Shown: in pieces, positions 1-64,000 of the stretch | Layout of the letters: every line of letters begins with the position of its first letter | Numbering within the stretch: position 1 is the first letter of the stretch | Origin: Siphonodentalium dalli | Lineage: Eukaryota; Mollusca; Scaphopoda; Gadilida; Siphonodentaliidae | DNA: 64,000 nt | Direction: 5' to 3' | NCBI GenBank assembly: GCA_032622095.1 | Contig: CP136062.1 | Location: 6,388,001 to 6,452,000, forward strand | Made by a program: the position numbers and the translations under genes | The notes under the pieces: model-generated | What the model was told of the DNA's origin: nothing | The model's input: only the letters and a program-made list of their open reading frames with translations | Database searches by the model: none

Positions 1-180
1 GTATAAAAAATTCGTCTATTTCAGACAAAGCTCAAATAGTAAATATGATCAGGCAAGACATAGAAACCGCTAATCCCAATACCAATCTAACAACACCAGT
101 CGAACATGCTAACCTTTCAAAGCAATAACACCGGGCACCAGGTTGCGGACAACCACATGCACACACCATGGTTAGATCCC

Positions 181-365
181 AGGTTTGCTTGGACCAATCG
201 GCGTGAAATTTGGTGAGTCACCTTTTATGCCATACTATATTCCGTGGTACAAATTTGGGCCACATTTGATTCATGGTTAAAAAGTTATAAACGCGCCAAA
301 AGCGTGACCGAGTTATACACACACACATATACACACACACACACAGACGACGGGTTATATATATA
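181..365. repeat. Dispersed repeat ending in a CA microsatellite
   Basis: The segment runs from a moderately GC-rich body into CACACA tracts at about 318-327 and 331-345, then an AT-rich tail. The overall form (degenerate body, short CA tail) is like the segment at 20580-20756, which also ends in a CA run. I infer a dispersed, possibly SINE-like repeat. The family is not recognised, and similarity to 20580-20756 is in form more than in sequence. Confidence 0.35.
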
Positions 366-589
366 GACAGTTTGATATATATGATATACACTATAGCTAT
401 ATTATGTGATGCCACCAATAGTATTTTCAAACTACAGCCGCCATGGCGGCTGGGACGCTCACCTGACATGCGTCAGTGCTATATGCTTGTTTTTAAAAGA
501 GGAGAACTAATTCGAGCCTTAGTAACTTTAAGATATATAATATATAGACTATACGATAAAATGTGATATATTGTCACTTGATTGGGGGC

Positions 590-1690
590 TGAATTTATCG
601 AGCAAGCATCCAATATTTTCAAAAGGTGCGTCAGCAAATGGGTTTAAATTTTATGGCCTTGGGTGTAATTAATGTTGAGGTGGTTTCAACAGAAGTTCTA
701 CCCCCCTTAGATATTGCAGATCAAATTTGAGCCCACTTGACTACTCTGGCGTCGAAGAAAAAATATATTTGTTATCAAGGGGGTCAGAAAAATAAAATTG
801 GATTTTTGTTTCAAGAAATTATTTTAAAAGCCAAGATATAAAACCGAATTAATTAAATTAAAAAAAATCTTTTTTTGAGAAATGAGCTGAAAACTGAAAA
901 GCCCAGAAAAAAATAATGGTAAACAAATCTGATACTAGTTGTCCCATTAATGTTCCAAACAAAATTTAGAAGAATTCCACCATGTATTTCTTGAGAAAAA
1001 CCCTATTTTCAGAGAGCCCTATGGCTCTTCAAAAAATCAGTCAAGCACGACACCTTGGACAAATCTGAAACTATGTGTTGCAGTAATGCTACATACCAAG
1101 TTTGAAAGAAATTCCACCCAGTGGTTTGTGAGAAAAAAGATTGTGTTACAGTTGTACCCAAATACACCCATTTATGGGGCCTCTTATTGACATACTGACC
1201 TAATTTTAACAAATCCAAATACTAGTCACCCAAAGCACGTGCACACTAAATTTGAGCAAAATCGGCAGAGCCACTATGTATATATTGAACCCAAGTCGAA
1301 CCCAAAAATCCTACTTTCACAGAACCCCACATTACACTTGTACATGTGTGAAGACTTTGATGGTTATGGCACGAGTCTATGGTATCATGAAGCACTGGAT
1401 GTCGTATCGTCGTCAAATTGTGTGCCATAAAAAATATTTAAAAAAAAAATATTGTGTGCCATACTACACCAAAGCCTTCCCACACGTGTGTGATTCTGTG
1501 TTTATTACACACTTACGTCAAAACAGGAACAATTTACATTGCTTAATCTATATGGACACATGGCTGCCATACAAATTTAAAATTAAGGCATTATGTGGTT
1601 TTCTATCCTTTATTGGGAATAGGTGTTCAATAAGGCCATTACAAATTAAAGTCTGGGTTCACGGACCCCGTCCGCATCACTAAAAGTCCG
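590..1690. repeat. Dispersed repeat copy 1 (matches inverted copy near 8.5 kb)
   Basis: Two blocks here (about 1097-1210 and 1632-1664) reappear in reverse complement at about 8469-8554 and 8440-8467, where they lie side by side. So this copy carries about 420 bp that the other lacks. Shared words include CCAAGTTTGAAAGAAAT, CCACCCAGTGG and GGTTCAC. Several short frames cross the segment on both strands, including one of 143 codons, but they do not follow the repeat boundaries and match no family I know. Confidence 0.45.
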
Positions 1691-2057
1691 CCCATCAAAA
1701 ATATTTATCGCAATTCAAAAAAAAAAAATTCCCCTCTATACACTAGTGATAGGTACTTATTTTTGGATCACCAGTCACATTTTTAAGAGCGCCGGTAACA
1801 TTTTTAAGAGCACCGCTTATATTTACTTCCGGTGTCAAAAGTGCATGCTCTAATATTATCGTTTGTCTATTTTTCATCAATTTTGGACTAATTAAAATGG
1901 GAAAATGAGTTTGTTTTCTGTGTGCATTACGTCAGGGATCACAGTTATCCTGCAGTGGAGTGTTTGTGGAGGATTAACCGAAGGAACATCTGTTGGCGAA
2001 GTTTATAAGACAATGAAATGCAATAAATCTGATGATTTTGGCGAACTTCCAAACGAT
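1690..2057. other. Unassigned AT-rich segment with a small tandem duplication
   Basis: No gene is visible. The phrase ACATTTTTAAGAGC occurs twice in succession near 1778-1820, with related flanks (GCCGGT and ACCGCT), so there is a short two-copy tandem repeat. Nothing else stands out. Confidence 0.4.
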
Positions 2058-2815
2058 TTAGATTAGATTTTTTTAGATTAGATTTTATTTTGATAGTTCA
2101 GGTTTACATGAATACATATTATGGGTATGTTTACAAGTTGAATCAATATAATACACAACAGTATATACATATTATAATTCTAATAGTTTATATTAAATAT
2201 AAATATGTTATATGTTGATGAGACAGTTAGAGTTCAGACTGTGTAAATAATTGATATATACCGTAAGAGGATATATCAATTTTCTCAAGAATTAATTAAT
2301 TTTATTTTATAGAGGTTGCCGTCAGAATATAAGGTAAATTATGTGGCAGAAATCTGTATAAAAATAGAAATACTCATGTGACCTGAGACCATCAGGGATA
2401 ACGCAAAAAGTTCTCTAAATGAGAACTTAATTCCATTGCGGTCCCTGGTGGCTTTCGGCACATGGGCAGTGAGTGAAGTTCGAAACTTCGGAGCACAATG
2501 TATAAAAGTATTTAAAATATAAATTAAATAAAAGCCATTTCAGAACGAGACTTATATGGAGAGGAAAAGCTAATAAAATAAGTCAATACGGAAGTAATGT
2601 AACTCCAACAGCCCTTCGCCACCTGCATATACGCACCACTGCCATGTATGGCCGGCTTTGGGCTAGTCTGTCCATGACCGAAAGATGGAAACCCGAAATA
2701 CAGGCAGCAGTAACAATATATGCAACTGGCCAAATACTGTCATCGTACATTACCATATAAATTGAACTGCTGCATTGAGGAAATTCTAGTTAAAAGATGA
2801 TAAAATAGATTGTTC
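2058..2815 (-). mobile_element. Putative 3' untranslated region and tail of a LINE
   Basis: This lies directly downstream, on the minus strand, of the LINE C-terminal reading frame at 2816-3391. Its far end (2058-2090) is a simple repeat that reads on the minus strand as AATCTAATCTAAAAAAATC, as expected of a short-unit 3' tail of a non-LTR element. The assignment rests on position and tail only; no UTR family is recognised. A small hairpin (AAGTTCTC/GAGAACTT) lies near 2409-2429. Confidence 0.4.
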
Positions 2816-3391
2816 CTAGTAAAAGGCAAATGGATTTTCTTCTCTGTTCATCAATTTCTCTAGTAGGTGTTGTTTAATGCAAAATTTCCAGTGTTTGAGA
2901 TCAAAAGGGGCACGAGTATGGTATACTTTATCTAGACCATTCCACAGTTTCGCTCCTGTATAATAGAAACTGTGGATGCCCTTGGATTTTACAGAGGGTA
3001 ATGAGTATTTCAGGGTCCCTGATCGAGTTACATATGTACAATGAGTACTAGCTAATCTAAAATTATTATCTAGATATGCTGGAGCTTTCTTTTCCGAGAT
3101 TTTTAGTCCCATCAGTATTTTTCTGAAGTCTACCCTATCACTCACTGGAAGCCATTTAACATGTTTAAATTCATTATAACTAATATGAGTCATGCGATCT
3201 AGTTTCGTGATAAATCTGACAAGTCTGTTTTGAGATGCTTGAAGACGCTTTTTGGTTTTTACTGTCAGATACGGGTACCGGTACGCGTACGGGTAGCTAC
3301 CCGTACGGGTACACGTTTTGAAATCGCAAACTGTTTTACCGGTAGAATTCATCACATCGACTGGTAATGTATGGAGAGCCAACTGCAACAA
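2816..3391 (-). pseudogene. LINE reverse transcriptase C-terminal region (relic)
   Basis: This open frame of 191 codons contains the block that follows the reverse-transcriptase domain in many APE-type non-LTR retrotransposons (Jockey/CR1/L2-like): KKRLQASQNRLVRFI, then HISYNEFKHVKWLPVSDRV, then a FYYTGAKLWNGL segment and a final KQHLLEKLMN. These are the usual 'QNRAAR..I', 'WLPV..R' and 'G..LWN.LP' landmarks. Homology begins at about residue 47. The first ~46 residues are foreign, encoded partly by a short TACGGG-like tandem tract at 3266-3315, so the ATG at the start is not the original start. The catalytic palm is absent here; a fragment of it lies at 5572-5899 on the same strand. It is probably one decayed element broken by insertion and deletion, but two separate copies cannot be excluded. 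Confidence 0.8.
3266..3330. repeat. TACGGG/CCCGTA-rich junction tract
   Basis: The tract is built from CGGGTA and TACCCG words in both orientations and is followed by ATCGCAAACT. A similar pair (TACCCGTACCCG, then ATCGCAAACT) occurs at 5550-5585, at the other LINE fragment. The two tracts therefore bracket the ~2.3 kb that separates the LINE pieces and may be the ends of an insertion. Confidence 0.4.
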
Positions 3392-3844
3392 AAAGATATT
3401 ATGATATAGATTGTAATTCGCGTTATGGGCCTATGTTATACTTAGCGTTATGGGTTGTTGGACATATGTATTTATATTAGATGAGCCCCATGGTAATCAG
3501 TTGCTTTCATCAAGGACGAGCTAGGTGGCAGTTGGAAGTGGACGTTGCTTTTCTTTCACTCATATTGGTAACATTTTCAACAATTGGATTCTACAAGTCA
3601 TAGACCGATCGAGTGTTGACAATAAATCGGTTGGAATTTTTAAACTTAGAAAATAGATTATGATAGCTCATATATACAATTACGTTATATATACTTAAAA
3701 TGTCCAACCAGTATTCGGTGTAAAATGTATTGTTTTAGACCAAGGTTCTAACATGTACTTTCTAACATGTACTTTCAGTTCGATATAATACCGCATTTGT
3801 CCCTTATTTTAGTTGGGGAATATTTAGTTATATTAAAATCCGAA
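3392..3844. other. Unassigned AT-rich segment
   Basis: No gene or recognised repeat is visible. The words CTAACATGTACTTT are duplicated back-to-back near 3750-3776. Confidence 0.4.
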
Positions 3845-4213
3845 TTAACGCTCCCAAGTTACTATATTTGGCTTCGGGGTAAAACTAAATAGTTGATTCG
3901 AATCGAGGAACCCACCATCAAAGCGCAGAGTGATCAGATATCGATTTTTGAAGTTTGTTATTTCTTGAATTGTGTAATTATGTGTGGCCCAGAAAGAGTC
4001 ATCAAACCGACGGTCTCGGACAAAATTGCCGACGAAGATGCTTAACTCTAAAATCAAGTGGTAATGCGGCCAAAATTTTATACTATAGTTGACAGCAGTT
4101 AGCATTATTCTGTTGTAATTAATCGATTCTGATAACAAAAGCGTATTTTGAAGAAATGTTCTTGTTGTAACTTTATTATATGGGGACCGTCTGATCGGTT
4201 TGAGTAGCTTTAA
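3845..4213 (-). mobile_element. Kolobok-like MITE, copy 1 (TTAA-flanked)
   Basis: The copy is bounded by TTAA on both sides (3845-3848 and 4210-4213). Its right end reads GAGTAGCT before TTAA, matching the GAGTACCT end of copies at 36878-37365 and 62232-62496. Internally it has the family core GATTCGAATCGAGGAACC and AATCGATTCTGATAAC. With 62232-62496 it forms a subfamily sharing the same alternative end (GAATTAACGC). TTAA target sites with AGG/GGG-type ends are typical of Kolobok or piggyBac elements; AGG ends favour Kolobok. A 97-codon frame inside is a by-product of the repeat. Confidence 0.6.
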
Positions 4214-4678
4214 GTAAACCCTTGTTTGGAATCTTTCAACAGATCGAATGGTCGGCCCGTCGGGACAAGGGAATATTTATTCCAAAAATTGGGATTGTTG
4301 TCGGGATCTAAACCCGGAGGTATGTTGAAATGTTTAACTTGGTAACAAAAAAGGTGTCAAAATCTAGTCTGTTTATTATACGGATTGAATAAAGAGCGTT
4401 TGCTTCACTTCTGTGCGAAACACAGAAAACAGCTGAAACTAGCTCTGCTTATGTGCTTAGATTTTGTAGAGTATGTATAGGTATTTCGTATCCCCACTAC
4501 AGTATACACAAGTATTGTGGTTCAAATGCGCCATGTCCGTTCAGATAGTAAATATATATTAAAATGAGAAATCAGTCCCCACCTACATACGATAAGGTAA
4601 CTAAACGGTAATTGTATTCAAATGTGCAATGCATAGATAAATCCACGATATATTTATGTCCTTGTACAATGGGTTGAG
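4214..4678. other. Unassigned AT-rich segment
   Basis: No coding frame, RNA or recognised repeat is visible. Confidence 0.4.
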
Positions 4679-5183
4679 ACAGGGACGTGACGACCCCCCT
4701 CCCCAACTTTGGTCAAATGTTCAACATTTGGAAATTTGATATACCTGACACAACATTTGTTGGAAATTTCACACAAACAATAGGTAATTTCAACCTATTG
4801 TTTGTGTGAAATTTCCAACAAATGTTGTGTCAGGTATATCAAATTTCCAAATGTTGAACATTACTTAAATTCGTAGTTTGATTTTCGAACAATTTATTAG
4901 TGGATAATTTGTAGTTTTTATACCAACATTTGCATATTTCGCTATTTTTGGTAAAAAAAATAAGGACTGAAATGGCTGTCAGAAACAGTTGGAAATTGTT
5001 CAAGCTTGGGGGGGGTGCCAGGTCTCAAAATTTCCAACAATTGGAAAGCCTGATGCCAGCCAAGGGGAGGGTGGATTTACGCGCAAACTTGTGAATTTGA
5101 TATGGTTCGAGATGTGTAGTTAGAAATTCGAAGGTGGACACCCTTCCTAACGCGCAGACCATCTATAGCCATGTCCCTGCAAT
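4679..5183. mobile_element. Foldback element with a perfect 70-bp hairpin
   Basis: The arms 4716-4785 and 4793-4862 are perfect reverse complements of 70 bp separated by a 7-nt loop (AATTTCA). Weaker inverted similarity continues outward: CAGGGACGTGAC near 4679 faces CAGGGACATGGC read inward from 5183, and a C-rich CCCCCCTCCCC block faces GGGGGGG near 5008. I read this as a short DNA element with terminal inverted repeats and a central palindrome. The hairpin is certain; the outer boundaries are inferred. Confidence 0.6.
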
Positions 5184-5571
5184 GGGCGTCTATAGCACCA
5201 TCTACTCACTCTATTAATCACAACCTGTCATTAATGCAGCGAACAAAGTTGTTAGTGAAAAAAAATCGGCCTTCCGTATTTATCTAAGTGCTAGAAGCCG
5301 CCTCGAGAATTTGAACACAAATCCTGGGTTAAAATGACAACTTTATCAATAATATTTGCCCATGAAATCTTTCAATAAATAGGTTAACGCATAGCTGACT
5401 GGAATTTCATGGAATTCATGGACCATTGAGTGAGAAAATCGTAGTGAAAGGCTACCGGTCAATGGGACAAATCTACCCGTTTCAATTCGCTATCGCTTTA
5501 TGTGCTGCATTGAAAGTACCCAAGTGACCGTGACGATGTTCACAGATTTACCCGTACCCGTTCCCGTCGAA
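5184..5571. other. Unassigned segment
   Basis: No gene is seen. It ends in the TACCCG-rich tract described at the LINE junction. Confidence 0.35.
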
Positions 5572-5899
5572 CGGGTATCGCAAACTCGCTAATAGCGCGG
5601 ACATCACAACCTGAAACCAAAAGGGCAGAGTCATCCGCATATAGAAGGAGGTGACAATCCACAGCCTGGCTAGCATCGTTCACATAGAGTAGGAAAAGAA
5701 GGGGGCCTAAGATTTATCCTTGAGGGACTCCACAGGTGATACGTTCAAATTTGGATAGAGTACCATATATATATACTGCTTGCATTCTATTTGTTAAATA
5801 AGACTCCATCCATGTCAGAGATATTTTATCAAATCCAATTGCACTAAGTTTTGACAGTAAAATGTCATGGTCGACGGTATCAAAAGCCTTGAAAGACAT
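5572..5899 (-). pseudogene. LINE reverse transcriptase palm fragment (relic)
   Basis: On the minus strand this encodes KAFDTVDHDILLSKL, a WMESYLTNR segment, then GVPQG, an in-frame TAA, then ILGPLLFLLYVND and finally LLLYADDSALL. These are reverse-transcriptase motifs in order: the (S)KAFDTVDH block with the first catalytic Asp, GVPQGSILGPLLF with the Ser codon now a stop, and the YADD catalytic box. The frame is intact apart from that stop. The upstream side ends abruptly at KAFD, where the short sequence AATGTCTTTCAA is duplicated, so the fragment is 5' truncated. Downstream it breaks off shortly after YADD. The spacer between YADD and the C-terminal domain is missing, so this element cannot make an active enzyme. 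Confidence 0.88.
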
Positions 5900-6109
5900 T
5901 ATGGTATTTGAAAGACATTAAACATAAATTCTATATCGGAAACTCGAGTAGTTTCAATAGGCAGTATTAGTTTCAATAAGTGTTTCCTGGTGTCAAAATA
6001 GGTGATCTAATAGAAAAATAAAAATGAAGTTATTCACAAATACTTTTTTCTTCTTGAAGTTTTTCCCAATGAATTCAACCAATTTATCACTTTGACACCA
6101 CATGCACAT
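5900..6109. other. Unassigned segment
   Basis: Short AT-rich stretch between the LINE relic and a foldback element; nothing recognised. Confidence 0.35.
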
Positions 6110-7842
6110 ACCTTCTCAAAATAAGTGTCCATTTTAACGCGGTCATCAGGCGTTAACAACGCGGTCGTAACGTCAACGCATCGAGTTTACGTTCAATGCG
6201 TTGCGTTAAGGATCAATGCAACACACGAATATTACAATCACCGCGTCGAAACGTGTACAGACGATGAATCGCATAAGTATATTTTATACTATTAAATTTT
6301 TGTTTATTTACGATCACATATGACTAATTTAGTGTCAATTCCCCACTCTCCGAAAACCGAAAATCACATGTCTAGGCGTTCGTTTGTTCCAAATCGGGCA
6401 ATTTATTTGCAGCATTTGACTGGTGTTAGGATTTTTATGATATATATACATGTAGGTACAATGAATACGTGTATTGCACGGAGCGGTCGTGTGGTTGTGT
6501 TTCCCAATGTATGGAGTAAAACACTACGCACGAATATATTGCCATAAATGTTAGTCCAAGTCTTCTTGTACTAAAACCAGCTAAGATATTGGTATGGCCA
6601 GATGCTGGTGTTTAGTCCAAGACCGCCCCATAGCATTCCTATGACACGACTTACGCCCAGGATATGTGGCGGGAATTTGTGGTATATTTTACTCGATTTA
6701 CCTAACAAATCAATACATGATGCTATATACATCGGAAAGAGTGACATCTTATGGTCATAATGGTGCATAATAATCTAACTTTCATGTTAAATTACGGATA
6801 GAATATTTCGGTTGATTGTCACCGGCATCGCTGTTTTTATATTTTGTTTACGTTTTAACTGGAAGCCGAACTGTTACGAACAACTTCGGCATAGTCCGGA
6901 GTTTGTTTTGACCGAGACGAATTTCTACAAATTCCGAACGCAGTTCGCAAGGTCAACTGAGTTCGCATACTAAACAAAATATGTAAACACTGCGGCAAAT
7001 GTCTCTTTTCACATTAAATTACCGCTTTCAATTCACAACTGATGTGGGTTTCAGATCAAATAGCATGTCTTCTGCGGAAAATATCCGTTTATTGTCGCAA
7101 TTGTGATATTTTATTTCATATAATTGTGGTTTTATTTGAGCGGGTCACTAACGCTTAAGTCGTGTCATAGGAATGCATGGGCCTGGAACTCGGACGAAAC
7201 ACCAGTATCTCGCCATCATAATATCTTGGCTGGTTTTAGTACGAGAAGACTTGGACTACATACATGTCTACTACAGAACTGTTGGAAATATATGTGCATG
7301 TCCATCATTGCAAACAAAACGATGAATACATTTAATAGGCTTAGTAGCAGTAAATAAACCACAATTGACTAAAATTATGGTTTCGTAGTTGACGAAACCA
7401 GAACAACTTCGTCAACTATAATAGTTTTAAAATGCGTAGTATAACCATGACGTCTAACCCTGCACCAGAACATGTATGTCGGTCTCCGTTCAGGATGTGA
7501 ATCAATTAGAACATCAATTGTCAAATATGGGAGGAGTTACAGAAAATGATGTGGTGGTAATGTGTGTGTGTGTTTTTTTAATTTTGTATTATTTTATATA
7601 ATTATTATATAGATCTCAAACAGCGTGATGCTATTATTAAAATTCATAAAAGTTTCAGATTTGATAAAATATTATGTTGATATGAATTATGTTGCATTGA
7701 CGGTTACCTCGATCGCGTTGAGAAAAATCACAACCGCGTTGGGGTAACGTTGCGGCCACGTTACGTTAACACGAGAACCACGTTGATGGTCACTTCTCAA
7801 CGCGGTTCCAACGGTCGAGAGGGACACTTATTTTGAAAAGGT
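6110..7842. mobile_element. 1.7-kb foldback DNA element
   Basis: The ends are inverted repeats: ACCTTCTCAAAATAAGTG at 6110 and, reading inward from 7842, ACCTTTTCAAAATAAGTG. Behind them lie GC-rich AACGCGGT/ACCGCGTT words in both arms. A second inverted pair lies further in: the ~100 bp from 6556 (AAGTCTTCTTGTAC, ACCAGCTAAGATATTGG, TCCTATGACACGACTTA) recur in reverse complement at about 7147-7258. No transposase frame is present. The element looks non-autonomous and nearly palindromic. Superfamily is not determined; target duplication is not clear. Confidence 0.7.
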
Positions 7843-8436
7843 CTGTACCCACATCCGCAGCCATCAGTACAAAAGTATAATGGTATAAAACGGTATATAG
7901 GATTCTTGTGGAACACTAGAAAAATAACTTCAGTGTCACTGAGAATTATTCCTGATAGTGGATATTCATGGCCATTGCAGTAAATTAATACATGTAGAGC
8001 AATTTATGGCACTGCTACATTTGAATCAGCTTTCTCAGAATTCCTAATACAATTGTCAGAAGTTTTAGTAATTTGAGTGGTGTGTGTTTCTCTAAATGTG
8101 TGGATACAATGTACTGTTCTGATATTTGGTGGGAGACATTGAGCGGTTCTGACTTTATAAACCATATCCCTCAACCTATCACGAATAGAACAAGACAAAA
8201 CTCACGCTATGCCTTTCCTCAATAGCCATTTAGAGCCATGCTTTGGGAATTGGAACAACAGAGGTTTCAGAATATTCCTAAGTATTGAGCTATACATGTG
8301 ATTACACAGAGACAAGTTGTATTACCTGGAATCATGAAAAACGATTATTCGATTTTGAGGTATTGTTTTGAAGAATTTAAAATAAGTAATAAATATAAAA
8401 AGCCTCCCTCCCTCATCAAAAAATATAGACATTATT
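7843..8436. other. Unassigned segment
   Basis: No recognised gene or repeat. A 64-codon minus-strand frame matches nothing I know. Confidence 0.35.
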
Positions 8437-8571
8437 GCCTGTGAACCCGGCTTTAATGTTAATGGCCTTAGGTCAATATGTTAATTGTGGGCAAAAGAGG
8501 CTTAAAAATATATTCGCAAGAACCACTGGGTGGATTTCTTTTAAACTTGGTCTGGTGCATTATTCCACAAA
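8437..8571 (-). repeat. Dispersed repeat copy 2 (inverted relative to 1.1 kb copy)
   Basis: In reverse complement this matches blocks at 1097-1210 and 1632-1664. The compact arrangement here suggests either a deletion in this copy or an insertion in the other. Confidence 0.5.
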
Positions 8572-9100
8572 TTTCAACTCATTTTGCATTTTCTAAATTC
8601 AATAACAAATTCTTCAGAAATTGTTTAATATGACACGTACAACACTGAATCAACTATGTGTTATACAAATTGACCTGCGGAAAACATTGACTTTCTAGTT
8701 ATAAAATTTATTGATTTCATTTAGAAATAATGTTTTTATTTGTTTACAGTTTACGAGAATGAACAACTTTCGATTCCATTGAGTTCCCGCAAAATTTCAA
8801 GTATGGTGTTAAATATTACAACTCCGGAACAGAATGGCATTCAAAGTGATACTTCAACACATAACAGTGACGTGCGGGATAGCACGTGATCCTCATTCGA
8901 CAATAAACGCGAATTAGTCTTTGTTTCAGCGACAGAACTTCGAATAAACCGACAGTCTCTTTGGTGTTTCGTCGGCGGTGTCGGCCTTTGAAGTTTTGTT
9001 CTGAAAAACTTCGCGACTTTGCCAGTCAAACTTAGGAGAAGTTAGGCGGGCTATCAATCGCCCGCCTAAAATAGTTTTGCGTGGGCTGTAGGCCTACAAA
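8572..9100. other. Unassigned segment
   Basis: No gene is recognised. Near 9042-9062 there is a small inverted pair (GGCGGGC and GCCCGCC) flanking a short AT-rich loop. Confidence 0.35.
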
Positions 9101-9104
9101 ATAG

Positions 9105-9655
9105 CAGCACTGGTTAATGGTTGCTATGGTATATTTAATGGCCATTATTTCAAACCATTCGAAATATCATTAATGGCAAGTAAAGTAAAAATAAGTTCAA
9201 CCCATTAAAATGTGGAATGTCATTAATGGCCATGAAAGTAAAAGTGCTTTTAATGGGAAATTAATGCCAATTAATAGCAATGAAAATGCTTCTGCAAAAA
9301 TTAATGGCCATGACAATTACAAAGTATTTAATGGCCATGATTTTAACGGCCATTGTTCGTTGTCCTTTAAGTGGTTTTTAATGGGAATTAATTCCCATTA
9401 ACATATGTCATCATCCATTAATTTGTTGTAATGGTCTTTACACGATACTTAATGCCCATTAACACATATTGTGTACGTGCCATTACATATTTTTTGGATT
9501 TAATGCCCATGACTAGTCCGTATTAATGGCAATTTAATGTGACTTAAAGGAAACGAATAAGAGGTTTTTTAGTGTGATTTTAATTGGGTTTTAATGGTGT
9601 TTTAATGACTTCTGATTAATTTTGAATTTAATGGGAATTTAATGGGTTGGTTTGC
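9105..9655. repeat. TTAATGG-rich degenerate repeat block
   Basis: The palindromic word TTAATGGCCATTAA and its partial forms (TTAATGG, AATGGCCAT, TTAATGGGAATTAA) recur many times over ~550 bp in both orientations. The block starts with GCAGCACTGGTTAATGG and ends with AATGGGTTGGTTTGCAGTA, whose reverse complement is loosely similar, so it may be one element with inverted ends and repeated internal binding-site-like words. A 63-codon frame rich in NGH residues is simply the repeat read in one frame. Confidence 0.6.
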
Positions 9656-11410
9656 AGTAGTGTATACAGTACCAAGTTAAGTACATTAAAGCATAGTATA
9701 ACGGTAAATTCGTGATGGTCATTCTTATTGTATTTCACATCAGGAATTTCGATCACCTTTCACTCGCTCTGATGGGTGTAGACTGTAGTTACTATATAGT
9801 GTCGTTATTTATTGTATCTTATTTTCTCAATAAAAGGTAAACTACCGCTACGAATGAACTTATATTTTAATTCAATACTCATAATTCTCATTTGCAATAA
9901 CAGTAATTGAAAGACACAGTAACTTTCATGAACCAACACAAATTTAGTCTCCTCTCATTATGTGCAGATCTAAATATGATATCATGGATATAGGAAGTAC
10001 ACCGTTGACAAATATTTGAAAACGGTGAATTTTTAAATATTTTCCATGCCATAAAAGTGAAGTAAAAAAAATTATAATAACCATATGTTTGATGGTTCTT
10101 AAATAGTGTATCACAATAATCGCTTGTACCAAATTTCACAAATAAATTCCTGACAGATTTTGAGAAAATCCATTTAGAAATACCAGAACATTTTGGTCAA
10201 ACATGCATCTGACCCTTAATAAACTGTCATTAGAAGGACTTTGACTATACAAAAATAAATACAACGCAGGCATCTGCGAAAGCAGATATATAATGTAGAT
10301 CAGTCCATGACTTTTATAAAAGAGCAAAAAATCCGCGTGCAGCTTTTAGATGAAATTCTTGTTATATCGATTGAACAAGCGATGTTGTGCTCACATATTG
10401 TGGCATTGCGCCGTTGCGATATATTTGCATGGATGGTATGCCAAGCAATTACCTAATCATTGGGCATTTCAATCGCTAACCCGTCGGACAGGTATGCTTT
10501 TCCACAAAATCGGGAACAATTGTAACAATGTAATTGTGTTCTAAGCACATTATAAACACGTTCACGTGAACCCTTCAACTTACCTTTTGTGAAATGAACA
10601 GCCAACTGATAAGTTGAAAGCTTTCCGATGTGTGTTAAAAAGTTCAACTCGCGTCTCTCACTTATAAGCTGCAGTGTATCGTCTGAATCAATTATCACGA
10701 ACATACACATCCCGCTCCAGTGACTGACATGTATATTTGCAAGATGAAAACATAACCGCCCATCCACAATAGGCTCATTTTCTCATTCGCGAGTTGAATA
10801 AGGTGTCCTCACATGTCATCTTAAATTACGATACGCGGTGTCATTTTCGCTATTTTGTTCTGTTTCGTTTCACGCGAACGAGTCCCGTGTGAGACTCGAG
10901 TTGGTAGAATATCTATAGTATAGGGCGTAGACGGATTAGAAATTCGTGGCATGATTTTTTTTGTGAACAGCCTATTGTGAATGCACTTTTTCGCATATAA
11001 GTTATATTCATATCAAGAACAAGGCATTTGAAAACAAACTGAACTGATAGCAAGTTATGTTCAATTACTCAGCTTTTGTTGTACATGAGTAGGACTCAGA
11101 AATTAAATGCATATCCATCAATGATAAACATCATACAATTATACACGAAATCTACATCGTTCAATAATCATGCCATTTTATTCTAAGCACTACGATGTGA
11201 ACCCCGTATGTAAAGCCACTTCTAGTGCTGTGTGGTATTTTAATTGCTACAAAGACGGCTTCATGTGTGCGTGTTGACGTATTACGAAGCAAACTCAAGA
11301 GTGTTTCATGCGTTAAAGTTGGTCGATAATAGGCATAATAATAATTATAAGTTATACGTTTACGCGAACTAAGTCATGATATACTTCTCATTTTAATTTT
11401 AATTGTTTGA
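9656..11410. other. Unassigned AT-rich segment
   Basis: About 1.75 kb without a recognisable gene. A minus-strand frame of 104 codons (10453-10767) has no domain, signal peptide or flanking splice pattern that I can identify. A small hairpin (GAGTCCCGTGTGAGACTC) lies near 10880. Confidence 0.35.
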
Positions 11411-11413
11411 ATA

Positions 11414-11546
11414 TTTTGGTTGTGGAATATACCCAACAATCTAGTAACAGACCAGTGGTTCATGTTCTATGTTCCTACATCGCTCGGATAGTCATAATTT
11501 AAATTGAGCATATGTTTCAATTTTTTGGTTGTGGAATATACCCAAC
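11414..11546 (+). repeat. Direct repeat of 24 bp, 109 bp apart
   Basis: TTTTGGTTGTGGAATATACC plus CAAC occurs at 11414-11437 and again at 11523-11546. It could be a remnant of tandem duplication just upstream of the 340-bp array. Confidence 0.6.
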
Positions 11547-11599
11547 GGCAACGGCTCTATTGGACGACCCTACTGAACATGGGTTCTACTATAACCAGA

Positions 11600-13265
11600 C
11601 CGCACCCGACCGTACCTGACCGCACCAGTCCGCACCGTCCGAGGGGTACGATCGAGATGGTTCGGGCACTATCGTGCAGAATTGACCTGTATGTACCAAA
11701 GTTCCTATCCCCAAGGTGATATCTCAAGCGGAAACGGCACTGATAACCCTAACTTGTACACAACATCAAAAAAAGGCACCGACCGCACCTCTCCTATCTG
11801 TCTGACCACGGAGAGGGACATTAGAGCATGCAGCGAATACATCTCGTCAACCACGGCCGATCGGGCAAGTTGCTAGCTACACCGGAAGTGAATATATTAA
11901 CCCATACGATGCGGTCGAATTCGCTATTCATGTACTCAAAAAACACAATAAACACCCACTGACCGTACCCCCACTCGGGAACCGAGCAATATGGGGCATA
12001 GCCTATCGTGCAAAATATATCAGTATGTACCAAAGATCCAATCCCCAAGTCGAGAAGTCAAGCGGAAACGGCACTGTTAACCCCTAACATTCGGCCGATT
12101 CGGCTAGGTACGCAAAATAAAACAAAAGCACTGCCCGCACCTCTCCTAACTGACTCACCACGGAAAAGGACATCATATCATGCAGCGAATTCCGTCTGCA
12201 TCCATGGCCGGGATAGTTACTAGCTATGCAGGAAGTGAATATATCAACCCATACCCTGCCATCGAATCCGCTATTCATGTACTCAAAAACACAGAAAATA
12301 ATACCCGCCGACCGTATCGCCACCAGGGGACCGACCGAGATCGGGCATGTACTATCATGCAGAATAGACCTAGCTGTACGATCAAAGTTCCAATCGCCAA
12401 GTCGATATCTCAAACGGAAACGACACTGTTAACCCATAACTTGCGGCCGATTCCGCTATGTATCTGCTAGCTGTCTGACTAAGGGGCATCATACTTATGC
12501 AGCGATTATCCCTCTGCTTCCATGGCCGAACGAGCAAGTTACTTGCTATACCGAAAGTGAATATATTGAAACACACTCAGCAGTCGAATTTTCTATTCAT
12601 GTACGCAAAAACACCGACAATAACACCGCCGACGACCGACAATAACACTCGCCGAGCGAGATGGGACATGTACTATCGTGCAGACTACAAATGCATGTAC
12701 CAACGCTTATATCACCAAATCGAAATCTTTGGCTGAAACTGTCCTGTTAGACCCTAACTCGCGGCCAATTCCGCCAGCTACATAAAATAAAAAAGGCACC
12801 GACCGCTAGCTGGCCGTCCACGGAAAGGGACATCATATGATGAATCGAATACCTCTCTGCTTCCATGGGCGATCGGGCAAGTTGCTTGCTAGACCAGAAT
12901 GAATACCTTGACCCATAAACTGCGGTCGACTTTTCAATGCATGTAAGCAGAAACATAGAAAATAACACCCGTTGACCGTACTGCCGAAGGGGACTAAGCG
13001 AGACGGGGCATGTACCATCGTGAATAATAGACCTGTATATACCAAATTTGCAATCCCCCAGTTGACATTTCAAGCGGAAAGGGTCATCATATCGTGCAGC
13101 GAATAACTTTGCATCAATAAGCGATCGGAAAAGTTGCTCGCTATAAAGAAGTGAATATGTTAACCCTTTCGCGGCGGTCGAATTCGCTATGCATGTACGC
13201 AAAACAACACAGAAATTAACGCCCACTGACCGTACCACCACCAGGGGACCGAGCAAAATGGGGCG
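11600..13265 (+). repeat. Diverged ~340-bp tandem array, about five copies
   Basis: A landmark reading roughly GTGCAGAATTGACCTGTATG then TACCAAAG recurs at about 11672, 12008, 12355, 12677 and 13019, giving periods of 336, 347, 322 and 342 bp. Each unit also has CTCAAGCGGAAACGGCACTG, GACCGCACCTCTCC, GCAGCGAATAC, GGCAAGTTGCT, GAAGTGAATATATTAACCC and ACCGTACC. Overlapping frames on both strands are interrupted at different places in each unit, so coding is unlikely. GC content is visibly higher than the surroundings. Confidence 0.85.
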
Positions 13266-13274
13266 TGTATATAT

Positions 13275-13690
13275 GGATGTTAATATTCACAATGAATCGT
13301 TCCCATCTACATGTCAATAGCCGTGACAAATTTCATAATGGTCGGAACAAAGGTTCGAGTTGTCACCCGTGCCAACAGATTTAGTCATGCAAAGAGCAAA
13401 ATCCAAGATGGCTGGCAGCTGCCATCTTTTATGGCTGAATGACCACAAAATCACTTGTTCTCATCTACATGTCAATATTAACATCCACGACATATTGCAT
13501 GGTGATCAGACAAAAACTCCGGCCTGTAGCCCTTGCTAATGGATTGAATTTTGAAATCCAAGATGGCCGCTGGTGACCATGTTTTGTCTTGCCATTGAAT
13601 CGTTCCCATCTACATGTCAATGTCAACAGCCATTACAAATTTCATAATGATCCGACCAAAGGTACGATTTGTAGCCGTGTCAAAAGACCC
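13275..13690 (+). repeat. ~165-bp family, partial array
   Basis: Two to three units of the dispersed tandem family: TTCCCATCTACATGTCAAT, a short run to GACAAATTTCATAATG, GTAGCCCGTGC-like text, GCAAAGAG, AAATCCAAGATGGC and GGCCATG-like text. It abuts the 340-bp array. The same unit appears at 15393-15857, 34815-34925, 41403-43040 and 50876-52104, and more distantly at 37940-38600. Confidence 0.8.
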
Positions 13691-14175
13691 CCCACTAATT
13701 GAAATTTAGTTAGAAATGCAACCAAGTTGTTTACAACATTCCAATCAATTTACACGGTGTTGAGTGTTTTGCTTATTGCTCACTATTTATGTGCTGCATG
13801 CAAACAAACAGCTGATGCAAATAAAACAAATGCTTGGCTCACACAAAGCGTGTTTGACGGTTAATAATGCATTCAAAATATGATAATTATTGTATATTAT
13901 TATAATATTATTGGGGAAATTTGTTAACTGTTATTTCTTAATTATAACCGAAAGCGAAGGCCATTCATACCTTAGAGGTCCACATATATAAGGAGAATCA
14001 CTGAATTTAATTTTCATGCCTGCGAACCGGGACTGCATGAATCGTGGTGCGGTATACACATGAAGCGGTAACCTTACAACCTTACCACAGAGTTGCAGGT
14101 TACTGCTGTAAAATACCCCAGTGACACCACATTACTGTAGATGTGGTCAATTACTGTAAGTAGAGCTGTATATTC
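13691..14175. other. Unassigned AT-rich segment
   Basis: No gene or recognised repeat. A small hairpin-prone stretch (ATTGTATATTATTATAATATT) lies near 13889. Confidence 0.35.
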
Positions 14176-14575
14176 AACATGAAAACTATGCTAATTGGAT
14201 TAAAATAGTCACTGGGCATATCAATTTGGCAAATATTGTCATTGCATGACATGTTTCTGTCAAAACAGGAGTCCCCACTGTTCTAGTTGGATTAAAACAG
14301 TCAAGTGCTGGGCATATCAATTTTGCAATTATTGTCATAACATGCCATGACTGTGTCTGCCAAATTAAGGGTTCACCTCTATGCCAATTGGATATTGAGC
14401 ATATACATTCTGCACATATTGTCATAACATCTCATGTGTCTGCCAAATTTAGGGGTCCCCACTCTGCTAATTGAATTAAAACAGTCACTGGGCACACACA
14501 TTATGCACATATTGTCATAACATGTTTTGCCAAATTAGGGGGTCCCACTGTTCTAACTGGATTACATTATACTAA
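14176..14575 (+). repeat. 93-bp satellite, diverged outpost (about four units)
   Basis: Four imperfect units carry the satellite landmarks: TAATTGGATTAAAA, AGTCACTGGGCATAT, CAAATATTGTCAT, AACATG, TTTCTG and CAAATTAGGGGTCCC. They are more diverged from one another than units of the main array at 24054-31680. The unit length drifts around 93-110 bp. Confidence 0.85.
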
Positions 14576-14589
14576 TAAAGCGACGGGTG

Positions 14590-15310
14590 ACCTTCGTTTT
14601 AGGTTATAATTTAGAAATAACATTATAAAATTATGATAATTTCTTCAAGAATATACTAATAGTATAGCATACATTAAAAAGACTGGGTCAATACATTATG
14701 TTATGCTTGACCCATAATGTAACACGTAGGGCACGATACATGTAGTCTCCCAAATATGTCAAAATTAATGTTTTCAGCGCCCTAATACAAATTTATCAGT
14801 CTCCAAATCCCTGTTTTGATTTTATTTATTGTATCTCATCATTTTGAACTAAGTTTGGCCCCAATGGACCCAGATAGAGATCATTCTCATATTTTGAGGT
14901 ACATGTAGGGCAAGTGTGGGTAAGGCATGATAAACTTGGCCTACTCGATTTTATTCACTCTATATGTGGCTAAATACTTCTAAAGAACTGTCTGAGATGT
15001 GGTTCTAAATGAATATCAAAATACTACATTATGTTATGGTGTTACCATGGCACTTAATGTGAAAGGTAGGGCAGGACTAGTCTCCCAAATATGTGCAAAT
15101 GCATGTTTTCAAGAATATACTAATAGTATAGTATACATTCGAAAGATTGGGTCAATAAATTATGTTATGCTATTGCCATGGCCCATTATGTTAAAGGTAG
15201 GGCAGCATAGCCTCCCAAATTTATGTTTTCGGTCCTCTAATAAAAATTCATCAGTCTCCAAACCATGCATATTTTGAGGTACCGATAGGGCAGGTGTTGG
15301 GTGGGCAGTA
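14590..15310 (+). repeat. Tandem family with CTCCCAAATATGT core, about three partial copies
   Basis: Shared blocks are CAAGAATATACTAATAGTAT (near 14645 and 15110), GGGTCAATA.ATTATGTTATG (near 14683 and 15148), GTAGGGCA, TCTCCCAAATATGT and CATCAGTCTCCAAA. The copies differ by deletions. No coding content is evident. Confidence 0.75.
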
Positions 15311-15392
15311 TTCATACTGGGTACCCCCATGCTGACTGATACTTACATGTGTAATTAATATGTCCAATTACAGTATACCGGTATGTAAATTC

Positions 15393-15857
15393 AATGAAAA
15401 TGTCAATGACACTGTAGCTCAACTTGGAAAGGGAATACTTTCATGTGTTACAGTCAATAGAGTGATTAGGAATGTGGAAAGTTGAAAGGTATAGTTATGC
15501 AAAGAGTAAAATCCAAGATGGCCACTGGCAGCCATGTTTTATTGCTGAATGACACCGAAATGACATCTACATGTCAATATTAACATCCATGATACATTTC
15601 ATGATGATCCGACAAAAGATACAACCTGTAGCCTGTCAAAGGATTTAATCACACAATGAGTAAAATCCAAGCTGGCTACCGGCGGCCATCTTTTGTGACC
15701 GAATGACCACAAAATGACTCGTTCCCATCTACATGTCAGTGTCAACAGCTGTGACAAATTTCATAATGATCCGACCAAAGGTACGACCTGTAGCCCGTGC
15801 CATGCTGGTGGCCATGTTTTTTTAGCCGTATGAGCCCAAGATGAATCGTTCCTGTAG
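15393..15857 (+). mobile_element. ~165-bp family element, 5' portion with head
   Basis: The head ATGAAAATGTCAATGACACT then GTAGCTCAACTTGG matches the heads at 41403 and, inverted, at 52104. Two to three tandem units follow (CCAAGATGGCC, GGCCATG, TACATGTCAATATTAACATC). No 3' stem-loop tail follows, so this copy is truncated near 15857. Confidence 0.75.
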
Positions 15858-16312
15858 GCATTGCCTGTGCCTGCATGTCGCATTGAAGTAAACAAAATAT
15901 ACAATTTTAACCAGGGGGGGGGGGTCGGAAAAAATTACAGGATACAAGGACCGGGTGGGTGGGTATCCCAGAGTCCGGAATGCAGATTTGTTCTGATGTC
16001 ATGCAATTTTTTTCCAAAATCATTTCTAAGACAAATTACAGCTTCAAAATGAATTGAATCATTGAAACAATCAGATGCACGTAGTAGTGCATGCTATAGC
16101 CTTATACAAGTGAGGGGGCTCTATATTTAGTTATTTGTCCACAATTTCTCCCTTTAACAGTTGAAGTCATGGGGTGGGTCCGGTTTTGGTCGTGAAAAAA
16201 AATTGCAATGGAAAAAATCCATTCTCATCTTTTCTCATAGTTTATCATGGCTTTTTAAAAAATGTATTATACATGGAGGATACCTGCGTGTTTTGAGTGA
16301 ATATTGGAAGTA
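15858..16312. other. Unassigned segment with a poly-G tract
   Basis: A G-run lies near 15915-15923. No gene is recognised. Short frames here include the G-run and a FG-rich stretch, both without family signature. Confidence 0.35.
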
Positions 16313-16406
16313 TCTCATGAGTGGTCACAATGATATACTGGAATCATCACGAGTGGCTAAAGGCCACGAGTGATGATCCAGTATCTCACTGTGACCACGA
16401 ATGAGG
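16313..16406. repeat. Imperfect hairpin with ~43-bp arms
   Basis: The left arm (ATGAGTGGTCAC, ATACTGGA, ATCATCACGAGTGGC) is followed by a 4-nt loop and its reverse complement (GCCACGAGTGATGAT, TCCAGTAT, GTGACCACGAATGAG) with few mismatches. It may be a small MITE or a hairpin precursor; there is no further evidence for either. Confidence 0.75.
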
Positions 16407-17510
16407 TAATTCTGGTATTTGTTTTATTATATGCGCTATTTACTAAAATAGATCGAGGAATCAATTCAAAATCGAACTGATTCACATCGGCAATACAATT
16501 TCTGCACAACAGATAACTCAGAATACACATGCTTCAAATGTGCGTAATATATCAGATACCTTTATTTCAAATATACCAACTTACTTGCTTGTGTACTATT
16601 AGCAATGTGTCATTGCATTTTTGTCTCTTATTGACACAAAATCGTTATTTGAACAGTGATTGGAGAATTAAAAGGCTCCAGATCCAATCTCAGAGCATCT
16701 AATTTTCAAAATGTTCAAGGGAGGCCCCCTGACCCCCTCCCCCTGACCCCATCCCGTACTCCCCTCATGCGTTCGTGAGATACTACTCGCCTTGACATTT
16801 TGTATGAAAGCTACTCACCACTCGCCTATAATGATTTTAAGGGGAGCTCATCATTGCTCACCAGTGATTTTCCACATGGAGAGGACTGGAACTGTGTTTA
16901 TTTAATCAAATTGATGGTGTTTTTACTTTACACATATTTTAACCTATTGCTAATAAGGGACAGATCTATCCTGTTAAAGTGCGTAATTTGACATTTATAA
17001 CCATAAATATTTGAGTTTTTAAAGGTTTTGTTGGCATATTTTTCAGGCATGTGCTTTGTTTGTTTATTTGTTGTGGGTGTACTTGATCAGCGTTCTCTCA
17101 GTTCCGGTGCAGACACAATGAGATACCCTTACCCTGCCAACAACACATTATTTAGTAGAATATACAAGGTTTTCATCAATTGTGGGGGTGGGTGTCCCAG
17201 AACTGGTTGGAAAAAACGTACGGTCCCGGGTTGGTGTCCCAGACCTGGGTGATAATGCACATTATTTTTTAAAGAGCATATGAAGCCAGCATAACATTAA
17301 TTCGTGCTCGCCAATTTACCCTTTTGAAGATTTAATAAAGTATGTATAGTTACAACTATTCGCCCGATTCTGGACATTCTTCCTAATAAGTGGGTTTCAT
17401 AATACTCGGGTACACAGGCGCTGGTGAAATTTCCCAAAATGGCAGTATTACAATATTATTTTCAATATGTGTTAAGGTATTGACCCCATGTTACATTTCC
17501 GAGTTCTAAT
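16407..17510. other. Unassigned segment with a C-rich patch
   Basis: No gene is recognised over ~1.1 kb. A C-rich patch (GACCCCCTCCCCCTGACCCC) lies near 16729-16750. CTCGCC and ACTCACCACTCGCC words occur near 16787-16826, and are reminiscent of the CGAGTGGC words of the adjacent hairpin. Confidence 0.35.
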
Positions 17511-17514
17511 TACA

Positions 17515-18122
17515 ACAAGAGGTGTGATTGTCCCAATGGGACTACGGATAACCCCCTGTTTGTTTTTAAAATACTAAGATGTTTCACATGTCAGTAAACA
17601 TTTAGTTAAAATAATAAAATAACAGTTCCCATTGCAGGTGTACAAACATTACCCTAATCTTAAACCTATTGACCGAAAACTGTAGGAATAAAAGCTTGGA
17701 CAAAATTATGCATGTTGCGAAAAAAATTCTAAGTCGAAAAAGGGGGATAACTCCACCAAAAAATGTCGGACAGACGTCATAATCGCAGGTGCACAAGTTC
17801 CCATGGTACTAAATATCTGTGCCACGTTTTAAAAAAAATTGACCTAAAAATGTAGGAATACAAGATCGGACAAAGGTATACATGTTGCGAAAAAGGGTGG
17901 ATAACTCCATCAAAAAATCATAATCGCAGGTGCACAGGTTCCCATGGTGTTTGATGTCTGTGCCAAGTTTCAAGGAAATTGATACAAAAAACGACTGAGA
18001 GAAACTCCGGACAAATTTGTGTCCACGGACGGACGGACGATGGATGGGCGACGGACGGACGGACGGACAATCTGACTCCAGTATACCCCCATAACTTCGT
18101 TGCGGGGGGGGGGTATAATAAA
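17515..18122. repeat. GGAC-rich dispersed repeat, copy 1
   Basis: The copy runs from a GTGTGATTGTCCCAATGGGAC head through CATAATCGCAGGTGCACA (present twice), TGTGCCAAGTTTCAAGG, AACTCCGGACAAATTTGT, a GGACGGACGGACG tract near 18030-18066, and the end CCAGTATACCCCC...GTTGCGGGGGGGG. A second copy is at 32960-33430. Minus-strand frames reading SVRPSV come from the GGAC tract and are repeat artefacts. Elements of this form are widespread in marine invertebrate genomes as far as I recall. Confidence 0.8.
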
Positions 18123-19590
18123 GTTGTCTCGTCCGATTTGACACTATACAACCGTAATGGGTATGTCCTACATTGACCAGAAAATAATTAGATTGGTCCA
18201 TGTGCTCATTGGTGAGAGGTTGTCGTGCATGGCCAGATGTCGACATTCGAAATAAGTTTAACACGCTTTGATTTGTTTCCAGCCTAGTATATATAACAGT
18301 ATGTTATAATCTGTGTTATTTTCGGTTACCAAACAGTAAGTGTTATCATGCATGCAGCTAATCTATGTGTAGAGAGTGTCTTTCTCATATTCCAAATGAA
18401 CTATATAAATATGTAATGTGGATTGCCAAGCTGCACATTTTGACTTATTTCAGCCAACATGACTATCTCAAATGGGTCACTAATTAAATTTTCACTAATC
18501 ATGCTCTTAAATAGTCATTAATGTGCAACTAAACCATACACACTGTATACCATAAGTGTTTATTGGAGTGCCAGTCAACAATGTCGGATGGGGCACACTT
18601 AAGCATGTGGTCGAATCGTTGAATTATGCAATCTTATCAGCAACGAGATTATATATTGGCTCACGTTACCACATCTGTTGATAGAGTTGGGATTCTTTTC
18701 TCGATCTAGCAAGACAGCGCCTATATCTGTTGGGAGAGTTAGATTCTTTTCTCGATCTGGAGAGATCTAGCTCCATCTCTTGTAACAATAGTATCCCGCT
18801 TTATTTGTAAAGCACATCCATTGTCAAGAGTGTTCAATGTCGTACAGCGCACGGGTTGTGTTTCTTGGTCAACACACGCCCAACTGGATCAACATACATC
18901 AAATGAAAGATAAATACAGAAAGAATTATGAAGTTTCCTTTCGTTTATTTTTTATACGAAGCTATTGTTTGTCCAAAACATCGTTTTTTTACGAATTTAC
19001 AACAGATTACGTCGTACGTTGGAAGTGCCTAATAGGGGGCATACCGCCAGTCAATAAATGCTTCCCTCCATGGCTAACTTTGTTCGCGTCCCCTCCCCCA
19101 ATTCACTGATTATGGGACCAGCTAGGGGTCATATATGTGTTATGTTAACGTTCCAATCTCCCGTGATCAGATGTAATATCCGTTGATAAAAACAAATTTG
19201 AACCAAATTTCCAATTGCCATGATTGTCATTCACTCATTGACCGCAAATTCGCAATGTTATGAAGGTCAATGTATTGTACGATAAAATCGGTTTCTGTTG
19301 AACGTAAACTAGTTTATCCGCTTGTAGCCAAATTCGATCAATTGTCAAAAACACAAAAGCAATTAGAACAATAAAAATACATTTTCAGATTCAAGTTAGC
19401 TGATATCCTAAATAATACATACCATGCGCGGCAGACGAAGATTTTCAGACTCTCGAGACGTCAAAAATGGCAGATTTTCAGAAGACGTCGAAAATGGCGG
19501 CACGAAAACTTTTACGCATGCGCGAAGCTACTAGAGGGATCAAGATACACTACATTTTGAGGACCAAGTGAAAATACATTATTTTGGCTT
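18123..19590. other. Unassigned segment with one short tandem duplication
   Basis: No gene is recognised. Near 18671-18775 a ~56-bp unit (CATCTGTTG, GAGAGTT, GATTCTTTTCTCGATCT) is present twice. Near 19440-19500 there are two AGATTTTCAGA.GACGTC-type stretches with AAAATGGC. Confidence 0.4.
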
Positions 19591-19789
19591 CTGCGTTCAT
19601 CACTTGACCAATTTATGAGGAACATTCCGAGGACCCGTGTGTAAGTCCTCACAATGACACAAGGTCCTCAGGACGTTGGTGTGTAAACAGGGCGAAGTCC
19701 TCACAAGGTCATATAAACAAACACACATACAGATAGAAGGGTGACCCGACTTCGTCCGGGCTGTTTCCCCTATGCTTTCATCCGTCGAA

Positions 19790-20075
19790 AGGCGGACAAA
19801 AGTACCCCTAGGTTTCAAATTTCGTCGAAATCCGTCGAAGGCGCGATTTGACCTTGAAATGACAATTTCGAAGGTCAAGGTCAGGTCGGGGTCACAATTT
19901 GACCCGTCCAAAACACTCCCCGTACAAAATTACCATTAGGTATAAAATAAGTACCCGACAAAAGTACCCGTCGAAATCCATCCGGTTTTACCCGATTTGA
20001 CCTCGAATTGATCATTTTGAAGGTCAATGTCAGGTTGGGGTCACGATTCGACCCGTCGAAAACACTCAGTGACCC
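19790..20075. repeat. Two-copy tandem repeat with GACCCGTC words
   Basis: A unit of roughly 165 bp is present twice: AAAAGTACCC, GTCGAAATCC, GATTTGACCT, TTTCGAAGGTCAAGGTCAGG/TTTTGAAGGTCAATGTCAGG, GGGGTCAC and TTTGACCCGTC.AAAACACTC. Minus-strand frames here (103 and 77 codons) are two readings of this unit. Confidence 0.7.
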
Positions 20076-20375
20076 GATTTGTTGTTGGCATTCAGGGAAT
20101 GGGGGCACAGACAATTCTCACATTGCCGTAACGATAAATTAGCATTGTGTGTATATAGTAAATTTGAACTAATTACATGTATAACTAATTATTTTCTGGT
20201 CGTCAAAGTTGAACAATGTCGATGTTGTTGCATTGACGGCTTGGTGGCACCGGTAGATTCCATTTCGCAACAGCGAAACAGCATTTCAGATAAATGGATT
20301 CTTGGATGAGATTCCAGACCCGCGGGGTAACTGTAAACGACTTGAGCATATGCGTGGTGTGAATATACAAAACAT

Positions 20376-20446
20376 AAATCTATCGACAATAGACCTACGA
20401 ATATCATATAAACAAAATAAATCTATCGACAATAGACCTACGAATA
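20376..20446 (+). repeat. 43-bp direct duplication
   Basis: AAATCTATCGACAATAGACC followed by TACGAATA occurs at 20376-20403 and 20419-20446. Confidence 0.8.
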
Positions 20447-20579
20447 GCCTGCAAATTGACAATATATAATGTAAATGTTATAATTTTGGGATAAATATAC
20501 GATGCGTAATTGTCTGCAAATTGCTTACGTTCGTCGACGTATGCATATAGAGTTATCCTCACTGCATCGGGTGACTTTA

Positions 20580-20756
20580 GCACTGCGGATCCCGAGATAT
20601 GAGTTTGAAGGTGAATGTCACGTCTCACGGGTAAATTAGTATGCCTATGCCAGTTCCCGACCGAAAGTACCCCCATATACCAAGTTTCATCGAAATCGGG
20701 TCTGCCGTTTTCGAGTTCATCGCGATCACACACACACACACACACCCTTGTTTGTA
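20580..20756. repeat. Dispersed repeat ending in a CA microsatellite
   Basis: The body includes ACCAAGTTTCATCGAAATCG, then GTTTTCGAGTTCATCGCGAT and a run of (CA)n at about 20727-20745. It has the general form of short retroposons with a microsatellite tail. No RNA polymerase III head is visible. Confidence 0.45.
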
Positions 20757-21244
20757 TTACCATCCCAACGAGGTATCGAACTCTATAACTACCAACCGAG
20801 GTCTACCCTTTCTGCTGTAGTTGGAGACCAACATGCGTTATAATCGTGTAGTTGTACCGGTCCCTTTGCGGGAAACCACGACCCTGGAACAGTAATTGGC
20901 TCACAAATCATTTTACAGCAGCGAACACTTCACCATCATTATGAGGTAAATTCATAACACGCCCATTTTCCATATAAGGGGTGACATAGAGAGGTAGTAT
21001 AGCATCATTGTGTGTACCATCCTTACCAGGTAAATTCAAAATAACACACTTTTTACCATATAAGGGGCGACGTAACATTCAAAGGTAGCTGCTTTTAATG
21101 AACAATTTACTGATAGAGGTAACTTTGTGAATACAGAGTTTGTGAGCTCTGCAGTAGTTGGGATGTGAATTGGTCATCAACAACCTTGTCGCTCGGCTTT
21201 ATTCCGTTTCTAGTCCGGTAAAATATGCCGAATATAGGCAGAAC

Positions 21245-21420
21245 CTATATTTAACTCTGCTAATTGGATTAAAACAGTCACTGGACATATAATTTTTGCA
21301 AATGTTTTCTTAACATGCCATGTGATTGCCAATGTTAGTTGTCCCATTGTTCTAATTGGATTAAAATAGTCACTGTGCATATAAATTCTGCAAATATTGT
21401 CATAACATCCCATGTTTCTG
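21245..21420 (+). repeat. 93-bp satellite, left remnant
   Basis: About two units (TAATTGGATTAAAACAGTCA, CTGGACATATAA, CATAACATCCCATGTTTCTG) end exactly where the inserted element at 21421 begins. The array resumes in the same orientation at 24054, so this is the left side of a once-continuous array. Confidence 0.85.
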
Positions 21421-21849
21421 CAGTTGGTAATATCCCGTAGAGAAAATTATCCCACTTTCCAAGTCAGGTAACTCTAAACATAACAACGCAACACTACTTT
21501 TACCTAAATAATTTAACCGTATATATGATAATCTTACCAATAAAAACTAGATTTTAAATATTTATTTTAACTTGTATCAATGTGAAAAAGGAGGGATATT
21601 CTGAATTGAACAGAAAAGAACCGTGACAACTTTAGAATAACGCTGCGTCAGTCTCGGGGGAAAATCAGTGAGAATTTACACCACGATATACCAAAACTAT
21701 TTTGGAGAAGGGTTCATAAAAACTATGTGATGTATTCGAGTTTGATGATGTGGCGTAACTGCCGTTCCTATGGCGACTAACCCTGGTCCCTATACAGACC
21801 ACATCCGATCGTCACCAAACTTCATATGGATCTTTTGGATGACCAAACT

Positions 21850-22312
21850 TGGGTACCCCATTACCCAGCTTTTTTAAATATTCAGTTGGGTACCCAGCTT
21901 TTAAAATTTTTACATTTGGATACCCAGCTTTATGAAATCTCACACAGAATGTAATTTAATTAGTGATTGCCATCAGTTTTTTAAATGAACCTGTTAAATT
22001 TGTGAATACTTGTTTATCTATGATATATATTCACCACGATACGCTTGACCACAGGAGCCTGGAATTTGGTCAAAAACCCTCTTTTATTGGCGGAACCTGC
22101 GGTCCCGGGTGCTGGTTCCGCCAATAAAAGAGTTTTTTTTTTACCAAATTCCAGGCTCCTGTAGCTTGACAATAGCGGAGAGAAGAATTGTAGGCACAGG
22201 ACATAGGTCATGCGGGTTACTTTAATATATTTGGGTACCGATACCCAAATGTAAATTTTATAAAAGCTGGGTACCCAACTGAAATTTGTTATAAAAGCTG
22301 GGCACCCAACTG
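21850..22312. mobile_element. Nested palindromic element with inner hairpin
   Basis: The outer arms carry repeated GGGTACCCAGCTTTT words (21850-21935), which recur inverted as AAAAGCTGGGTACCCAACTG (22228-22312). At the centre, 22052-22161 is a strong hairpin: CAGGAGCCTGGAATTTGGT, then CTCTTTTATTGGCGGAACC, a CCCGGG-containing loop, and the reverse complement of both. A 65-codon frame across the hairpin is not meaningful. Confidence 0.75.
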
Positions 22313-22338
22313 AACGAAAGGCGGTGATAGTTATGGGA

Positions 22339-23289
22339 GGCCCTATTCATATTTATTATTTATTTACGCTTAAGCGCAAATATTTGCGCTTAATTGCAAA
22401 TAACTTCTATCATTTTTGCTTAAGTGCAAATATTTATGCTTAAGCGTAAATATTTATGCTTAAGCGTTAATAATTTGCGCTTAAAAAAATTATTTACGAT
22501 TACGGTCAAATCATTTGCGGTTAATCGCAAATAAAAATTAATATTCATTGACCCCCCCCCCCCCCCCCCCGCTGAATTAATTTTAATTGGCACAGGCCTA
22601 AACACATCACTCAAGTCTATATAGGCCACCATATGAGGGAAGCAATCCCCCAGTAACCCCTAGATCCCTTTTATGACCATGGAAATGATATAGATCTGTG
22701 CAGGATATGTCTCATTTATAAAATATACTAGATCTATGGGATGGAGACACAAATTCTTGGGGACAGGGATGTTGATAATATGAAAATAGGGTCCCCCCTA
22801 TTTCAAGTCAATAAGTACACCATATGAGGGAAGCAAGCCCCTGGTAACCCCCAATTCCATTTTTATGGCTATGGAAATGGTATATATCTGTGCAGGAGAT
22901 GTCCCTTTAATAAAATATACTAGAACTCTGGGTGGGAGGCACCAATTCTTGGGACACCAGGGACAGAGATATATCGATGCTGATATGCATATGGAAATAT
23001 GTTTTTTCTTCAACTTCGAGTCTGTATGGGGCTATTACTATGGGCCCATAATAATATACTATGAGATGGACTCAATCATTCACAAGCAGAGGGAAGTAAG
23101 GGAGTGTTAGGTATTTGCACTTAAGCGCAAATGATTGTGCTTAAACGCAATAAATTGATAGATATATTTGAGCTTAAGAGCAAAGCTGCGCTTAAGCGCA
23201 AATGATTTATGCTCAAGCGCAAATGATTTACACTTAAGCGCAAATTATTTGCGCTTAAGCACAACTAAATAATAAATGTGAAAAGGGCC
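22339..23289. mobile_element. Nested MITE with GCTTAAGCGCAAAT subterminal repeats
   Basis: The inverted ends are GGCCCTATTCATATTTATTA and, from the right, GGCCCTTTTCACATTTATTA. Next to each end lie many copies of the near-palindrome TTTGCGCTTAAGCGCAAA (22368-22530 and 23113-23272). The middle contains a C-run of 19 (22552-22570) and a ~190-bp direct duplication starting with CACCATATGAGGGAAGCA at 22627 and 22818. There is no transposase frame, so it would depend on another element. Confidence 0.8.
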
Positions 23290-24569
23290 ATTTCAGGGTC
23301 AGTGCATGCTTGATTGAACCAGGGGTCTAGTCTAACTATAAGTTGTAGGCTAGTATTTAATTTTTTTCTTCAAATTGAAATGTACCAGGTATATGGAATT
23401 AATACTTTTAATTAAAAATTAAAACAAATCAATTAAAGTCACGAAAATACTAACTTTGTAAAGTTCGGACTCTATATAAACGGCAGTTGCACCACACCAT
23501 CAAACTTAAATACCTCACACAGTTTTTATGAACACTACTCTAAAATAGTTTTAGTATGTCGTGGTGTTCGTAAGTAATTTCTCAATGATTTTCCCCAGAG
23601 ACTAACGCAATGTTATTCTAACGTGGTGTTCTATTATGTTCTGTTCAGGATATCCTTCCTTTTTTCACATTCATACAAGTTAAAATAAATATTTAAAATC
23701 TAGTTTTTATTGATAAGATGATCATATTATATGGTTAAATTAGTTAGGTAAAAGTTGTGTGCGTGAATTTAGAGTTATCCCTCTTTTGTACATCTGGGAT
23801 CTTAGCCAGTGGAGATTTACCGATTACAATCGAGCACCGTTCGACTGTATCCGGGGATCTTATCGAGGGAAGAACAGAAAAAAATCACAAAATGTGACAG
23901 ATAGACAAAAAATGTAATATGCAATCGTAAACCGATCTTACAATTACCGCCAAGCGAACTCCGGGAAGAATAGAGCGCCACATCATACGGCGGAGTATTT
24001 GTTATGTTTAACTTGAAACTGGGATAATTTTCTCTACGGGATATTACCAATTGCCATGTTTCTGCCAAATTAAGGGGTCCCCATTGTTCTAATTGGATTA
24101 AAACAGTCACTGGGCACATAAGTTCTGCAAATATTTTCATAACATCCCATGTTTCTACCAAATTAAGGGGTCCCCATTGTTCTAATTGGATTAAAACAGT
24201 CCCTGGGCATATAAATTCTGCAAATATTGTCATAACATCCCATGTTTCTGCCAAATTAAGGTATCCTCATTGTTCTAATTAGACTAAAACAGTCACTGGG
24301 CATATACATTCTGCAAATATTGTCATAACATCCCATGTTTCTGCCAAATTAAGGTGTCCTCATTGTTCTAATTAGACTAAAACAGTCACTGGGCATATAA
24401 CTTCTGCAAATATTATCATAACATCCCATGTTTCTGCCAAATTAAGGTGTCCTGATTGTTCTAATTAGACTAAAACAGTCACTGGGCATATAAATTCTGC
24501 AAATAATTCCATAACATCCCATGTTTCTGCCAAATTAAGGGTTCTCCATTGTTCTAATTGGATTAAAAC

Positions 24570-26680
24570 AGTCACTGGGCATATAAATTCTGCAAATATT
24601 GTCATAACATCCCATGTTTCTGCCATATTTAGGGGTCCCCATTGTTCTAATTGGACACTGGGCATATAAATTCTGCAAATATTATCATAACATCCCATGT
24701 TTCTGCCAAATTAAGGGGTCCCCATTGTTCTAATTGGACTAAAACAGTCACTGGGCTTATAAATTCTGCAAATATTGTCATAACATCCCATATTTCTGAC
24801 AAATTAAGGGGTCCCTATTGTTCTATTTGGATTAAACTAGTCATTGGGCATATAAATTCTGCAAATATTGTCATAACATACCATGTTTCTGCCAAATTAA
24901 GGTGTCCCCATTTATCTAATTGGAATAAGACAGTCATTGGGCATATAATTTCTGCAAATAATTCCATAACATACCATGTTTCTGCCAAATTAAGGGGTCT
25001 CCATTGTTCTAATTGGATTAAATCAGTCGCTGGGCACATAAATTCTGCAAATATTATCATAACATCCCATGTTTCTACCAAATTAAGGGGTCCCCATTGT
25101 TCTAATGTATTAAAACAGTCACTGGGCATATAAATTATGCAAATATTGTCATAACATCCCATGTTTCTTCCAAATTAAGGTATCCTCATTGTTCTAATTA
25201 GAATGAAACAGTCACTGGGCATATAAATTTAGCAAATATTGTCATAACATCCCATGTTTCTGCCAAATTAAGGTGTCCTCATTGTTCTAATTAGACTAAA
25301 ACAGTCACTGGGCATATAAATTCAGCAAATATTGTCATAATATACCATGTTTCTGCCAAATTAAGGTTTCCCCATTGATCTAATTGGAATAAGACAGTCA
25401 CTGGGCATATAAATTCTGCAAATAATTCCATAACATCCCATGTTTCTGCCAAATTAAGGGGTCTCCATTGTTCTAATTGGATTAAAACAGTCACTGGGCA
25501 TATAAATTCTGCAAATATTGTCATAACATCCCACGTTTCTGCCAAATTTAGGAGTCCCCATTGTTCTAATTGGACACTGGGGATATAAATTCTGCAAATA
25601 TTATCATAACATCCCATGTTTCTGCCAAATTAAGGGGTCCCCATTGTTCTTATTGGACTAAAACATTCACTGGGCATATAAATTCTGCAAATATTGTCAT
25701 AACATCCCATGTTTCTGCCAAATTAAGGGGTCCCTATTGTTCTATTTGGATTAAACTAGTCACTGGGCATATAAATTCTGCAAATATTGTCATAACATAC
25801 CATGTTTCTGCCAAATTAAGGTGTCCCCATTGATCTAATTGGAATAAGACAGTCACTGGGCATATAAATTCTGCAAATATTATCATAACATCCCATGTTT
25901 CTACCAAATTAAGGTATCCTCATTGTTCTAATTAGACTAAAACAGTCACTGGGCATATAAGTTCTGCAAATAATTCCATAACATCCCATGTTTCTGCCAA
26001 ATTAAGGGGTCTCCATTGTTCTAATTGGATTAAATCAGTCACTGGGCATATACATTCTGCAAATATAATCATAACATCCCATGTTTCTACCAAATTAAGG
26101 GGTCCCCATTGTTCTAATTGGATTAAAACAGTCACTGGGCATATATATTCTGCAAATATTGTCATAACATCCCATGTTTCTGCCAAATTAAGGTATCCTC
26201 ATTGTTCTAATTATACTAAAACAGTCACTGGGCATATACATTCTGCAAATATTGTCATAACATCCCATGTTTCTGCCATATTAAGGTGTCCTCATTGTTC
26301 TAATTAGACTAAAACAGTCACTGGGCATATAAATTCAGCAAATATTGTCATAACATACCATGTTTCTGCCAAATTTAGAGGTCCCGATTGTTCTAATTGA
26401 CACTGTGCATATAAATTCTGCAAATGTTATCATAACATCCCATGTTTCTGCCAAATTAAGAGGTCCCCATTGTTCTAATTGGACTAAAACAATCACTGGG
26501 CATATAGATTCTGCAAATATTATCATAACATCCCATGTTTCTACCAAATTAAGGTATCCTCATTGTTCTAATTAGACTAAAACAGTCACTGGGCATATAA
26601 ATTCTGCAAATAATTCCATAACATCCCATGTTTCTGCCAAATTATTAAAGGGGTCCCTATTGTTCTATTTGGATTAAACT
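24570..26680 (+). repeat. 2,111-bp higher-order satellite block, copy 1
   Basis: From about 24570 the sequence matches the sequence 2,111 bp further on almost base for base; I noted one substitution (AAGTTCTGC at ~25970 against AAATTCTGC at ~28081). Before ~24570 the two diverge. Units within a block differ from each other far more, so the block is a recently duplicated higher-order repeat of about 23 units. Confidence 0.92.
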
Positions 26681-28791
26681 AGTCACTGGGCATATAAATT
26701 CTGCAAATATTGTCATAACATCCCATGTTTCTGCCATATTTAGGGGTCCCCATTGTTCTAATTGGACACTGGGCATATAAATTCTGCAAATATTATCATA
26801 ACATCCCATGTTTCTGCCAAATTAAGGGGTCCCCATTGTTCTAATTGGACTAAAACAGTCACTGGGCTTATAAATTCTGCAAATATTGTCATAACATCCC
26901 ATATTTCTGACAAATTAAGGGGTCCCTATTGTTCTATTTGGATTAAACTAGTCATTGGGCATATAAATTCTGCAAATATTGTCATAACATACCATGTTTC
27001 TGCCAAATTAAGGTGTCCCCATTTATCTAATTGGAATAAGACAGTCATTGGGCATATAATTTCTGCAAATAATTCCATAACATACCATGTTTCTGCCAAA
27101 TTAAGGGGTCTCCATTGTTCTAATTGGATTAAATCAGTCGCTGGGCACATAAATTCTGCAAATATTATCATAACATCCCATGTTTCTACCAAATTAAGGG
27201 GTCCCCATTGTTCTAATGTATTAAAACAGTCACTGGGCATATAAATTATGCAAATATTGTCATAACATCCCATGTTTCTTCCAAATTAAGGTATCCTCAT
27301 TGTTCTAATTAGAATGAAACAGTCACTGGGCATATAAATTTAGCAAATATTGTCATAACATCCCATGTTTCTGCCAAATTAAGGTGTCCTCATTGTTCTA
27401 ATTAGACTAAAACAGTCACTGGGCATATAAATTCAGCAAATATTGTCATAATATACCATGTTTCTGCCAAATTAAGGTTTCCCCATTGATCTAATTGGAA
27501 TAAGACAGTCACTGGGCATATAAATTCTGCAAATAATTCCATAACATCCCATGTTTCTGCCAAATTAAGGGGTCTCCATTGTTCTAATTGGATTAAAACA
27601 GTCACTGGGCATATAAATTCTGCAAATATTGTCATAACATCCCACGTTTCTGCCAAATTTAGGAGTCCCCATTGTTCTAATTGGACACTGGGGATATAAA
27701 TTCTGCAAATATTATCATAACATCCCATGTTTCTGCCAAATTAAGGGGTCCCCATTGTTCTTATTGGACTAAAACATTCACTGGGCATATAAATTCTGCA
27801 AATATTGTCATAACATCCCATGTTTCTGCCAAATTAAGGGGTCCCTATTGTTCTATTTGGATTAAACTAGTCACTGGGCATATAAATTCTGCAAATATTG
27901 TCATAACATACCATGTTTCTGCCAAATTAAGGTGTCCCCATTGATCTAATTGGAATAAGACAGTCACTGGGCATATAAATTCTGCAAATATTATCATAAC
28001 ATCCCATGTTTCTACCAAATTAAGGTATCCTCATTGTTCTAATTAGACTAAAACAGTCACTGGGCATATAAATTCTGCAAATAATTCCATAACATCCCAT
28101 GTTTCTGCCAAATTAAGGGGTCTCCATTGTTCTAATTGGATTAAATCAGTCACTGGGCATATACATTCTGCAAATATAATCATAACATCCCATGTTTCTA
28201 CCAAATTAAGGGGTCCCCATTGTTCTAATTGGATTAAAACAGTCACTGGGCATATATATTCTGCAAATATTGTCATAACATCCCATGTTTCTGCCAAATT
28301 AAGGTATCCTCATTGTTCTAATTATACTAAAACAGTCACTGGGCATATACATTCTGCAAATATTGTCATAACATCCCATGTTTCTGCCATATTAAGGTGT
28401 CCTCATTGTTCTAATTAGACTAAAACAGTCACTGGGCATATAAATTCAGCAAATATTGTCATAACATACCATGTTTCTGCCAAATTTAGAGGTCCCGATT
28501 GTTCTAATTGACACTGTGCATATAAATTCTGCAAATGTTATCATAACATCCCATGTTTCTGCCAAATTAAGAGGTCCCCATTGTTCTAATTGGACTAAAA
28601 CAATCACTGGGCATATAGATTCTGCAAATATTATCATAACATCCCATGTTTCTACCAAATTAAGGTATCCTCATTGTTCTAATTAGACTAAAACAGTCAC
28701 TGGGCATATAAATTCTGCAAATAATTCCATAACATCCCATGTTTCTGCCAAATTATTAAAGGGGTCCCTATTGTTCTATTTGGATTAAACT
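26681..28791 (+). repeat. 2,111-bp higher-order satellite block, copy 2
   Basis: Head-to-tail with copy 1 and near-identical through to about 28791-28830, after which the match stops. Near-identity may reflect very recent unequal exchange or gene conversion. An assembly duplication is also possible. Confidence 0.92.
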
Positions 28792-29239
28792 AGTCACTGG
28801 GCATATAAATTCTGCAAATATTGTCATAACATACCATGTTTCTGCCAAATTAAGGTGTCCCCATTGATCTAATTGGAATAAGACAGTCACTGGGCATATA
28901 ATTTACGCAAATATTATCATAACATCCCATGTTTCTACCAAATTAAAGGGTCCCCATTGTTCTAATTGGATTAAAACAGTCACTGGGCATATAAATTCTG
29001 CAAATATTGTCATAACATCCCATGTTTCTGCCAAATTAAGCTATCATCATTGTTCTAATTAGACTAACACAGTCACTGGGCATATAAATTCTGCAAATAT
29101 TGTCATAACATACCATGTTTCTGCCATATTAAGGTGTCGCCGTTGATCTAATTGGAATAAGACAGTCACTGGGCATATAAATTCTGCAAATAATTCCATA
29201 ACATCCCATGTTTCTGCCAAATTAAGGGGTCTCCGTTGT

Positions 29240-31232
29240 TCTAATTAGACACTGGGCATATAAATTCTGCAAATATTATCATAACATCCCATGTTTCTAC
29301 CAAATTAAGGGGTCCCCATTGTTCTAATTGGATTAAAACAGTCACTGGGCATATACATTCTGCAAATATTGTCATAACATCCCATGTTTCTGCCAAATTA
29401 AGGGGTCCCCGTTGTTCTAATTGGACTAAAACAGTCACTGGGCATATAAATTCTGCAAATATTGTCATAACATCCCATATTTCTGCCAAACTAAGTGGTC
29501 CCCATTGTTCTAATTGGATTAAAACAGTCACTGGGCATATAAATTCTGCAAATATTGTCATAACATCCCATGTTTCTGCCAAATTTAGGGGTCCCGATTG
29601 TTCTAATTGACACTGGGCATATAAATTCTGCAAATGTTATCATAATATCCCATGTTTCTGCCAAATTAAGAGGTCCCCATTGTTCTAATTGGACTAAAAC
29701 AGTCACTGGGCATATAAATTCTGCAAATATTGTCATAACATCCCATGTTTCTGCCTAATTATTAAAGGGGTCCCTATTGTTCTATTTGGATTAAACTAGT
29801 CACTGGGCATATAAGTTCTGCAAATATTGTCATAACATACCATGTTTCTGCCAAATTAAGGTGTCCCCATTGATCTAATTGGAATAAGACAGTCACTGGG
29901 CATATAAATTCTGCAAATATTATCATAACATCCCATGTTTCTATCAAATTAAAGGGTCCCCATTGTTCTAAATGGATTAAAACAGTCACTGGGCATATAA
30001 ATTCTGCAAATATTGTCATAACATCCCATGTTTCTGCCAAATTAAGGTATCCTCATTGTTCTAATTAGACTAAAACAGTCACTGGGCATATAAATTCTGC
30101 AAATATTGTCATAACATCCCATGTTTCTGCCAAATTAAGGTGTCCTCATTGTTCTAATTAGACTAAAACAGTCACTGGGCATATAAATTCTGCAAATATT
30201 GTCATAACATACCATGTTTCTGCCATATTAAGGTGTCCCCGTTGATCTAATTGGAATAAGACAGTCACTGGGCATATAAATTCTGCATATAATTCCATAA
30301 CATCCCATGTTTCTGCCAAATTAAGGGGTCTCCATTGTTCTAATTGGATTAAAACTGTCACTGGGCATATAAATTCTGCAAATATTGTCATAACATCCCA
30401 TGTTTCTGCCAAATTTAGGGGTCCCCATTGTTCTAATTGGACACTGGGCATATAAATTCTGCAAATATTATCATAACATCCCATGTTTCTACCAAATTAA
30501 GGGGTCCCCATTGTTCTAATCGGATTAAAACAGACACTGGGCATATACATTCTGCAAATATTGTCATAACATCCCATGTTTCTGCCAAATTAAGGGGTCC
30601 CCGTTGTTCTAATTGGACTAAAACAGTCACTGGGCATCTAAATTCTGCAAATATTGTCATAACATCCCATATTTCTGCCAAATTAAGTGGTCCCCATTGT
30701 TCTAATTGGATTAAAACAGTCACTGGGCATATAAATTCTGCAAATATTGTCATAACATCCCATGTTTCTGCCAAATTTAGGGGTCCCGATTGTTCTAATT
30801 GACACTGGGCATATAAATTCTGCAAATGTTATCATAACATTCCATGTTTCTGCCAAATTAAGTGGTCCCCATTGTTCTAAATGGACTAAAACAGTCACTG
30901 GGCATATAAATTCTGCAAATATTGTAATAACATCCCATGTTTCTGCCAAATTATTAAAGGGGTCCCTATTGTTCTATTTGGATTAAACTAGTCACTGGGC
31001 ATATAAATTCTGCAAATATTGTCATAACATACCATGTTTCTGCCAAATTAAGGTGTCCCCATTGATCTAATTGGAATAAGACAGTCACTGGGCATATAAA
31101 TTCTGCAAATATTATCATAACATCCCATGTTTCTACCAAATTAAAGGGTCCCCATTGTTCTAATTGGATTAAAACAGTCACTGGGCATATAAATTCTGCA
31201 AATATTGTCATAACATCCCATGTTTCTTCCAA
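29240..31232 (+). repeat. 1,192-bp second higher-order block, two copies
   Basis: Sequence from about 29240-30040 recurs at 30432-31232 (shift 1,192 bp), with a handful of substitutions. It includes the odd unit with the 5-bp insertion (29758 and 30950). It is older or less homogenised than the 2,111-bp block. Units near 31227-31300 resemble units of the 2,111-bp block at 25177, so blocks have been shuffled. Confidence 0.85.
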
Positions 31233-31672
31233 ATTAAGGTATCCTCATTGTTCTAATTAGAATGAAACAGTCACTGGGCATATAAATTTAGCAAATATTG
31301 TCATAACATCCCATGTTTCTGCCAAATTAAGGTGTCCTCATTGTTCTAATTCGACTAAAACAGTCACTGGGCATATACATTCAGCAAATATTGTCATAAT
31401 ATACCATGTTTCTGCCAAATTAAGGTTTCCCCATTGATCTAATTGGAATAAGACAGTCACTGGGCATATAAATTCTGCAAATATTGTCATAACATCCCAT
31501 GTTTCTGCCAAATTAAGGGGTCCCCGTTGTTCTAATTGGACTAAAACAGTCACTGGGCATATAAATTCTGCAAATATTGTCATAACATCCCATATTTCTG
31601 CCAAATTAAGTGGTCCCCATTGTTCTAATTGGATTAAAACAGTCACTGGGCATATAAATTTAGCAAATATTT

Positions 31673-32532
31673 TGATAACGACCAATGTTGACACATAATG
31701 CATCGCGACTGATATAAATTAGTAAAGTGTAATGACAAATGTTGAACTATAATGCATCCCCGACTGTACTGTTGCAACAATGCTATGGGGGGGGGGGGGT
31801 CAGGATCTGAATTATCTCAGATCTGAATTATGCAGGGGTGGGGATGGATATATGGAGAAATAGGGGTTCATTCAGATGAACTGATATAAATTATTAGAGC
31901 GATAACGACCAATGTTGACACATATTGCATCGCGACTGAACTGTCGCGCCCAGGCTATACAATAGGGAGGGGGATCATTCAAATGGGGGGAAGGGGGTCG
32001 GAATCTGAATTATCTCTATAGAAAGGAATAGCAATTGATGTACATATATAGTAATATATACAAATTATTATCACATGATAAAATATGTATGTAACAGCTA
32101 ACGCGACTATACCGATGAAAAAATAAATAAATTGGGGAAGGGGGCGTCAGGCTATATGGGGAAATAATGTTTATACCAATGAACTAATATAAATTTGTAG
32201 AGCGATAACGACCAATGTTGACATATAATGTCGCGGCAATGCTATAAAATAAGGGGGTCTGAAATGATATCTACCGGTATCTCTATAGTATATAGATGGC
32301 GCCAGATTCTATTGTAAGGAATAGCAACTGATTTACCTATATAGTACAAATTAGTATCGCATGATAAAATATGTACATGTACGTAACAGCTAATGCGACT
32401 ATACCGATGAAAAAATAAATTGGGAGTGTGGGTATATGGGGAAATAGGGGTTTATACCGATATAAATTTGTATAGCGACAGCGACCAATGTTGACATATA
32501 GTGCATCGCGACTGTACTGTCGCGCAAATGCT
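31673..32532 (+). repeat. Degenerate ~270-300-bp tandem family next to the satellite
   Basis: The landmark GATAACGACCAATGTTGACA followed by CATAATGCATCGCGACTG recurs near 31673, 31900, 32203 and 32476. Also repeated are AACTGATATAAATT, ATGGGGAAATAGGGGTT, GGAATAGCAA.TGAT and GCGACTATACCGATGAAAAA. A G-run lies near 31786-31799. The first landmark starts inside the last satellite unit, so the two families are fused at the boundary. Confidence 0.8.
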
Positions 32533-32955
32533 ATATCTAAATGAATAGCATGCATGTCATGTGTCAAAACTGTAGTATATCACGATTATACTTGTGGTAT
32601 TAGGGTGTGGGGCAGCGGTGACCAGCTAGAGGCCCCAAACGGAAAAAGTTTGTCATGTAGAACTGTGAAAATGTTAAAATTCATTAACATAGGATTTCCC
32701 ATTAAAATCGATTTATGTCGATGAAACTCTTATTTTAATTAAGCTGATACTTCGTGTGTCTGCGTGTAATACTTATATATTCTCAAAATGACAGAGTCCA
32801 AAACGCAATTATGTTTTAGATGGAAGAAATTAAGTTTTTTCGATGCTAAATTTACAGCGTGGACGAGCTAACAAATTCGTTGATTTTGTAAACAAACTTT
32901 TCTCAAGTGTCGTTTGGTCAAACTGTTAGTTTTTCAACGGGGAAAGCTGTTCCAA
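32533..32955. other. Unassigned AT-rich segment
   Basis: No gene or recognised repeat. Confidence 0.35.
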
Positions 32956-32959
32956 ACTA

Positions 32960-33430
32960 GAGGTGTTACTGTCCACCTGGGACTAAGGATACCCCCCGTG
33001 TTTTTAAAGTACTACGATGTTTCACATGTTTCACATAACTCCACCAAAAATGTCGGACAGAGGTCATAATCGCATGTGCACAGGTTCCATGGTACTTAAT
33101 ATCTGTGCCAAGTTAAAAACAATTGACCTAAAATTGTAGGAATAAAAGCTCGGGCAAAATAATACATGTTGCGAAAATGTTCGAAGTCGAAAAAGGGGGG
33201 GGGGGGATACCTCCACCAAAAAAAGTCCGACAGACGTCATAATCGCGGGTCCACAGATTCCCATGGCGGTTGATGTCTGTGCCAAGTTTCAAGGCAATTG
33301 ATCAAAAAACGACTGAGAAAAACTCCGGACAAATTTGTATCTACTGGCGGACGGACGACGGACGACGGACAGACGGACGGACAAGCTGACTCCAGTATAC
33401 CCCCCCCCTTCGTTGCGGTGGGTACAATAA
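32960..33430. repeat. GGAC-rich dispersed repeat, copy 2
   Basis: Same order as the copy at 17515-18122: GTTACTGTCCACCTGGGAC, TCATAATCGCATGTGCACA, TGTGCCAAGTTTCAAGG, AACTCCGGACAAATTTGT, GGACGGACGACGGACG tract, CCAGTATACCCCCCCCTTCG. The units inside it are also duplicated once. Confidence 0.8.
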
Positions 33431-33539
33431 TAGCTAACATGTATTTACATAAAATCATTGAAAGAATTTGACCGATAAAGGTGCATTTTGACAGAATCTA
33501 GTCGAGAAAACTTTGTATCTTTCAGCAGACACACGAATT

Positions 33540-34135
33540 CGCACATTCGGTATTTGCGAGCGCTCATTAATATTCATGATAGGCATCAAACTCACCTTTT
33601 TGGAAGGTAATCCAATGACTAGATATCCTTTCTAAATACCGTTAAAGATCCCACAAAAAATTTATAGCTTAGGAATCAGAATCAGTCAGACAGTTGAAAA
33701 TGAGAGAAAAATGAACACTTCTAAAAATAACACTGATAGGTGATAAAACGTGTTCGCCATGAACACAGACATACCGATGTACTTCCAATTTACTACTCCA
33801 AAACTTACCACAAATCAGATGTATTGAAGCAGGATTGAGACGTAGATATCACTATGTTTTGCAATTATGAATTCACAAAATGCCGTGATAAAACTAAATC
33901 ATTGTGTAACTAGATAGTTGAAAACGAGAGAAAAATAAACACTTCTAAAAATAGCATTTACCTCGTTGAGCTGCTTGCATACTCGTGAAAGGTTACGCCA
34001 GTTGAAAACGAAAATAATATGATGATACGTAAACGTAATTTGCGCCCGCTTGTTAATCTTTCGTAGGATTTGATGATTAATTAACCATAATTACAAAAAT
34101 CATACCGGTATATGTAAATGATCATACACTCAAAC
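33540..34135. repeat. Segment with a ~225-bp spaced direct repeat
   Basis: CAGTTGAAAATGAGAGAAAA then ATGAACACTTCTAAAAATA at about 33690-33728 recurs as TAGTTGAAAACGAGAGAAAA then ATAAACACTTCTAAAAATA at about 33913-33952. The rest is unassigned. Confidence 0.6.
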
Positions 34136-34360
34136 AAATTTCATTGTAATATTACGACAGAAACTGTTGGCAGGAATTGGACCATCAGTAACTGTTGTAA
34201 AATTACGAGATCAACGTAATCTGACATTTACAAATTTGATCGTATATTTACAACATGATCGTAATATTATGACAGAAAAACTATCGTAAATTTACAACAT
34301 CATCGTAATGTGAATTTACGGTTTAATCGTAAAATTACATGGCCAACGTAATATGAAGCT
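34136..34360. repeat. CGTAAATTTACAAC degenerate repeat block
   Basis: The short words CGTAAATTTACAAC, ATCGTAATATTA.GACAGAAA and AACGTAATNTGA recur several times on both strands. They resemble the subterminal clusters of the other small elements in this window, but no inverted ends are evident. Confidence 0.5.
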
Positions 34361-34814
34361 GAGAACCTGGTGTGAATTGAACTGTGGTGGGGTCTCAAGC
34401 GATCTGCCCCTACACATTATAAACAAATGCCATTAAATGACATAAGTAGCTTGAGGATGGATGTGATCCATCGAACCACAGAAAAATTCAACCAGGTCCA
34501 CAGGTGCTAAATGTCTGCACTATACATCTACAATTATAGATAAAAATCAATGTCCAACACCTAATTGTCATGAAATCGACATTTCTCGTACAACAAAATT
34601 TTGGAACAAAGTTACATACCGGTACCTTGAATAATTAGCCTAACTAATGTAGGTACCAACCTGTGCTTTCACCATGACAAAAGATAACAAACTCTGATAA
34701 TCAACACCCGAGTTACAAGGTGATATGCTCGGACATTTTTGGACACCCACCCCCTTTTAACACTAAAGCAGATTTGCGGGGGGAATTCACTGTAAACAGC
34801 TGTATATGAATTTC

Positions 34815-34925
34815 TGTGCATACTATTTGTCATGGATGTTAACATTGGCATGTAAATAGGAACGGGTCATTTTGGTGTCATTCGGCCAAAAAAACATGGC
34901 TGCCAGCGGCCATTTTGGATTTCAA
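34815..34925 (-). repeat. ~165-bp family, single unit fragment, minus strand
   Basis: Reading as given, TTTGTCATGGATGTTAACAT, GGAACGGGTCATTTTGGTGT, CATTCGGCCAAAA, ACATGGCTGCCAGCGGCCAT and TTTGGATTTCAAA match the reverse complement of the family unit. Confidence 0.85.
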
Positions 34926-35183
34926 AATTTGCAAAAAAATACAACACAATAACTGCCTGCAGTCAGTTTAGCAGTTAGAATTACATTATTTCTCTTATTC
35001 TAAGGTATTTTAAGCCAAATTCATTGAAAAAAACAGTCAAAAAACTTGCAGGAAAAAAAGTTCTGAGTTGCGGAAAAAATTGTTTGTTAGTCCCATCGAC
35101 CAAACCACCCACCCAGTGACCCACCCCCGCATAAGTGCCCGTAAAAAATACCCCCCCCTGCCCGACTCCCATAGGCATAATAT

Positions 35184-35340
35184 GATAATAACATGGGAGG
35201 ACCAGAGGGAACATGGACTACCGGTGTACCTACATCTAATGATAATAACATGGGAAGGACAGGAAACACCGGCTACCTTCATCTAATTACTAGTATAATA
35301 ACATGGGAATATTAACAGAGAAAACATGGGCTACCTTCAC
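35184..35340 (+). repeat. Three-copy ~55-bp tandem repeat
   Basis: GATAATAACATGGGA occurs at 35184, 35241 and (as TATAATAACATGGGA) 35294, each followed by a purine-rich stretch and GGCTACC-type text. Overlapping frames reading PSHVIII come from this repeat. Confidence 0.75.
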
Positions 35341-35509
35341 AGTGGTCAGTGATTTGTAACATGAGAGCAGATGGTGCATAAATCACTTAATTTTTTTTTA
35401 AGTACTGAATTGTACACAACTAAGTGTAGCACACATGTTTTCCTCTACCAACAATTAATCTGCCTTTGCTGTGATATCGCTTAATTGTAGGAAGCCACGT
35501 AAAACCACA

Positions 35510-35850
35510 AATATAAAATAAATAAATGAAAGGCAGTAGCTACATTGAGTAATTTGTTTGGGGTTTTGTTGCTTTCCACAACTAAGGCGATATAACAATG
35601 AGGCCAGATCATTTGTTGTTGATGGAAACCATGTGATCTATGGTTAGACACCTACAATAGGTAGTCACGATGCACCGTCTGCACATATCATATGTACTCC
35701 GCCGATCGGAAAGTTTTCTTCAGGCAAGAAGTTGGACAGAGGTCGCCACATAGGAATCGAACCCATGTCAGTCACTAGCTCAGGTCCTACAGCTTGGTGA
35801 CCGGTACCGTGCTCATTGGACCACTAACCAACCCAGACACCACCCCCCCA
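35510..35850 (-). mobile_element. tRNA-derived SINE (probable)
   Basis: On the minus strand a perfect RNA polymerase III B-box, GGTTCGATTCC, lies at 35763-35753. It is preceded by an A-box-like TTGGTTAGTGGTCC at 35831-35818. The tRNA-like head is followed by a ~200-bp body with TATATCGCCTTAGTTGTGG and an AT-rich tail (TTTATTTATTTT, about 35512-35530), the usual SINE order. The head does not fold cleanly as a tRNA, so it is not a functional tRNA gene. The SINE family is not identified. Confidence 0.55.
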
Positions 35851-36205
35851 ATAATAAACAACAATGTACATATAGTATACACTGATACAACTACTATTTA
35901 AACATGAAATACATAGACGTGTGTCTCCTTAATTATGCAGCCATTGTTATTGACCCAGAAACTCAAACCCAACAAAGCGCTCCCAAAGTTCCATTGGTTT
36001 AATTTGGAAATCCTGAAAATGAAGTAACAATATTATACACGGTACTAACTACTATGGACAAAAAAGCAGCTCAGCATTTGCGCCAAGATTTTCGAGTGTC
36101 ACTGTCAGCTAATGTATTGACATCCTGTTCAAACACCGCTGTTTTTTTGTTTTAATAATTTTTCGACTTTCCCAAATTTTAAATCAAACTAACAACATAG
36201 GGACT
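35851..36205. other. Unassigned segment
   Basis: No gene or recognised repeat. Confidence 0.35.
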
Positions 36206-36209
36206 GGAA

Positions 36210-36748
36210 TACCAGCACCGAAGCCGACCCACCCAAACTCAGTTGCGGCAGTTTCTGACAAAAAATTTGCTTTAGTATATCTGGGATAAATCGCAACCAT
36301 CTTTCATACTTTGCGATAATTACTTTGCGATATCTTTGACTGATGATAAATCACAAACAAATTTGGGTTCAAGTTTTGAAAACCCTCCTGTCACTTTCCA
36401 AATATCTATTTAAAAATACATGTTGATAAATCGCAAAACTTTGCGATAAATTGCAAACATCTTTACGATAGATCGTAAAATACTTCGCAATTTTATATAA
36501 CAGAATAGCAATCATCTTTGCGATAAAAACTGTTAATTACTTTGCAAACAAATTAACATACCTTTGCAATGGCAAAGGTAAGTGTCGCAAATTTGTTTGT
36601 GATTTATCAGTCAAAGATAATATCGCAAAGTAATTATCGCAAAGTACCGTATGAAAGATGGTTGCGATTTATCCCAGATATACCAAAGCAAATTTGTTGT
36701 CATAAACTACCGCAACTGAGTTTGGGTGGGTCGGCTTCGGCGCTGGTA
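36210..36748. mobile_element. 539-bp MITE with ~160-bp inverted ends
   Basis: The left arm (TACCAGCACCGAAGCCGACC, CACCCAAACTCAGTTGCGG, GATAAATCGCAACCATCTTT, CATACTTTGCGATAATTACT) is matched in reverse complement by 36587-36748. The ends are CCAGC/GCTGG next to TA on both sides, consistent with a TA target site. The middle is rich in TTTGCGATAAATCGCAAA palindromes. No transposase frame. Confidence 0.85.
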
Positions 36749-36877
36749 TAATACACACGTATGACCTGGTTTAGCATAGAGTGGGGATTATAATCTTCCT
36801 GAGTGTGGCACAAACTTGGCCATGCATCTAATCCTGGGTTCACATGGTTTGGGACATAATCACATTGACTGGTAACA

Positions 36878-37365
36878 TTAAAGGTACTCAATCCGATAAA
36901 ACTCCTCTCAATTACTATTTCAATGGCTTCGGGGGTCAAAAATATTTGATTCGAGTCGAGGAAGTCACCCATCAAAGCTCAGATTTGTTAGATATCGATT
37001 TTAGAAATCTATTATTTTTCATTATCGGGAATACTATCTGGCCCAGAACTCAGTCAAAATTGCGCTGTTATTACCACTAGATTTTAGAGTTATCCATCCT
37101 TGTCTGTTTGAATAGATTTTGGAGTACACATCCAGAGCAGATTACGGCAGTTTAAGGCAATTATTAGTACTCATCTCGAGTAAATAACAAATTTCAAAAA
37201 TCAATATTTAATAACTCTGAGCTTTGTTTGATGGGTTCCTCGACTCGAATCAAATATTTTGTACCCCCAAAGCCAAAGAAATAGTAATATAGGACCATCT
37301 GATCGGATTGTTGTTGTTGGAATCTGTTGAGATGGGGAACCTCTGTTCGGATTGAGTACCTTTAA
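36878..37365 (+). mobile_element. Kolobok-like MITE, full copy (TTAA-flanked)
   Basis: TTAA at 36878 is followed by AGGTACTCAATCCGA; the right end reads CGGATTGAGTACCT followed by TTAA at 37362-37365. The arms continue as inverted repeats: TTTGATTCGAGTCGAGGAA and CATCAAAGCTCAGA near 36946-36980, and their reverse complements near 37220-37260. This is the most complete member of a family also found at 3845, 39662, 62232 and 63219. TTAA duplications with AGG ends fit Kolobok; this class call is inferred. Confidence 0.8.
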
Positions 37366-37423
37366 GTTAGTTGGTATTCAGATCTCTTATAGGAAACATG
37401 TGTTACTAAATATTTACTGGACA

Positions 37424-37507
37424 CAGAACGAATCGTGTTATGTTCCAGGTTTTCTGCTGTGATGACTCGCTTTCACATGCCCAAGTTGTACCAGTAACCA
37501 AGTTATC
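37424..37507 (+). repeat. 84-bp dispersed segment, copy 1
   Basis: CGAATCGTGTTATGTTCCAG, GTTTTCTGCTGTGATGAC, CTTTCACATGCCCAAGTTGT and ACC recur in reverse complement at 43625-43713 with very few differences. No known family. Confidence 0.8.
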
Positions 37508-37935
37508 CCGACAATCTTGCAAACAATCTTCTGATGTATACCGGGTACCGGTATATATAACCATGGTTTATGAAATGAATATATCTAGGTTATTAGGCCT
37601 GAGCATTGAGGGGCAAGGGGGGGGGGGGTGCAAGGTGCGAATTGAATTATGCAAAATTGTGTTTTTGGTCAGATTCAAGGGGGAGGGGTGCAGTGTTGAA
37701 ATTTCCCGAAGTGGACACCCACCGCCCCGTCCCCCCCAACACCAATGGAGACCCTCTGGCCACGTCCCTGACCAAACGGCGCCGTAACTCCACTGCAGTG
37801 ACCATCTTGATACCACTATGGATACCGTATACTACCAGCAATACAATGGTCTTCACCGGGGTATCACCTTGTTTTTCAAGTCAATTACTTTAATTATAGT
37901 GGTACACTGTACCTCTGTGTGGAACCCCACAACCA
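37508..37935. other. Unassigned segment with a G-run
   Basis: A G-run lies near 37617-37628, with CCCACCGCCCCGTCCCCCCC near 37718-37738. Overlapping frames of 60-115 codons on both strands pass through these low-complexity tracts and carry no recognisable domain. Confidence 0.4.
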
Positions 37936-37939
37936 CGGG

Positions 37940-38600
37940 GATGTTTGTATGCCAACAATGAAAACTAAAATGGTAATTCCTATCTAGAGGTCACCTCGAG
38001 GATCCATATTAAGTTCGATGAAGGGTTGTGGCCTGTAGGGTGTGCCAAAGAATTTAGTGATGCAAAGAGTAAAACACAAGATACCTGCTAGTGGCCATGT
38101 ATTTCATCGAAAATTGTTCAAATTCAATCGTTCCCATCTAGAGGTGATCCCAAACAATGAAACATACATGTAGTAATGTACCCTTAAATTTTCAAAACAT
38201 TTCACCAATAATTGTGAGCTTCATGGTGCGCCGATTGATTCAAATTTGAAATCCAGTATGGCTGCTGGTAGCCATGTTTTTTAAACAAAATTCGGAAAAA
38301 ATGGGATAGCTGCCATCAAGATGTGACCCTGAAGATCCATACCGGCATGAAGTTTGGTGACGATCAGATGAGAGATGTTACATGTAGGGTGTGCTAAAGG
38401 ATTTAGTCAAACAAAGAGTAAAAACAAGATGGCCGTTGGCAGCCATGTTTTTTTACCAGAATTTCGATGGGGTAATCTCTCATTTAGATGTCACTATGGT
38501 GAATCCATATTATGTTTGGTGACGATCGGATGAGAGATGTTGCGTGTTGCTGTTAGCAGCCATGTACAGGTATTTTTACCAGAAAATTGAAAACAAAAGT
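37940..38600 (+). repeat. Distant relative of the ~165-bp family, about four units
   Basis: Units contain CATCTAGAGGTGA.CC, CCATATTA.GTT.GGTGACGAT, GGATGAGAGATGTT, GTAGGGTGTGC.AAGGATTTA, AAAGAGTAAAA.ACAAGAT and GGCAGCCATGTTTTTT. They share the layout of the ~165-bp family but differ in the CATCTAGAGGT block. Confidence 0.75.
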
Positions 38601-39270
38601 TTGGCTAAATCTTGTGCTAGGAGCGGGGCATATTTTACCCACAAGTTTTGAATTCTCATTCCAAATGACTTTCTGTCACAATTTCAGTACCGGTTCTCAT
38701 AATTTGCTACGGTAATCAGGCATGCTGAAGCAAACTGGGCCAAGACAAAGGGTTGCAGTAGCACATTGCCAAAGCCAAACAACGTAAATTAAGAGGGCTG
38801 CAATTTATGCTACAGAATAACAGTTCACAATTACAATGAAAATGAACTGAAAACAAATTGCCAATTGCCCCCATACATTCTGGAACACAGTTGAAGTAAC
38901 TGCGTCGCAACCGATAGCAAACCCTGTGTACCCATTAGCACATTTTTAAAAACATATACATAGGCCTACCCTTCACTTAACCCCGACGTCCTGAACATTA
39001 AATGACCCCCAACCGAGGCACCTGGTGTTATATAGTGTTTTGACGACATACATGTAACCCATACTCTTGGGCTCCAAATAAACATGCATGCACCTTTATT
39101 ATTTTTGTGGGAAATTTCCTCCACACACAGTGCTTATATGGGTCTGCACAATCATTAATTTTGAGGCTATGAAAATTGAAAAGAGCACAAAGTCAAGATT
39201 TCTATATGATTCTGATATCAAAATGATGAGCTTATAACTTTATGCATGTACATATTCTAGTATATGGCAT
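38601..39270. other. Unassigned segment
   Basis: No gene or recognised repeat is visible. Confidence 0.35.
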
Positions 39271-39273
39271 ACA

Positions 39274-39650
39274 TACCCTGCTTGACAAAACAAGTGTCCA
39301 CATAACCGCTGTACAGTTAGCGTTGCCACCGCGGCTGAAATGCAACTACACCGCAGCTCCATCGACTAAATACAGTTGGGCCGCGGTGTACATGTACTTG
39401 CCGTTCAGCCATGGTGTAGTTGCCGCGGTGTACACTGTACGTTCATTAAACTGAAAAAAGACGATACAAATAGGAAATCTAACCATGGTGCACAGTGTAG
39501 TTGCCTTTCGGCCGCAGGGTACTTGTTGTTGGGCCACAGTGTACTTGCCGTTCGGCCGCGGTGCTAAACTGCAGTTACAAACTCTGACACCGCGGCCGAA
39601 CGGCAAATACACCGCGGTGCCAATGGACACTTGTTTTGTCCAGCGGGGTA
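39274..39650. mobile_element. CCGCGG-rich MITE, copy 1
   Basis: The ends are inverted: TACCCTGCTTGACAAAACAA then GTGTCCA at the left, and TGGACACTTGTTTTGTCCAG then CGGGGTA at the right. Between them are repeated GGCCGCGGTGTA.TTGCCGTTC words in both orientations, and a central TTCATTAAACTGAAAAAAGA stretch. A second copy lies at 43176-43568. No coding capacity. Confidence 0.88.
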
Positions 39651-39661
39651 TGGACATTTAA

Positions 39662-39957
39662 TTAAAGGTACTCAATCCGATCAGGCCCTCATCAATTACT
39701 ATTTCTTTGGCTTCGGGGATAAAAATAATTGATTCGATCATTCGAGTCGAGGAACCAACCTATCAACGCTCAGAGTGATTAGATATCAATTTTTGAAGTT
39801 TTGTTATTTCTATATGTTCTGGCCCAGAAATACGCCGTCAAAAGGATGGTCTCAGTCAAAATTGCAATATTAATACACTTGATTTTAGAGTTATCCATCT
39901 TTGTCTGTTTGAATAAGTTTTTCTGGGGAAATTATTAGTACAAATCTCGAGTGCAAT
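39662..39957 (+). mobile_element. Kolobok-like MITE, 5' fragment
   Basis: TTAA at 39662 is followed by AGGTACTCAATCCGATCAG, then TTGATTCGATCATTCGAGTC with a short internal duplication, and ends near ATCTCGAGTGCAATTAG. The second arm is missing. It starts 11 bp after the end of the CCGCGG-rich MITE. Confidence 0.75.
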
Positions 39958-40341
39958 TAGGGCTCTACAAATTGGCAATTTACCACAAAAAATCGGAATC
40001 CGATATCAAATCGGGCTGCCTATGTCAACATGAATAGCAAACAGTCAGTCCAGATTTTATTATTATACTGCCTCGGGAACTTTCAGTGTACCATACACGT
40101 ACATGCACTATTGTAGGCCTAATTTGTTGGCAGAAAATAGCATCACATCTGCAATTCTACTTATCCTGTTGTTTTAGTTATATATACATTTCATTTCAGT
40201 TTTATTAACTCAAGTAAAATATTTCTAAGTATATATATGTGTATGCGCAAAAATAGTTAATACTATTACCAGTATCAAGTTTGCAGTTACATATTATCAT
40301 TTCCAGCAATAATCACTTAAAATAATTAAGTCAAGTACAGC
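39958..40341. other. Unassigned AT-rich segment
   Basis: No gene or recognised repeat. Confidence 0.35.
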
Positions 40342-41380
40342 TATGCTCTAATTAATCGACCCATTTAACGAGGTTATGGGCCGGTCACGACCGCGTCATA
40401 CCGCCACTACACCGCGGTCATGCGGTAGTACACCGCGGCCATGCGGTAGTACACCGCGGTCATACGGTAGTACACCGTGGCCATGTGGTAGTACACCGCG
40501 GTCATGCGGTAGTACACCGCGGTCATACGGTAATACACCGCAATGCGCGGTGACACGCGGTATCTGACCGCGGTCATGTTGGAAGTCCACCGCGGTAATC
40601 TAGACCGTACCGGCGTACACCGCGGTAGTAATTTCCGCGACCGCCTTACACCGCGGTCATTCCCCGTGTCAACCGCGTTCGAATAATCTGCCGATAAAAA
40701 TCTGCTTTTTCTTTTTCTTTTGGAAGACTCAAGGTAAGAATTTCGATCTGTCTTGTTCAGGTTGGCCTATAATTTGCGTCAATATATTAAGAAACTGCCT
40801 TACATTCATTCCTCGCGCCAAACTAAATTTATTTTAGAGTACTGACGTCTTCAATGGTTGACGTCCCCACGTAATTCCTTGAGCAAAATGATTTTTGTGT
40901 CGGTGAAATGTGCACATGGCGATCGCATAATTATCTTGCTCAAACCGAAAAGCCATTTTAATTCTTAATCGCGCACGCCTTATCCATATACCATATCACG
41001 AATAAACAAACGCTCTTTATTTGGCACGCTTAAGGAAATCGGGACCGTGGTAAATTAGAACCGATTTATTTTCAATTTCAGATTAATATTTTCCATGCGC
41101 AATATGTCAGTCTATTGTCAGATAACTTACAATGCTCAGTTGCGATACGGACGCTAGGTTTTACTGTGGTTTAAACTTACACAGCGGTAGTGGCACCAAA
41201 AACTCAACCGCGACCACGCGGTTGCCCGCGTTTTCAATACCGCGGCTGACCGCGTTATTACACCGCGGTCAGGCGGTATTACACCGCGGTCAGGCGGTAT
41301 TACACCGCAATCAGGCGGTATTACACCGCGGTCATACCGCATGTCAACCTCGTTAAGGAGGGTCGATTAATTAGAGCATA
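40342..41380. mobile_element. 1,039-bp element with 21-bp CCGCGG subterminal arrays
   Basis: The termini are inverted: TATGCTCTAATTAATCGACC at the left and GGTCGATTAATTAGAGCATA at the right. They are followed inward by TTAACGAGGTT and its complement. Next to the left end lie about six tandem units CACCGCGGTCATGCGGTAGTA (from 40410), and next to the right end four units CACCGCGGTCAGGCGGTATTA (41261, 41282, 41303, 41324). The two arrays have the same orientation although the termini are inverted. The middle (40690-41150) has no frame of note. Subterminal arrays are the usual transposase-binding arrangement of DNA elements. Short frames of SCGST or DRGV repeats are artefacts. Confidence 0.85.
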
Positions 41381-41402
41381 CAATGTAGCTCTACTTCATA
41401 TA

Positions 41403-43040
41403 ATGAAAGTGTCAATGACACTGTACCTCAACTTGTAAAGGGAATAATTTAATGTGGAGCGATTAGGGGTGCGGAAAGTTGAAATGTCTAAGTAATACTA
41501 GATTATCAACATGAAGAGATACATATACCGGTACATGTATACCGGTATATAAAAAAGTTAAATCCAAGATGGTTACAGATATAAAATCCAGGTGGCTATG
41601 TTTTCCAATAAAATTTAAAAACATTTGATAGCTTCCATCTAGTAAGATCAATATCAAGATTAATATGAAGTCTGGAGATGATCGGATGAGGGCAGTGGAC
41701 TGTAGGGTGTGCCAAAGGATTTAGTCATGCAAAGAGTAATAAAATCCAAGATGGCTGCCAGTGGAAAGAGTTTAAGACCAAATGAACCTAAAATGACTTG
41801 TTATCTACATGCCAATGTCAACAGCCATGACAAATTTCATGATGATCCGATTAAAGGTACGACCGGTAGCCCATGCTAAAGGATTTAGTCATACAAAGAG
41901 TAAAATCAAAGATGCCTGCTGGCGGCCATGTTTTTTGACCGAACGACCCCAAAATGACTCGTTCCCATCTACATGTTATTATCAACATTCATGACAAATT
42001 TTATGATGATCAGACTAAAGGTACGACCTGTACCCGTGCTAAAGGATTTAGTCATACAAAGAGTAAAATCAAAGATGCCTGCTGGCGGCCATGTTTTTGG
42101 GCCAATTGCCCCAAAATTACCCCATGACAAATTTAATGATGACCAGACTAACAGTAGCCCGTGCTAATGGATTGAATTTTTAAATCAAAGATGGCTGCCA
42201 GCGGCCATGTTTTTTGGCCGAACGACTCCAAAATTACTCGTTCCCATCTACATGTCAATATTAACACCCATGACAAATTTAATGATGACCAGTCTAAAGC
42301 TACGATCTGTAGCCCGTGCTAAAAGATTTAGTCATCCAAAGAGTAAAATCCAAGATGGCTGCTGGCGGCCATGTTTTTTGGCCAAATGATCCCAAAATGA
42401 TTCGTTCCCATCTACATGTCATTATTAACATTCATGACAAATGTTATGATGATCCGACCAAAGGTACGACCTGTAGCCCGTGCCAAAGGATTTAGTCACG
42501 CAAAGAGGAAAATCCAAGATAGCCAGCTGAGATAGCTGCCAGCGGCCATGTTTTTTCGCCGAATGACCCCAAAAGTACTCGTTTCCCATCTACATGTAAA
42601 TATTAACATCCATGACAAATTTCACGATGATCCGACCTAAGGTACAACCTGTAGGGCGTGCCAAAGAATTTAGTCATGCAAAGAGTAAAATCCAAGATGG
42701 CTGTCGACGGCCATGTTTTTTGGTCGAATGACCCCAAAATTACTCGTTCCCATCTACATGTCAATATTAACATCCATGACAAATTTCATGATGATCAGAC
42801 GAACAGTACGACCTGTAGACCGTTCTAATGGATTGAATATTGAAATCCACTGGTGGCCATGTTTTTTTTTCCAAATGAATCGTTCCGGTCTAAATGTTGA
42901 TGTCAACAGCTATGTGAAATTTCATAATGATCTGACCAAAGGTACGTTCTGTATTGTTGACGAATTAGGCACACACGCATACATGTACACACAGACAAAG
43001 CCATGGCAATAGCTCAAACTTTACAAAGTAAAGTTGACCT
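41403..43040 (+). mobile_element. ~165-bp family element, full-length with about eight units
   Basis: The head ATGAAAGTGTCAATGACACT is followed by GTACCTCAACTT. Then come about eight tandem units: AATCCAAGATGGCTGCC, GCGGCCATGTTTTTTGGCC, GAATGACCCCAAAAT, GACTCGTTCCCATCTACATG, TCAATATTAACATCCATGAC, AAATTTCATGATGATCCGAC and GGTACGACCTGTAGCCCGTG. The tail CCATGGCAATAGCTCAAACT, TTACAAAGTAAAGTTGACCT folds as a stem-loop. Internal tandem units of ~160-170 bp with a 3' stem-loop are the layout of bivalve 'pearl' and Helentron-associated (HINE) elements; I infer that class. Short frames reading MTNFM come from the unit. Confidence 0.85.
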
Positions 43041-43175
43041 AATAATGTGGGCGGTGTAAGGCAGCGTTTGTTTGCATATGGTATCTTGGTGTTGATGATT
43101 AACGGAAATACCATACAGCACTAGTCTCCCAGATACCTCGGGTTTATGTACCATAAGCTTTCTCACCAAGCTTTT

Positions 43176-43568
43176 TACCCTGCTGGGTAAAACAAGTGTC
43201 CCACTTAACCACGGTGTGGTTATCATTGCCACCGCGGCCGAAAGGCAAATACATCGCGGCTCCACCGGCTAATACAGTTGGGCCGCGGTGTATTTGCCAT
43301 TCGGCCATGGTGTAGTTACCGCTGTGTACATTCATTAAACTGAAAAAAGACAATACAAACCAGAAATCTAACCACGGTGTACATGCCATGCGGCCCCGTT
43401 GTAGTTGCTTTTCGGCCATGGTGTACATGTGTACATGTACTTGACGTTTGGCCGCGGTGTACTTGCTGCTCAGCCGCGGTGCTCAACTGCAGTTACAAAC
43501 TCTGACACCGTGGTCGAACGGCAAATACACCGCGGTGCCAATGGACACTTGTTTTGTCCAGCAGGGTA
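43176..43568. mobile_element. CCGCGG-rich MITE, copy 2
   Basis: Starts TACCCTGCTGGGTAAAACAA and ends TTGTTTTGTCCAGCAGGGTA. The internal order matches copy 1 at 39274-39650, including CATTAAACTGAAAAAAGAC. Several CCGCGGTGTA words have decayed to CCATGGTGTA by CpG-type changes. Confidence 0.88.
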
Positions 43569-43624
43569 CATCAGCCAGGGCAACCCAGAAGTTAACGGTC
43601 TAACCTGGGCTTCCTAGATGGTAG

Positions 43625-43713
43625 GGACAACTTGGTTAGTGGGTACAACTTGGGCATGTGAAAGCAAGTCATCACAGCAGAAAACCTGGAACATAACACG
43701 ATTCGTTCTGACT
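43625..43713 (-). repeat. 84-bp dispersed segment, copy 2 (inverted)
   Basis: Reverse complement of 37424-37507 with few differences (for example GATGACTTGC against GATGACTCGC). Confidence 0.8.
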
Positions 43714-44114
43714 TAACCCGAGGTCAGCCAATAATAGAATGTTTGCGTCATGTGAGTGTTTAGTGATTTATATAGCCACACAATGTTGACCGAAACCTTG
43801 CTTGAGTCTTGACAGTTAGTTTTGCAAATGTTCGTATACTAATATTATATCATGACATACATGTACTGTCCATACTGAAGTATTGCATTATTATGTATTT
43901 TTCGCAACATTACATTTTCTACCTGGTTTTTAGGCACGTCATTGAAATTTGCATGCATCTTTTTTTTATCTCGATTCCATCATTTCCTAATTTCGGATGA
44001 TTGGTTGGTGATTATCACAATACGCCAGGGGTAGGTGAACACTGTGCATGCATGCATACTGTACTAGTAACTAATACTAACTATCACAAGTATAACATAC
44101 TGTGGGAACAACTT
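43714..44114. other. Unassigned AT-rich segment
   Basis: No gene or recognised repeat. Confidence 0.35.
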
Positions 44115-45392
44115 AGTGTATGTTCAGACGACCAAGATACAATCGTAAGTGGAGGAATAGTTTGTTCAGACGAATGCAATCTCATCGTACATTATGATAG
44201 CATATGTTGTTCTATAGAATGTGATTGACTACCCTACGACCATTGCCAGCTACGATTTTTACGTACACACGGCTGTCGGCCTGTAACGATATGCTTGGTC
44301 ACGATACAATTTTATCCCACGAGTAAATAGCTATTCAACACTCCAAATTTGCACAACTCTCAGGTTGAGTTTTAATGATAGTTTTTCTAATATTACTGTG
44401 GACTTTCATAATTGTTTAGTTATATGTGTATTGTAGTATGTAGTAATGTAGTATGCTCGTACACATCCGGATATACCAGTACAACATAACATATTGATAC
44501 TGAACACGGTAAAAGAGTTGAACAGTTTCTCACTCATCTGTTTATATATCATATAATCACAACAGCTGGCTGAGAATGATGTCGTTTCAAATGGTGTGAC
44601 ATGTTGGTCGTAACACCAGTCTTGTAAGAGGTTGCCGTCGAACATAATTTGCAGATCGTTTTAGTTCTGTCTGTCTTAATGCATGGCTTTCCATCCTCAA
44701 AGGGTTACGTCACAAAACCGAAATACTGCCAGATTTTCTACCTGTAGGCCGGGATTGACAAGTTTTAAGCTTTCTTGAGCAGACATCTTTCCACGGCCCA
44801 CGTGTTGTTGTTTTGCGCAGACGATATATCCAATATACTAGTATTTGATTGATTGAAATCACAGCAGTTCATCAAATGAAACAAATCAGAGCATGGCTTA
44901 CAGACTGAGGCTAGGTTACGGAGGTCAGTCATATCACTTCCCTCAACGTTTGTGTCAAAGGTCAAAGTGCGAGCTCACGGTAACAAACGAAATTTACAGA
45001 TTTACTTCCAATAAAACTTCGTAAGCATTTACAGCTTACGGAAACGAACGAGGAGTCCCGATTTACTTCGGATGGTAACTGCATAATACGGAAGCGGAAC
45101 TGTATCGTAGTGTATCGAAAGTACAGACAAATGAATCGCGTATAGAATCATGAATGACGAATAGCGATAAATCGAAATCACGATGAATCGTTACAGGCCG
45201 ACACGGCTGCGATTACATCGCAAGTGGAGGTAACCAAGGATATCCATATTTCGCATCTAAAATCAAATAGCGCTTGATATCAATTTATGACCAACGATTT
45301 TGATGTTAGCATGCGCAATCGAGCTACCGGTTACTTCCTGCGACGGAAATCTTTCCGCTTACGATTGTATCGTGGTCGTCTGAACGTAAACT
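44115..45392. mobile_element. 1.28-kb foldback DNA element
   Basis: The left end AGTGTATGTTCAGACGACC, AAGATACAATCGTAAGTGG faces the right end, which in reverse complement reads AGTTTACGTTCAGACGACC, ACGATACAATCGTAAGCGG. A second inverted pair lies inside: GGCTGTCGGCCTGTAACGAT near 44262-44281 and ATCGTTACAGGCCGACACGG near 45184-45203. No transposase frame. The 5S-like segment begins immediately at the right end. Confidence 0.8.
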
Positions 45393-45565
45393 TATCAATT
45401 TCATGCATTATTGCATAATATTTTTAAACATAACTTATTTAACATCTTCGATTTGCTTTAAATTTAATTTATTTTCATGAAAATGAATAATATGGTTGTA
45501 AATATAGAAGGCAGATGACTCTTCTACCCGAGAGGTCTAGATTTCTTGGACACGGTCGTTAGACG

Positions 45566-45625
45566 CAACGTCAAGCTCGGTTAGTCTTTGGATGGTTGAC
45601 TGGGTTGGGTTTCCGGGTGATGCCA
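45566..45625 (+). pseudogene. 5S rRNA-like unit 1 (3' half)
   Basis: AACGTCAAGCTCGGTTAGTC, TTTGGATGGTTGAC and GGGTTTCCGGGTGATGCC align with the 3' half of eukaryotic 5S rRNA (GGTTAGTACTTGGATGGGTG, ACC, GGGAATACCGGGTGCTG). The 5' half is missing or unrecognisable, so it is not a functional 5S gene. Confidence 0.75.
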
Positions 45626-45718
45626 ATGTTCGGTGCAACTTACGCACTTCTCACTCGCTCATCCTGTTACACTGGGGGCTCGTCTGGCCATTAGAGGACT
45701 GTCATGATACAACCTCCA

Positions 45719-45823
45719 GGTCTCAGCCATTATATGCTTTGTCTGATCACCGAGGTTAAGTAACGTCAAGCTCGGTTAGTCCTTGGCTGGGTGACCGGCT
45801 TGGAATTATGGTGCTGCTACATT
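45719..45823 (+). pseudogene. 5S rRNA-like unit 2
   Basis: GTCTGATCACCGAGGTTAAG, TAACGTCAAGCTCGGTTAGT, CCTTGGCTGGGTGACCGG, CTTGGAATTATGGTGCTG and CTAC follow the 5S rRNA order closely, covering the internal promoter region (box A, intermediate element, box C). The 5' part (GTCTCAGCCATTATATG) looks like GTCTACGGCCATAC with a deletion. It is about 105 nt long against the usual 120. Probably a pseudogene or a 5S-derived (SINE3-type) retroposon head. Confidence 0.8.
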
Positions 45824-45896
45824 TCGGTGCGACTCCATCACTTCTTGCTCTCATTCTGTTACGGTAGTGTACGTTACACTGTACAATCGTCATGCT

Positions 45897-46453
45897 ATTT
45901 TGCATGTTTTTAAATAATACTTGATTCATACATGTACATGTATCTGTCATGTAATTCAGCAAGCGAAACATTAAATTGTATTTGAAAAAGCTATTTTTTG
46001 CGGTCATTTGTGAAATAACCATGGCATTTTTTTTTATTTCAATTTAAGCTCGAAGATTGGTGTCACTGTCGCTAATGGGATCGTTTGTCGTAACGTTTTA
46101 TACATAAATGCACACCGTGTGCCTTTATGTACATACCGGTAAATGCACACCAGTCTCAGTCGGCGCGAGATTGAAACGTTACCGTAAATAATTGCCGTCT
46201 GCTTCAATTCATAACTATTTTTCTTCCGAAGTTCTGATAATCATAAAGGCATTCTTTTATCACAATTATCGAAACTTCAATAAGATTGGTCATCGGTCTC
46301 ATATTTTTCTTACCATTAAACACGGACGGAAAGAACTGCGTGGTTGTTTGGTCGATGAACGGAAGAAAATAAACTTACAAAAAATATCAAAACGTGTGCA
46401 TCTATGTATAAAACATTACGACAACGACCCCATTACACTACATTAGCGTCACT
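45897..46453. other. Unassigned segment
   Basis: No gene recognised. A small inverted pair (AATGCACACCGTGTGC) lies near 46108. Confidence 0.35.
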
Positions 46454-46458
46454 GTCAT

Positions 46459-46972
46459 CAGGTCAGGCACATCCTGAATTCCACTATTATAGTGATATTT
46501 GACTATAACATATTCATGTTTCCTTTATTTGTGTTGGGAATAGAAGACGGCGCATACCAGTGCACAGCCAAATGTCACTCATAACAATATCGCAGTGAAT
46601 GAACAGCTTTCCGACAAAATTCGTTGTGCAATCTTTTGCGCCAGCTTTGATATTCAATAATATTATACTATTTCTAATATATCCCGTTCTAAATGACAAT
46701 AGCAGGATAACTCAATCGCTCCTTCATACCAATATTTCAACTAATTACATGCTAATTGAGTTGCTTATCGTGTGCCGTCATGATTAATAATTCTCCTGGA
46801 CAAACTATGTGCATGGTATCGAGTTAGTGCGATTTGATTTTGAATAATATGTGTGGGAAAAATGATTTTGGATTATCCCTCTTTTATCAAATTAACAAAA
46901 CGGTAATGGTCAAATACCACTATAATAGTGTAATATCGCTATAATAGTGGAATTCGGGATGTGCCTGACCTG
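46459..46972. mobile_element. 514-bp MITE with GTCAT flanks
   Basis: The left end CAGGTCAGGCACATCCTGAA, TTCCACTATTATAGTGATAT matches in reverse complement the right end (CCACTATAATAGTG, CTATAATAGTGGAATTCGGG, ATGTGCCTGACCTG). GTCAT flanks both sides (46454-46458 and 46973-46977), a likely 5-bp target duplication. The arms are ~80 bp, and the right arm has one extra ATAGTG repeat. No coding capacity. Confidence 0.82.
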
Positions 46973-47128
46973 GTCATTGTGCGTTTTTGTTTTTATTTGG
47001 TTTTGTCTGCAATATTTCGCCAGTCAGTGTCGACTTTGGCTTTAAGAAATCTATTCTTAGAATGGATTTCATAAATATGTACACATTGCTTACCTCAGGT
47101 GTGTTCATAATCGTAGGTGTTGAGTTAT

Positions 47129-47158
47129 TATACTTCCATATTTTAATATGGAAGTATA
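47129..47158. repeat. 14-bp-arm palindrome
   Basis: TATACTTCCATATT, a TT spacer, then AATATGGAAGTATA. It lies at the start of an AT-rich, possibly repetitive segment (47130-47530). A related palindrome, AAACTTCCAATTGGAAGTTT, lies at 52333-52352. Confidence 0.8.
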
Positions 47159-48808
47159 TTGTTATTCAATTTTTTATTTTTCACTATTATTATTATTTAT
47201 TATTCTTAATATATTTTGAAACCCTTATATCTCAGAAAGTTTAAAAGATAAAGCATTGAAATTTGGCAGGTATATGCACCATGCCAAGGTGCATGGTAAT
47301 GAAGCATTTAGGTTTGTGTCCTAACTTGCCTACCAGAGTTATGGCCCTTAAACACAAATTTTGAAAAAAGTTTGTACGCAGATCTTCTCCTATGATAAGT
47401 CAAGCAGCTGAATTCGGTTCCCGTAATCGTGTTAACTAACGAAAGGACACGAATCGGGGAAATTTTCAAAAAGGTCCGAAAACAATTTGTTGACCAGGGG
47501 AGGGGTGCAAAATTTGTCAATTTGTTTCTTGTCACCGATTCCAACCATTTTTACTGTTGTGTATCTATGCGACGTACTGATGCTAATCGTGAAAGAATTT
47601 TGTAAATCTGTTGAGAAATGACCAAGCTATAACACATCGAAAAATGTACTAATAAAGTCCGTGTGTAGAAAGTGCTTGTGTCCAGATCTTCTCCTAGACG
47701 AAGCGCAACAGCTGGATTTGCTCTATGTGAGCGTCTTAAACATAGACAGAAGACCAAAACCAAAAAATGCCAATGTAAAACATTACACCGATGACCACTG
47801 GCGATATATTTCAACATCCATTCCTGTTCGGCGCACTGCGTTAATTGTTATATTGGCTAATGGGTAATCACTCTATGTCGACTGTCTGTCTTGTCAGCCG
47901 GCCGTGATTCTGCGGTTTTATCACGGTGCGGCTTAAACTTGACATATTTTGAGTCCAAAAACGCTCAAAATTCATTAGTTTTAGAATAGTAGTTTTTAAA
48001 AACGCCCATTTTTTACAAAAAAAATTCTCGACTTTGATATTTGAAAAGTAACGAAACTGTGGTGTCAGCTGTATAATGTTATAAGACTTCTCGGCATGGA
48101 CCACCTTTCCATAAAGCACAATCCGTCTTATGCGCGGACTTTCGCTCGCAGTTCCCAATTGAATTGAAACCATTTTAATATATGATATATTTAAATTGAA
48201 TGAATGGGAGTCAGCGTATCCCGCCCGAGACCCCAACCTTGCCTCCCTTAAGTCGCTAATTTTGGTATCATAATTTCCGAACGTAACTATCTAAGGTTTG
48301 GTATTACATTCCCATCTGTTATATAGCATGAGTTTGTTGAATTTAGATCTGACCATTTAAAAACTGTCTCTTTATCATCTGTATGTGTCACAAGTTAAAA
48401 TATATGACTTTATTGCCCGTTTGTTAAGATCGCTGATTGCACATTTCGCATTAATTGGACGAGACGTGATGTAAAGTGTTATAACTTAGGAAGAGTCCGA
48501 CAACGACGTCGTAAGTTCGTCCGTTAATCGGAAAATAACCACAAATATGTCTTAAAGCGCCGACTAATTCACCACCTGCGTGTATTCAAGAATATGAATC
48601 ACACCACAATTAAGCGAATTGTATATTGAATGTGTAGGTATAAGCTGCCATGTATATATCATTCCCAGAATGCTACCATATCATGACAATATATTAGTTA
48701 AAATAAAACACCTTGAACTGTTGGGAACATCGCGATATATGTAAGCGAGCAAAGATAGTTTAATGTCATCATACGCTATTTCGCTGTTGCGAAATGGGTG
48801 ATCATTCG
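47159..48808. other. Unassigned segment
   Basis: About 1.65 kb without a recognised gene. CAGATCTTCTCCTA occurs at ~47380 and again at ~47684, each after a GTTTGTACG/GTGCTTGTG-type stretch, suggesting a dispersed or tandem repeat. Frames up to 122 codons have no known domain. Confidence 0.4.
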
Positions 48809-49068
48809 ATCGCTTCTCGGCCTTTGGCTCGAGCCCGTGCTGTGATATACGTCCCCGACGATGGCTGGCCATCGGACGGGACTTCCACGGTGTGGGTTCG
48901 CAGCCTGAGGAGGACAAGTGGTCGTGACGGACTTCCGCTTTAGCGGGGACTGACCCCGACAGGCAATTTGACCATCTCGTAAGGGTGTGTCACCTCTTTC
49001 GGGGTGCTCCAGCCGATATGAGTGGTCCGCAATAGCCCCGGGTTCTAAAAAAAAAAAAAAAAAAAAAA
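48809..49068 (+). mobile_element. Retroposed RNA with a U2 snRNA-like head and poly(A) tail
   Basis: The segment starts ATCGCTTCTCGGCCTTTGGC, which matches the first ~23 nt of U2 snRNA from its very first base with one T missing. The match then stops. A GC-rich body of about 215 nt follows, then a run of 22 A (49047-49068). Predicted hairpins in the body: CGATGGC/GCCATCG (48859-48874), CCGC-TTTA-GCGG (48935-48946), GGGG/CCCC (48945-48957) and CACCTC-TTTC-GGGGTG (48991-49006). An AATTTGA word at ~48965, before the last hairpin, is only loosely Sm-site-like. I infer an snRNA-headed SINE or a chimeric U2 retropseudogene. The body is not recognised, and no clear target duplication is seen. Confidence 0.7.
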
Positions 49069-49151
49069 TAATCACATTGAACGACATATTTAATTATGTT
49101 TGTGTGTGAATAATGATTGTTAACTTGTGAAGACTTGCAATAACATATTAA

Positions 49152-49652
49152 ATGGTAAAATACGCGCGTTCGTATCCGTATATTTACAAAAATATCCGTC
49201 TATTTTACAAGCTCGACATGCCATGTTTGTTTATGGTATACTACAGTTCCAACACATCGGCTATTTATCATTTTGCTGGTGAGAAAGCGTATGTTCACTT
49301 TTGTGCTATTTATATGTACAGAACAAGGAACCATTACTCGGGAACGCAACCTACTGAAATGCATATAGATGTACGCGAATCATGTTACGTTCTCACACAA
49401 TGCAATTATCCCAAATCCGCGCTCTTTAAAATAGAATTGGCTGCATGGCTGCATGGCTGGCCTACTTCTGATGGAACAGTGTGTTACGCACCTGTCCGAC
49501 TAAGTCACTTTGAACCCAAATGTATACAAAATTCGCACAAGCTGGGGAAAAGTTCCCGATCTTGGACAGTCAGTACAATCGGTATAAACGTTTGTAATGA
49601 CATAACGTGTCTTGGCAGCATTACCTGTCATGCTATATTGATATGTTTCTGA
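49152..49652 (+). other. Open frame of 166 codons, not recognised
   Basis: This is one of the longest uninterrupted frames in the window. It has no recognisable domain, no clear signal peptide and no repeat structure. It is rich in Tyr, Ser, Ile and Cys, as AT-rich noncoding DNA often is when translated. It could be a chance frame; evidence for a gene is lacking. Confidence 0.15.
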
Positions 49653-50405
49653 ATTATATTTAATGCTTGATTCCTGATTCACAAGTGACATTTCAGTGAT
49701 CTTTCTAGAACGTTCCCGAGCATGATAGAACTTCAAATAAAACATATTCGCCTTTGTCCCATTCTGGTGATTTTGGGCTCGTGTTTAGCATGTTACTAAT
49801 TGTATAATAAGACGTAATCAAGACATGTGTTATCAGTTGTGTGAGTGATTGCCATTCGCGCATTAGTATTTCATAAATAAATATATCCGCTGCACGTAGA
49901 TATAACTGTCACTTATATTACTGACCGTTGAAATCACTGACCCGACAAACTGATAAACCAAGAATTAACAGTCTTGGCAAATTACAGATCGGCATTGATT
50001 TAAAACTTCGCACTTCATTGTGGACATACTATAACTATCCGTATCTTTCACGAGAATATACCGTCACATTGCAGTTATAATTTTTAACATCTCAAGTCTT
50101 TAATTTTGAATATAGGCACAAGATATAGGCACATGCGTGTATGTGGAACCCCTGCATGTTCTTTATTCCCGTTGCCAATTAAATATATATATTGTACACA
50201 TGTGTAATAAAACCGAACTGTGTGTGTGTGTTCATTTGTTTGTCGGTCTGACCTGCTATTGGTGACCAACCGGTTGGTTCATGACAAAAAAAATTGGAAC
50301 ACACGGTGAATTGTCACGTGGAGTGTCATGGGATAGGTACATCTGACGTCATGTGATTTAATTTTGAATTCATGAATAATTTAATAACATTTTTACATTT
50401 ATATC
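49653..50405. other. Unassigned segment with a short GT microsatellite
   Basis: GTGTGTGTGTG near 50220-50230; nothing else recognised. Confidence 0.35.
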
Positions 50406-50579
50406 TACAGTATGCCCTAAGTAATCGACTCCTTAAACATAGCAGAATTATGGGTAACATATCAGGATTTAGTGGGAAATATAGCCTGCTGACATTCATC
50501 CGAAATCTCTCCTGAATCCCGAAAAGTTACCCATAATTCTGCTGTGTTTAAGGGGTCGATTACATAGGGCATTACTGTA
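50406..50579. mobile_element. 174-bp foldback MITE
   Basis: Left arm TACAGTATGCCCTAAGTAAT, CGACTCCTTAAACATAGCAG, AATTATGGGTAAC; the right arm is its reverse complement with a few changes (GTTACCCATAATTCTGCTG, TGTTTAAGGGGTCGATTAC, ATAGGGCATTACTGTA). Arms of ~54 bp surround a ~65-bp centre. TA occurs at both ends. Confidence 0.88.
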
Positions 50580-50589
50580 TATTTGCGAA

Positions 50590-50705
50590 TTTCTGTCTGT
50601 CTGCCTGTGTCTGTCTTCTACACAAATTACAGGAGACCATCTAGATGATACCAAAGGGGTCTACTAGGGGTAACTTTTTACGAGAAATATAATTTCAAAA
50701 GTAGC
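50590..50705 (+). repeat. Start of the TCTGTCTG dispersed family, fragment
   Basis: TCTGTCTGTCTGCCTGTGTC, ACAAATTACAG, ACCATCTAGATGATACCAAA, GGGGTCTACTAGGGGTAACT and TTTTA match 55013-55100 in order. Confidence 0.7.
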
Positions 50706-50875
50706 CTCATTCTTCATCTTTTATTTTTGCGAACTGATGTGTTTATGATGTTCATGTATCATAATATAAGGTTTGAAGTATACATGGCTGTAACTAAATA
50801 AATACTTCAATAGTTGTGGAACGGATTAATCGAGATAAACAAAATTACGATCGAAAAGGTGAGCCACTACTTATT

Positions 50876-52104
50876 AGCTCAACTTACTTTGTAAGTTTGA
50901 GCTATTGCCATGGTTTGGCGTCCGTCGTCTGTGTGTGCGTGTGTCCGTCAACAATGTCCTTTGGCGCGGGCTATAGGTTGTATCTTTGGTTTGATCTTTA
51001 TGAAATTTGTCATGAATGTTGACATTGACATGTAGATGGGAACGAGTCATTATGGGGTCATTTGGCCCAAAAACATGGCCGCTGGTGGCCATCTTGGATT
51101 TCAAAATTCAATCTATTGGCGCGGGCTACATGTCGTACTGTGCATCTGATCATCATGAAATTTGTCATGGATGTTAATATTGACATGTAGATGGGAACGA
51201 GTCATTTTGGGGTCGTTCGGCCAAAAACCATGGCCGTCAGCAGCCATCTTGGATTTGACTCTTTGCATGACTAAATCCTTTGGCGCGGGCTACAGGTCGT
51301 AGTTTTGGTCGGAACTTCATGAAATTTGTCAGGGATGTTAACAGTGACATGTAGATGGGAATGAGTGATTTTGGGGTCGTTCGGCCAAAAACATGGCCGC
51401 CAGCAGCCATCTTTGATTTTAAAATTCAATCCATTGGCACGGGCTACAGGTCGTACTGTTCGTCTGATCATCATAATATTTATCATGGATGTTAATATTA
51501 ACATGTATATGGGAACGAGTGATTTTGGGGGGGAGTCGTTTGGCTAAAAAACATGTCCGCCAGCAGCCATATTGGATTTTACTCTTTGCATGACTAAATC
51601 CTTTGGTGCGGGCTACAGGTCGTAGCTTTGGTCGGAACTTCATGAAATGTGTCATGGATGTTAACAATGACATGTAGATGGGAAACGAGTCATTTGGAAG
51701 TCGTTCAGCCAAAAAACATGGCCGCCAGCAGCCATCTTGATTTTTCTCTTTGCATGACTAAATCCATTGGCACAGGCTACAGGTCGTACCTTTGATCAGA
51801 TCATTGTGAGATTTGTAAAGGCTGTAGATGGGAACAGGTCATTTTGGGGTAATTCGGAAAGAAACATGGCTGCCGGTGGCCATTTTAGAATTTACTCTTT
51901 GCATCAATAAATCCTTTGGCACACCATAAACACCACATCCCTGATCCGATCATTATGAAACCTGTCATGGATGTTGATATTGACATGTACATCTAGTCTT
52001 ACTTAGACATTTCAATTCGCACCTTTCCTATTCCTCCATTTACTGTCAACCATTAAATTATTCCCCTACCTAAGTTGAGCTACAGTGCCATTGACACTTT
52101 CATA
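50876..52104 (-). mobile_element. ~165-bp family element, full-length, minus strand, about six units
   Basis: On the minus strand: head ATGAAAGTGTCAATGGCACT, GTAGCTCAACTTAGG (52104 downward), about six tandem units, then the tail CAAACCATGGCAATAGCTCA, AACTTACAAAGTAAGTTGAG, CT (to 50876). The tail makes a stem-loop (AGCTCAAACTTAC/GTAAGTTGAGCT) and is followed by AATAA, as after the copy at 43040. The AGCTCAACTTA head and TAAGTTGAGCT tail are themselves inverted repeats. Shared head and tail in two distant copies with different unit numbers define one element with a variable internal array. Confidence 0.87.
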
Positions 52105-54835
52105 TTCCATGACTTTTTGAAGTTATAGATATAGTTATAAGTATTGTGGTTATGGTTACGGCTAGAGCATGGTTATGCTTATAGAAACATTTAGTATTGG
52201 GACATGGTACGGGTTGCCGATAGGTATGTTATGATTAAGGTTTGGGTTATGATTAAGGTTTGGGTTATGGGAAAGGTAATGATTGAGAGGGGATTTGGAT
52301 AGGAATATATATGATAATTATATGGAAGTATCAAACTTCCAATTGGAAGTTTAAAATTTCTAGTTTAACATGTTTTCAGTGTGAATGTTGAGAGGCGAAA
52401 CATGTCTGCACCGTGCACGCAGACATGTTTTTTTTTATGTGTGCGTACTGATACAAACTTATCAAGCAACAAACTCATATTTCTTTCGCTCGTTGTGAAT
52501 AGAAATACATGATATACAAGCCATTATCAATAACATGATTGGATTGGTTCACACCATCAATAAATCAAATGGCTTAAAATAGTTAATATCTTTGGAACTA
52601 TATTATGTCTCGATCCATGCCTCATCACCCAATATTTGATTTGGGACACACTAAAGTTGTATGAATCTATGATGAATTCGATTTATTTAAAAGGACTCTG
52701 CGATCTATCAATCTATCGGAACTTATAATTTTCGTTTGTCGGCTTTACACTTTGAGAATATTCCATCCAACTTTTAGGCGGAAACACCGATAGAAAATTG
52801 AAGAAAATATCTAAACACCCAGTGGGGCCTCTAAAATCCTCTTTCGGTGCAAATATTTTTAATATTTTTATAAAATATGTAAACAAAATTTGTTCATGCA
52901 ATTTGATTATTTAACTTTTTGTTAAACTTCAGTGCTCAGATTCACAATTTTTAATATCTTTGGCTTGTATTAAAGACATTATTTGCCCATATATAATGAA
53001 GTACATGTATAACTAACATGTGCTGACAAGAATTATTTATCAAAGTTTTTGCTCTTGGTCATTTTGATAAATTATACTAACTTCGCTGCCGATCGAGGTG
53101 GGAATTAATCAATATTACAAAATGGCGGCCGTTGCCAACAATAGAATTTTGGACTCCGCTGAACCCCGCTGACCCTTGAGTTATGAAAAAATTATCCTAT
53201 TTTAGGTAATTTAAAATTATTTTTAGATTGGGCCGAAAAAGTTGATTAGTATATCCGATATTCACATACGTATACCCTGGTCGCTTCGCTTCCGCGGCTT
53301 CGCCGCGGGAGAGCGGGCGCTATAATGAGGTATGTGATAAGACATATCGTCTTATATCCATAAATAAATCACATACATCTAGGACAAATTGGAACCTAGG
53401 TGACAATATGTCTACTACATATATGCTAAGCCATATATAGGCCTACTAGTACTCGGATATATGTATATATATTATTGCTATTTATGTCGGGATATTTTAA
53501 TATATAGACACAGCCACGTATGATGTGAACAAATCTGAACTCTTCACTTTTGCGCATATGGTTTAAACCGGCCTCAAATTACATTTTATATGTTACCGTA
53601 CAATACATGAAATTGCCGCCAGGCCCTGTTCCAAAAAATATATTTGCAGGATAAGAGAACTATACGCGCATTACAGTAAAACGAATATTATGATATCAAT
53701 TTGTTATTAGATGTACTCAAAAACCTACCCCTGCCCTATTGCATAAAACGCCATTGACATAAAAGATCCTTCGTATTCTATGAAAATGCTAACTGTTTAG
53801 TTAGAAATCGGAAGTACTAATTGCATAATCATGGTTCAATATAAAGAGTTACACATCTTTGACCCGTTCTGAAACAAATAAAGAACGTTTATTAGAGCCA
53901 ATAATATTATACGACATTACGAATATAACCACGTATATAGGCCTATATGATTAAGACATCGTGTATCAGTTTCAGTTGAATAGCGTGGTCACAATAGCAT
54001 AACCATTGAATATTCTCCCATTCGTGCGGTACCAATTATGTAATAGTATGACGATTTCATTTGGAAATATTAAATAAATAAATCACTGATTATCTCTCCA
54101 GTGTCAAATAGAGCGTGATTGAAAAGTCGTAATTATATAATGTTGTCCCCACATATCCTTAGGTCGCCATTTGGCTACATATAGAACTATGTGATATATG
54201 CATGACACCTCGTATCAGTAGCATAATCGTTCGGGGATTCCATCATTCACGAGTTATCAATGCTGTTATAATTATAATTATATTTATGACAATTTGCAAT
54301 GATGCACAATCACTGCTTTCGTGCTAGAATAAATCAGGCAACATCAAACCCCGAAAAAACACGAAAATAACACAAACTAAGATCATATGAGTAAGCTTAT
54401 TGGTTCGGAAATGTAACATAGCGTTTTTGAGCACTTTTTAACTGCCGTTTATGTCAAATTATAGGTATATATCTCTAAACAATGCATATCCATGTATCAA
54501 CAAGACATATATCTATGAAAATGCTAGCTTCTATAACCATGGCGAGGTGTTATCACACTACAGCAGCCGTTGTTTTGGTCCACATTTTAGTGATAAAAGC
54601 ACACGAATGTCATGTTGTCTCATACATGTAGAATAATGAATATAGGAGTATTAGCCAAGCTAGTAAAATGATTGGGACTATTATACACAATAAAGTTAGC
54701 AGCACAAATATTACCTATTGTTCCTTTGTTGTTCTCTATGCAGCTCTATGTTCATAAATAAACTTTCTTCATCGGGCGTGAAGCGTAGCGATCGGAAAGT
54801 GCCGCGCATCGTTTATCGGAGAGAGGCGCGTTTCT
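52105..54835. other. Unassigned AT-rich segment
   Basis: About 2.7 kb without a recognised gene. A two-copy GGGTTATGATTAAGGTTT repeat lies near 52235-52272. A GC-rich hairpin CCGCGGCTTCGCCGCGG lies near 53293-53309 within TCGCTTCGCTTCCGCGGC. Confidence 0.4.
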
Positions 54836-54925
54836 TGTGTAACAGATGAACCCCCGTGCTAGGTAGAGGAATGAGCCTGGCCCGCAAGTTGGGTGCGTTC
54901 GAATCGGAACTAGGTTCCATACGCG
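54836..54925 (+). other. Possible tRNA-like fragment
   Basis: GTGCTAGGTAGAGG (A-box-like) and GCGTTCGAATCGG (B-box-like, with GTTCGAATC intact) are ~40 nt apart. The acceptor ends do not pair and no clean cloverleaf forms, so this would be a SINE head or tRNA relic at most. Confidence 0.25.
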
Positions 54926-55009
54926 GGAGGATGGGGTAGTCGGAGAAAGGAGAAAGGGGAGTGACAATTTTTTGGCGTATATATAGATAATATATATCTA
55001 TATCTATAT

Positions 55010-55925
55010 TTGAGAATGTCTGTCTGTCTGTGTTCTATAGAAATTCACAGTGGACCACATATATGGTACAAAAAGGGTCTAATAGGGGTAATTTTTAACA
55101 GAAAGATAATGGCGAGGGTTAGACATTTGTAAAGTGACGCAGTTGTTGTCAGGGGCAGAAAAGGGGAGGGGCAGAAAAAACAATTGTGGCCGATTGCCAC
55201 CAAACTTATATATAATCATCCCCATAATATGAGGAATCTAATGGTGTAGTTTAAATTTGTCAAAAGTCGCGCCGTTCGCGTCAGAGATGCCCGGAAGTGA
55301 GAGGGGCACCAAAATTGATCAAAAATAATTCTGGCGCCGAATTCCACCAAATTGATGCACATTCTTCTGAGATATTCTCCATGATACAAGGAATCTTATT
55401 GTATGATTTAAAGACGCCAAATTGGTGTCGTTGGGGTGAGAGATTTTGGGGGCGGTTGGTGGGTACTAAATCTGATACAAATTTGTTTAATCGCCGGTTG
55501 CCACGAAACTTATACAAATTCATCCCCACCAAACTTACAAATAATAATCACCATGATATCAGGAGTCTAATTGTGTGGTTTAAAGATGATAAAAGTGGGG
55601 CCATTCGAGTCAGGGTTCCATAGAGGGTGAGATGGACACAAACTTTGATAAACAATACGTTTAGGGTCGATTTCCACCTAGTTGATACATATTCTTTTCC
55701 GTGATACGATTAATCGAATCGTGTGGTTTAAATGCGCCAAATTTGTGCCTTTCTGTTTGAGAGACATGCAATGGTGGCCCTAAATTTGTACACTCGCCAG
55801 TTTTCATAAATTTCATACATATTCATCTATATAATGAGTCTAAGTGTGTGGTTTAATGATGTCAAAAGTTGCGCCGCTTGAGTCCGAAATAGGGACGGGA
55901 GGGTCACCAAAAACTTATTAAAATA
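55010..55925 (+). repeat. TCTGTCTG dispersed family with degenerate ~155-bp tandem units
   Basis: A TCTGTCTGTCTG head is followed by about five units. Landmarks are CGATTGCCACCAAACTTATA, CATCCCCATAATATGAGGAA, TCTAATGGTGTAGTTTAAA, GTCAAAAGTCGCGCCGTTCG and GTCAGAGATG, each present several times with many changes. A 108-codon frame here spans two units and is not a gene. Confidence 0.75.
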
Positions 55926-56165
55926 TGTTTAGAGCCAATTACCATCAAACTCATACACGTTCTTCTCAAATAATAAGCCCACGTACGCGACGTCCCGCAG
56001 GGGCGGAGCGGTGGGCTTTAGTTGGTACTGGGCGTACGCACTCGACGCTGGGAGAGCATTGGATCTGCAATACTGTTAAACGAAAAAATAAGTTTCTAAA
56101 AATATATCATGACCCCGACACACACTTTGAACTTTGAACTCGTCTTCCCAAGCCACATATGCAGC

Positions 56166-56200
56166 GATTGGATAATCGCGTTTGTCTTAACCAATCAGAA
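56166..56200. promoter_or_regulatory. Paired CCAAT boxes (possible promoter)
   Basis: GATTGG (56166-56171, an inverted CCAAT) and CCAATCAG (56191-56198) lie ~20 bp apart, a pattern of NF-Y-type promoter sites. They sit ~150 bp upstream of a consensus splice donor at 56348. No TATA box is evident. This is suggestive only. Confidence 0.3.
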
Positions 56201-56249
56201 TCGACGTTGCTCACAGACGGTTGTTAGGCAAGTGATGCTATTCAAACAA

Positions 56250-59200
56250 AGTTGAAAATCGCCACCTCGGATTATTATTTCAACGAATTGCCAACTACAA
56301 CACACGCGTTGGGCGAGAAAAAAACTGCTTACATTATGATATACAAGGTGAGTACATGTACATGATCAGTATCGGGTGTAGGATGTACCATTGTACGCCT
56401 TGTTTGGCGGCGAATGTAATAAATTCACCAATTCCAGCCAATTTCCAGGCGATGGCAGATTGACTCTTGACCGTTGACTACAAGTTTAGTGACTCGGTTT
56501 TAAAGTCATAATTCCACGATTCACTCTTGCAACAAATTTAGAAATTACAATTTGAACGAACCAAGCATCTACTTCATTTGTGATTATACTTGCGAGTACT
56601 ATGTTACGTTCACAGCGACATAATTAATTTATGAACACAGTTTTGTCAAAGGTGTCATTACCTGCGACCAGGAATTATTTAGACAGAACGGAAGCGATCG
56701 AATTCTCGAATTGTTGACTTGTCGAATGATAGAACACTGACACACGGCGATGGTAAATTGGTTATCACGGTGATAATCCTGATGAGAAAGTATGGAATAA
56801 TACAATAAGTCTGCCGTACACAACAATGACTACAGTACAGTACCGTTTTATATAACAGTTTGTTTTCAGTTTTGAAACTTGTCAGAGTAAACTGGTATTA
56901 TTTTTAACCATTCTGCAATACCAAATGGCCTCACCTTCACCTGTTCACACTACTAGTATGTTTATACACTTCATCTTTAAGTTAATCATGATTGCAAGGA
57001 AATACCGTACGTAGCGGGAATTATCTTGGATCCAGCTATTATTTTTTTAACCTTTCATCCTAATATTTGTAATATTATAATAGTCTCTCTGACACTCATG
57101 TATGAACATTATTATTTTTCGCTCAGTTTTAAATTTACGCAGCTACAGATACAGTTCTTAATTCAATTTGAATATATATTTGAGAACCGCCATGCACAAC
57201 ATACATGTAAATGTACTGCATGCACCAGTACCGGTACATATAAAAAGGCCAAAAAAAATTCCATGTTTCGACTGACCAAAATCCATGTTCAGGACCTCAA
57301 ACCTAATGTTTTTTCCCTCGACAGCTATAATTTTTTTGCCGAACTTTACCGTTACACACTTTTGCCTCTTCCTGTCATAAATACAAAACAAATTTCTAAC
57401 ACAACTCCATTGTGAAAACACTATACATTAAACCGAAACAACTATCATGCAAGCCTTCCATCATGATCAGTTAACATGCATTTTTTCGGTTTCCCCATGT
57501 GTAAGCTGAGATATAAAAATGGATTAACTTACTGAATGCGAAATCGCTATGGTACCATACATGATTTGTGGTTATGTTAAAACCCAATTGGTCTGTCTTT
57601 CAATTCTGTTATTGTTTAGTCAGCTAACGATCAGTGAGAGCAAGTACAATGACAGTGTTCTCCTTTCGTTTCACACAAGCTGACACAAGTAGAACTTTTC
57701 TCAAAGTAAATTTATCTTCTCATGTGCATGGTCAGTGGCTCAGTGAACACTGATCCCCAGTGACAAGCGACTGTTCATCGCAGTTACTAGTACCATGGAA
57801 ATGTACATGTTAAAACTCAACCATTTTAAGTTACCTACTTGTACCGCTGCAAACTTGGCTTGAAAGATATATGTCTTATTAGCATCATGGTAGCAACTGT
57901 TTAAGTAATGGTTCCCATCACAGAACACATGGCCAACGCTGATAATCCTCAAGCATATTAGGCAAAAAAATAATAATACCTGTGGAATTGTGGGATATAG
58001 ACATACATATTTGTATGACCGTCCAGTTAAACTTTTCACATGCCCATAATTTAACTGATGGGAAAGGTTATAAATATACCTTCGATCAACCTATATACCT
58101 TAATCAACTATTACAGTGCCCGTGAACATTTTGACAAGTGCAAATTTTGGCACCTGCGAATAAAATATTGCCAGTAATTATAGATGTGGGAGCAATAGGT
58201 CCCTTTTCCTGGGAAAGACTTGGCCAATGCAATCTCTTGTATACTAGTAGGTGAGGTGCCATATTGGCGACTCGCATATATACGAGAATGTATTGGCACA
58301 GGGTTTTTGCAAAATTTCAGGAAGCTACAGTTAGGAAAGGGTTAATAAATAGCACCAGCTAAGAAGTAGTATCAGCTTAGAAGATAATATATGTAGGAAA
58401 ATTGATACACAGGGGTACTGTAACGTGACCCATGGATTGTCGTGGGATAGGTGCTGTGTTTCTCAGATGATTTTAAAGTGGCACTAATAATTAGCAATAA
58501 AGAGTGTTTGTCATCAGCTTAGAATATATGTAAGGGGAACTGTCTCAGGTGTCTCATGGAATAGGTGCAGCAAATCAAAGAGACACTAATAATTAGCTTG
58601 GATGACTTGTGGGCACAATAATTATTTAACCCTCATAAAAGCAAAATCCTGGTATCCCAGCTACAGTAGTAGTTACTACTTTTTATTTTTATGTTGACAA
58701 CAATGCTTTTAGATGTCAGCAAAAATTTACATGGTTGTACTCGGTAGTTTAAACTGCTTGGCATAAAAAAAGGACTGTTAAGTCGTTATTTTTATTTAAC
58801 AGTTCAAACTCCATGAAAAGAAGCCATAGTACTTACAATGCAGCATACACTTGATCAATTGATTAGTTGTGCAACCACACTTGTTAAAATCATGTCTGTA
58901 TTGTGTATGTATTACTGTATACTTAAAGTGTTTTATTTTCTATTTTCAGGGATATTTTGGATCTACATCCTGCTTATCACACATATAACTAATTAACTAT
59001 ATAACTATATCAACTATCAGAAGTTCAACTCTGTGATCTGACATTTACTGGTTCTGAATACATTTTGAAAAGGCATCAGACAATTTTTTTGGACAGGTGA
59101 CAGGTGTAAAATTAAAATTCACAATCAGAGATTAAATGGAACTGTTGTATCCTGACTATGGTGACACAAATATAAAATCCACTATTTTCTGTGGGCTCTC

Positions 59201-59720
59201 TTCTTGGAATGTTATTCACACACAAAGACAATATCAACACCAAGGACACACACTTTTAATAACTTGCAACTTCAGCTTCCTTATAATACTACTGGAAAAG
59301 GAAATGATGAGAAAACAGGATAACAGAAAATACATCATCTATTCTAAATTATATTGGAGGTAGTCATGTGTGCAATGGATACTTTTGGGGTAGAGGCATA
59401 CATGTGTATAATGTGCACACGGTATAGTGATTCTTGACCTGAGGTAACAAGGATTCACTCCAGGAAGCTGATGTGTATTTATTTATTCAGTGCAAAACAT
59501 CTTATGAAAGTACAGGGTATTGATCCACTTGTTCTAAGGAAAATATACACTGCCTCAATTCTGGAGAATGTAAATCTTGTTCAATTACGTTTGGAAAGTG
59601 TCATAATTTACACTTGAATGTGGCTGTACATATATGTCTAACAGAAAGTGTAATGAAAAGACATGAAGACTCCTGGGTGATGTGATTGCTTTCTGATTAA
59701 TAAAATATTGGGCCAACAGT
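56250..59720 (+). ncRNA. Candidate two-exon transcript
   Basis: ATGATATACAAG at 56336-56347 is followed by a consensus donor GTGAGT (56348). A good acceptor, TTTTATTTTCTATTTTCAG, ends at 58949. If joined, the reading frame is MIYKGYFGSTSCLSHI then stop, so any product would be tiny. The second exon could run to an AATAAA at 59699-59704. Paired CCAAT boxes lie upstream. Frames inside the intron (57026-57415 on plus, 57158-57421 on minus) and in exon 2 (59136-59363) match no family. I list it as a possible long noncoding RNA; splice-like signals of this quality also occur by chance. Confidence 0.25.
58255..58320 (-). repeat. Short dispersed segment, inverted match to 60071-60130
   Basis: The reverse complement reads GCAAAAACCCTGTGCCAATA, CATTCTCGTATATATGCGAG, close to ACGAAAACCCTGTGCCAACG, CATTCTCTTACATATACGAG at 60080-60120. 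Confidence 0.55.
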
Positions 59721-59868
59721 ATGATCATATTATTTTGAACTAAATCCAAATTCACCAATAAGCAATATATTGTTATTAGAATGAGATACTGCCATCATAC
59801 CGGTTGGTATTTTTTCATTCTTGCCACATTTGTCATGTTTCAGGCTGTGCAATTAAGAGAGGATCTAC

Positions 59869-59990
59869 AACGAGTCCCCAGTTTATAGCGGAATTTACAA
59901 AACGAGTCCAGGAAATTAGATCTGGACGAGCCTTTGTTGAGGTCCTGAGTTTTGTAAATTCCGCTATAGCCTCTACTCTGGGGACGAGTT
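59869..59990. repeat. ~120-bp palindrome (small foldback)
   Basis: AACGAGTCCCCAG and ATAGCGGAATTTACAAAAC on the left face GTTTTGTAAATTCCGCTAT and CTGGGGACGAGTT on the right. The right arm has ~10 extra bases. An 8-bp core pair (GTCCAG/CTGGAC) lies inside. Confidence 0.8.
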
Positions 59991-60130
59991 ATTGATGATA
60001 TTTATTACATGATCTAAGGTAGCAATACACGATTTCTGGCCATTTTCACCATTTTGACGGGGGTACTGTATTTCCGGAAATATTACGAAAACCCTGTGCC
60101 AACGCATTCTCTTACATATACGAGGCTTCC

Positions 60131-62231
60131 TATATAAGAGAACATGGTCTTTAATACCACAACAGTGCAGCTCCCAGCATTAAAAGGATAAACAAATATT
60201 GCAGGAAAAATACAAACAGTCATTAAATACTTAAAATTTCCAGGTTTTGAGATTAAATCTATGAGTTTAAATCGTTATATGTATTTGACACTTTCATGGA
60301 AGAAACCGTGTTGAGCAACATCCATAATGCAGGGATGTAGAGACACTTGTGGGGACGGGTCAGTTAGAATATGATGTTCCAATGTGTGATTAACAGCCGC
60401 ATTAGTTCCCCCTGGCATATGACATACTTGCATACGTCGCGTAAGGATAACAGTTTGTATTTGACTGATCGTGCGATCATTACGTCACTGCACTCGTCCG
60501 ATATACGACAACAGTAACTCGCGCATGCGATTTTGTGTATATATTCCGTACCAAGCGTGCGATATTGATGTCGTGTCAAGTGCGTCCATATGCGTGCGAC
60601 ATACAGTATATGGCAATAGTTTGACAATCCGTTAGTGGTATACTATGTTCAATTGTGGTTAATTGTTAAAAGGGAACTGTTAATAAAACTTTTTGTTCAG
60701 TAAAATAAACTATACCAGTGTCATAACGTAGAATTAAGGTTACTAAAAACGAATCATATTCGAAAACACCAACTTATAGCGTAAAAATCGAGATTTTAAT
60801 GACTTTTTGACGTCGAAAATAATAAGGAAAAACTAAAAAGCCACTCGCCAGTTTTATGTGCACAAAGAAGCGTGACATCAACGTGGGAACGCAACTTTTT
60901 TTCGGATGAGGGAATAAGACGTAAACATGTCCACGTGTTTTCTCATTTGTTTTGTTAATGGCGACTTACGATACAAATCTACTATTTTCAACAATTTGGA
61001 CATTTAGAAAGTATTGATGACTGAAGTGTGTAAATCATATAATATCACGGAGTTGTGCTAGGACTATACGTTGGACGCTGTTTTGAGAATGTTCGATGAA
61101 TATTGTGAATTGGATTTTCGATTCTGGACTGGAGGTTGACCTTTCGCAATTGAAACAAATTGACACTTTTATAGACAGATTTACGTTTTAGAGGAATGTT
61201 TATCAACCAAGAGTCAAAATTATTGGACTGTAATGTGCATAGAACAGTTGTCTGCAGTTTTCAACACATTCTTGGTGGAAAAAGATTCTAAAACTACGAT
61301 GGCAATTTGGGAAGTAAATCACCTATTTTCGATGTTTTTTTCCGATGGTAATCCGACGTGGGCCGTATTCAGCAATGCTACCAAGGAGCTGATGCTGAAC
61401 TCTTCCAATTTTATGATCATTTATTATAATTAATAAATATTTTTTGTAATCATTTCGCTTGTATATATTCTCCAAAATCAGTTGGACAAGTGTAGGTAAA
61501 CAACCGATATATATTGAATAATAGCCTGATCGAGTTAAAATAGATTCATTGATCGATCTTCCTGGCATATTGCTCACTGTTGTATTGTAAGAGGGGAGAC
61601 CTCTAAATTTCTTGAACAATGAAATTCCGTTTGTTTAAGAATTTGTAGATGTTTATATTGAATATTCTCAGTAAATAATTATTCTGTTTGTTTCAAAAGA
61701 AATCAGAATAATTGTTATTGTTTGCAAGTACTAGTGTTGGTTGAAAGATAATTATAGAACAGTTTAGATTGACTCCCCTCTTACCAGATGCATGCTGACT
61801 GTGGAAGACCGATCGGTCTATTTAAGCACTTCCGGGCTATTATACATGTAGATCACTCGGTGATTCACCAAGGTTCGTTGGATGGGTCAAACGATGTTTC
61901 CTAAGAAATTCCTACCATGGTCGGTTTATATATACCCTTAATTTGAACCACACAGTTGATTGTTTCGTACCATATGTTTTGTCATTTCACACCATATACA
62001 TTTGTATGTTTTGTTGGTTCCCACAAATGGTAATTGGTCATGCGTATGCAGCGTACCATGTGAAAAATTATTTTAATTTTGTTAACTTAATGAAAGCGAA
62101 CATGTTTACGATTTAAAGTTACGTGATGATGACAACCGGACAATTACATGTAAACATATTTCTTTCTTTTTTTGCGAAAACAAATTAACAAATTGAAATT
62201 GTGGCACAAAGTTAAAGATACATGATCTGAA
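60131..62231. other. Unassigned AT-rich segment
   Basis: About 2.1 kb without a recognised gene. Overlapping frames of 66 (plus) and 98 (minus) codons at 61233-61619 show no known domain. Confidence 0.35.
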
Positions 62232-62496
62232 TTAACGCTTTCATATTACTATTTCCTTGGCTTCGGGGGTAAACATATTTGATTCGAGTCGAGGAACCCA
62301 CCCGTGTTGAACAAAATGTTGATAAATAACAGGTTTTGGAAAATTTGGGCAATTGTTTACTATTGTTGACTGGTTTAAAGCATATTTTTTTTTTGGACAT
62401 TTAATCGATTCTGATAACCGAAGCGGCATTTCAAAAAAATGTTTGTTGTTGGAATCTGATAATATGGAAACCATCAAATCGGTTTGAGTACCTTTA
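62232..62496 (-). mobile_element. Kolobok-like MITE, subfamily copy (TTAA-flanked)
   Basis: TTAA at 62232-62235 and 62493-62496. The right end GAGTACCT matches the full copy, and the left end GAATTAACGC matches the copy at 3845. Internal words are TTGATTCGAGTCGAGGAACC and AATCGATTCTGATAACCGAA. Confidence 0.75.
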
Positions 62497-62756
62497 ATGT
62501 TATTTCCAAAAAATAATACGGTATACTCAATGGTACAAATTGTCGAAATGATACATGTACTGGTATGAAATGTCCAGAACCCTGGTGCGAAACATCTCTA
62601 TGTCAAACTTCTATGGCACGAAATGTCCAGCAACCTATTGGCTGTTCAGTCCATTGCACATTATAATTTATTTCCAAATAAAGGTAATACTAAATATTAA
62701 AGCAGTGTTTAGTGTTAAGTTCAATCTTGAACAAATTGTACATGTGATATAGTCAC

Positions 62757-62916
62757 ACGGACTTGTTGTAAAGAAAACAAGTAAAATTGAGGATGCCCCT
62801 TTATCAAACATTATAAATGCATCAATATTCTATTGATATGTATACCGGTACATGTAATGCTTTACAAACGCATGTTTTTGTATATATATTTTTACTTGTT
62901 TTCTTAACAAGCCCCT
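62757..62916. mobile_element. Small MITE (~160 bp)
   Basis: GGACTTGTTGTAAAGAAAAC, AAGTAAAA on the left faces TTTTACTTGTTTTCTTAACA, AGCCC on the right. The centre is AT-rich with TACCGGTACATGTA. Confidence 0.65.
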
Positions 62917-63218
62917 GTGGCCTCAGTTTAAGTACATGTACATGTATAGGAAGCCACGACTTATCTGAGAAAGAGCTCTGGGTCTCTTGTTCACTCATTG
63001 TGTGACCACTGAAATCAGAGACGTGGCTAGATAGTCTCCCCATTGGGGAGGGGGGTCCACCTTGATACCTGTATGTTAAGACAGCACCACTTGGAAGGAA
63101 GTTTCCTACTGATGGCTATATTGGTCAAAACAAATTTCAAATTTTTGCCCGGTATGGCTTGTTATCAAACTACATTTGTACATGTACTTACCGTAGGTGA
63201 ATATCACTTCAATTTGCC

Positions 63219-63480
63219 TTAATGGTACTCAATCCGATCAGAGGGTCCCCATCTCAACAGATTCCAACAACAACAATCCGATCAGAGGGTCCTATATTAC
63301 TATTTCTTTGGCTTTTAGGGTAAAAAATATTTGATTCGAGTCGAGGAACCAATCAAACAAAGCTCAGAGTTATTAGATATTGATTTTTTAAATTTGTTAT
63401 TTTCTCGAGATGAGTACTAATAATTGCCTTCAACTTCAAAAATATTAGATTCGAGTCGAGGAAGCCACCCATCAAAGCTC
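63219..63480 (+). mobile_element. Kolobok-like MITE, 5' fragment
   Basis: TTAATGGTACTCAATCCGAT, CAGAGGGTCC (present twice), GATTCCAACAACAACAATCC, TTTGATTCGAGTCGAGGAAC and CATCAAAGCTCA follow the order of 36878-37365. The right end is missing where the 5S-bearing segment begins. Confidence 0.78.
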
Positions 63481-63553
63481 ATTGTACAGTATAATTAACA
63501 CTACCGTAACAGAATGAGACTGAGAGCAAGAAGTGATGGAGTCGCACCGAAAT

Positions 63554-63669
63554 GTAGCAGCACCATTTGTAATCGGCTGATAATTCCAAGCCGGTCACCC
63601 ATCCAAGGACTAACCGAGCTTGACGTTACTTAACCTCGGTGATCAGACAAAGCATCTAATGGCTGAGAC
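63554..63669 (-). pseudogene. 5S rRNA-like unit 2, inverted copy
   Basis: On the minus strand GTCTGATCACCGAGGTTAAG, TAACGTCAAGCTCGGTTAGT, CCTTGGATGGGTGACCGG and CTTGGAATTA are followed by the extra bases and then GGTGCTGCTAC. TTGGATGGGTGACC here is closer to true 5S than TTGGCTGGGTGACC in the other copy. Confidence 0.78.
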
Positions 63670-63764
63670 CTGGAGGTTGTATCATGACAGTCCTCTAATG
63701 GCCAGACGAGCCCCCAGTGTAACAGGACGAGAGAGTGAGAAGTGCGTAAGTTGCACCGAACATT

Positions 63765-63827
63765 GGCATCACCCGGAAACCCAACCCAGTCAACCATCCA
63801 AAGACTAACCGAGCTTGACGTTGCGTC
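63765..63827 (-). pseudogene. 5S rRNA-like unit 1, inverted copy (3' half)
   Basis: The minus strand reads GACGCAACGTCAAGCTCGGT, TAGTCTTTGGATGGTTGACT, GGGTTTCCGGGTGATGCC, as at 45566-45625. It lacks a recognisable 5S 5' half. Confidence 0.72.
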
Positions 63828-64000
63828 TAACGACCGTGTCCAAGAAATCTAGACCTCTCGGGTAGAAGAGTCATCTGCCTTCTATATTTACAACCATATT
63901 AGTCCTTTTCATGAAAATAAATTAAATTTAAAGCAAGTCGAAGATGTTAAATAAGTTATGTTTAAAAATATTATGCAATAATGCATGAAATTGATAAGTT

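Follow-up and report, generated by a model that had tools for sequence, protein, structure and literature searches.

The window analysed here, a 64,000-nt stretch of the genome of the scaphopod mollusc Siphonodentalium dalli, contains a poly(A)-tailed sequence whose first bases read like the 5' end of U2 snRNA, which raises two questions: what kind of retroposon carries such a head, and how could it be transcribed? SINEs are usually described with internal Pol III promoters in their heads; the promoters of snRNA genes lie outside the RNA, and heads derived from snRNAs are puzzling for this reason. We therefore characterised the window copy and followed its relatives through the assembly, which comprises 2.23 Gb in nine contigs. 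The mollusc haemocyanin domain PF14830 matched neither this assembly nor the control genomes and is thus uninformative on the host lineage.

The window copy and its U2-headed relatives

Local alignment of positions 48809-48829 with nt 1-22 of the host U2 gave 21 identical positions and one gap, the missing base being a T, at a score of 18.5, whereas 500 single-base shuffles of the stretch reached at most 14.5. Together with the run of 22 A at the other end, this bears out the near-exact match to the U2 5' end that had been described at 48809 from the letters. Rfam called U2 neither at its gathering threshold across the window nor at E ≤ 10 in 48700-49100. The match stops after 22 nt because the subfamily of the window copy is without about 60 nt of head, which come next in sister-subfamily copies (by eye, in L047, L052 and L066) and lie there between the GGCT and the CGAGCC of the long head. 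Further downstream, an inverted repeat forms a hairpin with 15-nt arms at 48851-48882, and the body has a predicted fold of -109.8 kcal/mol (z -3.6), as low as none of 200 shuffles. A single copy of the SINE was found within the window by nhmmer (Table 1).

Table 1. Features of the window copy and its surroundings, in window positions
Feature	Position	Strand	Basis
Carrier repeat, minimum extent, element included	47331..50368	+	L001/L003 alignment, common flanks
SINE copy, window subfamily, with 14-nt 5' extension	48795..49046	+	nhmmer and independent copies
5' extension TGGGTGATCATTCG	48795..48808	+	whole or part also in independent copies of the window subfamily
Remnant of U2 snRNA head (U2 nt 1-22, one base lost)	48809..48829	+	alignment
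U2 stem-IIb-like stretch, hairpin added in loop	48844..48885	+	by eye against host U2; inverted repeat
B-box-like GGTTCGCAGCC, putative	48895..48905	+	sequence; presumed motif
GC-rich structured body	48886..49046	+	sequence, folding, core count
Body core TTGACCATCTCGTAAGGGTG	48968-48987	+	inside GC-rich body
Poly(A) tail, 22 A	49047..49068	+	sequence

The repeat that carries the window copy measures at least 3 kb: the copy's locus (L001, window 47309-50546) aligned with L003 over positions 23-3060 of L001 at 91%, and both the 5' and the 3' flank are common to 18 of the 160 loci examined (L001 and 17 others). Because the copy rides inside this larger repeat, similarity reaches far upstream of 48809, an outcome that the sequence-only reading had named as speaking against itself. 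Target duplications, which that reading had proposed to look for, flank many independent copies, but none is recognisable around the window copy. Independent copies of the same subfamily that do have them carry 12-43 nt of sequence upstream of the base corresponding to 48809 (12 nt in L008, 20 in L005, 25 in L022, 40 in L021 and 43 in L017), and 48809, first taken for a full-length 5' end, was therefore dropped as the start of the element. A start at U2 base 1 is seen in intact copies of the sister subfamily, and not in the subfamily of the window copy.

A DNA search with the window element returned at least 50 matches (the best 40 of 571 first-look candidates were scored). The eight loci examined from it were of two kinds, with L001, L002, L003, L004 and L007 sharing kilobases of flank and L005, L006 and L008 having unrelated flanks. 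In L007, the window-type copy is adjoined by a relative with a longer U2 head, and a search with this relative gave at least 130 match rows (the best 40 of 623 candidates being scored). Related copies are present on all nine contigs. The exact junction between the U2 head (nt 1-46) and the body occurs 76 times and a 20-21-base body core 1196 times, with no occurrence of either reversed control. Exact U2 nt 1-10 precede the junction in 24 of the 62 copies examined, being changed or shortened in the rest; and when 20 loci were sampled from the 100 core matches listed, all on contig C1, 13 proved to be truncated bodies inside two other repeat groups.

Single copies starting at U2 nt 1 (L047, L049, L050, L052, L066 and L105) show the order U2 nt 1-46, with few changes at most, hairpin, IIb-like stretch and body. 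Rfam recognises U2 in one of them (L052; 53.4 bits, E 1e-9), and the U2 origin of the head is secure because these intact sister-subfamily copies begin at U2 nt 1. The figure of about 23 nt for the U2-derived part, correct for the window copy (nt 1-22), is thus too small for the family, whose sister copies have nt 1-46 before the body; in both cases the IIb-like stretch is added. The elements, about 240-310 nt long, are short, non-coding and dispersed in many copies, with an A-rich tail and target duplications, as is characteristic of SINEs. The junctions, body cores and target duplications support the proposal that the elements are a retroposon family whose head truly derives from U2 and which has an A-rich tail. 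Within this dispersed poly(A) SINE family, the window copy has suffered an internal deletion and probably represents a later, inactive branch, with a further leader shared with the carrier repeat.

Consensus folding of 35 distinct long-head units, drawn from 88 after exclusion of two with a run of ten C, and run without a control, left 97.6% of cells paired; 7 of 67 pairs differ on both sides while keeping standard pairs, these differences coming mostly from one or a few sequences, which gives a faint indication of a conserved fold.

Several arrangements of the copies were also recorded. SINE units are arrayed head-to-tail in L046, L053-L056 and L133, and in L046 units of different subfamilies have the same short spacer after every A-tail, as if an insertion site had been re-used. 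One repeat (AAGCGAAACCTCTGG) was hit three times at nearly the same site, the SINE copies of L047, L050 and L065 being only a few bases apart in it; it looked tRNA-like by eye, an impression without support from ARAGORN, which finds no tRNA in it. On contig C3, units of about 3.9 kb form a tandem array (L131, C3:85112500-85116900) that has an old U2-headed SINE fragment at both unit starts read, and 18 exact U2 28-mers follow each other at ~3.9-kb spacing between 85.11 and 85.18 Mb. A further leader of ~100 nt (ATCATCATCGTTATGG...) precedes the U2 remnant in L028, L030, L033, L040 and L045; since copies with target duplications start within a few bases of each other, this leader may derive from the 5' end of a further RNA of the host, and the leader in L028 or L037 had no match when six related loci were compared with Rfam at E ≤ 1.

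U4-headed copies and U4 genes containing the element

A second kind of head came to light in L089, a locus of the body-core sample in which U4 snRNA precedes the U2 remnant; its Rfam U4 match (58.8 bits, E 1.2e-11) was the sole one among the six related loci at E ≤ 1. This head consists of U4 nt 1-61, identical to the host gene, and is followed by GTCTGATGCTCATTCG and then by the U2 remnant. The junction between U4 and the U2 remnant, GTTATTGCTAGGTCTGATG, has 14 exact occurrences, and its reversed control none. Eleven of these are rows at nine loci outside U4 arrays (L059, L089, L122, L123, L124, L125 twice, L126, L128 and L133 twice), and the other three lie inside U4 arrays. Outside the arrays, U4 nt 1 is reached at six of the nine loci, while the head begins at nt 3 in L128 and L133, and L125 is rearranged. 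As L089 and L124 have flanks in common, eight of the U4-headed loci outside arrays are separate. A U4 retropseudogene with a poly(A) tail, ~9 nt short at its 5' end (by eye), was also seen (L127).

The three junctions inside U4 gene arrays (L143, L144 and L145, at C5:31.178 Mb and at C9:75.470 and 75.484 Mb) have a common layout, with U4-gene upstream sequence followed by U4 nt 1-61 without any difference from the host gene, the SINE, its A-rich tail and then U4 again. Behind the A-tail, U4 restarts at nt 29 in L143 and at nt 37 in the other two, so that 33 bp and 25 bp, respectively, are duplicated. Comparison of the 300 bases upstream of L143 with those of an intact U4 gene (L129) showed 298 matching columns, and the 133 bases compared between L145 and L130 showed 106 matching columns of 133. 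Twelve upstream nucleotides present in L145 are absent from L144, whose promoter may for this reason be damaged.

One 5' junction combined with two 3' junctions in these U4 genes means that there were at least two insertion or conversion events. Each of the three copies has private changes, namely a deletion in L143, a GACT expansion in L145 and substitutions in L144, and because these are absent from the dispersed copies, none of the three is itself the present parent. The true parent could be lost, could persist unchanged elsewhere, or could be one of the three before it acquired its changes; alternatively, L143-L145 may have arisen when RNA that already had a U4 head re-inserted, and would then not be the first source.

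Transcription of the element and the origin of its heads

The three U4 genes with an element inside suggest that the element copies itself by borrowing the promoters of snRNA genes. We consider it probable, at roughly two chances in three, that a promoterless SINE is transcribed from the Pol II promoters of the snRNA genes it enters and that the snRNA 5' end becomes its head. According to this model, the family would be without a working internal Pol III promoter, and its successive heads would be the 5' ends of capped host RNAs. A copy would turn into a source on landing in an snRNA gene at a point beyond the promoter; the Pol II promoter of that gene would make a capped chimera of snRNA 5' end, SINE and A-tail; and a LINE enzyme, probably of the L1 type, would copy the chimeric RNA back into the genome, where the snRNA 5' end, in many cases preceded by a G that would derive from the cap, would serve the new copy as its head. 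The L143-L145 units would be driven by the U4 promoter, and the U2 head would have arisen as the U4 head did. Weighing against the model are the private changes of L143-L145, the 12 upstream nucleotides missing from L144, the headed copies that begin elsewhere than at nt 1, and the failure to find a U2 gene with the SINE in the searches described below.

The 5' ends of the dispersed copies bear on this model. From the 73 loci headed by U2 or U4, we counted non-duplicate ones with an exact target duplication of at least 8 nt (n = 19), which left aside 54 rows with duplicate flanks or without an exact 8-nt duplication; removal of L005, where the duplication was a chance match inside the extension, gave 18 copies (15 U2, 3 U4). 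Exactly one extra G stands before snRNA nt 1 in 13 of these 18 (10 of 15 with a U2 head and 3 of 3 with a U4 head), two extra bases including a G are found in L064 and L096, and none in L046, L099 and L108; several of the counted duplications are short, at 8 nt in L054, L068 and L099. In the snRNA genes read, the base preceding nt 1 is T or C. The extra G would fit copying from the cap, and it could instead have been inherited from one source copy rather than taken from a cap each time.

Both the starts at nt 1 and the extra G would also be explained if the heads had been added by template switching, with the LINE enzyme jumping from the end of the SINE RNA to U2 or U4 snRNA and copying it to the capped 5' end during target-primed reverse transcription; the SINEs in U4 genes would then be secondary, homology-joined re-insertions. 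The single 5' and two 3' junctions in the U4 genes lend this some weight, as they suggest at least one re-insertion of U4-headed RNA, or conversion. There is also a precedent in LINE-1 chimeras with U6, U3 and other small RNAs, for which switching by the reverse transcriptase or RNA ligation is proposed in passages of PMC13174262. As described there, these chimeras resemble the SINE in having a small RNA upstream of the retroposed sequence and in the same direction; they are, however, recurrent separate events, whereas in the SINE one junction has been inherited by many copies. It is here that template switching falls short and becomes unlikely as an account of the family: it does not explain how a chimera lacking a promoter came to be amplified at eight separate loci that all have the same junction, and if such a chimera had later landed in a U4 gene, its amplification would again follow the promoter-borrowing model.

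The heads themselves contain T-runs. TTTT is found in the head of all 88 long-head units, runs of 5-6 T in 44 of the 88, and TTTTT in all 12 U4-headed rows. Moreover, copies start 77 nt upstream of the U2 part when headed by U4, 51-101 nt upstream when headed by the leader and 12-43 nt upstream when headed by carrier sequence; since the start shifts with the foremost segment, no single internal promoter fixes it. Taken together, the T-runs and the shifting starts speak in favour of Pol II promoters outside the element and against a Pol III promoter within it, although box-like motifs are present.

The same observations make it improbable that the family is an ordinary Pol III SINE, in which TGGCTAAGATCA in the U2 head, which we take to resemble an A box, and GGTTCGCAGCC at 48895-48905, presumably resembling a B box, would form the promoter and the other leaders would be accidental. 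Box-like motifs are indeed visible by eye, and a start ~17 nt upstream of the A-box-like motif fits; the U4-headed copies, in contrast, have their first base at U4 nt 1 or close to it, some 77 nt before the U2 part begins, and the heads contain the T-runs described above. A tRNA-like nature of the body received no support, since seven related loci scanned with ARAGORN (bacterial code) yielded no tRNA, which likewise speaks against an ordinary Pol III SINE. Passages of PMC8010984 and PMC7245038 regard the heads of SINEs as internal Pol III promoters.

The alternative that the sequence-only reading had itself offered, a one-off chimeric U2 retropseudogene, would fit the window copy alone and can be set aside, as many copies are spread over nine contigs with 76 exact junctions, 1196 cores and many independent target duplications, and as a non-U2 body intervenes where in a U2 retropseudogene the U2 RNA would pass directly into poly(A).

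LINE partners and related systems

The U2 genes of this genome harbour LINEs. L137, in a U2 array, has endonuclease and reverse transcriptase domains of the L1 type; its nearest solved structure is L1 ORF2p (E 5.3e-70), and its 3' end lies in a run of N. From its APE-type endonuclease, L137 would appear to be a Keno element. A shorter relative, L138, interrupts a U2 gene with an insert of some 1.9 kb; U2 is kept there to nt 53 and restarts at nt 37 after the A-tail. On its strand, L138 has a single frame of at least 120 codons, which is similar to frame one of L137 (26.6% over 188 aa, E 7.6e-10). Since the join between U2 and the SINE, at nt 46, falls within the stretch duplicated around L138, the first U2 head may stem from an insertion there. 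A search for the main U2 promoter combined with the SINE junction gave no match at up to 3 mismatches for either subfamily. Poly(A) followed by U2 nt 37-54 was found in 27 rows (19 places when merged), all on contig C5, and at none of the 14 loci read was it preceded by the SINE end.

An off-target relative of L138 with a U2 head lies outside U2 genes (L139), and in L026 a SINE stands immediately behind the A-tail of this U2-headed, leader-bearing element, an adjacency that hints at machinery shared by SINE and LINE; the LINE partner of the SINE is probably of the L1 type. The leader of this element, CTGTTCCGAAATGGGTGATCATTCG (L139 1330-1560 and L026), is also present in some SINE copies of the window subfamily. 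Many U2 genes on contig C5 are interrupted by poly(A)-tailed inserts (L138 and L147-L160, C5:203.28-204.76 Mb), after which the U2 sequence restarts at nt 37 or a few bases before it, a pattern suggestive of two insertion positions.

According to passages of PMC4640811, Keno and Utopia are known LINEs targeting U2 genes, and in Utopia the downstream U2 part starts at nt 39. The genome studied here likewise has an L1-type LINE in a U2 array and its shorter relative in a U2 gene. Keno and Utopia code for proteins, including a reverse transcriptase, and sit in U2 genes, whereas the SINE is non-coding and dispersed, its insertions into genes were seen only in U4, and the coding element L137 is separate from it.

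The nearest known class for this SINE is SINEU. Kojima is said to have described SINEU in 2015 as crocodilian SINEs with heads derived from U1 or U2. In SINEU, snRNA heads have reportedly been added repeatedly to one body, as here, and mobilisation is reported to be by a LINE of the Tx1 group with an insertion preference for one Mariner family. The present family shares with SINEU an snRNA-derived head, recognised by Rfam as U2 in L052 and as U4 in L089, a short non-coding body and dispersal; unlike SINEU as described, it has a U4 head, host snRNA genes that contain the element, and an extra 5' G. Passages of PMC8010984 and PMC5753468 use the name SINEU for the class, and passages of PMC7245038 also mention snRNA heads of SINEs. 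We found no report in the open-access literature of a U4-headed SINE or of snRNA genes as present-day source units.

In this family, likely source units are visible, in the form of U4 genes with the element inside, with matching headed progeny elsewhere and a 5' base that points to a capped RNA. This provides a concrete model for how snRNA-headed SINEs may originate and how a promoterless element could continue to be transcribed. The wider proposition, for which we see the balance as even, is that the whole lineage is a parasite of snRNA promoters, of U2 first and then of U4, that propagates through capped Pol II RNA and re-enters U4 genes, the last step being based on the two 3' junctions found under one 5' junction. 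If this is true, turnover of heads in the family would be turnover of promoters.
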